NCBI GenBank assembly: GCA_016209425.1
Contig: JACQWA010000428.1
Coordinates: 1-34,645, forward strand
Length of the DNA: 34,645 bases
Direction: 5' to 3'
Source of the DNA: Candidatus Rokuibacteriota bacterium
GTDB taxonomy: Bacteria > Methylomirabilota > Methylomirabilia > Rokubacteriales > CSP1-6
Numbering within the stretch: position 1 is the first letter of the stretch; each line of letters begins with the position of its first letter. Below are positions 1-34,645 of this stretch, in pieces. Position numbers and translations under genes: made by a program. Under the pieces are notes generated by a model. It had not been told where the DNA came from. It did no database searches and saw only the letters and a list, made by a program, of their open reading frames with translations.

Positions 1-1359
1 ATGGGTGCCACCGCCCGCCTTGCCGAGTTCGTCGTGAAGAGCCGCTGGGAGGAGCTGCCCGGGGCGGCCATCGAGCAGGTCAAACGCGCCATCCTGGATA
101 GCGTCGGGGTCATGCTGGCCGGGTCAGCAGAGCCACCGGCCCGCATCGTCCAGCGCGTCGCCGAGGCCGAAGGGGGTGCGCCGCTCTGCACGGTGCTCGG
201 GACACAGATGCGAACCGGAGGGGTGTGGGCCGCGCTGGCCAACGGCACCGCCGGCCACGCGCTGGACTTCGACGACACCAACTTCGCTCTCCTCGGACAC
301 CCCAGCGTGCCCCTGCTCTCCGCCGCTCTGGCGGCCGCAGAACTGGCGCTTGCCGACGGGCGTGCCCTCATCCACGCGTTCCTCCTAGGCTTCGAGGTGG
401 AGACCACGCTGGCCGAGGTGATGAATCCCGCCCACTACGCCCGGGGCTGGCACGCGACCTCCACCCTCGGCACCCTCGGCGCCGCGGCCGCCTCGGCCAA
501 GCTCCTCGGTCTCGATCCTGCCGAGAGCCGACACGCGTTGGCCATCGCGGCGTCGCAAGCGTCGGGGCTCAAAGAGAACTTCGGGACGATGACCAAGCCA
601 TTTCACGCCGGCCATGCGGCGCGCAGCGGTCTCCTCGCCGCGCTGCTCGCCCGCGAGGGCTTCACGGGATCGGCCGTCGCCCTCGAGGGAGCGCAAGGGT
701 ACCTGCGCCTGCTGGGAAGCCAGAGCGAGGAGCCCGCGGCGGCGCTCGAGCGGCTCGGCTCGCCCTGGAAGATCCTCACCACCGGGGTCGCGGTCAAGCC
801 CTATCCATCCTGCGCCTGCACCCATTCGATCATCGCGGCCCTCCTGGAGCTCCGTCAGACCCGTGCGCTTCGCCCTGAGACCGTCGCCGAGGTCACCGTG
901 GGGGTGAATGCCCTCGTCCCGAACATCCTGATCCACCACCAGCCCCGGACCGGCCTCGAGGGGAAGTTCTCGGCGGAGTTCTGCGCGGCGGCGGCGCTCG
1001 TGGACGGGCGCGTCGGCATCGCCACCTTCACCGACGAGCGGACCGCCGATCCCGCCATTCGCAGCCTGATGGGGCGAGTGAAGATGGAGGTGGACCCGAC
1101 CATCGCCGGTGACCTGGAGCACCATGTCTGGTCCCGGGTCAGGGTGAGGCTCGCCGACGGACGCGCGCTGGAGATCCCGCCGCGCGAAGTCTTGGGCCAC
1201 CCGGCCGCGCCCCTCTCCCGGGACGCACTCCTCGCCAAGTTCACCGACTGCGCCAGCCGCGTGCTGGCCGGGGACCGCGTGGAGTCGATGGCCGAGATGC
1301 TCGACGAGCTCGAGGGCTGCCCCGACCTTCGGAGCCTGACCGCGATCCTCCGCCCCTAA
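1..1359 (+). CDS. MmgE/PrpD family protein
   Basis: 452 codons opening with ATG at the first base of the window and ending in TAA. The sequence fits the MmgE/PrpD family (2-methylcitrate dehydratase, cis-aconitate decarboxylase and related proteins): an all-helical N-terminal part with the family stretch GHALDFDDTN near residues 80-90, a GWHATSTLGTLGAAAASAKL segment near 148-167, and a C-terminal alpha/beta lid with KPYPSCACTH near 265. Length is usual for the family (about 450). Members act on tricarboxylic or related acids; the substrate cannot be told from sequence. It converges on the Liv transporter operon, separated by a short C/G-rich hairpin. Because the ATG coincides with the window edge, an upstream start or operon partner cannot be excluded. 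The family call is firm; the specific reaction is not. Confidence 0.9.
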   Translation: MGATARLAEFVVKSRWEELPGAAIEQVKRAILDSVGVMLAGSAEPPARIVQRVAEAEGGAPLCTVLGTQMRTGGVWAALANGTAGHALDFDDTNFALLGHPSVPLLSAALAAAELALADGRALIHAFLLGFEVETTLAEVMNPAHYARGWHATSTLGTLGAAAASAKLLGLDPAESRHALAIAASQASGLKENFGTMTKPFHAGHAARSGLLAALLAREGFTGSAVALEGAQGYLRLLGSQSEEPAAALERLGSPWKILTTGVAVKPYPSCACTHSIIAALLELRQTRALRPETVAEVTVGVNALVPNILIHHQPRTGLEGKFSAEFCAAAALVDGRVGIATFTDERTADPAIRSLMGRVKMEVDPTIAGDLEHHVWSRVRVRLADGRALEIPPREVLGHPAAPLSRDALLAKFTDCASRVLAGDRVESMAEMLDELEGCPDLRSLTAILRP

Positions 1360-1385
1360 GCGCCTCTGAGCGCCCCCTCACCCTT

Positions 1386-1408
1386 CCCTCTCCCCCAAGG
1401 GGCGAGGG
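1386..1408. terminator. C/G-rich hairpin between convergent genes
   Basis: Arms 1386-1395 and 1399-1408 pair over 9 of 10 positions (one T/C mismatch at 1391/1403) around a three-base loop. It lies in the 58-base gap between the stop of the MmgE/PrpD gene and the stop of livF, where a bidirectional terminator would be expected. No clear T-tract follows on either strand, so termination is inferred from position. Confidence 0.45.
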
Positions 1409-1417
1409 GATTCGCCC

Positions 1418-2140
1418 CTAGCCGCCCAGGTAGAGGCGCTTGACTTCGGGATCGGTCAGCAGCAACTGACCGGTCCCTTCAAATCGGTTTTGCCCCAGCT
1501 CGAGGACATAGCCGCGGTCCGCCACCGACAGCGCTTTCGCCGCATTCTGCTCGACTACCATCATCGTGTAGCCCGCCCGCTTCATCTCCACGAGCTTCTC
1601 GAAGATCAGCGTGACAAACTTCGGGGAGAGCCCCAGGGACGGCTCGTCGAGGAGGATGAGCTTGGGCGTCGTCATGAGGGCCCGCGCGATGGCGACCATC
1701 TGCTGCTCCCCTCCTGACATGGTGCCGGCCTTCTGGCGCGTCCGCTCCGCCAGGATCGGAAAGAGGGCGTAGACCCGCTCGAGCGCCTCCCGCACCCGGG
1801 CCGGATCCCGCTCGATGTACCCCCCCATTTCGAGGTTTTCGAGGACCGTCATCTGGGGAAAGACGATCCGGCCCTGAGGGACATACGCCAGGCCCAGCCG
1901 CAGCACCTGATCCGGTCTGAGCCCGGTGATTTCCCGACCGTCGAAGAGGATCCGGCCGGACCTCGGGCGCAGCAAGCCGATGATGGTCTTGAACGCAGTG
2001 GATTTGCCCGCGCCATTGGGGCCGATGACGCTGACCAGCTCCTGCCGCCGCACCTCCAGGCTGACCCCATGGAGGATCTCCAGCTTGCCATAGCCGGCGT
2101 GAATCCCGTCCGCCTGGAGCAGGAGACCGTCAACGGCCAA
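1418..2140 (-). CDS. livF: Branched-chain amino-acid-type ABC transporter ATPase LivF
   Basis: 240 codons. Second ATPase of a Liv/HAAT-type importer. Walker A GPNGAGKST spans residues 40-48, the Q-loop region is near 89 (YVPQG), the ABC signature MSGGEQQ is at 141-147, and Walker B LILLDEP is at 161-167. The VVEQN stretch, typical of LivF rather than LivG, follows. The start is TTG at 2140, inside the 3' end of livG (11-base overlap), with GAGG six bases upstream in livG, so translation is probably coupled. It is the last gene of the operon. The homology is strong; the true cargo (amino acid, amide, aromatic acid or other) is not shown by the sequence. Confidence 0.93.
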   Translation of the reverse strand: MAVDGLLLQADGIHAGYGKLEILHGVSLEVRRQELVSVIGPNGAGKSTAFKTIIGLLRPRSGRILFDGREITGLRPDQVLRLGLAYVPQGRIVFPQMTVLENLEMGGYIERDPARVREALERVYALFPILAERTRQKAGTMSGGEQQMVAIARALMTTPKLILLDEPSLGLSPKFVTLIFEKLVEMKRAGYTMMVVEQNAAKALSVADRGYVLELGQNRFEGTGQLLLTDPEVKRLYLGG

Positions 2141-2840
2141 AGTACGCCTCGATCACGCGCTCATCCGTCTGGATGACGCCGGGCGGCCCCTCGGCGATCT
2201 TTTCCCCGTAGTCGAGGACGAAGACTGCCTCGCAGAGCCCCATGACGACCTTCATGTCGTGCTCGACGATCAGGATGGTCTTGCCCTGGTCCCGGAGCCG
2301 GGCGATGGCCGCCAGCAGTTCGTTCAGGAGGGTGCGGTTCACGCCCGCGGCGGGCTCGTCCAGGAGGATCAGCTCCGGGTCCGTCATCAGGACGCGGATG
2401 AACTCGAGGAGCTTCTGCTGGCCGTAGGAGAGGTTCCCCGCGTACTCATGCTGGAGGCGCTCCAGCGTCACGAACTTGAGTAGCTCCTGAGCCTTGCGCC
2501 GAGCCGTCTCGAACGGCTCCCGCGTGACCACGAGGAGATTCTCCAGGGCGGTGAGCTCGGGAAAGACCCGGATGATCTGGAAGGTCCGCCCGATCCCGCG
2601 CCGGGCCACCTGGTGGGGCTTGAGGCCGTCGATGCGCTCGCCCTTGAAGCGGATCTCCCCTTCGTCGCGCGGCTCGATGCCAGTGACGCAGTTGAACAGG
2701 GTCGTCTTGCCCGAGCCGTTGGGGCCGATGAGGCCGTAGATCTTCCCGGGGGTGAGGGCGAGCGAGCAGCGGTTGACCGCGGTCACCCCGCCGAAGCGTT
2801 TGGTGACGTCCCGGATGTCGAGGATGGATGCGTCCGGCAT
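2130..2840 (-). CDS. livG: Branched-chain amino-acid-type ABC transporter ATPase LivG
   Basis: 236 codons from ATG at 2840, one base after the livM stop. An upstream in-frame extension to 3017 is only a shadow of livM and is rejected. Walker A GPNGSGKT is at residues 39-46, the ABC signature reads LSYGQQKL, and Walker B LILLDEP is followed by AAGVN, as is usual in LivG. The C-terminus (GEKIAEGPPGVIQTDERVIEAYFGR region) is the standard LivG tail. Its product should pair with LivF as the ATPase heterodimer under the LivH/LivM channel on the cytoplasmic face of the membrane. Confidence 0.94.
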   Translation of the reverse strand: MPDASILDIRDVTKRFGGVTAVNRCSLALTPGKIYGLIGPNGSGKTTLFNCVTGIEPRDEGEIRFKGERIDGLKPHQVARRGIGRTFQIIRVFPELTALENLLVVTREPFETARRKAQELLKFVTLERLQHEYAGNLSYGQQKLLEFIRVLMTDPELILLDEPAAGVNRTLLNELLAAIARLRDQGKTILIVEHDMKVVMGLCEAVFVLDYGEKIAEGPPGVIQTDERVIEAYFGR

Positions 2841-2841
2841 T

Positions 2842-3768
2842 TCAAATCGTTCGCGGAAGACGGTAGCGCTCCTGCAACACCCCCAGGATCCCCCTGGGCA
2901 TGAGGAGCACCACGCCGACGATGAGGGCCCCGAAGATGGCCTGGTGGACGAAAAGGAAGCGGGCCCACACCAGTTCCTGGAACACGGACAGCAGCCCCGC
3001 CCCCAGGACGGGCCCAAAGACCGTCCCCTTTCCGCCGAACAGGCACATGATGATCATCGTGATGGTGGTGAGGAGGGGGAACACGCTCAGCGGCTCCACA
3101 TGGCTGGCGTACCAGGCGTAGAACCCCCCCACGATCCCCGGGAACACGGCGGAGAGGAGGAAGGCGTAGAGCTTCAGGCGCGCGGTGTTGATCCCCATGA
3201 CCTCGGCGGCCATCTCGTCCTCGCGGATCGAGAGCAGGCGGAGGCCGAACTGGCAGGTGATGATCCGATAGGTCAGGAGCGTCACGGCCATGGCAACGGC
3301 ACCCATCGCATAGTAGACCGGCACGATCGAGAGAATGGGCGGCAGGGAGACGCCGGACCCGCCCCCGGTAAAGCCCTCGAAGTAGGAGACCAGGGCGCGC
3401 ACCACCTCATTGAGCCCGAGCATGGCGATGGCGAAGTAAGGGCCCTTCAGCCGGAGGCAAGGGTAGCCGATGACAAGCGCCAGAGCCGCGGCCGGGAGGC
3501 TCCCAGCCAGGCCGGCCAGCAACCAGTGCCAGCCGGCCTTGGTGATGAGGAGGGCCCCGGTGTAGGCTCCGACGCCGAAGAAGGCCACGTGGCCGAAGGA
3601 GACGTAGCCGGTGAAGCCGGAGATGAGATTCCAGCTCCCCGCCAGAGCCATCCACATGAAGACCTGGATACTGAAGCTGACGACATAGCCAGAGCCAAAG
3701 AACGGCAGGACGGCCAGGCCCGCGAGGATGACAAGGAGGAGCGAAAGGGCTCCCACCATCGGGCTCAC
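2842..3768 (-). CDS. livM: Branched-chain amino-acid-type ABC transporter permease LivM
   Basis: 308 codons from GTG at 3768. The start overlaps the livH stop in a four-base GTGA arrangement. The protein is strongly hydrophobic, with multiple membrane segments and the LivM-typical region SGFTGYVSFGHVAFFGVGAY near residues 50-70. A later conserved stretch GINTARLKLYAFLLSAVFPG corresponds to the coupling region that contacts the ATPases. Length is usual for LivM. It forms the channel with LivH. The gene sits third in the five-gene transporter operon. Confidence 0.93.
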   Translation of the reverse strand: MSPMVGALSLLLVILAGLAVLPFFGSGYVVSFSIQVFMWMALAGSWNLISGFTGYVSFGHVAFFGVGAYTGALLITKAGWHWLLAGLAGSLPAAALALVIGYPCLRLKGPYFAIAMLGLNEVVRALVSYFEGFTGGGSGVSLPPILSIVPVYYAMGAVAMAVTLLTYRIITCQFGLRLLSIREDEMAAEVMGINTARLKLYAFLLSAVFPGIVGGFYAWYASHVEPLSVFPLLTTITMIIMCLFGGKGTVFGPVLGAGLLSVFQELVWARFLFVHQAIFGALIVGVVLLMPRGILGVLQERYRLPRTI

Positions 3769-4643
3769 GCGCGCCCTCCCAAGAGCCCGGTGGGACGGAC
3801 CAGCAGGACGATCACCAGGAGGATGTAGGCGATCACCTCGCTAAGCTGGGCGGTGAGGAACAGGGAGGCCAGCCCCTCCACGAGCCCGAGCAGCAGGCCG
3901 CCGAAAAACGCCCCGGGGTAGTTCCCCGCCCCGCCGAGCACGATCACCAGGAACGACTTGAACACGTAGACCTGCCCCATCTCCGGATAGACGGCGAACA
4001 TGACGGACACGAGGCTGCCGCCGGCACCGGCCAGCGCCGCTCCCAGGCCGAAGGTGATGAGGTCGATCCGGCGCACGTTGATCCCGCAGACCTGGGCGAC
4101 GTCCCGGTGCTGGGAGGTGGCCCGGATGGCCTTGCCGGTCTTGGTCCTGTGGAGGAAGACAAAGGCCAGCCCTGTGAGCGCGAGGGCGACGCAGAAGCTG
4201 ACGAGGCGGGGTTTGGAGAGGGCGATGGGCCCCAGGAGGAAGGAGCCGGTCAGAAACTCCACCGAGCGATAATCGGCGCTCCAGGCCAGCATGGCGACGT
4301 TGGCGATGAAGATCGAGATCCCGAAGGTGAGGAGCAGCGACGACAGCTCGGGGGCGTTCACCACCCGGTGGACGAAGAGCTTCTGGAGGATCGCCCCGAC
4401 CACGAAGAGAATCGGAATGGAGACGACGAGAGAGACAAACGGGTTCATCCCGGCGAGGGCGAAGAGCCAGTAGGTCGTATAGGCGCCGAGCATGAGGAGG
4501 GTCCCGTGGGCGATGTTGATGACCCGCATGACGCCGAAGATGAGGGAGAGGCCCAGGGCCACCAGGGCGTACAGACCGCCGGCCAGCAGGCCGGACACGA
4601 CCAGCTGGAAGAGCATGGTCCCCGTGATCTGGACCGACGTCAT
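3765..4643 (-). CDS. livH: Branched-chain amino-acid-type ABC transporter permease LivH
   Basis: 292 codons from ATG at 4643; a 20-codon in-frame extension to 4703 would run through the hairpin at 4670-4701 and lacks family similarity. The hydrophobic protein carries the LivH signatures LYALVALGLSLIFGVMRVIN (about residues 24-43) and GKAIRATSQHRDVAQVCGIN (the cytoplasmic coupling loop), then VLGGAGNYPGAFFGG near the C-terminus. It heterodimerises with LivM. No strong Shine-Dalgarno precedes the ATG, in contrast to the strong GGAGG before the binding-protein gene. That fits higher expression of the binding protein than of the membrane parts. Confidence 0.92.
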   Translation of the reverse strand: MTSVQITGTMLFQLVVSGLLAGGLYALVALGLSLIFGVMRVINIAHGTLLMLGAYTTYWLFALAGMNPFVSLVVSIPILFVVGAILQKLFVHRVVNAPELSSLLLTFGISIFIANVAMLAWSADYRSVEFLTGSFLLGPIALSKPRLVSFCVALALTGLAFVFLHRTKTGKAIRATSQHRDVAQVCGINVRRIDLITFGLGAALAGAGGSLVSVMFAVYPEMGQVYVFKSFLVIVLGGAGNYPGAFFGGLLLGLVEGLASLFLTAQLSEVIAYILLVIVLLVRPTGLLGGRA

Positions 4644-4669
4644 CGCGCGCCGGAGATCAGAGACATGAA

Positions 4670-4701
4670 GAGGGGGTCTCCTCGCACCAGGAGACCCCCT
4701 C
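4670..4701 (-). terminator. Perfect 12-bp hairpin between binding-protein gene and livH
   Basis: Arms 4670-4681 (GAGGGGGTCTCC) and 4690-4701 (GGAGACCCCCTC) are perfectly complementary around an eight-base loop. It lies in the 83-base gap between the substrate-binding-protein stop (4727) and the livH start (4643). No T-run follows on the minus strand, so it is better read as an attenuator or 3'-stabilising stem-loop than as a full intrinsic terminator. Confidence 0.65.
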
Positions 4702-4726
4702 AAGGGCTAGAGGCGACGCCTGCCCA

Positions 4727-5899
4727 TTACCTGCGCTGCCAGGGCGGGGTGGGATAGAGCGGCTTCCCTTCAGCCACGGCGGCGGGCCAGACCGTTACCT
4801 TCTTGCCGTCCTGCCACTGGTGGAGGACCATCTTGTGGGCGATCTGGAAGCCCCGCTCATCCACCTGGTAATCGCCAAAGGCGGTGGACACCTTCAGCTT
4901 CAAGAGCTGCTCCCGGAGCTTGTCCGAGTCCAGAGAGTTGGCCCGTCTGACGGCCTCGGCGTAGATCTGGCACCCACCATAGGCGGCCGCCGAGTGGTAC
5001 ACGGGCTCCCGATTCCACATCTTCTCGTAGTTCGCCACAAACTCCTTGATACCGGGATAGGGGAGGCTTTTCTCCCACTGGCTCGACCCATACACGAACT
5101 CGGCGGTCTTCCCGAGGAGCTGATAGAACTCCGGCAGGTCGCCTCCCACCGTGACCCCGTACATCCGGGGATTGACGTCCAGCTCCTTCATCTGCCGCGT
5201 CGTGGCCACCGCGTCGTCGAAGTAGGAGCCCGCCGCGATCACGTCGGGGTTCAGCGACTTGATCTTGATCAGAAGGGCGGAGAAGTCGGTGGTCCCCTTC
5301 GGATAGGCCTCGTGGAAGACCACCTGCACCCCCTTCTTCTTGGCCAGCTCGATGGTGCCCTTCGCTGCGGCCTTGGAGAAGAGGGTGTCCTCGTTGATCA
5401 CCGCGATGGTCTTGAGGCCACGCTCGACGGCCAGATCGACCAGCCCCTCCAGGTAGACCTCCGCCGGGGAGATGGTCATGACGAGGTACTTGAAGCCCCG
5501 CTCCCAGATCGACGTGGTCGCGGCCAGGGTGGCCATCATCAACTTCTTGTACTTCTCACTCACCGTCGAGGCGGCATTCGTAACGGGGCTGGAGTAGGGC
5601 CCCAGAACCAGCTCCACCTTGTCCTCGGTGATGAGCTTTTCGTAGAGCTTGATGGCCGTGGGCGGCTCCGACTTGTCGTCGTAGATGATGAACCGAACCT
5701 TGCGCCCGAGAAGCCCGCCCTTGTCATTGATCTCCTTCTCGCAGAGGAGGTACCCCTCCTGCGTGTACTTCCCCGGCTTGGCGTAGGTTCCGGTCAACGA
5801 GATCGACGCCCCGACCTTGAGCTCCTGAGCCGCCGGCGACGTCGCCAACCCGGCAACCATCGCCGCGACCAGGAGGGCCCCGAACCAATGTCTTTTCAT
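4727..5899 (-). CDS. Liv-type ABC transporter substrate-binding protein
   Basis: 390 codons from ATG at 5899, preceded by a strong GGAGGAACAAC Shine-Dalgarno. The N-terminus is a signal peptide (KR, then a hydrophobic run, cleavage near SPAAQ-E at about residue 26). The mature protein begins LKVGASISLTGTYAKPGKYT, the standard opening of type I periplasmic binding proteins of the Leu/Ile/Val family (Peripla_BP_6). Conserved stretches include GPYSSPVTNAAS and YHSAAAYGGCQIYAEA. Length is usual. It should capture the ligand in the periplasm and deliver it to LivHM. Ligand identity cannot be deduced; relatives bind amino acids, amides, aromatic acids or short-chain acids. First gene of the operon. 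Confidence 0.92.
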   Translation of the reverse strand: MKRHWFGALLVAAMVAGLATSPAAQELKVGASISLTGTYAKPGKYTQEGYLLCEKEINDKGGLLGRKVRFIIYDDKSEPPTAIKLYEKLITEDKVELVLGPYSSPVTNAASTVSEKYKKLMMATLAATTSIWERGFKYLVMTISPAEVYLEGLVDLAVERGLKTIAVINEDTLFSKAAAKGTIELAKKKGVQVVFHEAYPKGTTDFSALLIKIKSLNPDVIAAGSYFDDAVATTRQMKELDVNPRMYGVTVGGDLPEFYQLLGKTAEFVYGSSQWEKSLPYPGIKEFVANYEKMWNREPVYHSAAAYGGCQIYAEAVRRANSLDSDKLREQLLKLKVSTAFGDYQVDERGFQIAHKMVLHQWQDGKKVTVWPAAVAEGKPLYPTPPWQRR

Positions 5900-5941
5900 G
5901 TTGTTCCTCCCCGCGTACGGAATGGATCGCACGCGCAGCAC

Positions 5942-5971
5942 CAAATACCAGATTTGACGGGCAAGTGTCAA
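5942..5971 (-). promoter_or_regulatory. Candidate sigma-70 promoter of the Liv operon
   Basis: On the minus strand a consensus -35 TTGACA (5971-5966) is followed after 18 bases by TATTTG (5947-5942). The predicted start is about 35 bases before the binding-protein ATG. The -35 half also belongs to a TTGAC-N8-GTCAA inverted repeat (5954-5971). The -10 match is weak. Confidence 0.4.
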
Positions 5972-5976
5972 GACTA

Positions 5977-7275
5977 TCACGATGCCTGCCCCGTCGCCGT
6001 CGGGTCAAGCTCGCGCGTGCCAGGCAGCGGACCGGTCGCCGTCCAGTAACGCGTGCCCGCCACGATGAGCGTCTCGGCTGGAAACCGCGTCAGGATCTCG
6101 TGCCCGGTCTCGGTGACAAGAATCTCCTCTTCGATCCGAGCCGCCGACCAGCCGTCCGACGCGGGCCAGAAGTTCTCGAGCGCGAAGACCATGCCGGGCT
6201 CAAGCGTGACGGGATGGTCCAGCGACACGAGGCGGCTGATCACGGGCTGCTCCCAGATCGAGAGCCCGACGCCATGCCCGTACTGGAGGCCGAAGCAGGC
6301 TTCTTCGTCGGGAAACCCGAACTCCTGAGCGCGCGGCCAGTTCGCCGCGATATCCGCCGTGGTGATGCCCGGCTTCACGAGCGCGATGGCCTGGTCAAGT
6401 AGATCGCGGCACCGCTTGTACGCGTCCACCATGGCCTGCGACGCGCTGCCAACCGCGAACGTCCGATAGTAGCAGGTGCGGTACCCCATGTAGGAATGGA
6501 GGATGTCGAAGTACGCCGGATCGCCCGGCCGCAGGGCCCGATCGGAAAACACATGTGGGTGCGGGTTACAGCGCTCGCCCGCGATCGCATTCACGGCCTC
6601 CACGTCCTCCGAGCCCAGGTCGTACAGCGTCTTCGCCGCGATCCCCACCAGCTCGTTCTCGCGGATACCAGGGCGAAGCGCACGGTAGAGGTCCTCATAG
6701 GCGGCGTCCACCATCATGGCTGCCGTGTTTAGGAGGACGATTTCGTCGCGCGTTTTGATGCGGCGTGCGGCCTGCATGAGTTGCTGGCCGTCCACGACGG
6801 CCAGCCCCTCCCGCTGGAGCGCCGAGAGGATCGGCAACTCGATGACGTCGACACCCAGCGGCGCGTTGTGCACGCCGCGCGCCTCAAGCTCGCGCTTGAT
6901 CTTCCGCGCCAGGTCCTCCGCCCGCCCCATCTCGGGGGTCATCGCCCCCCGGAGCAGGGAGATGCCCGCGCGCGACCGCTCGCCCAGCCACGGACAGTAG
7001 AGCTGGTGGTGCCTGGCTGCCGAGCCGAAGTCCCACATGATGGGCTGGTCGCCACGCGGCAGCAGCGCGAAGCGGGAAAGCTTGTCTCGCGCCCACTCGC
7101 CGATCGTGGTGTTGGTGACGTAGCGGATGTTGTACATGTCGAAGCAGAGCAGGCCGCCCAGCTCCGACCGCTCGAGCTCGGCCTTCACCCGCGCGAGCCG
7201 ATCACGCCGGAGGCGCTCGAAGTTCACCCGCTCCTCCCAGTCCACGGCCATCGTCCCGTACGTCGGTAGCGCCAT
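5977..7275 (-). CDS. M24 family metallopeptidase-fold protein (Xaa-Pro aminopeptidase-like)
   Basis: 432 codons from ATG at 7275, overlapping the upstream stop as TGATG, with GGGAGG 7 bases before. The N-terminal creatinase-type domain (about 1-165) precedes a pita-bread M24 domain (about 175-405). Metal-ligand positions by motif: Asp257 in FDILHS, then the second aspartate position is Cys268 (GYRTCYYRTF where GYxxDxxRTF is usual), His334 in QYGHGVGL, Glu367 in ALENFW and Glu382 in ARIEEE. So one of the five canonical dinuclear-metal ligands is changed. It may bind a single metal or have a non-peptidase activity, as do creatinase and the DMSP lyase DddP in this fold. Third gene of an operon with a dehydrogenase and a Rid protein. 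Fold call is firm, reaction unknown. Confidence 0.85.
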   Translation of the reverse strand: MALPTYGTMAVDWEERVNFERLRRDRLARVKAELERSELGGLLCFDMYNIRYVTNTTIGEWARDKLSRFALLPRGDQPIMWDFGSAARHHQLYCPWLGERSRAGISLLRGAMTPEMGRAEDLARKIKRELEARGVHNAPLGVDVIELPILSALQREGLAVVDGQQLMQAARRIKTRDEIVLLNTAAMMVDAAYEDLYRALRPGIRENELVGIAAKTLYDLGSEDVEAVNAIAGERCNPHPHVFSDRALRPGDPAYFDILHSYMGYRTCYYRTFAVGSASQAMVDAYKRCRDLLDQAIALVKPGITTADIAANWPRAQEFGFPDEEACFGLQYGHGVGLSIWEQPVISRLVSLDHPVTLEPGMVFALENFWPASDGWSAARIEEEILVTETGHEILTRFPAETLIVAGTRYWTATGPLPGTRELDPTATGQAS

Positions 7276-8180
7276 CACGCACCTCCCGTCGACTTCGCGC
7301 TCCCTGAGAGCCCGCTCATCCCCGCGAGGACGTCGAACACAACGGCGAAATCCCACGAAGCCAGGCCAAACCCCCGAGCTGCGGTCAGCATCTCGTGCGC
7401 GAGGGCCGTGCCCGGCAACGGGACCCCAACGGCGCGGCCCAGCTCGAGCGCCAGCTGAAGGTCCTTTTGCATCATGCCCACATTGAACCAGGCTTCCTGC
7501 GGCATCTCCAGCACGAACGGCCCGCGATACTTCAACATCGGCGAGGCCATGACGCTCTTGAGGAGCGCCTCCACCGCGCGCTCGCGGCCGATGCCCGCCT
7601 TCTCGGCCAGCAGGACGGCTTCGCTGAACGCCAGCATCTGGACCGCCAGGCCCAGATTCGTGGCGATCTTCATCGTCGCCGCGAGCCCAAGCGGACCCAC
7701 GTGCGTGATCGTCGGCCCGATCGCCCGCAGGCAGGGGCGCACCCCCTCAAGCACGGCGGCATCACCGCCAACCATGATCGAGAGCTGGCCTTGCTCCAGC
7801 GTGGCCACGCTTCCGGAGACGGGCGCGTCGAGCATCGCCGCCCCCGCCGCCGCCGCGCGCTCACCAAGCTCGCGGATCGCGCCCGGGCTGACCGTGCTCA
7901 TCTCCACCCATGTCGCCCCGGGGCGCAGGCCGGCGATGATCCCGTCCGCACCGAGCGCCACCGCGCGTAGCGCCGCCGTGTCGGCCACCATGCTGAAGAC
8001 CACGTCGCAACGCTCCGCGACCGCACGGGGCGACTCCGCCAGGCCCATCCCGGCAGCCGCGAGCCTCAGGGCTTTGGCGCGAGTCCGGTTGTAGCCCACG
8101 ACGCTGTAGCCGGCGTCGAGCAGGCGCTGGACCATCCGACTGCCCATGGAACCAAGGCCGACGAAGCCGACGGTCGCCAT
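7275..8180 (-). CDS. NAD(P)-dependent beta-hydroxyacid dehydrogenase (3-hydroxyisobutyrate dehydrogenase family)
   Basis: 301 codons from ATG at 8180; both ends overlap neighbours as TGATG. The Rossmann dinucleotide-binding motif GLGSMG is at residues 8-13, followed by an NRT segment at 31-33, which in this family often accompanies NADP preference. The substrate-binding motif DAPVSGS is at 118-124 and the catalytic lysine is Lys171 in a GLAATMKIATNL segment. Length is usual. Relatives include 3-hydroxyisobutyrate, tartronate semialdehyde and related 3-hydroxyacid reductases. The sequence does not fix the substrate. Co-translation with the Rid and M24 proteins suggests one small catabolic route. 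Confidence 0.9.
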   Translation of the reverse strand: MATVGFVGLGSMGSRMVQRLLDAGYSVVGYNRTRAKALRLAAAGMGLAESPRAVAERCDVVFSMVADTAALRAVALGADGIIAGLRPGATWVEMSTVSPGAIRELGERAAAAGAAMLDAPVSGSVATLEQGQLSIMVGGDAAVLEGVRPCLRAIGPTITHVGPLGLAATMKIATNLGLAVQMLAFSEAVLLAEKAGIGRERAVEALLKSVMASPMLKYRGPFVLEMPQEAWFNVGMMQKDLQLALELGRAVGVPLPGTALAHEMLTAARGFGLASWDFAVVFDVLAGMSGLSGSAKSTGGA

Positions 8181-8611
8181 CAGGCGTCGTCGGCCACCGC
8201 AATGGCGCTGATCTCGAGTTTGCAGCGCGGATGCGTCGCCAGGCGCGAGACCTCGACGGTCGTCGTCGTCGGCCGGTGACCACCGAGATACGAGGCCCAG
8301 ACGCGATTGAGCTCGTCCTGTTCCGCGACATCCGTGAGATAGCGCGTCGCCGAGACGACATCGGAGAGCGTGCAGCCTGCGGCCTCGAGCGTCTTCTTGA
8401 GATTCTCCATCGTGAGCACTGCCTGCTCATGCATGCCGGCGGGCAGGTCGAACTCCTCCTCGCGGTGCGGGTGGCTATGGTAGACCGCCGCAGCCGTCAC
8501 GCCCGAGAGGAAGACCAGCCGGCCCCGGCGCACGACAATCCCCGGGGCATATGGCATCACCACGTCCGTTCGACGGTCGGAGTGGTGGACAATCGAGATG
8601 TCCTTCGCCAT
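8180..8611 (-). CDS. Rid (YjgF/YER057c/UK114) family protein
   Basis: 143 codons from ATG at 8611; a 20-codon upstream extension has no family similarity. The product has the Rid fold pattern: YAPGIVVRRGRLVFLSG near 21-37, DVVSATRYLTD near 84-94, and the C-terminal LEISAIAV strand near 132-139. RidA enamine/imine deaminases have a catalytic arginine in a PARS-type motif; here the equivalent stretch is PTTTTVEV with Thr116 at the arginine position. It is therefore probably not a classical RidA deaminase and belongs with the arginine-lacking Rid subfamilies. First gene of the Rid/dehydrogenase/M24 operon, and divergent from the CoA-transferase gene. Confidence 0.85.
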   Translation of the reverse strand: MAKDISIVHHSDRRTDVVMPYAPGIVVRRGRLVFLSGVTAAAVYHSHPHREEEFDLPAGMHEQAVLTMENLKKTLEAAGCTLSDVVSATRYLTDVAEQDELNRVWASYLGGHRPTTTTVEVSRLATHPRCKLEISAIAVADDA

Positions 8612-8648
8612 GGGTGTTAGAGCGGCAGGAGCGCCGAAACCTGGCCGA

Positions 8649-8678
8649 ACGCTACCAGGAGGGAAGCGCATGTGTCAA
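8649..8678 (-). promoter_or_regulatory. Candidate promoter of the Rid operon
   Basis: Minus-strand TTGACA (8678-8673) followed after 18 bases by TAGCGT (8654-8649). It is about 40 bases before the Rid ATG, back-to-back with the CoA-transferase promoter. The -10 is weak (three of six). Confidence 0.35.
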
Positions 8679-8717
8679 GGCAAACATATCAGCCAAGATC
8701 GGGAAGCGCCCGACGGC

Positions 8718-8746
8718 TTGACACCGCGCGGAAGCCTCTCTAGACT
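8718..8746 (+). promoter_or_regulatory. Sigma-70-like promoter of the CoA-transferase gene, leaderless arrangement
   Basis: Consensus -35 TTGACA (8718-8723), exactly 17 bases, then -10 TAGACT (8741-8746). The start codon GTG begins at 8753, six bases after the -10, which is where transcription would start. There is no room for a Shine-Dalgarno. Confidence 0.65.
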
Positions 8747-8752
8747 GCCCGC

Positions 8753-9955
8753 GTGACATCGCCATCGCCGGCCGCCCCTCCGCTTGAGGGCCTTCGCGTT
8801 CTCGACCTCTCGACTCAGCTGTCCGGCCCCTACTGCTCCATGCTCCTCGGCGACCTGGGGGCCGACGTGATCAAGGTGGAGCGACCGGGGCGAGGGGACG
8901 ACGCGCGCGCCTTTCCGCCGTTCGTCAACGGCCAGAGCGCCCCGTTCATGACGTTCAACCGGAACAAGCGGAGCCTCGCCCTGGATCTCAAGCAGCCGGC
9001 CGGCCGGGAGATCTGTCTGGCGCTGGCGGCGCGGGCCGATGTGCTCCTCGAAAACTTCCGGCCCGGAACCACCGACCGGCTCGGCCTCGGCTCCACGCAC
9101 CTGGAAGCGGTGAACCCTCGCCTCATCTACTGCTCGATCTCGGGCTTCGGGCAGACCGGCCCCTACCGGGACCGCGGCGGGTTCGACCTGATCGCCCAGG
9201 GGATGTCCGGGCTCATGTCCATCACGGGGGAGGAGGACGGCCCGCCGCTGCGCGTGCCGATCCCGCTCTCGGACATCGGAGCCGGAATGTTTGCTGCCAT
9301 CGGGATCTTGGCCGCTCTGGCCGCGCGGGAGCGCACGGGCCGGGGACAGTGCGTGGACACCTCCCTCCTCGAGACCCCGATCGCCTGGTCGGTCTACGAG
9401 GCGGCGAGCTACTTCGCCACCGGCGAGGTCCCGCCGCGCCTCGGGCCCGGCCATCGCACCAGTGCTCCCTACCAGCCTTTTCGTACAAAGGATGGCTGGC
9501 TCAACCTCGGGGCGGCCTCCCAGCAATTCTGGCCCAAGATCTGTCGCCTCCTGGATCTTCCGGAACTGGAGAAGGATCCCCGGTTCGCCACCAACCCGGA
9601 TCGAGTCAAGCACCGGAAGGAGCTCGCCGCGCTGCTCCAGCAGCGGTTCGAACGCGAGACAACCGCCCACTGGCTGGCACAGCTCGAGGCCGACGGGGTG
9701 CCGGCCGGTCCGATCCTGACCTACGACCGGGTCTTCGCTGATCCCCAGGTGGCCCAGCGCCAGATGGCCGTCGACGTGGACCACCCGGTGGCGGGAAGAT
9801 CCCGGGTCCTGGGGGTGCCCATCAAGTTCTCGGAGAGCCCGGCAACGATCCGTCGCCCCGCGCCGACGGTGGGCCAGCACACCGAGGAAATCCTGAGAAC
9901 CCTCGGCTACTCCGACGATGATTTGGCCCGTCTCCGAACCGAGGCCGTCATCTAG
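8753..9955 (+). CDS. CaiB/BaiF family (family III) CoA-transferase
   Basis: 400 codons from GTG at 8753. Family III CoA-transferase: N-terminal LEGLRVLDLSTQLSGPYC, GADVIKVE near 37-43, NKRSLALDLK at 71-80, and the catalytic aspartate Asp145 in the GGFDLIAQGMSG stretch corresponding to Asp169 of formyl-CoA transferase. Enzymes of this family move CoA between carboxylic acids (for example succinyl-CoA to another acid) as intertwined cytoplasmic dimers. Length is usual. It faces an operon encoding a MaoC hydratase and CitE-like lyase, so an activating role for a C4-C5 acid is plausible. The stop overlaps the stop of the opposing DJ-1/PfpI gene by eight bases. The start is fixed by the adjacent promoter. 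Confidence 0.93.
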   Translation: MTSPSPAAPPLEGLRVLDLSTQLSGPYCSMLLGDLGADVIKVERPGRGDDARAFPPFVNGQSAPFMTFNRNKRSLALDLKQPAGREICLALAARADVLLENFRPGTTDRLGLGSTHLEAVNPRLIYCSISGFGQTGPYRDRGGFDLIAQGMSGLMSITGEEDGPPLRVPIPLSDIGAGMFAAIGILAALAARERTGRGQCVDTSLLETPIAWSVYEAASYFATGEVPPRLGPGHRTSAPYQPFRTKDGWLNLGAASQQFWPKICRLLDLPELEKDPRFATNPDRVKHRKELAALLQQRFERETTAHWLAQLEADGVPAGPILTYDRVFADPQVAQRQMAVDVDHPVAGRSRVLGVPIKFSESPATIRRPAPTVGQHTEEILRTLGYSDDDLARLRTEAVI

Positions 9956-10610
9956 GACGGGCGCGGGGCCGCCCGGCCCCGGTCCGGCTCCCGGGTCGCG
10001 AGGCGCGGGCTGCCCCTTCCAAAGCGGGACGATACTCCATCTGCTGGGCGATGCGCTCCCGCGCCTTGTCCCCCCAGAACCGTTCCACGAGATAAAGCCC
10101 GAGGTCCAGCGCCGACGACACGCCCCCCGCGGTGATCACATTTCCCTCGTCCACGATCCGCCGATCCCGCACCACCTCGCGGCAGTACGGGGCGAGCAGG
10201 TCGTAGGCGTTCCGATGGGTGGTGGCGCGTTTGTCCCGGAGGTAGCCGGCCTTGCCCAGCAGGAGCGCCCCGGTGCAGACGCTGGCGATCGGCCGCTCCA
10301 CGCCCCACCGACGCAGATAGTCCAGACACCAATCGTCTCCCATCAACCGCCGCGTTCCAACCCCGCCGGGAAGATAGAGGAGGTCGAACGTCGAGAGATC
10401 GTCGTAGACCGCATCGGGTCTCAGCACGATGCCGGTCTCGTCCGAAATCTCGGACTGGGTGCCGATGAACCGATGGGTGAGCGCCGGATCGATCCCCATG
10501 AGGGCCACGCGCCGGAGGCTGTCATAGGCGCCCACCAAATCCAGGAGCGTCAGACCGGGAAAGATGAAGAAGGCGATCTTCTTGATCGGCCGCACCGTGT
10601 CCCCCCTCAT
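9948..10610 (-). CDS. DJ-1/PfpI family protein (isonitrile hydratase-like)
   Basis: 220 codons from ATG at 10610, overlapping the lyase stop by ATGA. Class I glutamine-amidotransferase-like fold: FPGLTLLDLVGAYD near 17-30 (Asp24), the LLYLPGG strand near 78-83, and the nucleophile elbow ASVCTGALLLGKAG with Cys112 and Thr113. The Asp/Cys/Thr combination resembles isonitrile hydratase InhA of Pseudomonas and the amidotransferase-like domain of GlxA/AraC-type regulators, but no DNA-binding domain follows. The C-terminal 25 residues are Arg/Gly/Pro-rich and probably unstructured. Last gene of the cupin/MaoC/CitE operon. Function is not determined. Confidence 0.85.
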   Translation of the reverse strand: MRGDTVRPIKKIAFFIFPGLTLLDLVGAYDSLRRVALMGIDPALTHRFIGTQSEISDETGIVLRPDAVYDDLSTFDLLYLPGGVGTRRLMGDDWCLDYLRRWGVERPIASVCTGALLLGKAGYLRDKRATTHRNAYDLLAPYCREVVRDRRIVDEGNVITAGGVSSALDLGLYLVERFWGDKARERIAQQMEYRPALEGAARASRPGSRTGAGRPRARPR

Positions 10611-11500
10611 ACCACGCCTGCCCGCCTGGCCCGCTCGATGACCTTCTGGGCGCGGGTCAGGTGGGGCATATCCACCATCTGCCCCTTGAAGGCAAACGCC
10701 CCACTCCCCTTCCTGCCCTGCTCCTCAAAGGCGGCGATCAACGCCCGGGCCTCCTGGACCTCCTCCCTCGTGGGGCTGAAGACCTCGTTGATCACGGGGA
10801 TCTGGCTCGGGTGAATGGAGATCTTTCCCGTGAACCCCATCCAGACCCCCTCCTGACACTCCCGACGGAGCTCCGCCAGGTTGGGGATGTCGGTGAAGAC
10901 GGTATCGATGGCCTCGACCCCTGCGGCAGCGGCAGCCAGGGTCGTCATCACCCGGGCATAGCGCGGGATGTCGAGGTATCGCCCGTCGGCATCCCGCGTC
11001 CGCGACAACCCCATGGCCGCCGACAGGTCCTCGATCCCCCACGAGACGGCCGCGATGCGTGGACTGGCTTTGGCCATCTCGGCGATGTTCAGGAGCCCCT
11101 CGGGAGTCTCGGTCGCGATGAGAATGAGCCTGGTTGACCCGAAGACGATGCCGTGCTTCTCCTCAAGTCTGTCAAGGATCGAGGCAACGGCGCGAATGTC
11201 AGCCGCGTTCCGCGGCTTGGGAACCATGTAGCCGTCGGGGCGCCCCGCAATCGTCCATTCGAGGTCGGCCTCGCCGAAGCCCGTGACCAGGGGGTTCATG
11301 CGGATCCATCGCTCCTTGCCGTCGAAGTCCAGGGTCTGGAGCCACCGGAGCACGATGCCCCGCGCCTCGGCCTTCCTGTCCACCGTGACCGCGTCCTCCA
11401 GGTCGAGGATCAAGCCGTCGGGGGGGAGCGTGAGGGCTTTGGCCATCATCCGCTCGTTTCCCCCGGGGACAAAGTGGAGCGAGCGCCGGAGCCCCGTCAT
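10607..11500 (-). CDS. HpcH/HpaI-type acyl-CoA lyase (CitE-like, malyl/citramalyl-CoA lyase family)
   Basis: 297 codons from ATG at 11500. TIM-barrel lyase of the CitE/MCL group: N-terminal RSLHFVPGGNERM, ILDLEDAV at 31-38, substrate-binding Arg68 in WIRMNPL, metal ligand Glu131 (LIATETPEG), Asp158 in VSWGIEDLSAAMG, and the late GKISIHPSQIP stretch. These are the hallmarks of CoA-thioester lyases that split malyl-, methylmalyl- or citramalyl-CoA. It is coupled to MaoC hydratase upstream and PfpI downstream. The ATG directly follows an intergenic two-hairpin repeat whose end supplies the GAGG before the start. Which acyl-CoA is cleaved is inference from context; the family is certain. Confidence 0.9.
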   Translation of the reverse strand: MTGLRRSLHFVPGGNERMMAKALTLPPDGLILDLEDAVTVDRKAEARGIVLRWLQTLDFDGKERWIRMNPLVTGFGEADLEWTIAGRPDGYMVPKPRNAADIRAVASILDRLEEKHGIVFGSTRLILIATETPEGLLNIAEMAKASPRIAAVSWGIEDLSAAMGLSRTRDADGRYLDIPRYARVMTTLAAAAAGVEAIDTVFTDIPNLAELRRECQEGVWMGFTGKISIHPSQIPVINEVFSPTREEVQEARALIAAFEEQGRKGSGAFAFKGQMVDMPHLTRAQKVIERARRAGVV

Positions 11501-11588
11501 ACCTCGGCGGGGGGCTCCGCCCCCCTTCCGATCCCGCCCCCCGGCGGGTGCGCGGGCCATGCCCGCGCTCGAACAAGCGCGGGGTAAC
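11501..11588 (-). repeat. Two-hairpin intergenic repeat, copy 1 of 3
   Basis: Read on the minus strand it opens with TGTTCGAGCGCGGGC and GCCCGCGC (first hairpin), continues through a G-rich segment, and ends with GGGGGGC-GGA-GCCCCCC (second hairpin) and GAGG just before the CitE-like gene ATG. It shares TGTTCGAGCGC and the overall order with copies at about 15275 and 25191. It fills most of the gap between the MaoC stop and the lyase start. Confidence 0.7.
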
Positions 11589-11591
11589 GTA

Positions 11592-12056
11592 TCATGCGGG
11601 TGCTCCGGGAATCCGGCGGCGCATCATGGCCGCGCGCCGGCACCGCATGACGATCTCGCCTCGCTGGTTCTTGGCCCGGTGCTCGAAAATCACGATCCCC
11701 CACTGAGGACGCGAGCGCGACTCGCGCTTCTCGACGACCTCGGTCTCGGCGTAGATGGTGTCGCCGTGAAAGACCGGCTGGGGAAACTCCACCTTCTCGA
11801 AGCCGAGGTTCCCCACCGTTGTCCCGAGCGTCGTCTCCCCCACCGACAAGCCCACCGCGATCCCGAGGGTCAGCAGGCTGTTCACCAGGGGCTTGCCGAA
11901 TTCGGCCTTCGAGGCCGCCTCGAAGTCGAGATGGAGCGGTTGGGGGTTCATGGTGAGGCAGGTGAAGAAGACGTTGTCGGCCTCGGTGACGGTACGGCCG
12001 GGTTGATGCTGGAAGACCTGCCCGACGCTCAATTCCTCGAAGAGCTTGCCGGCCAT
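11592..12056 (-). CDS. MaoC family (hotdog-fold) enoyl-CoA hydratase
   Basis: 154 codons from ATG at 12056; GGAG lies between the cupin stop and this ATG (TGA-GGAG-ATG). MaoC-like hotdog protein with the hydratase motif region [15 protein letters not shown] at residues 30-44. His42 matches the catalytic histidine and Asn37 sits where classical R-hydratases usually have aspartate; mesaconyl-CoA and itaconyl-CoA hydratases have related variants. Later [14 protein letters not shown] near 94-107 is the conserved hotdog strand pair. Expected to hydrate an enoyl-CoA in the cytoplasm, feeding the CitE-like lyase encoded next. Substrate remains inferred. Confidence 0.88.
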
Positions 12057-12060
12057 CTCC

Positions 12061-12456
12061 TCACTCCCTCGTGCGTGGCTTCCAGACCCCGGAGGCCCTG
12101 AACTTTTCCTGCTCGCCCGGCGGCGAGAACGTCCAGGTGAGGCGGGCGGGCTCATGGGTGTGGTTCACGAACCCGTGGGGCGTTCCCGGCGGGATGAAAA
12201 TGGCGGTCTCCGGACCCACCTCCACTTCGGCCGCCCCCACCCGGGCGCGGCCGGAGCCTTGATACACGAAGAGAATCTCTTCGGCCTCAGGGTGGACGTG
12301 AACGGGAATCTGGCTCCCGGGGCCGACCTCCTCGGTCCCCATGGCCAGATGCTCGGCTCCTGTGGTCCCGGGCTCAATCATGAGCTGCACCGAACGGGGA
12401 AATCCGTCTTCCGCCTCCCGCCACTCCGCCTCGCGTTTCGGCACGATCCTGCGCAT
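12061..12456 (-). CDS. Small cupin-domain protein
   Basis: 131 codons from ATG at 12456. Single cupin domain: first motif with His53, His55 and Glu59 ([10 protein letters not shown]), second motif [18 protein letters not shown] with His94, giving the usual three-His/one-Glu metal site. Single-domain cupins of this type may be isomerases, dioxygenases or sensors; sequence does not decide. It is the first gene of the cupin/MaoC/CitE-like/PfpI operon, four bases ahead of the MaoC ATG. Longer in-frame starts up to 12564 would run into an inverted repeat and have no family similarity, so they are rejected. No convincing Shine-Dalgarno is seen. Confidence 0.85.
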
Positions 12457-12535
12457 CGCTCGCCTCCGCGCTCCAGTGGGTGCGCACCCTAGCGTAGCCG
12501 CCCGACGCCGCCTGGGCAAGCCCCACCTCTTCCCC

Positions 12536-12574
12536 TTGACAGCCGGGGACAAACGTCCTATCAATGGGACGTTT
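12536..12574 (+). promoter_or_regulatory. Promoter-like site with an inverted repeat across the -10
   Basis: TTGACA (12536-12541), 17 bases, then TATCAA (12559-12564). An inverted repeat AAACGTCC (12551-12558) and GGACGTTT (12567-12574) places the -10 in its eight-base loop, followed by a run of five T. It reads as an operator covering the promoter of the decayed gene just downstream, or as a weak hairpin terminator. It also lies about 95 bases upstream of the divergent cupin gene. Confidence 0.4.
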
Positions 12575-12754
12575 TTGAGGGACGCCCTCGAGAGCGGTTT
12601 TGAGCCAAGCCCCCACCTGACGGCTCGGCTCGTGGAAAAATCCGGGTCCCCCGCCGTCTATTTGACCGGGGCAGGCGTGGCCTACTCGACGCGGTGTCAG
12701 CCCCATGGGGAGCTGGTCTCTTTCACCGAGATGGCCGAGCGGGCTGATGCCCCG
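12575..12754 (+). pseudogene. Remnant of an isocitrate lyase/PEP mutase family gene (N-terminal part)
   Basis: Plus-strand frame beginning LRDALES and continuing TARLVEKSGSPAVYLTGAGV, AYST, then ELVSFTEMAERA. This matches the conserved N-terminus of the isocitrate lyase/phosphoenolpyruvate mutase superfamily (2-methylisocitrate lyase and carboxyPEP mutase types), where LR...ARLxExxGFPAVYxTGAGV...TEM is typical. About six residues are missing between LR and ARLVE, no intact start is present, and similarity stops after ADAP near 12754, where the frame runs antisense into the amidohydrolase gene. A family member needs about 280 residues, so this is a dead fragment of about 60. A promoter-like sequence remains upstream. 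No other feature is seen in the 12457-12770 gap. Confidence 0.65.
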
Positions 12755-12770
12755 CGAAGTTGGAACGGCA

Positions 12771-14228
12771 CTAGCGATGCGCAGGCGCGTGGAGCCCCAC
12801 GGGCCGTTTGACGTACCGTCCGACGGGGCGGCCCTGGGGCGTCCCCGCACGCCACACCACCTGCCCCCGCAAGAGCGTCTCGCTCGGCCAGCCGCGGACC
12901 CGCATCCCCGCGAACGGGGTGAAGTCCTGCGCCGAGTTCAGAACCTCGGGGGTCACGGTGAGCTCGCGGTCCAGATCGACCATCACGAGATCCGCGTCGC
13001 TGCCGACGGCGATCGCACCTTTCGTGGGGTAGAGCCCGAAGGCGCGCGCCGGGTTCGCGCTCGCCAGCTCGGCCACGCGCACCAAGGAGAGGCCGCGCCT
13101 CAAGTGTCCTTCGGAGAGGAGGTAGGGATAGAGGAGCGCCGTCCCGCCGAAGCCGGGCAAGGCTTTCCAGAGATCCCGTCCCTTGTCTGCTTCGGCGCAG
13201 CAGGCATGGTCGCTGACCACCGTATCGATCCGGCCATCCTCGACGGCCCGCCAGAGGGCCTCGCGATCGTCCTCCGTTCGGATCGGCGGATTGACCTTAC
13301 CGAGGATGCCTCCGGCGGTCTCGTAGGTGAGGGCCAGGTGGTGCAACGTCGTCTCGAGCCGGATGTCGAGGTGGGGAAAGTCTCGCCGCGCCTGGGCGCC
13401 GCTCGCGACCGCCTCGGCGCTCGAGAGGTGGAGAAGGTTCACGGGGCAGCGGGTGGCGTCGGCCAGCACGACCGCCTCCGCCATCGCCAGGCGCTCGGTC
13501 AGAGGGGGTCGCGACCGGTGATACGCGTCGAGCCCTTCAAGGCCTGCCCGCTTCACCTCTTCCATGAAGACGCGGATCAATTCGGCCTGCTCGCAGTGAA
13601 GGCTGAGCGAGACGCGTCCATGCCGCCCGTACTTCCCCGCGGCTGCCGCCACGCGCTGCATGAGCACGTACAGGTGACCCAGGTCGTAGGCCTCCGCCAT
13701 CGTATAGTCGCTTCCCCGCGTGGAGTCCGCGGTCAGGTTGAGCCCCTTGTAGAACATGTAGTACTTGAACGAGCCCACGCCCTGCTGACCAACCAGCCAA
13801 TCCACCTCGTCGAGCTGATCTGCCGTCATGACCGCGATGTGGTAGCCGAAATCGGTGTGGACCTGGCCCGACGTCGCCGCCAGCACCGCGGGGAAGATTT
13901 CCCGGTAGGGACCGCTCTTGTTGAGGTAGTGACGACCCGTGCGGAAGTAGCTGATCACCGTGGTCACCCCGCCCACGAGAGCGGAGGCGGTCTCGCTCCG
14001 GGCGTCTTCGGCGAGGCCGCGATAAATGCCGAGGTGACAGTGCGAGTCTACCGCCCCGGGCAGCACCACTGTCCCCCGCGCGTCCACCACTTCGTCGGCC
14101 TCGCTCGGGCTGATCGCATCGGCCAGCGCGGCGATCCGCCCATGGCGGATCCCGATATCGCAGCGCACCGTCCCCACGTAGGGGACGACCACCGTGCCAT
14201 TGATCACCGCTGCCTCGTAGCGCGGCAT
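12771..14228 (-). CDS. Dihydropyrimidinase/hydantoinase-like cyclic amidohydrolase
   Basis: 485 codons from ATG at 14228 with strong Shine-Dalgarno AAAGGAGGATC. Amidohydrolase superfamily, D-hydantoinase/dihydroorotase/allantoinase branch: small N-terminal beta domain (VDARGTVVLPGAVDSHCHLG), HxH metal ligands His63 and His65, Lys155 (GSFKYYM) as the likely carbamylated bridging lysine, His211 (SLHCEQAE), His267 (LLHLSS) and Asp340 (VVSDHACC). All dinuclear-metal ligands are present, so it should be active on a cyclic amide or imide; ring substrate unknown. Divergent from the isochorismatase-like gene. Its 3' end overlaps nothing functional; the PEP mutase remnant ends just beyond it. Confidence 0.9.
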   Translation of the reverse strand: MPRYEAAVINGTVVVPYVGTVRCDIGIRHGRIAALADAISPSEADEVVDARGTVVLPGAVDSHCHLGIYRGLAEDARSETASALVGGVTTVISYFRTGRHYLNKSGPYREIFPAVLAATSGQVHTDFGYHIAVMTADQLDEVDWLVGQQGVGSFKYYMFYKGLNLTADSTRGSDYTMAEAYDLGHLYVLMQRVAAAAGKYGRHGRVSLSLHCEQAELIRVFMEEVKRAGLEGLDAYHRSRPPLTERLAMAEAVVLADATRCPVNLLHLSSAEAVASGAQARRDFPHLDIRLETTLHHLALTYETAGGILGKVNPPIRTEDDREALWRAVEDGRIDTVVSDHACCAEADKGRDLWKALPGFGGTALLYPYLLSEGHLRRGLSLVRVAELASANPARAFGLYPTKGAIAVGSDADLVMVDLDRELTVTPEVLNSAQDFTPFAGMRVRGWPSETLLRGQVVWRAGTPQGRPVGRYVKRPVGLHAPAHR

Positions 14229-14272
14229 GGGAGATCCTCCTTTCGCGGTGAGGCCAGACCCGAGCGCTCCCC

Positions 14273-14281
14273 ACTATACCA
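14273..14281 (-). promoter_or_regulatory. Extended -10 promoter of the amidohydrolase gene
   Basis: On the minus strand TGGTATAGT (14281-14273) is an extended -10 (TGn plus TATAGT, five of six). A weak TTGAGG lies 15 bases further upstream. The predicted start leaves about 38 bases of leader holding the strong AAAGGAGG. Confidence 0.55.
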
Positions 14282-14308
14282 GACACCGCCGATCCTCAAG
14301 GGCCGCCA

Positions 14309-14911
14309 GTGACCCTCGAGCGCGGTAGCACCGCCCTCCTCCTCCTCGGCCTCCAGCGGGATTTCCTCGACCCCGCGGGGCTGTACGCCCGCCACGGCCT
14401 CCCCGTCGACAAGCTCCGCAGCATCATTCCCGCCGTGGCGCGGGTCGCCCGCGGGGCGCGGGCCGCCGGCCTGCCGATCTTCGCCACCAAATTCACCGTG
14501 TACACATCCCCAGGCGGCGAGCCGTTGGGGCTCGACCACATCGTCAAGGTCCGGCCCTTTCTGCTGACCGAGGGCTTTCGCCTCGGCGACCCCGGGCGGG
14601 AGCTGATCCCCGAGCTCCCGCGGCCCGACTACGAGCTGGATCAGCCGCGCTTTTCCGCCTTCCACGGCACGTCCCTGGAGGTGCTGCTCCGGAGCCTCGA
14701 CATCCAGACCCTGGTCCTCACCGGCGTCGTCACCCACGGCGGCGTCGAGGCCACGGCCCGGGACGCCATGATCCGCGATTTCGCGGTGGTGATCCTCGAG
14801 GACTGCGTCGCCGCCTTCGACGAGGAACTGCATCTGGCCTCGCTCAGGGGGATGGGATTGTACCTCAGCGTCACGGACTCCGCCGCCTTCCTCCACTCCC
14901 TCTCCGGCTGA
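14309..14911 (+). CDS. Isochorismatase-fold protein lacking nucleophilic Cys and catalytic Lys
   Basis: 200 codons from GTG at 14309, AAGGG upstream. Isochorismatase-like hydrolase fold: LLLGLQRDFLDP with Asp18, RFSAFHGTSLE near 114-124, then LVLTGVVTHGGVEATARDA. In cysteine hydrolases the triad is Asp, Lys, Cys. Here Asp18 is kept, the lysine position is Gln112 (DQPRFSAF versus KPRYSAF) and the cysteine position is Gly145. True isochorismatases (EntB, PhzD) also have Gly instead of Cys but keep the lysine. So this is neither a standard cysteine hydrolase nor a standard isochorismatase. The stop overlaps the ATG of a livF remnant as TGATG, so it was probably the upstream partner of a transporter gene. 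Confidence 0.82.
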   Translation: MTLERGSTALLLLGLQRDFLDPAGLYARHGLPVDKLRSIIPAVARVARGARAAGLPIFATKFTVYTSPGGEPLGLDHIVKVRPFLLTEGFRLGDPGRELIPELPRPDYELDQPRFSAFHGTSLEVLLRSLDIQTLVLTGVVTHGGVEATARDAMIRDFAVVILEDCVAAFDEELHLASLRGMGLYLSVTDSAAFLHSLSG

Positions 14912-15018
14912 TGTTGGAGATCGAAGGGCTCGAGGTCTTCTACGGCGACCTGGGAGCCAACGGCCGGGGGGTGGTGGCGAGCGGCAACGGAGTGGAGCGC
15001 GTGCCCGAGGCGCGCTAG
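14911..15018 (+). pseudogene. 5' remnant of a livF gene fused to unrelated sequence
   Basis: ATG at 14911 overlaps the isochorismatase-like stop (TGATG). The first 14 codons read MLEIEGLEVFYGDL, the standard opening of a LivF-type ABC ATPase, then similarity ends and 21 unrelated codons run to TAG at 15018. Walker A, signature and Walker B are all gone. It is clearly a truncated second livF; the intact copy is at 1418-2140 and has a different N-terminus. The short chimeric ORF may still be translated by coupling but cannot be an ATPase. Confidence 0.65.
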
Positions 15019-15027
15019 CGAACGGCA

Positions 15028-15222
15028 TCGGGCGTTCTCGCCGAGAATCTTCCGCTTCACCCGATCGGTCAGAAACTCCGTGGTCGCCAGCGCCTCGGTC
15101 GAACAAGGGAACCGGCAGTCGAAGTGAGGGTAGTCGGTGGCGAAGACGAGCCGGTCCTCCCCGATGAGGTCGATCACCCGAGGGGTGATCCCCTCGTCCG
15201 GATCGCAGGAGATCCAGCACTG
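15028..15222 (-). pseudogene. 3' remnant of a metal-dependent amidohydrolase (ACMSD-like)
   Basis: Minus-strand frame with QCWISCDPDEG, then GEDRLVFATDYPH and a KRKILGENAR end. These are the closing motifs of the TIM-barrel amidohydrolase group that includes aminocarboxymuconate-semialdehyde decarboxylase, where SCDPDE...DR..WATDYPH...KRKILGENA is typical. Only about 65 residues of about 350 remain. The frame opens at an ATG at 15267 without the metal-binding N-terminal half, and beyond GENAR it runs into unrelated sequence antisense to the livF remnant. So it is broken at both ends. It abuts repeat copy 2. The 14912-15371 stretch holds only these two remnants and the repeat. Confidence 0.7.
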
Positions 15223-15274
15223 GCGCGCCGTCGGCGTCAACAACCGAAACCCGTACCTGGCGCTCATGCACTCC

Positions 15275-15370
15275 CCTGTTCGAGCGCCCACCCGCACCTC
15301 CGCGCGGGTACCCGGCCGGCGCAACCGCCGGGGGGAGGTCCGGAAGGGGGGGCGTCAGCCCCCTCCGGGG
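15275..15370 (+). repeat. Two-hairpin intergenic repeat, copy 2 of 3
   Basis: Starts CCTGTTCGAGCGC (shared with copy 3) and ends GGAAGGGGGGGCG-TCA-GCCCCCTCC, a G/C-rich hairpin like those of copies 1 and 3. It shares CCGCCGGGGGG and TCCGGAAGGGGGG with copy 1. The middle is longer, with a variant first hairpin. It lies between the amidohydrolase remnant and the stop of the secreted-protein gene, with the second hairpin next to the stop, as in copy 3. Confidence 0.65.
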
Positions 15371-15371
15371 T

Positions 15372-15773
15372 TTACTCGACGGCGACGGCGGTGACCGTGA
15401 ACTTGCCGTCTTTCTCGTCGAGCGTCACCGCGCCCTTCCCTTTTCGTTCCGAGCCCCCCGCCTTCACCGCAATCTCCTCCACCGTCACCCCCTTTACTTT
15501 CCCCTCAACCCGGACCGCGGAAAGGCCGCGGAAGGGGAAAATCAGCTGGACGTCGGCTTTCTTGCCCTGGACATCGAGCGTGTACTCAGTGCCACCGACC
15601 TTAACCGTCACCTTGTCCCCTGCCTGAGCTTTCACCGCCTCCCAATTCCCCTTCCCCCAACCCATCAGGAACTCCTGTGCCGCCTGGATGTGAGGCGGCA
15701 TCTGTGCCCGGGCGTGGGCCGCGCTGAGAAGGGCCACCAGCGAGCTTGCCAGGATCGTCCCGAATCGAGCCAT
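15372..15773 (-). CDS. Small secreted protein of unknown function
   Basis: 133 codons from ATG at 15773, GGAGG nine bases upstream. Signal peptide: short Arg-containing start, hydrophobic TILASSLVALLSAAHA, cleavage likely after AHARA (about residue 16-17), leaving a mature protein of about 115 residues. The N-terminal part of the mature region (PPHIQAAQEFLMGWGKGNWE) looks helical, resembling DUF4783/SnoaL-like openings; the rest is Lys/Val/Gly-rich alternating strands ending in TVTAVAVE. No catalytic motif recognised. Probably periplasmic. Monocistronic, with its own promoter candidate at 15917-15946. Confidence 0.75.
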   Translation of the reverse strand: MARFGTILASSLVALLSAAHARAQMPPHIQAAQEFLMGWGKGNWEAVKAQAGDKVTVKVGGTEYTLDVQGKKADVQLIFPFRGLSAVRVEGKVKGVTVEEIAVKAGGSERKGKGAVTLDEKDGKFTVTAVAVE

Positions 15774-15838
15774 GTGAGCCAGTCCTCCTCTCATTCGTTG
15801 ACGAGACCGGAATTCCCTCGAACCACGATGAAGTCGAC

Positions 15839-15860
15839 CCCCTCAGGACGTTCTGAGGGG
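15839..15860. other. Perfect 8-bp stem-loop in the 5' leader
   Basis: CCCCTCAG (15839-15846) pairs with CTGAGGGG (15853-15860) around a six-base loop. It lies in the predicted leader of the secreted-protein gene, about 65 bases upstream of its ATG. There is no T-tract, so its role is unclear. Confidence 0.45.
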
Positions 15861-15916
15861 CAGGGCGGCGCCGGGGAAGGAGGTGAGGCCACAACACAAC
15901 CTCTCGGGTCTTTCCG

Positions 15917-15946
15917 ACTCTACGCGGGCCACGCGCACGTTGTCAA
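15917..15946 (-). promoter_or_regulatory. Candidate promoter of the secreted-protein gene
   Basis: Minus-strand TTGACA (15946-15941), 18 bases, TAGAGT (15922-15917). The predicted leader is about 135 bases and contains the 15839-15860 stem-loop. The 15774-16150 gap contains this promoter, the DnaA-box-like cluster and the DGQHR-gene promoter; nothing coding was recognised. Confidence 0.45.
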
Positions 15947-16009
15947 TTGCTAAACCCCCTGGAAAATGCGGCATTCCTCTCAAACGCGTAACGGTTCTTT
16001 GACACTCCG

Positions 16010-16041
16010 TTATCCACATGTTAGCCACATCTGGTGGATAA
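16010..16041. promoter_or_regulatory. Three DnaA-box-like 9-mers in an AT-richer patch
   Basis: TTATCCACA (16010-16018) equals the E. coli consensus DnaA box. TTAGCCACA (16021-16029) is a one-mismatch direct copy 11 bases further. TTATCCACC is read on the minus strand at 16041-16033. The outer two form an inverted repeat. They could be a DnaA-binding cluster or an operator of another regulator. Confidence 0.4.
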
Positions 16042-16083
16042 ATTTGCTTGATGGACCTATATTTTGTGTCAAGACAGTCTGGT

Positions 16084-16129
16084 CAGAGGAAAGTCCTCTG
16101 TTGACAGGGGTTTGGGCTTCGTCTACAGT
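16084..16129 (+). promoter_or_regulatory. Promoter of the DGQHR gene with adjoining palindrome
   Basis: CAGAGGA-AAG-TCCTCTG (16084-16100) is a perfect palindrome touching the -35 TTGACA (16101-16106). Seventeen bases later is TACAGT (16124-16129). Then GGAGGG (16142-16147) and ATG at 16151. The palindrome is well placed to act as an operator. Confidence 0.6.
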
Positions 16130-16150
16130 GGTGGTCCGGGTGGAGGGCCC

Positions 16151-17287
16151 ATGATCACCGTTCCGGCTCACCGTGTAAAGCAGTTCGGGCTCGAGTTCTA
16201 TCAAGCCTCATTTTCCGCCAAGGACATCGACCGCCTGGTGAAGTTTGAGGTCCTGGGTTACGCGGGAGGGCTGCCCAAAGAGCCCTCCAAAGCCCGGCGC
16301 GCTTCTCGGGCTCGTGTCAATTGGGAGATGCTGGAAAAACGGATTGGCGAGAGCGAGGCCGCCTACCAGCGCCCGGTGATCCGTCGAAAGATCGAGGAGC
16401 TCGTCTCGTACTACCGGGACTGCAAGGAGGCGGGGACCCTCCCGGCGATTCCGGGGGCCGTGATCATCACCTCGGAGAAGCGCTTCACCTTCACCCCCAT
16501 GGCGAGCCACCACGACCTGGGGTTGCTCCAGATTCCTGAGGAGCACGGCGTCCTCCGGGTCCTGGACGGCCAACACCGCCTCCTCGCGCTCCATGCCCTG
16601 ACCCAAGCCGGCGAGGTGCTGGCAATCGAGGTGCCGGCGGTGCTGTTCGACACCCTGGACGCTCGGCAGATCGTGGAGCTTTTCGTCACCATCAACGCCA
16701 AGCACACGCGGCTCAACCCCTCGCACATCGTGAGCCTCGCCGGCCGCAAGCTCTACCCCGACCCCAACCAGGCGCTGGCCCACGACGTCATCCGCTCGCT
16801 CAACGAGGACGAGACCTCGCCGCTTCATGGCGAGATCAAGATGCTCGGCACCGGGCGCGGGAGAGTTTCCCAGGCCCCGCTGGCCGAGGAGACCGTGGAT
16901 TTCCTGGGGACGGTGGAGAACATCGGGGGGAGCGCGCGGATCCAGGAGCTGCGCCAGGGAGCCAAACGGTTCTTCCTGAACTATATGAAGGCCGTGGCGG
17001 GCGTGTTTGCGGCGGCGTGGGCGGGCCGAAAATACTCAATCAAGACCGGCGCGGCTCTGCGGGCGTTCATCCGCGTCGCGCCGGACGTGATGGCGCGCGC
17101 CCGGGAGCTCAGGAAGGATCCCTTCGACCTTCACGCCATCCGCGAGGCGATCAAGCCATGGGGGACCCGGCTGGGTGACCGCCGCTTCGAGACCGAAGGC
17201 GAGTGGAGACAGAAGCTGGCGGGCGGCACCCGGGGAACGGTCGAGACGCTGACCAAAGAACTTCGCGACGCCTTGAAGTCATCCTAA
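16151..17287 (+). CDS. DGQHR-domain protein (DndB-like)
   Basis: 378 codons from ATG at 16151, chosen because GGAGGG sits four bases before it and a promoter lies at 16101-16129; longer in-frame starts precede the promoter. The diagnostic motif LDGQHRLLAL occupies residues 138-147 (DGQHR 139-143), followed by FVTINAKHTRLNPSHIV near 178-194, as in DndB and other DGQHR/ParB-like nuclease-fold proteins. DndB regulates the phosphorothioation dnd cluster; no dndA, C, D or E is present here. It converges on the HhH-GPD gene with 15 bases between. Linkage to the modification island suggests a defence or regulatory role. Substrate and partner unknown. Confidence 0.85.
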   Translation: MITVPAHRVKQFGLEFYQASFSAKDIDRLVKFEVLGYAGGLPKEPSKARRASRARVNWEMLEKRIGESEAAYQRPVIRRKIEELVSYYRDCKEAGTLPAIPGAVIITSEKRFTFTPMASHHDLGLLQIPEEHGVLRVLDGQHRLLALHALTQAGEVLAIEVPAVLFDTLDARQIVELFVTINAKHTRLNPSHIVSLAGRKLYPDPNQALAHDVIRSLNEDETSPLHGEIKMLGTGRGRVSQAPLAEETVDFLGTVENIGGSARIQELRQGAKRFFLNYMKAVAGVFAAAWAGRKYSIKTGAALRAFIRVAPDVMARARELRKDPFDLHAIREAIKPWGTRLGDRRFETEGEWRQKLAGGTRGTVETLTKELRDALKSS

Positions 17288-17302
17288 GTTTCCCGAGTTT
17301 CC

Positions 17303-17980
17303 TCAAGATCCCCCTTCCGTCTTCTCTGGCCATCTACACCACCTCCGCAAAACGCACTCGGGGCATTCAGGCTTCCTAGCCGTGCATACCAACGCTGCGA
17401 AGTCGAACACCGCCCAGTTATACTCCCTGGCCCCTTTCTTTGGAATTAGCACCTGGGCTATTTCCCACAACCTATCGTCCGTGTGGGGCCGATTTTTCTC
17501 TGATCGAATTCCAAAATAGCGTCCCAGCATGCGCACGACGTTCGCATCCACAACCGCACGCCTTTGTCCGAGGGCAAAGCAAAGCACGGCGTTAGCCGCA
17601 TAGCGACCTACCCCCTTTAACTCCATCAAACCGCCCTCCGCGGCGGGAAGCTTCCCTCCGAATCGCGAAACGGCTATGCGCGCCATTTCCTTCAGATTCC
17701 GAGCCCGGCCGACCAATCCTAGGGACCAGACCGAGCGTCTGATTTTCCTCAACGGGGCCCGGGCCAATACCTCGATCACTGGAAACTCCTTCAGGAATCG
17801 ACGGTATACCGGCTCCACCTGCTTGGCCTGAGTCTTTTGAAGGAAGAGTTCAGCGATGAGCACCTTGTATGGATCTCGTGTCCGTCTCCATGAAAACGTC
17901 CGCCCATGCCGCCGGTGCCAGGCGAGCAGCGCCCTGCGGAATCGTTGACTTTCAGCCGAGGTGCGCCGTAGACTACGCAT
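17303..17980 (-). CDS. HhH-GPD DNA glycosylase, MIG-like (T/G mismatch type)
   Basis: 225 codons from ATG at 17980 (an ATG at 18010 is also possible but runs further into the opposing gene). Helix-hairpin-helix GPD superfamily with a [4Fe-4S] loop: Cys199-x6-Cys206-x2-Cys209-x5-Cys215. Glu44 (AELFLQKTQ), the hairpin LKGVGRYAANAV with Tyr127, and catalytic Asp145 (VVDANVVR). MutY has Ser and EndoIII has Lys at the Tyr127 position. The Glu/Tyr/Asp set corresponds to Glu42, Tyr126 and Asp144 of the archaeal mismatch glycosylase Mig.Mth, which removes T from T/G pairs made by 5mC deamination. Proximity to a C5-methyltransferase gene supports that role. Base composition is visibly lower in G+C than flanks. 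Confidence 0.85.
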   Translation of the reverse strand: MRSLRRTSAESQRFRRALLAWHRRHGRTFSWRRTRDPYKVLIAELFLQKTQAKQVEPVYRRFLKEFPVIEVLARAPLRKIRRSVWSLGLVGRARNLKEMARIAVSRFGGKLPAAEGGLMELKGVGRYAANAVLCFALGQRRAVVDANVVRMLGRYFGIRSEKNRPHTDDRLWEIAQVLIPKKGAREYNWAVFDFAALVCTARKPECPECVLRRWCRWPEKTEGGS

Positions 17981-18665
17981 CCTGACACTCGCCCATGGAT
18001 TTGACAGCATAGCGTTGGGAGCCAGGGACCGAATCCTAAGACTGCTCCAAGATCACCACCCGCAAGCAGTTTCCATCGATAAGATTGCCCGGGTGGCACA
18101 GATCCACGACTGGGCCCGCCGCATCAGGGAATTGGTTGCGGCTGGCTGGGACATCGAAGCGCTTCCTTCCCAGAGAGCCTACCGGCTGCGCGCGCAACAG
18201 CGAAGGCAGCCGCGAACACAGCAGGTCGGCATTACAGCTAAGCAGCGATATCGCATCCTCCACCGCGATCAATCCCGGTGTCGCCGCTGCGGCAGAACTC
18301 CGGCAGACGGAGTCAGGCTCGTCGTGGACCATATCATACCCCGCGACTGGGGTGGTTCGAACGACGACGAGAACCTCTGGACCCTTTGCGAAGACTGCAA
18401 TCTGGGGAAAAAGGCGTGGGAATCCGATGTCGACGCGGAAGCGATGAGAACGGTCCTGGCTCAGGTCAGCGCCAAAGCACGACTACGAGAATACTTTAAG
18501 CTCCGTCCCAGCCAAGTGCTCCGGAAGGAGGAACTCCAAATCGTCGCAGGAATTGCTGATTATCAGCGAAGGATTAGGGAGCTACGGCAGGACGAAGGAA
18601 TGAACATTCGCTCGAACTATGAAGATGATGAGCTGAGGCCGGGGGATTACCGCTTCATCCCGTGA
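17961..18665 (+). CDS. HNH endonuclease with two winged-helix-like flanks
   Basis: 234 codons from GTG at 17961; start uncertain (a TTG at 18015 would avoid overlap with the divergent glycosylase gene). Central HNH/zinc domain: Cys107-x2-Cys110, DHIIP with Asp123/His124, then Cys143-x2-Cys146-Asn147 (CEDCNLGKK). The N-terminal segment DWARRIRELVAAGWDIEA...YRLRA and the C-terminal segment DYQRRIRELRQDEGMNIRS...GDYRF look alike, both resembling a short winged-helix DNA-binding unit. Probably the restriction endonuclease partner of the methyltransferase encoded next. The stop overlaps that gene's stop by 11 bases. Specificity unknown. Confidence 0.85.
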   Translation: MRRRLRILTLAHGFDSIALGARDRILRLLQDHHPQAVSIDKIARVAQIHDWARRIRELVAAGWDIEALPSQRAYRLRAQQRRQPRTQQVGITAKQRYRILHRDQSRCRRCGRTPADGVRLVVDHIIPRDWGGSNDDENLWTLCEDCNLGKKAWESDVDAEAMRTVLAQVSAKARLREYFKLRPSQVLRKEELQIVAGIADYQRRIRELRQDEGMNIRSNYEDDELRPGDYRFIP

Positions 18666-19701
18666 GCAATCTCTTCACCTCCTTCGCTATCGCACGTGCG
18701 AGTCTACACGGAACGGCATTCCCAATCTGCTTTGCCACTTCAATCTTCGAGCCCACAAAGATGAACTCATCCGGGAACGTCTGAATCCGGGCCGCCTCCC
18801 GGTGGGTGATCGGCCGATCCGCCTGTGGATGAAGATATCGGCCTTTCTCCGGTTTGAAGAACTCCGTTCGGATTGTAAACGCGGGCTGATTCCACCATAA
18901 CCTTCCGAAGAGATCAGTACCCCCCGATACTTTCCTGATCCAGCACTCAGGCATGAGCCGTTTCGGAAGGTCCCAGCGATTCCCTCCCTCGGGAATGCAG
19001 CGATAACGCTCTTTTGACTTTGGCGTCGGATTTCGCCCGATGTGCCAATTCTTGCCGTCCGGGTCCAGCGGGAGATCCCCGATGGCCTCCTTCAGAGTGA
19101 CCCATGGTTCCTTGTCGATAGAAAAAAGGTCCGCCGACTTCAGGTCGAAATGAGTTGGAACCGGGAGAGACGGGACCTTGTTCAGTGCCCCAATCACTAT
19201 GGCCCGCTTTCGGCGCTGGGGAACCCCGAAGTCCGCAGCATTCAGCACGTCAGCTCCAACCCGGTATCCCAACCCCTCCGCCAGCTCTCTAAAGCTTGCA
19301 AACTCAGCCGATTTCAGGAGTTCCGGTACGTTCTCCATAACGAAAACCTTGGGCCGCACCTGCGTCACTGCGCGGTAATAATGCCGCCAGAGTTGGTTTC
19401 GGGGGTCGTTGGGAATGTGGCTACCAAGTTGAGAAAACCCTTGGCAGGGGGGACCGCCGATGATTACCTCTGCCTTTGGAAACCTTCGAATTTTGCGGAT
19501 GTCCTTGCACACTCCATGGGGTCCTAAGTTGCTCTCGTATGTCTTGACGGCCCACTTATCTAAGTCGGCGCCCATGATGGGCTCAAACCCCTCCCAAACG
19601 AAACCCAAGGTGAAGCCGCCAGCCCCACAGAAGAGGTCTAGAAGACGAGGTCTCTTTGAGCTTGGTGACGGACGCGGACGCCGCTTGGAATCTGAAACCA
19701 T
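18655..19701 (-). CDS. DNA (cytosine-5) methyltransferase
   Basis: 348 codons from ATG at 19701, with a G-run (GGGGGG) upstream; in-frame ATGs at 19713/19716 and 19764 are alternatives. All core C5-MTase motifs are present: I LLDLFCGAGGFTLGF (20-34), IV GGPPCQGFS with catalytic Cys86, VI MENVP (Glu123), VIII AADFGVPQRRKR, IX HREAARIQTFPDEF and X QIGNAVP. The variable target-recognition region lies between VIII and IX, so the target sequence cannot be read. Short of the larger Dcm enzymes but normal for type II MTases. Forms an R-M unit with the HNH gene. A TTGACA at 19822-19817 (minus) may be its -35, but no good -10 follows. The 19702-19926 gap shows nothing else. Confidence 0.95.
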   Translation of the reverse strand: MVSDSKRRPRPSPSSKRPRLLDLFCGAGGFTLGFVWEGFEPIMGADLDKWAVKTYESNLGPHGVCKDIRKIRRFPKAEVIIGGPPCQGFSQLGSHIPNDPRNQLWRHYYRAVTQVRPKVFVMENVPELLKSAEFASFRELAEGLGYRVGADVLNAADFGVPQRRKRAIVIGALNKVPSLPVPTHFDLKSADLFSIDKEPWVTLKEAIGDLPLDPDGKNWHIGRNPTPKSKERYRCIPEGGNRWDLPKRLMPECWIRKVSGGTDLFGRLWWNQPAFTIRTEFFKPEKGRYLHPQADRPITHREAARIQTFPDEFIFVGSKIEVAKQIGNAVPCRLARAIAKEVKRLLTG

Positions 19702-19926
19702 TCTGCCCCCCATCATCCGGAAAAAACCACAACCCGTAGATAAAAGGATACACCGTTGGCCCACGATGTTGGGCAGAACACGGAGCTTGACTCATACTCA
19801 TCACTTGTTGGGTCCGTGTCAAGAAAAAAATTAGTACCCAAGGGGAGCTAGGGCGGCTAGTAGGTGATTGCTTCGAGACAGCCCAGAGGACCAGCCCTGT
19901 CGGGAACTGCGCGAGGCGCTCCGGAG

Positions 19927-20424
19927 CTAGCCCGTCGGCGCGTTGTCCTCCCACCTGAAGTTCGCCGCGAGGATCTCGTAGATTTTCTTCCCGCCGGGCA
20001 CCTGCGCGGTCACCGTCTGGCCGACCTCCTTGCCGATCAGCGTTCGGGCCAGCGGCGACATGATCGAGATCCTCCCCTTCGCCGGCTCCGCCTCGTCGGA
20101 ACCCACGATCCAGTAGCGGACTTCCTTGCCTTCCTGGTCCTGGAGGCGGACGGTGGAGGCGAACGTCACCCGGTCTCCATTGCTGGGGGGATCGATGATT
20201 TCGGCGTGGCCCAGCTTGGCCTGGAGGTCCTTGATGCGCCCTTCGATGAAAGATTGTTTCTCCCGGGCCGCGTGGTATTCGGCATTCTCCCAGAGGTCGC
20301 CGTGGCTCCGCGCCTCGGCGATGGCCCTGGTAATCCGCGGGCGCTCCTCCTTCTTGAGCCGCTCGAGCTCGGCTTTGAGCCGGTCGTAGCCCTGCCGGGT
20401 CATGGGGGTCCGCTGGGTTGCCAC
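19927..20424 (-). CDS. greA: Transcription elongation factor GreA
   Basis: 165 codons from GTG at 20424 with AAGGAG nine bases upstream; a later ATG at 20403 (MTRQGYDRL) is a less favoured alternative. N-terminal coiled coil with the GreA signature ([40 protein letters not shown] near 31-50, including the acidic tip), then the C-terminal FKBP-like domain ending GKKIYEIL. Length is usual (about 158-165). It stimulates RNA polymerase to cleave backtracked transcripts. Divergent from the RND adaptor gene. Probably core genome and the right border of the lower-GC island. Confidence 0.95.
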
Positions 20425-20530
20425 CGCGATGTCTCCTTACGCGAGCGATAACGGATCGACCAGTTCTGCATTCTACGACATCCGCCCGCCAGGCGTCGAG
20501 TTCTCCCGGTATCGGCCTGGGACGATGGGG

Positions 20531-20536
20531 TACAAT
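20531..20536 (+). promoter_or_regulatory. -10 box of the RND adaptor gene, leaderless arrangement
   Basis: TACAAT (20531-20536), five of six to consensus, followed after seven bases (TAACCCC) by ATG at 20544. No convincing -35 and no Shine-Dalgarno. Transcription would begin at or next to the start codon. Confidence 0.5.
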
Positions 20537-20543
20537 TAACCCC

Positions 20544-21833
20544 ATGCGCCGGCTCCTGTCGCTCCTCGCCCTCTCCCTCCTCGCGTCAGCCTGCGGGCAG
20601 TCCCGGGCCGAGGACCCCAGAAAGAAGGAAGCGACCGGGCTCAAGCCGCTTGCCGTGACCGTTGCCCGCGTGGAGACGCGCTCCGTCCAGCGGAGCGTGG
20701 AAACCGTCGGAAGCCTCCTCGCGTGGGAGGAAGTGCAGGTGAAGTCCGAGCTCGCCGGCACCTTGGCGCGCGTTCTGGCGGATCTGGGCGACCGGGTCAC
20801 CTCCGGCACGGTCCTCGCCGAGTTCGACAAGCGGGAAGCGCAGTTCGCCACCGAGCAGGCCGAGGCCGAACTCCTCGCCGCACGCGAAGCGCTGGCCCGA
20901 GCCCGGGCGAACGTCGAAGCCAGCCGCGCCAACCTGACGCGGGTCCAGGAGCAGCAGGCCACGCTTCAGGCTGAGGTCGCGAGGGCCCGTGCGCAGATCG
21001 AGTGGGCCGCCCTCGAGCTCGAGCGAGGCCGCCAGCTCCTGGCCAAGGAGCTGATCTCGACCCGCGATGTGGATAACGCCCGGACCCAGCACCAGGTCGC
21101 TCTCGCCCAGCTGCGGATGGCCGAGACGGCGCTGAGCCAGCACCCGGATCAGGTGCGAATCGCCCAGGCCCAGCTGGAGTCCGACGTCGCCGCCCTCAAG
21201 CTGGCGGAGGCCAATGTGAAGCAGCGCGAGGCGGTCCTCGGCCTCGCCCGGAAGCGCATGGCGGACACAACCGTGCGCGCGCCGCTGGCGGGCCAGGTGG
21301 CCCGCCGGCACGTTTCGGCCGGCGAGTACGTCAAGGATACCCCCCTCTTCACGCTCGTGGTTGCCGATCCACTCAAATACACCGGCAGCGTTCCGGAGCG
21401 ATATGCCCCCGCCGTGCGGATCGGCCAGGCCCTCCAGCTCACGGTGGAAGCCTATCCTGGCCAGACCTTTTCCGGCCAGGTGACCCGCGTGGCGCCCGCC
21501 GTGGACGTCCCGACGCGGAGCCTCGCGCTGGAAGCCCGGGTGCCGAATCTCGAGGCTCGCCTACGCCCCGGCTTCTTCGCCAAGGGCGCGGTGCTGACCC
21601 GAAAGGACGAGGCGGTCACCTTCGTCCCCGCGGAGGCGGTCACGTACTTCGTCGGCATCAACAAGGTCTTCGTGGTGACGGACGGCAAGGCTCTGGAGCG
21701 CCTGGTCAGGCCCGGGACCCGCCAGGGCGGCTGGATCGAGATCCTGGAAGGGGTCAAGGCCGGTGAGGCCGTCGCGACGACCAACCTCTCCCAGCTCTTC
21801 AACGGGGCCCCCGTCACCGTCATGGGAAAATGA
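20544..21833 (+). CDS. RND efflux periplasmic adaptor (membrane fusion protein), lipoprotein
   Basis: 429 codons from ATG at 20544; longer in-frame extension lies upstream of the promoter. Lipoprotein signal with lipobox ASAC (Cys at about residue 17), then beta-barrel/lipoyl half VETVGSLLAWEEVQVKSELAG and GDRVTSGTVLAEFD, a long alpha-hairpin rich in Ala/Glu/Gln (about 95-230), the second lipoyl half RAPLAGQVARRHVSAGEYV, and the C-terminal membrane-proximal domain. HlyD/AcrA family. It should bridge the RND pump encoded 58 bases downstream to an outer-membrane channel, whose gene is not in this window. Confidence 0.92.
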   Translation: MRRLLSLLALSLLASACGQSRAEDPRKKEATGLKPLAVTVARVETRSVQRSVETVGSLLAWEEVQVKSELAGTLARVLADLGDRVTSGTVLAEFDKREAQFATEQAEAELLAAREALARARANVEASRANLTRVQEQQATLQAEVARARAQIEWAALELERGRQLLAKELISTRDVDNARTQHQVALAQLRMAETALSQHPDQVRIAQAQLESDVAALKLAEANVKQREAVLGLARKRMADTTVRAPLAGQVARRHVSAGEYVKDTPLFTLVVADPLKYTGSVPERYAPAVRIGQALQLTVEAYPGQTFSGQVTRVAPAVDVPTRSLALEARVPNLEARLRPGFFAKGAVLTRKDEAVTFVPAEAVTYFVGINKVFVVTDGKALERLVRPGTRQGGWIEILEGVKAGEAVATTNLSQLFNGAPVTVMGK

Positions 21834-21857
21834 CCACGGTCGTGCCTGATGGCCGAC

Positions 21858-21882
21858 CCTCGGGCGCGAGAGCGCCCCGAGG
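21858..21882 (+). promoter_or_regulatory. GNRA-loop hairpin covering the Shine-Dalgarno of the pump gene
   Basis: CCTCGGGCGC (21858-21867), loop GAGA, GCGCCCCGAGG (21872-21882): 10 pairs with one bulged C. The 3' arm contains GAGG (21879-21882), the only Shine-Dalgarno candidate for the pump ATG at 21892. Folding would hide it. Confidence 0.5.
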
Positions 21883-21891
21883 CCAAGCTCA

Positions 21892-24800
21892 ATGAGCTTT
21901 CTTGAAGTCTTTGTGCGGCGCCCGGTCTTCACGACGATGCTGATCGCTTCGTTCGTCGTCCTGGGGGCAGCCTCCTTCCTCCAGCTGGGCGTGGATATTT
22001 TCCCCAAGGTCGATCTCCCCACCATCACGATCACCACCCGCCTGCCGGGCGCCAGCCCCGAGGAGATCGAGAGCCAGATCACCAAGCCCATCGAAGAGGT
22101 CGTCAACACGATCAGCGGCCTCGACGAGCTCCGCTCGAGCACCATCGAGGGGCAGTCGCAGGTCCTCGCCACGTTCGTGCTCGAGCGGAACGTCCAGGAG
22201 GCCGCCAACGACGTGCGCGAGAAGGTCGCCACGGTCGTCTCGCGGTTTCCGGCCGGCACGGAGTCGCCCGTCATCGAGAAGTTCGACCCCGATTCGGCTC
22301 CCGTCATGGCGGTGGTGGTCTCGGGCCAGCGCTCGGCCCGCGAGGTCACCGAGATCGCCGACAAGCGGATCAAGCGCCAGCTCGAGACCGTGAAGGACGT
22401 CGGGGCCATCACGCTGGTCGGCGACCGGAAGCGCGAGATCCAGGTGCTCGTGGACCCCCACAAGCTCACCGCCTTCGGCCTCTCGATCCAGCAGATCAAG
22501 GAGGCGCTGCTCCGCCAGAACGTCGAGATCCCGGGCGGGCGCGTGACCGAAGGCGGACGCGAGGAGGGCCTTCGGACCCTCGGCCGGATCGAGTCGCCGG
22601 CAGCGTTCAACGACCTGATCGTGGCCGATTTCAAGGGGGGGCCGGTCCACATCCACGACATCGGCACCGTGGTGGACGGCGAAGAAGAGCCCCGGACGCT
22701 GTCGCGCCTGAACGGCCAGACCGCCGTCAGCCTCCTCATCCGGAAGCAGTCGGGGACCAACACGGTGGCGGTGGTCGATGCCGTGAAGAAAAAGCTCGCG
22801 GAGGTTCAGAAGGGACTGCCGCCAGATATCCAGTTCGACGTCGTCCGCGACCTGTCGCGCTTCATCAAGCGTTCTTTCCACGAGGTCCAGGATCACCTCT
22901 TGCTGGGCGGTCTCCTGGCCAGCCTCATCGTGGCGGTGTTCATCGGCAACCTCCTCTGGTGGGAGAGCGCCGCGATCGCCGCGATCGTCGCCGCGGTAGG
23001 AGCGGCTTTCCTTTCGGGCGACCCCCAGCTCCTCCTTCAGGTCACCGGCGGAGCCATCCTGGTCACCATGCTCCTGTTCCTCACAATCCGGAAGCTCCGG
23101 CCGGCCTTCGTCGCGGCCCTGGCCATCCCCTGCTCGATCATCGCGACCTTCACGGCCATGCGCATCGCCGGCTTCACGCTCAACAACCTGACGATGCTCG
23201 GGCTCTCCCTCGTCACGGGCATCGTGATCGACGACGCCATCATCGTGCTGGAGAACATCTTCCGCCACACCGAGGAGGAGGGGCGCTCACCCTTCGAGGC
23301 GGCCATCACCGGAACCCGGGAGATTGCCCTGGCGGTCATGGCCACGACCCTGTCGCTCGTCGTGATCTTCCTGCCGGTGGCCTTCATGGGCGGGCTCGTG
23401 GGGAAGTTCTGGAACTCCTTCGGGCTCACCGCGACCTTCGCCATCCTCGTCTCGCTCGTCGTGGCGTTCACCCTGACCCCCATGCTGGCGGCCCGGATCC
23501 TGGCCGCCCGCCCCGCGGACGACGCGACACGGAGGTCCAAGGAGTCCCCGTTCTACCGAACCATCGAGCACTGGTACGAGGTGGCGCTGGCGTGGGGCCT
23601 CCGCCACCGGCTGGTCGTGCTGGGCGCAACGCTCCTCATCCTTGTCGGCGGTGTCTTTCTCCTGAGTCGCGCGAAGCTGGAGTTCGTGGTCGACGACGAC
23701 ATGAGCGAGTTCGAGGTGGTGGCCGAGGCCCCGCCCGGCTCGTCACTCGAGCGCACCGCCGGGATCGCCCGGACGCTGGAGGGGGAGATCCGGAAGATCT
23801 CCGAGGTGCAGACCCTGTTCACCACCATCGGGGTCCGCGGCCAGTACCAGTCCAACGTCACGGACATCTCGATCTACGTCGGCCTCAAGCATCTGTCCAT
23901 GCGCACGCGGACCCAGGACGAGATCAAACAGGAGGTGCGAAAGCGGCTGGCCGCCCACCCCGGGCTCCGCATCAGCGCCCAGCAGATCAACCTGATCGGC
24001 GGCGGCGGCTTCCGGCAGACCCCGTTCAACCTGATCCTCCGCGGGCCGGATCTCGGCAAGCTGGACGGCTACGCCGCCGCGGTCATCCGGGACCTCTCGA
24101 CCAAGCCCGGCTTCGTGGATCTGGACACGGCGCAGTCCCAGCGGCAGCCCGAGCTTCAGGTCCTGATCGACCGCCAGAAGGCCTCCGATCTCGGGGTGCG
24201 GGTGGCCAGCATCGCCTCGGCGCTCCGGACCATGGTGGGCGGCGAGAAGGCGGGGTTCTACCGCGAGGAGGGCGAGCAGTACGACGTCCGCCTCCGTCTC
24301 AAGGAAGATTTCCGGAAAGACGCGTCGGTCATCGCCGATCTCACCGTGCCGGGAGCCGGCGGCCAGCTCGTCAAGCTCTCCAACGTCACCTCGCTGGCGC
24401 CCGGGATGAGTCCCGGCCAGATCGAGCGATACGCCCAAGAACGCTCCATCACCATCGTCTCAAACCTCTCCCAGAAGCCGCTGGGAGAGGCCCTCGCCGA
24501 AGGCTACGCGGCCGTGCGCAAGCTCACGATGCCACTGGAGTACGGCATCGTGACGATCGGCCGGGGCAAACTTCTCGCCGAATCGATCCAGAACTTCCTG
24601 ATCGCCTTTGTCCTGTCGCTGGCCTTCATCTACATCGTGCTCGCCGCCCAGTTCGAGTCGTTCATCCACCCCGTCACGATCATGGTTTCCCTGTTCCTGT
24701 CGATCCCCTTCGGGCTCCTCTCCCTCCTGCTCGTCGGCAAGACCCTCAACATCTACTCGATCATGGGCCTCTTCCTCCTGATGGGGGTTGTCAAGAAGAA

Positions 24801-25188
24801 CGCGATCCTCCAGGTGGACTACACCAACGTGCTCCGGGGGCGGGGCATGGCGCGCTTCGAGGCTCAGATGCAGGCCGACCGGGCCCGGCTCCGACCGATC
24901 CTGATGACCACGCTGGCCATCATCGCGGGGATGTTGCCGGTGGCCCTGGGACGGGGCGACGGAGCAGCCTCCCGGGCCTCCCTCGCCACGGTCGTGGTCG
25001 GAGGCCAGGCCCTCTGCCTCGTCGTCACGCTCCTGGTGACGCCGGTGATCTACTCGATGTTCGACGACCTCCGGGGCCTCCGCGTCTTCTCCTGGGTCCG
25101 TTTCCCGCGCTGGCGGGAAGCCCTCGCCGCCCGCTTGGACTGGCTGGGGGAACGGCGCGCCGCCAACAGCCGCCGCCCAACGACTTAA
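21892..25188 (+). CDS. RND family efflux pump permease (AcrB/MexB-like) with extra hydrophobic insertion
   Basis: 1098 codons from ATG at 21892. Hydrophobe/amphiphile RND transporter: N-terminal [19 protein letters not shown] (TM1), [19 protein letters not shown], the proton-relay Asp-Asp pair Asp447/Asp448 in [14 protein letters not shown], the mid TM cluster, and [15 protein letters not shown] late in the protein. In AcrB the Asp pair is 407/408. The 40-residue shift is explained by added sequence between TM2 (about 336-352) and the conserved [15 protein letters not shown] (about 401-415), containing two further hydrophobic runs (about 359-374 and 379-399). Forms a homotrimer with the adaptor. 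Substrate not deducible. Confidence 0.93.
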
Positions 25189-25190
25189 CC

Positions 25191-25275
25191 TCGCGCCTGT
25201 TCGAGCGCGGGCTTCGCCCGCGCAAACCTTTCGAGGGGGAGGCCTCGGAGGGGGCGGCCGAGGCCCCCTCCGAAG
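25191..25275 (+). repeat. Two-hairpin intergenic repeat, copy 3 of 3
   Basis: First hairpin GCGCGGGC (25205-25212), loop TTC, GCCCGCGC (25216-25223). Second hairpin TCGGAGGGGGC (25245-25255), seven-base loop, GCCCCCTCCGA (25263-25273). It fills the whole gap between the convergent stops of the RND pump and oxidase-fold genes. It begins CCTGTTCGAGCGC like copy 2 and shares TGTTCGAGCGCGGGC with copy 1. Confidence 0.75.
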
Positions 25276-25680
25276 TTACATCCCCCAGGAGAAGACGTGG
25301 GTGGGAGTCACCTCGACGATCACTGAATCCTTTTCGTCGAGGGCCGCCTCGCTGGGGTACTGGGGGTACTTCTTGTAGAAGAGCGCGCGGACCTTCCGAA
25401 AACGGGGCCCGCGGTCGATCAGTTTGGCTCTCCCCTGAACCATCACGCCTTTTAAGTGCTCCCAGGCGTCCGAGTAGCAATCGACGGTCACCGTGACGCG
25501 CGGGTTCGCCTGGAGGTTCCGGATCTTCTTGGCGTCGTCCCCGGAGGCGAAGTAGATCCGGCCCCCTTCCAGGACGTGGCAGACGGGAACGCTATGGGAC
25601 CACCCGCTGGCCCCGACCGTGGCGACGCGACACACGCGCTCCCATTGGATCAGCTGAGCTTCGGCCTTCTTGAGACGCAC
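25276..25680 (-). CDS. Pyridoxamine 5'-phosphate oxidase-fold protein
   Basis: 134 codons from GTG at 25680 with GGAGAG upstream; an extension to 25776 would run into the PpiD gene. Split-barrel flavin-binding fold (PNPOx-like): VCRVATVGASGWSHSVPVC near 16-34, GGRIYFASGDDAKKIRNLQAN near 40-60, then VTVTVDCYSD and VMVQGRAKLID. Families of this kind bind FMN, F420 or heme; sequence alone does not choose. It follows the PpiD gene by 17 bases in the same direction. Its C-terminus VEVTPTHVFSWGM is typical. Role unknown. Confidence 0.85.
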   Translation of the reverse strand: MRLKKAEAQLIQWERVCRVATVGASGWSHSVPVCHVLEGGRIYFASGDDAKKIRNLQANPRVTVTVDCYSDAWEHLKGVMVQGRAKLIDRGPRFRKVRALFYKKYPQYPSEAALDEKDSVIVEVTPTHVFSWGM

Positions 25681-25697
25681 GGAGCTCTCCCTGGTCG

Positions 25698-27602
25698 TCA
25701 AGGGGTGGCAGAACCGAGGCCGGACGAGACCTGGATCTTGGCCTCCGCCCTCAGGCCCCGCGCCCAGCCCTCCCACGCCTGGTTCTTCTTCTGCTCCAGC
25801 ACCTGCTGACGGAGCTCCTCCCGCTCCTTCTCAAATCCGGCCGCGTCTGGGGCCCGGCGCTCGAGCGTCTTGACCACGAAGACCCCCTCGGGGGTCGCCA
25901 CGGGCTCGGCGACCTTCCCCACGGCCAGTCCGAGGGCGACCCGCATCACCTCACCCGGCACCCGGCGGTCGGCCGCCGGCTCGGAGCGCGAGAAGAAGCC
26001 GGTGTCGCCCGAAGGCAGCCCCTGCTTCTTGCCCGCCCCGAGCAGATCGTCGCCCTTCTCGGCCGCCTCAGCCAGCGCTTTCGCGCGGGCGAGGGCCAAG
26101 GTCTCGGCCTTTTGCCGCTTGACGGCCTCGGCCACCTTCCCCTTGACTTCGGCGAACGCGGGGACGGCGGCCGGGATCTGCTCGACGACCTTGACAATCA
26201 CGTACCCGGCCGGGGTCTTGAGCGGGCTGGACACCCCCCCCACGGCGAGGGAGAACAGGGTGTCCTCCAGAGCCTGGAGCCGCCCGATTTCCTCCAGCGA
26301 ACCGCCCCGCGCCAGGAGGGCGCCCTTCGGCTCGAGGCCACGTCGCCCGGCCTCAGCCATGAAATCCTTCGCGCCCTGGAGCGCCCCCTTGACCTCATCG
26401 GCCTTGGCCAGGGCGGCGCGCTCGCTCCGCTCGCCCTGGAGCTTTTCCCGAATCTGCCCCGCCACCTCTTTGAGGGAGCGCCGTCCCCCGTCCTGGATCT
26501 CCGAAACCTTGATCGCATGATAGCCAAAGGGCGTGCGCACCGGCTCCGGCGAGATCTCGCCCTTCCGCAGGGCAAAGACCGCCTGCTCAAAGGCCGGAAC
26601 CACCTCGCCCCGCCCGATGTAGCCGAGGTCCCCTCCCGAACCCGCCGAGGCCGGATCCTCGGAGATCTCCCTGGCGAGCTTGGCGAAATCCTCCCCCGCC
26701 CGGGCCCGCTTGATGGCCGCCTCCACCTTGGCCTTGGCCTTTTCCTCCGCCTCGCTCCCGCCCACGGGAGGGACACGCACGAGGATGTGGGCCGCCCTCA
26801 CGCGCCGGGGCGCCTCGAACTCCGAGGCGTGCTCCTTGTAGTACGCCTCTACGTCAGCGTCCGTCACGGAGGCCATGAAGGCCCTGGGGCTCACCAGCAC
26901 ATAGTGCAGGCGCCGTCGCTCGGGCTCCTGGAAGCGCATCGGGTTCGTCTTCAGGAACGCTTCCAGCTCAGCCTCGGTGGCGCTGACCTCGGCCATGAGC
27001 TGCGCAATCCCAACCTCGGCCCAGGCTGCTCGGACCTTCTCGCGCCGGAAGTCGTAGGCCTGCTTGAGCTCCATGTCGGAAACCTTGATGCCCTCCCTGA
27101 TCATCGCCTCCATCTTCTTGCGAACCAGCTCGCGCCGCTGCTCGGTCTCGAAGGTCGCCGGATCGATCTTGGCGCGAGTCAGGATCTGCCGATAGCGCTC
27201 CCGCGAAAAGCGCCCGTCCTCCTGGAAGGCCCGGATGGCTTGGACCTTCGCGCGGAGCTCGTCGTCCCCCACCTGGATCCCGTCGGCGTTCGCCCGCTGG
27301 AGGATCAGCGTCTCCAGGATCAGGTCGTTCACGACCTGCTGGGAGATCCCCAGGCGCTCGGCGACCTCAGAGGTGAAGCGCTCCTTGTACAGCTGGCGGT
27401 AGAACTCCATGTAGGACCGGTAGAGCCGCTGGTAGCGCTCGAGCGGAATTTCCTCGCCGTTGACCGTCGCCACCGCCGTGGGATCGCTCCCGGTAATGCT
27501 CCCCTTCCCCCAGACGAAGAACGAGGTCCCGACGAAGGCGGCGATCACGACCCACAGGGTGATCGAGAGCGCTTTCAGATTCCGTCGCAATGCGCTGATC
27601 AT
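25698..27602 (-). CDS. Periplasmic peptidyl-prolyl isomerase/chaperone (PpiD/SurA type)
   Basis: 634 codons from ATG at 27602, AAGGAG upstream. A single N-terminal membrane anchor (about 10-32) precedes a SurA_N-type helical region (about 40-180), then a parvulin rotamase domain about 267-370 ([46 protein letters not shown]). A second degenerate parvulin-like repeat follows ([18 protein letters not shown], about 455-480) and a third near 560-600 ([17 protein letters not shown]). The architecture matches PpiD of the inner membrane, which helps outer-membrane and secreted proteins fold. Usual length. Lies downstream of the purine permease in a minus-strand run. Confidence 0.9.
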
Positions 27603-27650
27603 TCGGGTCTCCTTGAACCTCTTAAGCCTACCACACGGACGGGAGCGCTG

Positions 27651-29036
27651 CTAGAAGCCGAGGAGAGGGCGAAGCCACGGCAGGGCGAAGTACACGAGGA
27701 AGGCGAGCGTGGCGCCGTACATCATCGGATGGACCTGGGTCGCCTTCCCGCGCACCAACTTCACGAACGAGTACGCGACGAAGCCCGCGCCGATGCCGTT
27801 GGTGATGGAGTAGGTGAACGGCATGACAGTCATCGTGAGCAGCGCGGGAAATCCCTCCTCCAGCTCCCCGAAGGGAATCTCGCGCACGATCTTGCACATC
27901 AGGTACCCGACCACAACCAGCGCGGGGGCCGTGGCCTGAGGCGGGACGACCCCCGCAAGCGGGGCAACGAACAGCGCCAGCAGGAAGCAGAACCCGGTGA
28001 ACACCGAGGCCAGGCCGGTCTTGGCTCCCTCGGAGACCCCTGCGGCCGATTCGATGTAGGTCGTGGCGGACGAGGCGCCGGCCGCTCCCCCCGCGACGGC
28101 GGCAAGCGAGTCCACCAGCAGGACGCGGTGCAGACGCGGGAGCTTTCCGTCCCGGTCGAGCCAGCCCGCCTCCCCGCCGATCCCGATCACCGTCCCCATG
28201 GTGTCGAAAAAGTCCGAGAGCATGATCGAGAAGATCGTGACCGCCGCCGCCACCACCCCCACGCGCCAGAACACCTCCACGTTCAGCCCGGCGCCCAGCG
28301 TGGACAAATCGGGCAGCGCCCAGATCTTCGGTGGGATGACGGCCTGGCCCGGCGTGGGGAACGCCTGGCCTCCCGTGGCGGCATTGACCGCGATCGCCAG
28401 GAGGGCGGTGAGGAGGATGCCGATGAGGAGCGCGCCCCGAACGCGAGCCGCCTGAAGCCAGAGAGTCATGAGGAGGCCGACCACCGCCACCACGACGGGG
28501 GCGGTGGTGAGATCGCCCAGCGTGACGGGAATGCCCGGCGGTCCCGGCTTCACGAAGCCGCCCGACACCAGGCCGATGAACAGGATGAAGAGGCCGATCC
28601 CGACGCTGATGGCCTGCTTGAGAGCCAGGGGGATCGCGTCCATGATCACCTCGCGGAAGCCGGTCAGGACCAGGAGCGTGATCGCCACGCCCTCCAGGAA
28701 GACGACGCCCATGGCCGCCTGCCAGGGCAGCTTCATGCCAGCCACGAGCTGGAAGGCCACCACGGCGTTGAGGCCCATGCCGGACGCCACGGCGAGCGGA
28801 TAGTTGGCCACTACCCCCATGGCGATGCTGAGGAGCCCCGCCACCAGACACGTGGCGGCCAGCGTGGAGGCGAACGGCGGCCCTTGTCCCTCGAGCCCCT
28901 TGATTCCGGAAAAGGAGAGGATGGCCGGGTTCACAAAGATGATGTACGCCATCACCATGAACGTGGTGAGGCCGCCCGTCAGCTCGATCCCGACCGTGGT
29001 GCGGCGCTCGCTGAGGCCAAAGAGCCGGTCGAGCAT
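27651..29036 (-). CDS. NCS2/AzgA-type purine permease
   Basis: 461 codons from ATG at 29036, two bases after the TrmI stop (TGAGGATG). Multi-spanning membrane protein of the nucleobase-cation symporter 2 family, AzgA/GhxP branch: N-terminal RRTTVGIELTGGLTTFMVMA and YIIFVNP, ASGMGLNAVVAF near 85-96, DFFDTMGTVIGI, and AGASSATTYIESAAGVSEGA late. These match adenine/guanine/hypoxanthine permeases rather than uracil or xanthine ones, though specificity is inferred. Co-translated with the tRNA methyltransferase gene; the pairing is probably only positional. Confidence 0.9.
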   Translation of the reverse strand: MLDRLFGLSERRTTVGIELTGGLTTFMVMAYIIFVNPAILSFSGIKGLEGQGPPFASTLAATCLVAGLLSIAMGVVANYPLAVASGMGLNAVVAFQLVAGMKLPWQAAMGVVFLEGVAITLLVLTGFREVIMDAIPLALKQAISVGIGLFILFIGLVSGGFVKPGPPGIPVTLGDLTTAPVVVAVVGLLMTLWLQAARVRGALLIGILLTALLAIAVNAATGGQAFPTPGQAVIPPKIWALPDLSTLGAGLNVEVFWRVGVVAAAVTIFSIMLSDFFDTMGTVIGIGGEAGWLDRDGKLPRLHRVLLVDSLAAVAGGAAGASSATTYIESAAGVSEGAKTGLASVFTGFCFLLALFVAPLAGVVPPQATAPALVVVGYLMCKIVREIPFGELEEGFPALLTMTVMPFTYSITNGIGAGFVAYSFVKLVRGKATQVHPMMYGATLAFLVYFALPWLRPLLGF

Positions 29037-29038
29037 CC

Positions 29039-29848
29039 TCACTCCCGCGGGCTGGTCTCCTCGGGAACCACCCGCCGGGCCACGGTGATGAAGCCGGTAT
29101 GCGCCACCATCCGGTGAAACGGGCGCACCGACGGCCCCTCGATGTTCCACGGGCGGAAGAGCGTCTCGAAGGTTTCGACGAGGCCAAAGGCGGGATGCCG
29201 CCGGAGCGCCTCGTTGATCTGCTGGGATTGGAGAATGGTCGGCACATAGCTCAGGAGGATCCCCCCCGACCGGAGGATCCTCACCACGGGATCAACCAGC
29301 CGCCAGGGCTCGGGCAAGTCCAAGATCACGCGGTCGACCGGCTCCTCGTCCGCCAGCCCCTCTTCCACGGCAGCGAACCGCACGGAGAGGGTCGTGACTT
29401 CTCCCAGGCGCGCCCGGATGTTGGCCAGGGCCCGACGGGCGAACTCCTCGCGCTGCTCGTAGGTGATGACTTTTCCCTCGGGCCCCACCGCGCGGAGCAG
29501 CGCCAGGGTGAGGGCGCCGGAGCCCGTCCCAGCCTCCAGAACCCGACAGCCAGGATACACGTCCGCCCAAAAGAGGATCATCGCCAGGTCCTTGGGGTAG
29601 ATCACCTGCGCGCCCCGCGGCATCTCCAGGACGTACTCGGCCAGCGTGGGGCGGAGGGCCAGGAACCGCAGGCCGAGCGATGAGCGCACCCAGCTCCCGT
29701 CCGGGTGGCCGATGACGGCGTCGTGGGGGATCCAGCCGCGGTCCGAGTGGAACGTCTCGCCCTTGCGCAAGGTGAGGAGGTGACGCTTCCCCCGCTGATC
29801 GATGAGGAGAACCTGCTCGCCGTCCTGGAAGGCGTCGAGGACGCTCAT
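29039..29848 (-). CDS. trmI: tRNA (adenine-N1)-methyltransferase TrmI
   Basis: 269 codons from ATG at 29848, with a -10-like TATAAC about 15 bases upstream on the minus strand (29869-29864), so the leader would be very short. Small N-terminal beta domain, then a Rossmann SAM-binding core VLEAGTGSGALTLALL at 103-118 and the catalytic stretch VILDLPEPW (Asp177), the latter diagnostic for m1A58 tRNA methyltransferases (T. thermophilus TrmI, Asp170). The conserved FETLFRPWN near 231-239 fits. Acts on position 58 of the T-loop. Its stop is two bases from the permease ATG. Confidence 0.9.
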   Translation of the reverse strand: MSVLDAFQDGEQVLLIDQRGKRHLLTLRKGETFHSDRGWIPHDAVIGHPDGSWVRSSLGLRFLALRPTLAEYVLEMPRGAQVIYPKDLAMILFWADVYPGCRVLEAGTGSGALTLALLRAVGPEGKVITYEQREEFARRALANIRARLGEVTTLSVRFAAVEEGLADEEPVDRVILDLPEPWRLVDPVVRILRSGGILLSYVPTILQSQQINEALRRHPAFGLVETFETLFRPWNIEGPSVRPFHRMVAHTGFITVARRVVPEETSPRE

Positions 29849-29903
29849 CGCGCGATCCGACGAGAGTTATAGCACACCCGGCCGCGCGGTGGAAAGTCGT
29901 GAA

Positions 29904-31142
29904 TCACGTGCGCCGGGGTTCCGGAAGAAAACACGCGGCGACGAAGCCGAGGAACGGCATGACGGCGGTGATGCCGAGGGCCAGCGGCAGCCCCCAGTGG
30001 TCGGCCACCCATCCCAGGAGGGCGACCCCCACACCGCCGGTGCCGATGGCGAACCCGACGATGAGCCCCGAGGCCATTCCCAGGTGGCGCGGCAGGTAGG
30101 CCTGGGCCAGGACCACCGACACGGAGAAGGTCGAGACCAGGACAAACCCCACGGCGCCGAGCAGAACGAAGGCCCAGAGGCCCCGCGCGAAGAGAAAGAG
30201 AACGGCCAGCGGCGTGGCCAGCAGGAAGACGCTGATAATGAACCGCCGGGGGCCCCAGCGATCGGCCAGCGGGCCTCCCACGAGGGTTCCGACGGCGCCC
30301 GCCCCGAGGAACACGAAGAGGAGGGGCCCCACGATCCTCGGGTCAGCCTTGAGGAGGTCGATGTAGAAGAACGGAACGTAGGTGGTGAGGCCGAGCTGGG
30401 TCCAGGAGCGAAGCGTCACCACCAGAATGAGGAGGGCCATGGCTCGCACCATCGCCTCCCGGCCGTCGGCCGACAGAGTAGCCCTGGGCTTTTCCGACCT
30501 CTCCGCCGACAGCACCGGAAGCGCCGCGGTCAGCAGCCCGGCAACCACCAGTCCCGGCGCCAGCATTCCGAGGCTTCCCCAGAGGCCCCAGCCGGCGACG
30601 AGAGCCGTGATGATGGGCGGCCCCAGCGCAAATCCCACGTTGCCCCCGATCGAGAAGAACGACAGCCCCGTGGCTTTCCGATCCCCCGCCACGTGGCTCG
30701 CGGTTTTGTAGCCCTCGGGATGATAGGCGGCCACCCCGAGCCCGCCGATGACCACCAGGGCGAGGATCGCCCCGTAGCTCGGCGCCATGCCGGTCAGCGC
30801 CAGCCCGAGCCCGGAGACCAAGACCGAAAGCGGCAGCAGCCAGCGCCGCGCGGTTTGGTCCGAAAGGTATCCGAACAACGGCTGGATAACCGACGAGGTC
30901 AGGTTGGCCGCCAGAATGATCGTGCCGGCGGCGGCGTAGGAGAGCTGGAAGGCCTCGCGGAGGAACGGGAGGATCGCGGGGAGCGCCCCCTGGTTGGTAT
31001 CGATGACCAAGTGCCCCAGGGCCAGCAGCGTCAGGAGCCTGGCGTTAGGCCGCGTGCGGGTCGTCTCCCGCGTTGTCGAGAGCAGCGTGGGAGCCAGCGA
31101 CGAAGGGGCGAGGTCGGTGGACGGGCCGCGGTCGGCGGTCAC
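29904..31142 (-). CDS. MFS transporter, fosmidomycin-resistance (Fsr)-like
   Basis: 412 codons from GTG at 31142. Twelve-span major facilitator: GHLVIDTNQGALPAILPFL near 48-66, GYLSDQTARRWLLPL between TM2 and TM3, and GGLGVAAYHPEGYKTASH near 124-141, which is characteristic of the Fsr/FsmR subgroup. The PLADRWGPRRF loop marks the second half. Predicted export of small organic phosphonates or other drugs is from family only. The first ~38 residues are hydrophilic and Thr/Arg-rich, and no alternative ATG start is present. A -10-like TACCAT lies seven bases before the GTG and there is no Shine-Dalgarno. Divergent from the VOC gene. Confidence 0.88.
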   Translation of the reverse strand: MTADRGPSTDLAPSSLAPTLLSTTRETTRTRPNARLLTLLALGHLVIDTNQGALPAILPFLREAFQLSYAAAGTIILAANLTSSVIQPLFGYLSDQTARRWLLPLSVLVSGLGLALTGMAPSYGAILALVVIGGLGVAAYHPEGYKTASHVAGDRKATGLSFFSIGGNVGFALGPPIITALVAGWGLWGSLGMLAPGLVVAGLLTAALPVLSAERSEKPRATLSADGREAMVRAMALLILVVTLRSWTQLGLTTYVPFFYIDLLKADPRIVGPLLFVFLGAGAVGTLVGGPLADRWGPRRFIISVFLLATPLAVLFLFARGLWAFVLLGAVGFVLVSTFSVSVVLAQAYLPRHLGMASGLIVGFAIGTGGVGVALLGWVADHWGLPLALGITAVMPFLGFVAACFLPEPRRT

Positions 31143-31149
31143 GGGGCCT

Positions 31150-31159
31150 ATGGTACACT
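31150..31159. promoter_or_regulatory. Overlapping divergent -10 boxes, both leaderless-type
   Basis: Plus strand TACACT (31154-31159) precedes the VOC ATG (31169) by nine bases. Minus strand TACCAT (31155-31150) precedes the MFS GTG (31142) by seven bases. The two boxes share bases 31154-31155. No Shine-Dalgarno exists for either gene; the -35 boxes are poor. Confidence 0.45.
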
Positions 31160-31168
31160 ACCTCCGCA

Positions 31169-31585
31169 ATGGGCGCCCCGCTGAAGGTCCAGGAGCTCGG
31201 CCATGTCTCGCTCTTCGTCAGGGACCTCGACGCGTCGATCCGCTTCTATCGCGACCTCCTCGGATTACGGGACGTGGGCAGAGGCAAGAACGGCAAGATC
31301 GCCTTCTTCTCGGCGGGCCCTCATCACCACGACCTCTCGATCGAGGTGGCGCGCGCCGACGGCCCCGAGCGACCGAAGGGCGCGCCCGGCCTCTACCACA
31401 TCGCCTTCAAGGTGGGCGAGAGCCGCAACGCGCTGGAAGAGGCCCGCCGCTGGGTGGAAGCTCACGGGCCGACGCCGTTCGGCGAGATGACCGCGCGCGA
31501 GAGCGCGTCCTTCTCGATTCATGATCCCGACGGCCACGAGATCGAGCTCTACGTGGACCTCCGCGCCGGCGGCCCCCCGGCCTGA
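31169..31585 (+). CDS. VOC (glyoxalase/dioxygenase fold) metalloprotein
   Basis: 138 codons from ATG at 31169. Two beta-alpha-beta-beta-beta modules of the vicinal oxygen chelate superfamily: ELGHVSLFVRDLDASIRFYR at 9-28 (His12), DLSIEV near 55-60, LYHIAFKV at 75-82 (His77) and DPDGHEIELYVD with Glu126. The His/His/Glu set is the metal triad of glyoxalase I, extradiol dioxygenases and fosfomycin-resistance proteins. The C-terminal Gly/Pro tail overlaps the opposing MFS gene by 37 bases. Substrate unknown; sequence best resembles catechol-2,3-dioxygenase-type single-module proteins. Start confirmed by the -10 spacing. Confidence 0.88.
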   Translation: MGAPLKVQELGHVSLFVRDLDASIRFYRDLLGLRDVGRGKNGKIAFFSAGPHHHDLSIEVARADGPERPKGAPGLYHIAFKVGESRNALEEARRWVEAHGPTPFGEMTARESASFSIHDPDGHEIELYVDLRAGGPPA

Positions 31586-32808
31586 GGCGGGGGAGACACC
31601 TGCCAGATCGCCCCGATCCCGGCCAGCAGGACCAACACCACCAACCCGAACGCCCAGAGGTAGCTGCCCGTCAGATCAAAGATCGCCCCGCCCGCCCAGG
31701 CCCCGAGCCCCTCGCCTGGCCCGGTGGCCAGCACGATCCAGCCATAGATGGTGCCGAAGCTCACCCCCGCAAAAATATCCGCCACCCGCGCCGCCGTGAC
31801 GATTCCGCCGGACCCTTGCGCCAGCCCGTAGAAGAGCACGTAGCCGATCAGCCAGCCCGGCCAGCCGGTCGACGTCAGGAGAGCCAGGTGCCCGATCCCG
31901 ACCACCGCGCTGGCGTACGTCAGCGTGAGCGTCGGCGCCCGCCCCAGCCAGTCGGCCAACCACCCGGTCAGGAGCCGACCCCCGAGGCTCACCAGGCTCA
32001 CGGTGCCGAGGGCGGCCGCCCCCCTTCCGGGGGAAATCCCGGCTCCGACGGCAAAGGCCACCAGATGGACGTTCATGAGTGGGAACGCCACCGCAGAGAA
32101 AAAGCGGACGGCCACGAGCCACCAGAAGGCCCGCGCTCGGGCCGCGCTCGAGATCGTCCACTCGACGCGGTCCTGTGACGGGCTGCCGGACGCTTGCCCG
32201 CCAGCCGGCCTCATTGTGCCGTGAGCGGCCACGGGAAAACTGGGCAGGCGCTGGAAGGCGTTGGCGGGGATCAGGAGGGCGACGAGCAGGGCCGCCCAGA
32301 CCACGAGCGTGGCCCGCCAACCATAACGGGCCACGAGCATCTGGGCGAGGGGAATGAAGAGAAAGGCGCCGAAGCCGGTACCGAGGTCGGCCACGGCGAT
32401 CGCTCTCCCGCGGGCTCCAGGGTACCAGAGCGCGGCCACCACCATGTTAGGCTGGCTGCCGAGCGCTGCCAGGCCGAGCCCGGCCATGAGCCCGTAGGTC
32501 AACAGCAGGAACGGAAGGCCTGCGGCGCCACTCGCCAGCACGAGCCCCAGCGCCGCCAGCAGCGCCCCGCCCTGAAAGAGACGGCGCGGCCCCAGCCGGT
32601 CCAGGGCGTAACCGATGGCGGGCCCGCTGAACCCGCCGAGGAGCAGAACGGCGGACTGAACGACCGCGACGTCCGCCCGAGAACCCCCGAACTCCTGGAT
32701 CAGCGGCAGGTAGAGGACGGCGAAGGCCATGACGATGCCGTTCTGGATCGCCATGGTGAGCGCGGCGATCGCCAGGCTCCACCGCGCCCGCTGGGCCTCG
32801 TCGGTCAC
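31549..32808 (-). CDS. MFS transporter (monocarboxylate/OFA-like)
   Basis: 419 codons from GTG at 32808. Twelve predicted membrane spans: N-terminal QNGIVMAFAVLYLPLIQEFG, GYALDRLGPRRLFQGGALLA (the MFS loop 2-3 signature), then a hydrophilic central loop about 196-222 and WLADWLGRAPTL in the second half. The pattern resembles oxalate/formate or monocarboxylate MFS members. Cargo not deducible. It is 41 bases downstream of the carboxyltransferase gene in the same direction, so the pair may handle one organic acid. The last residues (PPPQAGGPPARRST) are disordered and encoded antisense to the VOC gene end. Confidence 0.85.
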   Translation of the reverse strand: MTDEAQRARWSLAIAALTMAIQNGIVMAFAVLYLPLIQEFGGSRADVAVVQSAVLLLGGFSGPAIGYALDRLGPRRLFQGGALLAALGLVLASGAAGLPFLLLTYGLMAGLGLAALGSQPNMVVAALWYPGARGRAIAVADLGTGFGAFLFIPLAQMLVARYGWRATLVVWAALLVALLIPANAFQRLPSFPVAAHGTMRPAGGQASGSPSQDRVEWTISSAARARAFWWLVAVRFFSAVAFPLMNVHLVAFAVGAGISPGRGAAALGTVSLVSLGGRLLTGWLADWLGRAPTLTLTYASAVVGIGHLALLTSTGWPGWLIGYVLFYGLAQGSGGIVTAARVADIFAGVSFGTIYGWIVLATGPGEGLGAWAGGAIFDLTGSYLWAFGLVVLVLLAGIGAIWQVSPPPQAGGPPARRST

Positions 32809-32849
32809 GGCGGTCCGCCCTCACGCGGGAGGGGTTCGCGGAACGGAGC

Positions 32850-34625
32850 TCAACGCCCCTTCTTCGGCCGCTCCAACCCCTTGACGATCTGGGAGCGGAC
32901 CAGCCGGGGGAGCATCATCTGGTGATGGGGACAGATGGAGCTGGGGTTGTGGTAGGCGCACCCCGCGAACGCCACCATGTAGCGGCGGAGATCCTCGAAG
33001 CGGACCACCTCATCCACGAACCCGTGCTTGGCACAGTAAATGGGCCGGGACTGCTCATGGTACTGCCTGGCCAGCGCGTTCATCTGCTCGATCACCGGCT
33101 CCAACGCTCGCCCCGACTCCTTCTCCTTGACCAGCCGGCGGGAGAACGACGCCACCGCGGCCGTCTCCCCGTGCATCACGTAGATCTCCGTCGTCGGTGT
33201 ACCGAGCGTGAACGCGTTGTGGTTGTTGGCCGTGGGACCGCCCATGATGTAGTGGGCGGCGGCCGTCCCCTTTCGCAGCACCACCAGCATCATGGGGAGA
33301 TTCGTCTGCTCGATGGAGTAGATGAGCGACTGGCCCAGGGCGAGCAGCTCGGCCTTCTCGGCGGTGTCCCCCACGTCGATCCCGGTGGTGTCCTGAAACC
33401 AGACGATGGGGATCCGATCCCGCCCGCAGTGCGTCACGAACTCGTTCAGCTTGATCAGGCCCTGGCGGTAGAGCTTCCCGCCGATGCCGATGTAGTCGGC
33501 AGTGTACTCCGGGTAGTTGGGTCCCAGGAGCCCCTGGCGGTTCCCGATCGCCCCGACCAGGAACCCGTCCACTTTGACCAGGCCCGTGTAGACCTCGGGC
33601 CCGAAGCCGGGCCGGAATTCCAGGTGCTCGCTCCCGTCCACCAGTCGAGCCAGAAAATCCTCGAAGCTGTAGACGGCCTTCTGGTTCACGGGAACGATCG
33701 AGGAGAGATCGGAGAGCGGATACCTGGGCTCGGACGGCTCGGCGACCCGGAAGAAGCTGGGGTGATACGCCGGCACTTGGGCCACGCACTCTTTGAGGGC
33801 CTCCAGCACCTGGGCCTCCTTCTCGAAGACCGCCCGGAAAAAGCCGGTGGCGTCATGATGAATCCTGGCGCTCCCCGGAGGGACTTCCTTGAACCGACGG
33901 GCGGCGTCGATGATCTGCTCCGCTCCCGCCGCGTCGAAGAACCCCTTGGGGCTCATTCCGCTGACGATCCCCCCGCCTCCGACCGCCATGTTGGCGTTCT
34001 TGTGAGCGAAGAGAATTGTCGGGCTGATGCTCTGATACCCCCCGCCGGCCGGGTTGGTCCCCCAGATTCCGGCCAGGACCGGGATCCCCAGCTTCTCCAG
34101 CTCGGCGTGACGGAAAAACGTGGTGCCGCCGCCCCGGCGGTCGGGATAGACCCCCTCCTGCGCCGTCAGCTTCACCCCGGAGCACTGGACCAGCCAGACC
34201 AGCGGCACGCGGAGGCGCTTGGCCAGGTCGGTGACCCGCAGCTGGTTTTCGGCCTGCCCGGGGAGCCAGGCCCCGGCCATGACCTTGGTGTCAAACCCGA
34301 TGAGGACGCACCACCTGCCGCTGATCCGGGCGAGCCCGTCCACCACACCGGTCACGCCTTCCTCGGTGCCCCGGGGGTTGTACAGCGTGTGCAGCGGACA
34401 GAACGTGCCGGGATCGACCAGGTACTCGATCCGGTCCCAAACCGTCATCTCTCCCCGCTCGTGGATTTTTTCGGCCGGCAGGCCGGCGCTCTTGACCCGG
34501 TGCGCCTCGACCTCGAGCTCCTGGAGCACGGCGTCGATCTGAACCCGGTTTTCGGCCATCTCCTCGATCTCGGCGGGCTTGAGGGGCTTGCCGAGGAGAT
34601 CCATTCTCTCGAAATACGGGCGCAT
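32850..34625 (-). CDS. Glutaconyl-CoA decarboxylase alpha-type carboxyltransferase
   Basis: 591 codons from ATG at 34625, GGAGGG upstream. Acyl-CoA carboxyltransferase of the biotin-dependent crotonase superfamily, closest by recall to GcdA (about 587 residues): AGAWLPGQAENQL, YPDRRGGGTTFFRHAEL, NPAGGGYQSISPTILFAHKN, ANMAVGGGGIVSGMSPKGFF, then the second half GIGGKLYRQGLIKLNEFV, DTTGIDVGDTAEKAELLALG, and RKGTAAAHYIMGGP. GcdA moves CO2 from glutaconyl-CoA to biotin in Na+-pumping decarboxylases. The beta (membrane), gamma (biotin) and delta subunits are not visible, so it may act with a separate acyl-CoA carboxylase. The N-terminus is complete; only 20 bases remain upstream in the window. Confidence 0.9.
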   Translation of the reverse strand: MRPYFERMDLLGKPLKPAEIEEMAENRVQIDAVLQELEVEAHRVKSAGLPAEKIHERGEMTVWDRIEYLVDPGTFCPLHTLYNPRGTEEGVTGVVDGLARISGRWCVLIGFDTKVMAGAWLPGQAENQLRVTDLAKRLRVPLVWLVQCSGVKLTAQEGVYPDRRGGGTTFFRHAELEKLGIPVLAGIWGTNPAGGGYQSISPTILFAHKNANMAVGGGGIVSGMSPKGFFDAAGAEQIIDAARRFKEVPPGSARIHHDATGFFRAVFEKEAQVLEALKECVAQVPAYHPSFFRVAEPSEPRYPLSDLSSIVPVNQKAVYSFEDFLARLVDGSEHLEFRPGFGPEVYTGLVKVDGFLVGAIGNRQGLLGPNYPEYTADYIGIGGKLYRQGLIKLNEFVTHCGRDRIPIVWFQDTTGIDVGDTAEKAELLALGQSLIYSIEQTNLPMMLVVLRKGTAAAHYIMGGPTANNHNAFTLGTPTTEIYVMHGETAAVASFSRRLVKEKESGRALEPVIEQMNALARQYHEQSRPIYCAKHGFVDEVVRFEDLRRYMVAFAGCAYHNPSSICPHHQMMLPRLVRSQIVKGLERPKKGR

Positions 34626-34645
34626 AGACTCTTCCCTCCGATCTA

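What the first reader, a model, noticed from the sequence alone, without database searches (positions are those of the whole stretch)
25191..25275. Three-copy two-hairpin intergenic repeat family in 34 kb
Copies at 11501-11588 (minus), 15275-15370 (plus) and 25191-25275 (plus) share TGTTCGAGCGC and the same order: a GCGCGGGC hairpin, a spacer, and a GGAGGGGGC/GCCCCCTCC hairpin. Two of the three have their second hairpin next to the stop of a minus-strand gene. Conserved structure with diverged arms suggests a non-autonomous mobile or REP-like element, possibly used as a terminator.
Basis: seen in the sequence. Interest (0 to 1): 0.55.

Follow-up and report, generated by a model that had tools for sequence, protein, structure and literature searches.

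The report
Rokubacterial hairpin insertion element at gene junctions
Three short two-hairpin repeats in this stretch belong to a family of small, protein-less mobile DNA insertions found by the hundreds in the uncultured bacterial group Rokubacteria, where they land where one gene stops and the next starts and leave unusually variable duplicated scars, so their jumping mechanism is unknown but now testable.

Summary
A ~73-nt core (TGTTCGA, hairpin 1, GGGGGGAGG, hairpin 2) has at least 150 matches in the 4.45 Mb genome, roughly 275 by extrapolation. It occurs in all 39 genomes tested of its order. An exact 29-mer search of 84,980 species genomes hit only Candidatus Rokubacteria. Both stems show compensatory changes.

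Relatives preserve clean empty sites, so copies are insertions. Ancestral sites are usually overlapping stop/start codons (ATGA); filled sites carry flanking direct repeats (target duplications). These are very variable, 4-11 nt or 23-46 nt, with perfect 43- and 46-nt examples. The right end (hairpin 2) lies at a fixed place next to the right repeat, followed by a short A/T-rich tail; the left end is ragged. Three junctions, two of them in the window, were hit independently in different genomes.

Best reading: a non-autonomous mobile element that works like the Yersinia YPAL/RU-2 repeats (published target duplications 3-26 bp). REP/RAYT membership is not supported: no Y1 transposase here, and target duplications exist. 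Terminator function is untested. Mobilising enzyme unknown; a retroposon-like route is possible but no resident reverse transcriptase explains it.

The parts
25198..25274 (+). element copy A core: TGTTCGA 25198-25204, hairpin 1 25205-25223, SD-like GGGGGAGG 25235-25242, hairpin 2 25245-25273
   Evidence: same site filled in G027 (L243) and G020 (L244), and in G006 (L242) with a different upstream flank; absent in G019 (L253) and G016 (L246)
11501..11591 (-). element copy B, whole insertion read on the minus strand: 16-nt left extension 11591-11576, core 11575-11503, last bases before the right repeat 11502-11501
   Evidence: the orthologous junction is empty (overlapping stop/start) in G027, G019 and G020
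11592..11595 (-). left copy of the ATGA repeat (contains TGA stop of the MaoC-like gene)
   Evidence: alignment with empty site GCATGAGTAGC of G027
11497..11500 (-). right copy of the ATGA repeat (contains ATG start of the HpcH/HpaI aldolase-like gene)
15277..15369 (+). element copy C core, atypical and longer hairpin 1; abuts stop TTA 15372-15374 of a minus-strand gene
   Evidence: G006 carries a copy at the same junction in the opposite orientation
10607..11500 (-). HpcH/HpaI aldolase/citrate lyase-like gene whose start codon abuts copy B
11592..12155 (-). MaoC-like dehydratase gene upstream of copy B (start position uncertain)
21892..25188 (+). AcrB/AcrD/AcrF (RND) efflux pump gene ending 9 nt before copy A
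25276..25776 (-). PNPOx-like gene, convergent, stop codon directly after copy A (start position uncertain)

Best explanation
A family of non-autonomous mobile elements of Rokubacteria (order of the window's genome). One unit is a ~73-nt core of two GC-rich hairpins plus a ragged 5-47-nt left extension and a 2-6-nt A/T-rich right tail, about 85-125 nt in all, with no protein. A copy is inserted by a reaction that cuts the two target strands at a variable distance (4-11 nt, or 23-46 nt) and joins the hairpin-2 end at a fixed position, giving direct target repeats. Insertions that survive are those at gene junctions, typically overlapping stop/start codons (ATGA), because the repeat restores both the stop of the upstream gene and the start of the downstream gene. 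Shown: multi-copy family, conserved structure, empty sites, target duplications, fixed right end, ragged left end, junction location, independent hits of one junction. Inferred: that survival (selection), not only target preference, explains the location. Not known: the enzyme. My split for the mobilising route: target-primed reverse-transcription-like or other RNA-templated 0.3; joining of a hairpin-ended single-stranded DNA into a staggered break 0.35; a DDE transposase with unusually loose stagger 0.2; other 0.15. After insertion, start-adjacent copies may act as a split ribosome-binding site (GGGGGGAGG held close to the ATG by hairpin 2), which would explain tolerance inside operons; this step is hypothesis only (about 0.3).
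For: Distribution: 39 of 39 same-order genomes, 0 of 21 genomes of other orders in the class; 55 exact 29-mer stretches among 84,980 species, all titled Candidatus Rokubacteria/Rokuibacteriota; no exact match in viral contigs, none in plasmids. Structure: 5 of 19 pairs with double changes, 43 cells vs 8.3 in shuffles, 99.7% paired. Empty sites: 11 CSP1-6 (G027) copies each have at least one empty ortholog in G000, G006, G019 or G020, and at several sites the two flanks of the filled site align over the same 4-30 bases of the empty site, i.e. a duplication. Target repeats without use of orthologs: score >=9 in 18 of 164 copies vs 2.3 in permuted flank pairs; >=12 in 10 vs 0.2 (two of these ten are false positives and one doubtful, see full report). 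Examples read out: 46 nt perfect (L339), 43 nt perfect (L018), 45 nt with 3 mismatches (L074), 30 nt perfect (L182). Independent hits of one junction: window 11503 (own ATGA repeat; G006 a separate ~39-nt repeat; three genomes empty), window 15277 (opposite orientations in own and G006), L115/L207 (opposite orientations). Junction: 71 copies start-adjacent, 41 stop-adjacent, none between divergent starts. Tail 58% A+T vs 29-31%.
Against: Most copies show no detectable target repeat any more, either because they are old or because the repeat is under 7 nt, so the length distribution rests on about 25 clear cases. No autonomous partner was found. Copies differ (157 distinct cores of 158), so there is no proof of recent activity apart from the perfect long repeats. 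Short repeats at ATGA could partly be favoured by selection for both codons rather than produced by the enzyme. All genomes are metagenome assemblies, and gene calls come from a simple codon-model caller.
Confidence: 0.82

Rival explanations
1. REP/REPIN element mobilised by a Y1 (RAYT, IS200/IS605-like) transposase.
For: Short imperfect palindromes, extragenic, hundreds of copies, sometimes in tandem.
Against: No PF01797 match in the window's genome and none in most same-order genomes, while the family is in all of them; target duplications are present; REPs are not known to make them (general knowledge).
Confidence: 0.04
2. SINE-like retroposon: an RNA ending in hairpin 2 is copied into a nicked target (target-primed reverse transcription) by a reverse transcriptase acting in trans.
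For: Fixed 3' end next to the repeat, A/T-rich tail, ragged or shorter 5' ends, target repeats of 4-46 nt.
Against: RVT_1 (PF00078) has no match in several genomes rich in copies, e.g. G006, G016, G020, G022, G024, G037, and only two weak matches in the window's genome; the tail is only 2-6 nt; transcription not tested.
Confidence: 0.25
3. Ordinary MITE of a DDE transposase with an 8-9 bp target duplication.
For: Many repeats are 7-11 nt; one subfamily shares a fixed left end (about 15 nt, TGTCGGAnTAACCnC) whose TCGGAG resembles the reverse complement of the right end.
Against: Repeats of 23-46 nt abut the same right end; no proper terminal inverted repeats in the main subfamily; no autonomous copy found.
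Confidence: 0.2
4. Not mobile: a conserved host regulatory RNA or terminator duplicated with genes.
For: Conserved hairpins with compensatory changes; copy A is kept at one convergent junction in several genera.
Against: Clean empty orthologous sites, target repeats, both orientations at the same junction; no Rfam match.
Confidence: 0.05
5. Chance G/C-run hairpins.
For: High GC genome (67.5%), G and C runs.
Against: 60 vs 1 reversed-pattern control hits, 0 of 21 genomes in other orders of the class, covariation.
Confidence: 0.01

Closest known systems
YPAL / RU-2 (Yersinia palindromic sequences, ~168 bp)
   Same: Small non-autonomous repeat, not A+T-rich, no TA-ended terminal inverted repeats, inverted repeats internal, intergenic, empty and filled sites, target duplications of variable size (3-26 bp) as reviewed in PMC2229807.
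   Different: Different host lineage, two consecutive GC-rich hairpins rather than one 168-bp unit with an ORF, insertion mainly at overlapping stop/start codons, target repeats up to 46 nt. Sequence homology with YPAL was not tested.
REP / REPIN with RAYT
   Same: Short extragenic palindromes in hundreds of copies, sometimes clustered.
   Different: Target duplications present; no RAYT/Y1 gene in the genome; no GTAG-headed palindrome noticed.
ERIC/IRU, Correia/NEMIS, RUP (TIR/TA MITEs)
   Same: About 100-bp non-coding mobile repeats that fold as RNA.
   Different: Those have terminal inverted repeats and TA at the termini (table in PMC2229807); these do not.
CIR (Caulobacter intergenic repeats)
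   Same: 5' and 3' parts form independent stem-loops, intergenic (PMC2229807).
   Different: CIR have TA termini and a methyltransferase-associated DNA motif, and no demonstrated target duplication in that table; sequence comparison not done here.
T4 gene 38/25 split ribosome-binding site
   Same: Works-like comparison only: an SD kept at functional distance from AUG by an intervening hairpin (PMC3014915).
   Different: Here it is a hypothesis from spacing alone; no expression data.

Membership tests
YPAL/RU-2-like small mobile repeats (as a kind) | no protein, <200 bp, many dispersed copies | tested here: met
YPAL/RU-2-like small mobile repeats (as a kind) | target duplications of variable length | tested here: met
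   4-46 nt
YPAL/RU-2-like small mobile repeats (as a kind) | internal inverted repeats, no TA-ended terminal inverted repeats | tested here: met
YPAL/RU-2 family proper | sequence homology to the Yersinia 168-bp element | not tested
   YPAL sequence not fetched; one search found an exact element 29-mer only in Rokubacteria
REP/RAYT | Y1 (RAYT) transposase in the same genome | tested here: not met
   no PF01797 match in G000, and none in most of the 39 same-order genomes
REP/RAYT | insertion without target duplication | tested here: not met
DDE MITE | terminal inverted repeats matching an autonomous IS | tested here: inconclusive
   weak TCGGAG similarity in one subfamily only; no autonomous copy searched for systematically
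DDE MITE | fixed target duplication length | tested here: not met
   4-11 and 23-46 nt
SINE-like retroposon | fixed 3' end, ragged 5' end, variable target duplications | tested here: met
   a 5' truncation series is suggestive, not proven
SINE-like retroposon | reverse transcriptase partner in the genome | tested here: not met
   no RVT_1 match in several high-copy genomes
SINE-like retroposon | RNA intermediate | not testable with these tools
   no transcript data
intrinsic terminator | GC hairpin followed by a U-tract | tested here: not met
   sequences: no U-tract on either strand

The most novel reading that the evidence does not exclude
A bacterial SINE-like retroposon: a small structured RNA whose hairpin-ended 3' terminus is copied into nicked gene junctions, with 5' truncation and target repeats of 4-46 nt, mobilised in trans and spread through a whole bacterial order.
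Probability: 0.22. Interest if true: 0.88.

Novelty: new variant of a known kind. Interest (0 to 1): 0.55.

Why it matters
Small mobile repeats with variable target duplications have been known from Yersinia (YPAL) for some twenty years, without an established mechanism in the material I could read. This family supplies hundreds of copies per genome in dozens of related genomes, with ready empty/filled pairs and even independent hits of the same junction, so the cutting geometry can be measured and candidate enzymes can be screened by presence and absence. It also shows how insertions can be tolerated inside operons: a target repeat that covers an overlapping ATGA rebuilds both the stop and the start codon. 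It is a warning for annotation too: ORF callers extend genes into these elements.

Tried and rejected
Rfam at gathering threshold (window) and by E-value (five loci): nothing. Y1 transposase and reverse transcriptase as resident mobilisers: do not track the element. Conserved left extension across all copies: no, information content is near background beyond about 6 nt; only subfamilies share one. SD conservation as proof of the split-RBS idea: rejected as weak, 69/71 start-adjacent vs 35/41 stop-adjacent copies carry it (p=0.05). The apparent 63-nt repeat at L344 and 26-nt repeat at L275 were discarded: the first is tandem copies of the element, the second looks like similar neighbouring tRNA gene ends. 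Literature searches for Rokubacteria repeats found nothing relevant. The within-window statistics alone would not have been convincing.

Full report
OBSERVATION. The shared 11-mer alone is only mildly unusual inside 34.6 kb (3 hits with up to one mismatch vs 1.1 expected; 9 of 100 shuffles reach 3). The genome settles it: TGTTCGAGCGCGGGC has 13 exact and 60 near matches in the 4.45 Mb assembly against 1 for the reversed control. Most of the loci printed show the same anatomy: [YG]TTCGA - GCGCGGGC/loop/GCCCGCGC - AACC - 0 to 9 nt - GGGGGGAGG - 2 to 3 nt - TCGGAAGGGGGGC/loop/GCCCCCCTCCGA - G (alignment A1). A few hits are chance matches inside genes (for example L004, L021, L028).

FAMILY SIZE AND RANGE. 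A covariance model (R1) scores the maximum of 150 candidates in the genome at E below 0.006 and finds 24 copies in 387 kb of contig stretches, about 275 per genome by extrapolation. The stretches were chosen partly because they carried hits, so this is a rough, upper-side estimate. All 39 genomes of the same order contain it, and 21 genomes of other orders of the class contain none. A 29-mer of hairpin 1 occurs in 55 stretches of the 84,980-species collection, every one titled Candidatus Rokubacteria or Rokuibacteriota. It is absent from viral contigs as an exact 27-mer and from plasmids, and no Rfam family matches.

STRUCTURE. On 81 distinct sequences the two stems pair in 99.7% of cells. Five pairs change on both sides, with 43 double-changed cells vs 8.3 in shuffles. 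The clearest is the fifth pair of hairpin 1 (GC 53, CG 21, UA 6, AU 1). That alignment was fitted to the structure, but the same exchanges are visible in A1, which was not. Copies A and B of the window fold with z -3.3 and -3.7; the degenerate copy C does not.

INSERTIONS, NOT INHERITED SPACERS. Flanks of CSP1-6 (G027) copies were used to find orthologous junctions in four other genomes. Eleven junctions have at least one ortholog without the element, with matching sequence on both sides. At L111, for example, CCCGCGCTGATGAGCGAGGTGGACACC in the window's genome (L203) corresponds to CCCGCGCTGATGAGCGA - 44 nt - core - GAGGGAAA - ATGAGCGAGGTGGACACG in CSP1-6. The ancestral junction is mostly an overlapping stop/start (ATGA, TTGA or similar). 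In the filled site that motif is usually present on both sides.

TARGET REPEATS. For all 164 copies held, I searched for a direct repeat whose right copy starts within 9 nt of hairpin 2. Scores of 9 or more occur 18 times vs 2.3 in permuted flank pairs, and 12 or more 10 times vs 0.2. Two of the ten (L344, L275) are false positives from tandem elements and neighbouring tRNA ends; L144 at 12 nt is doubtful. The clear long cases are L339 46/46, L018 43/43, L067 42/43, L074 42/45, L182 30/30, L075 22/23, and L115, a 27-nt degraded repeat at the same site as L182. The short class is 7-11 nt (L111 ATGAGCGA, L113 CATGAGAGT, L106 CTAGGGCCG, L061 AGCGATGAG and others), down to ATGA at window copy B. 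At several sites the same is seen by comparison with empty orthologs, where the two flanks align over the same 4-30 bases. The right junction is constant (CCTCCGAG plus 0-6 nt), and that tail is 58% A+T against 31% in the following genes and 29% before ordinary ATG starts. The left side is ragged: about 5-22 nt in the long-repeat class, about 15-18 nt in a stop-adjacent subfamily (TGTCGGAnTAACCnC), and about 40-47 nt in many start-adjacent copies.

WINDOW COPIES. Copy B (11501-11591, minus) sits between a MaoC-like and an HpcH/HpaI aldolase-like gene. The junction is empty in G027, G019 and G020. The window's genome has a copy with an ATGA repeat. G006 has a copy with a separate ~39-nt repeat (31 of 41 bases still equal), which means a second insertion at the same junction. 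Copy C (15277-15369) meets a G006 copy of the opposite orientation at the same junction, again independent. A third independently hit junction is L115 (CSP1-6) / L207 (window's genome), in opposite orientations. Copy A (25198-25274), between a convergent RND pump gene and a PNPOx-like gene, is shared at the same site by the window's genome, G027 and G020; G006 has a copy next to the PNPOx-like gene but a different upstream flank; G019 and G016 have none. It is therefore old, and its retention at a convergent junction is the best hint of a host use such as bidirectional transcript ending; that is inference.

LOCATION. Of 158 copies with enough flank, 71 have a start codon within about 14 nt of the right end, 61 of these between codirectional genes. 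In 41 a stop codon of an opposing gene lies 2-11 nt away, 46 are undecided, and none lies between two divergent starts. Loop subtypes differ: the longer GTCGAG-like loop is 12 stop-adjacent vs 1 start-adjacent, against 21 vs 62 for the CGGA-like loop (Fisher p 6e-6). A simple reading is survival. A repeat covering ATGA gives the upstream gene its stop and the downstream gene its start back, whereas most other insertions in a 92%-coding genome would break a gene.

MECHANISM. Y1 transposases are absent from the genome and from most of the order. A fixed-length DDE stagger does not account for both 8 and 46 nt. Reverse transcriptases are missing from several genomes with many copies, so a retroposon route would need a lost, distant or unassembled enzyme. 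A fixed hairpin end, ragged other end and variable target repeat fit target-primed copying of an RNA, or joining of a hairpin-ended strand into a staggered break. I cannot separate these with sequence alone. A TGTC near the left start of several subfamilies is unexplained.

AFTER INSERTION. Short-repeat copies put a start codon a few nt after a very stable hairpin and push the native ribosome-binding site away. The element carries GGGGGGAGG two to three nt before hairpin 2, so the folded distance to ATG is about 5-10 nt. This resembles the split ribosome-binding sites of T4 genes 38 and 25 (PMC3014915). The motif is almost as common in stop-adjacent copies, so it is not evidence of selection. 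Treat this as a testable idea only.

COMPARISON. The closest described kind is YPAL/RU-2 of Yersinia: internal inverted repeats, no TA termini, not A+T-rich, target duplications of 3-26 bp, empty and filled sites (review PMC2229807). The Rokubacterial family works like it, with a longer duplication range and a strong tie to stop/start overlaps. Sequence kinship was not tested. It is not a REP/RAYT element by the two features tested, and it lacks the TA-ended inverted repeats of ERIC, Correia and RUP.

LIMITS. Gene boundaries come from a simple codon-model caller. The number of clear target repeats is about 25. No expression data were available.

Noticed in passing
window 11500-11560, minus strand: The longest ORF of the aldolase-like gene starts at an ATG inside the hairpin-1 loop of the element (11560); the conserved start is 11500-11498, so automatic annotation would add about 20 element-encoded residues.
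   Followed up: partly
window 16064-17287 (+): Gene with a DndB (DNA-sulfur modification-associated, PF14072) match, E=1.6e-15; neighbours were not checked for Dnd partners.
   Followed up: no
L275 (G019): An element copy appears to lie between two similar tRNA gene ends (TGGCGGAGGGGGTGGGATTCGAACCC on both sides).
   Followed up: no
L007:1500-1630: An element copy with extra sequence inserted inside its second hairpin region.
   Followed up: no
L011, L121/L188: Copies apparently read through by an open frame, so that the element may supply codons of a neighbouring gene; the L121/L188 site is filled in both CSP1-6 and the window's genome.
   Followed up: no
L159/L180, L179, L322: Tandem or partial repeats of hairpin 1, and head-to-tail element copies close together.
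   Followed up: no
G008, G011, G018 and some others: Same-family genomes with only 1-2 matches, versus 80 or more in others: expansion or loss differs strongly between genera, or the model misses divergent subfamilies.
   Followed up: no
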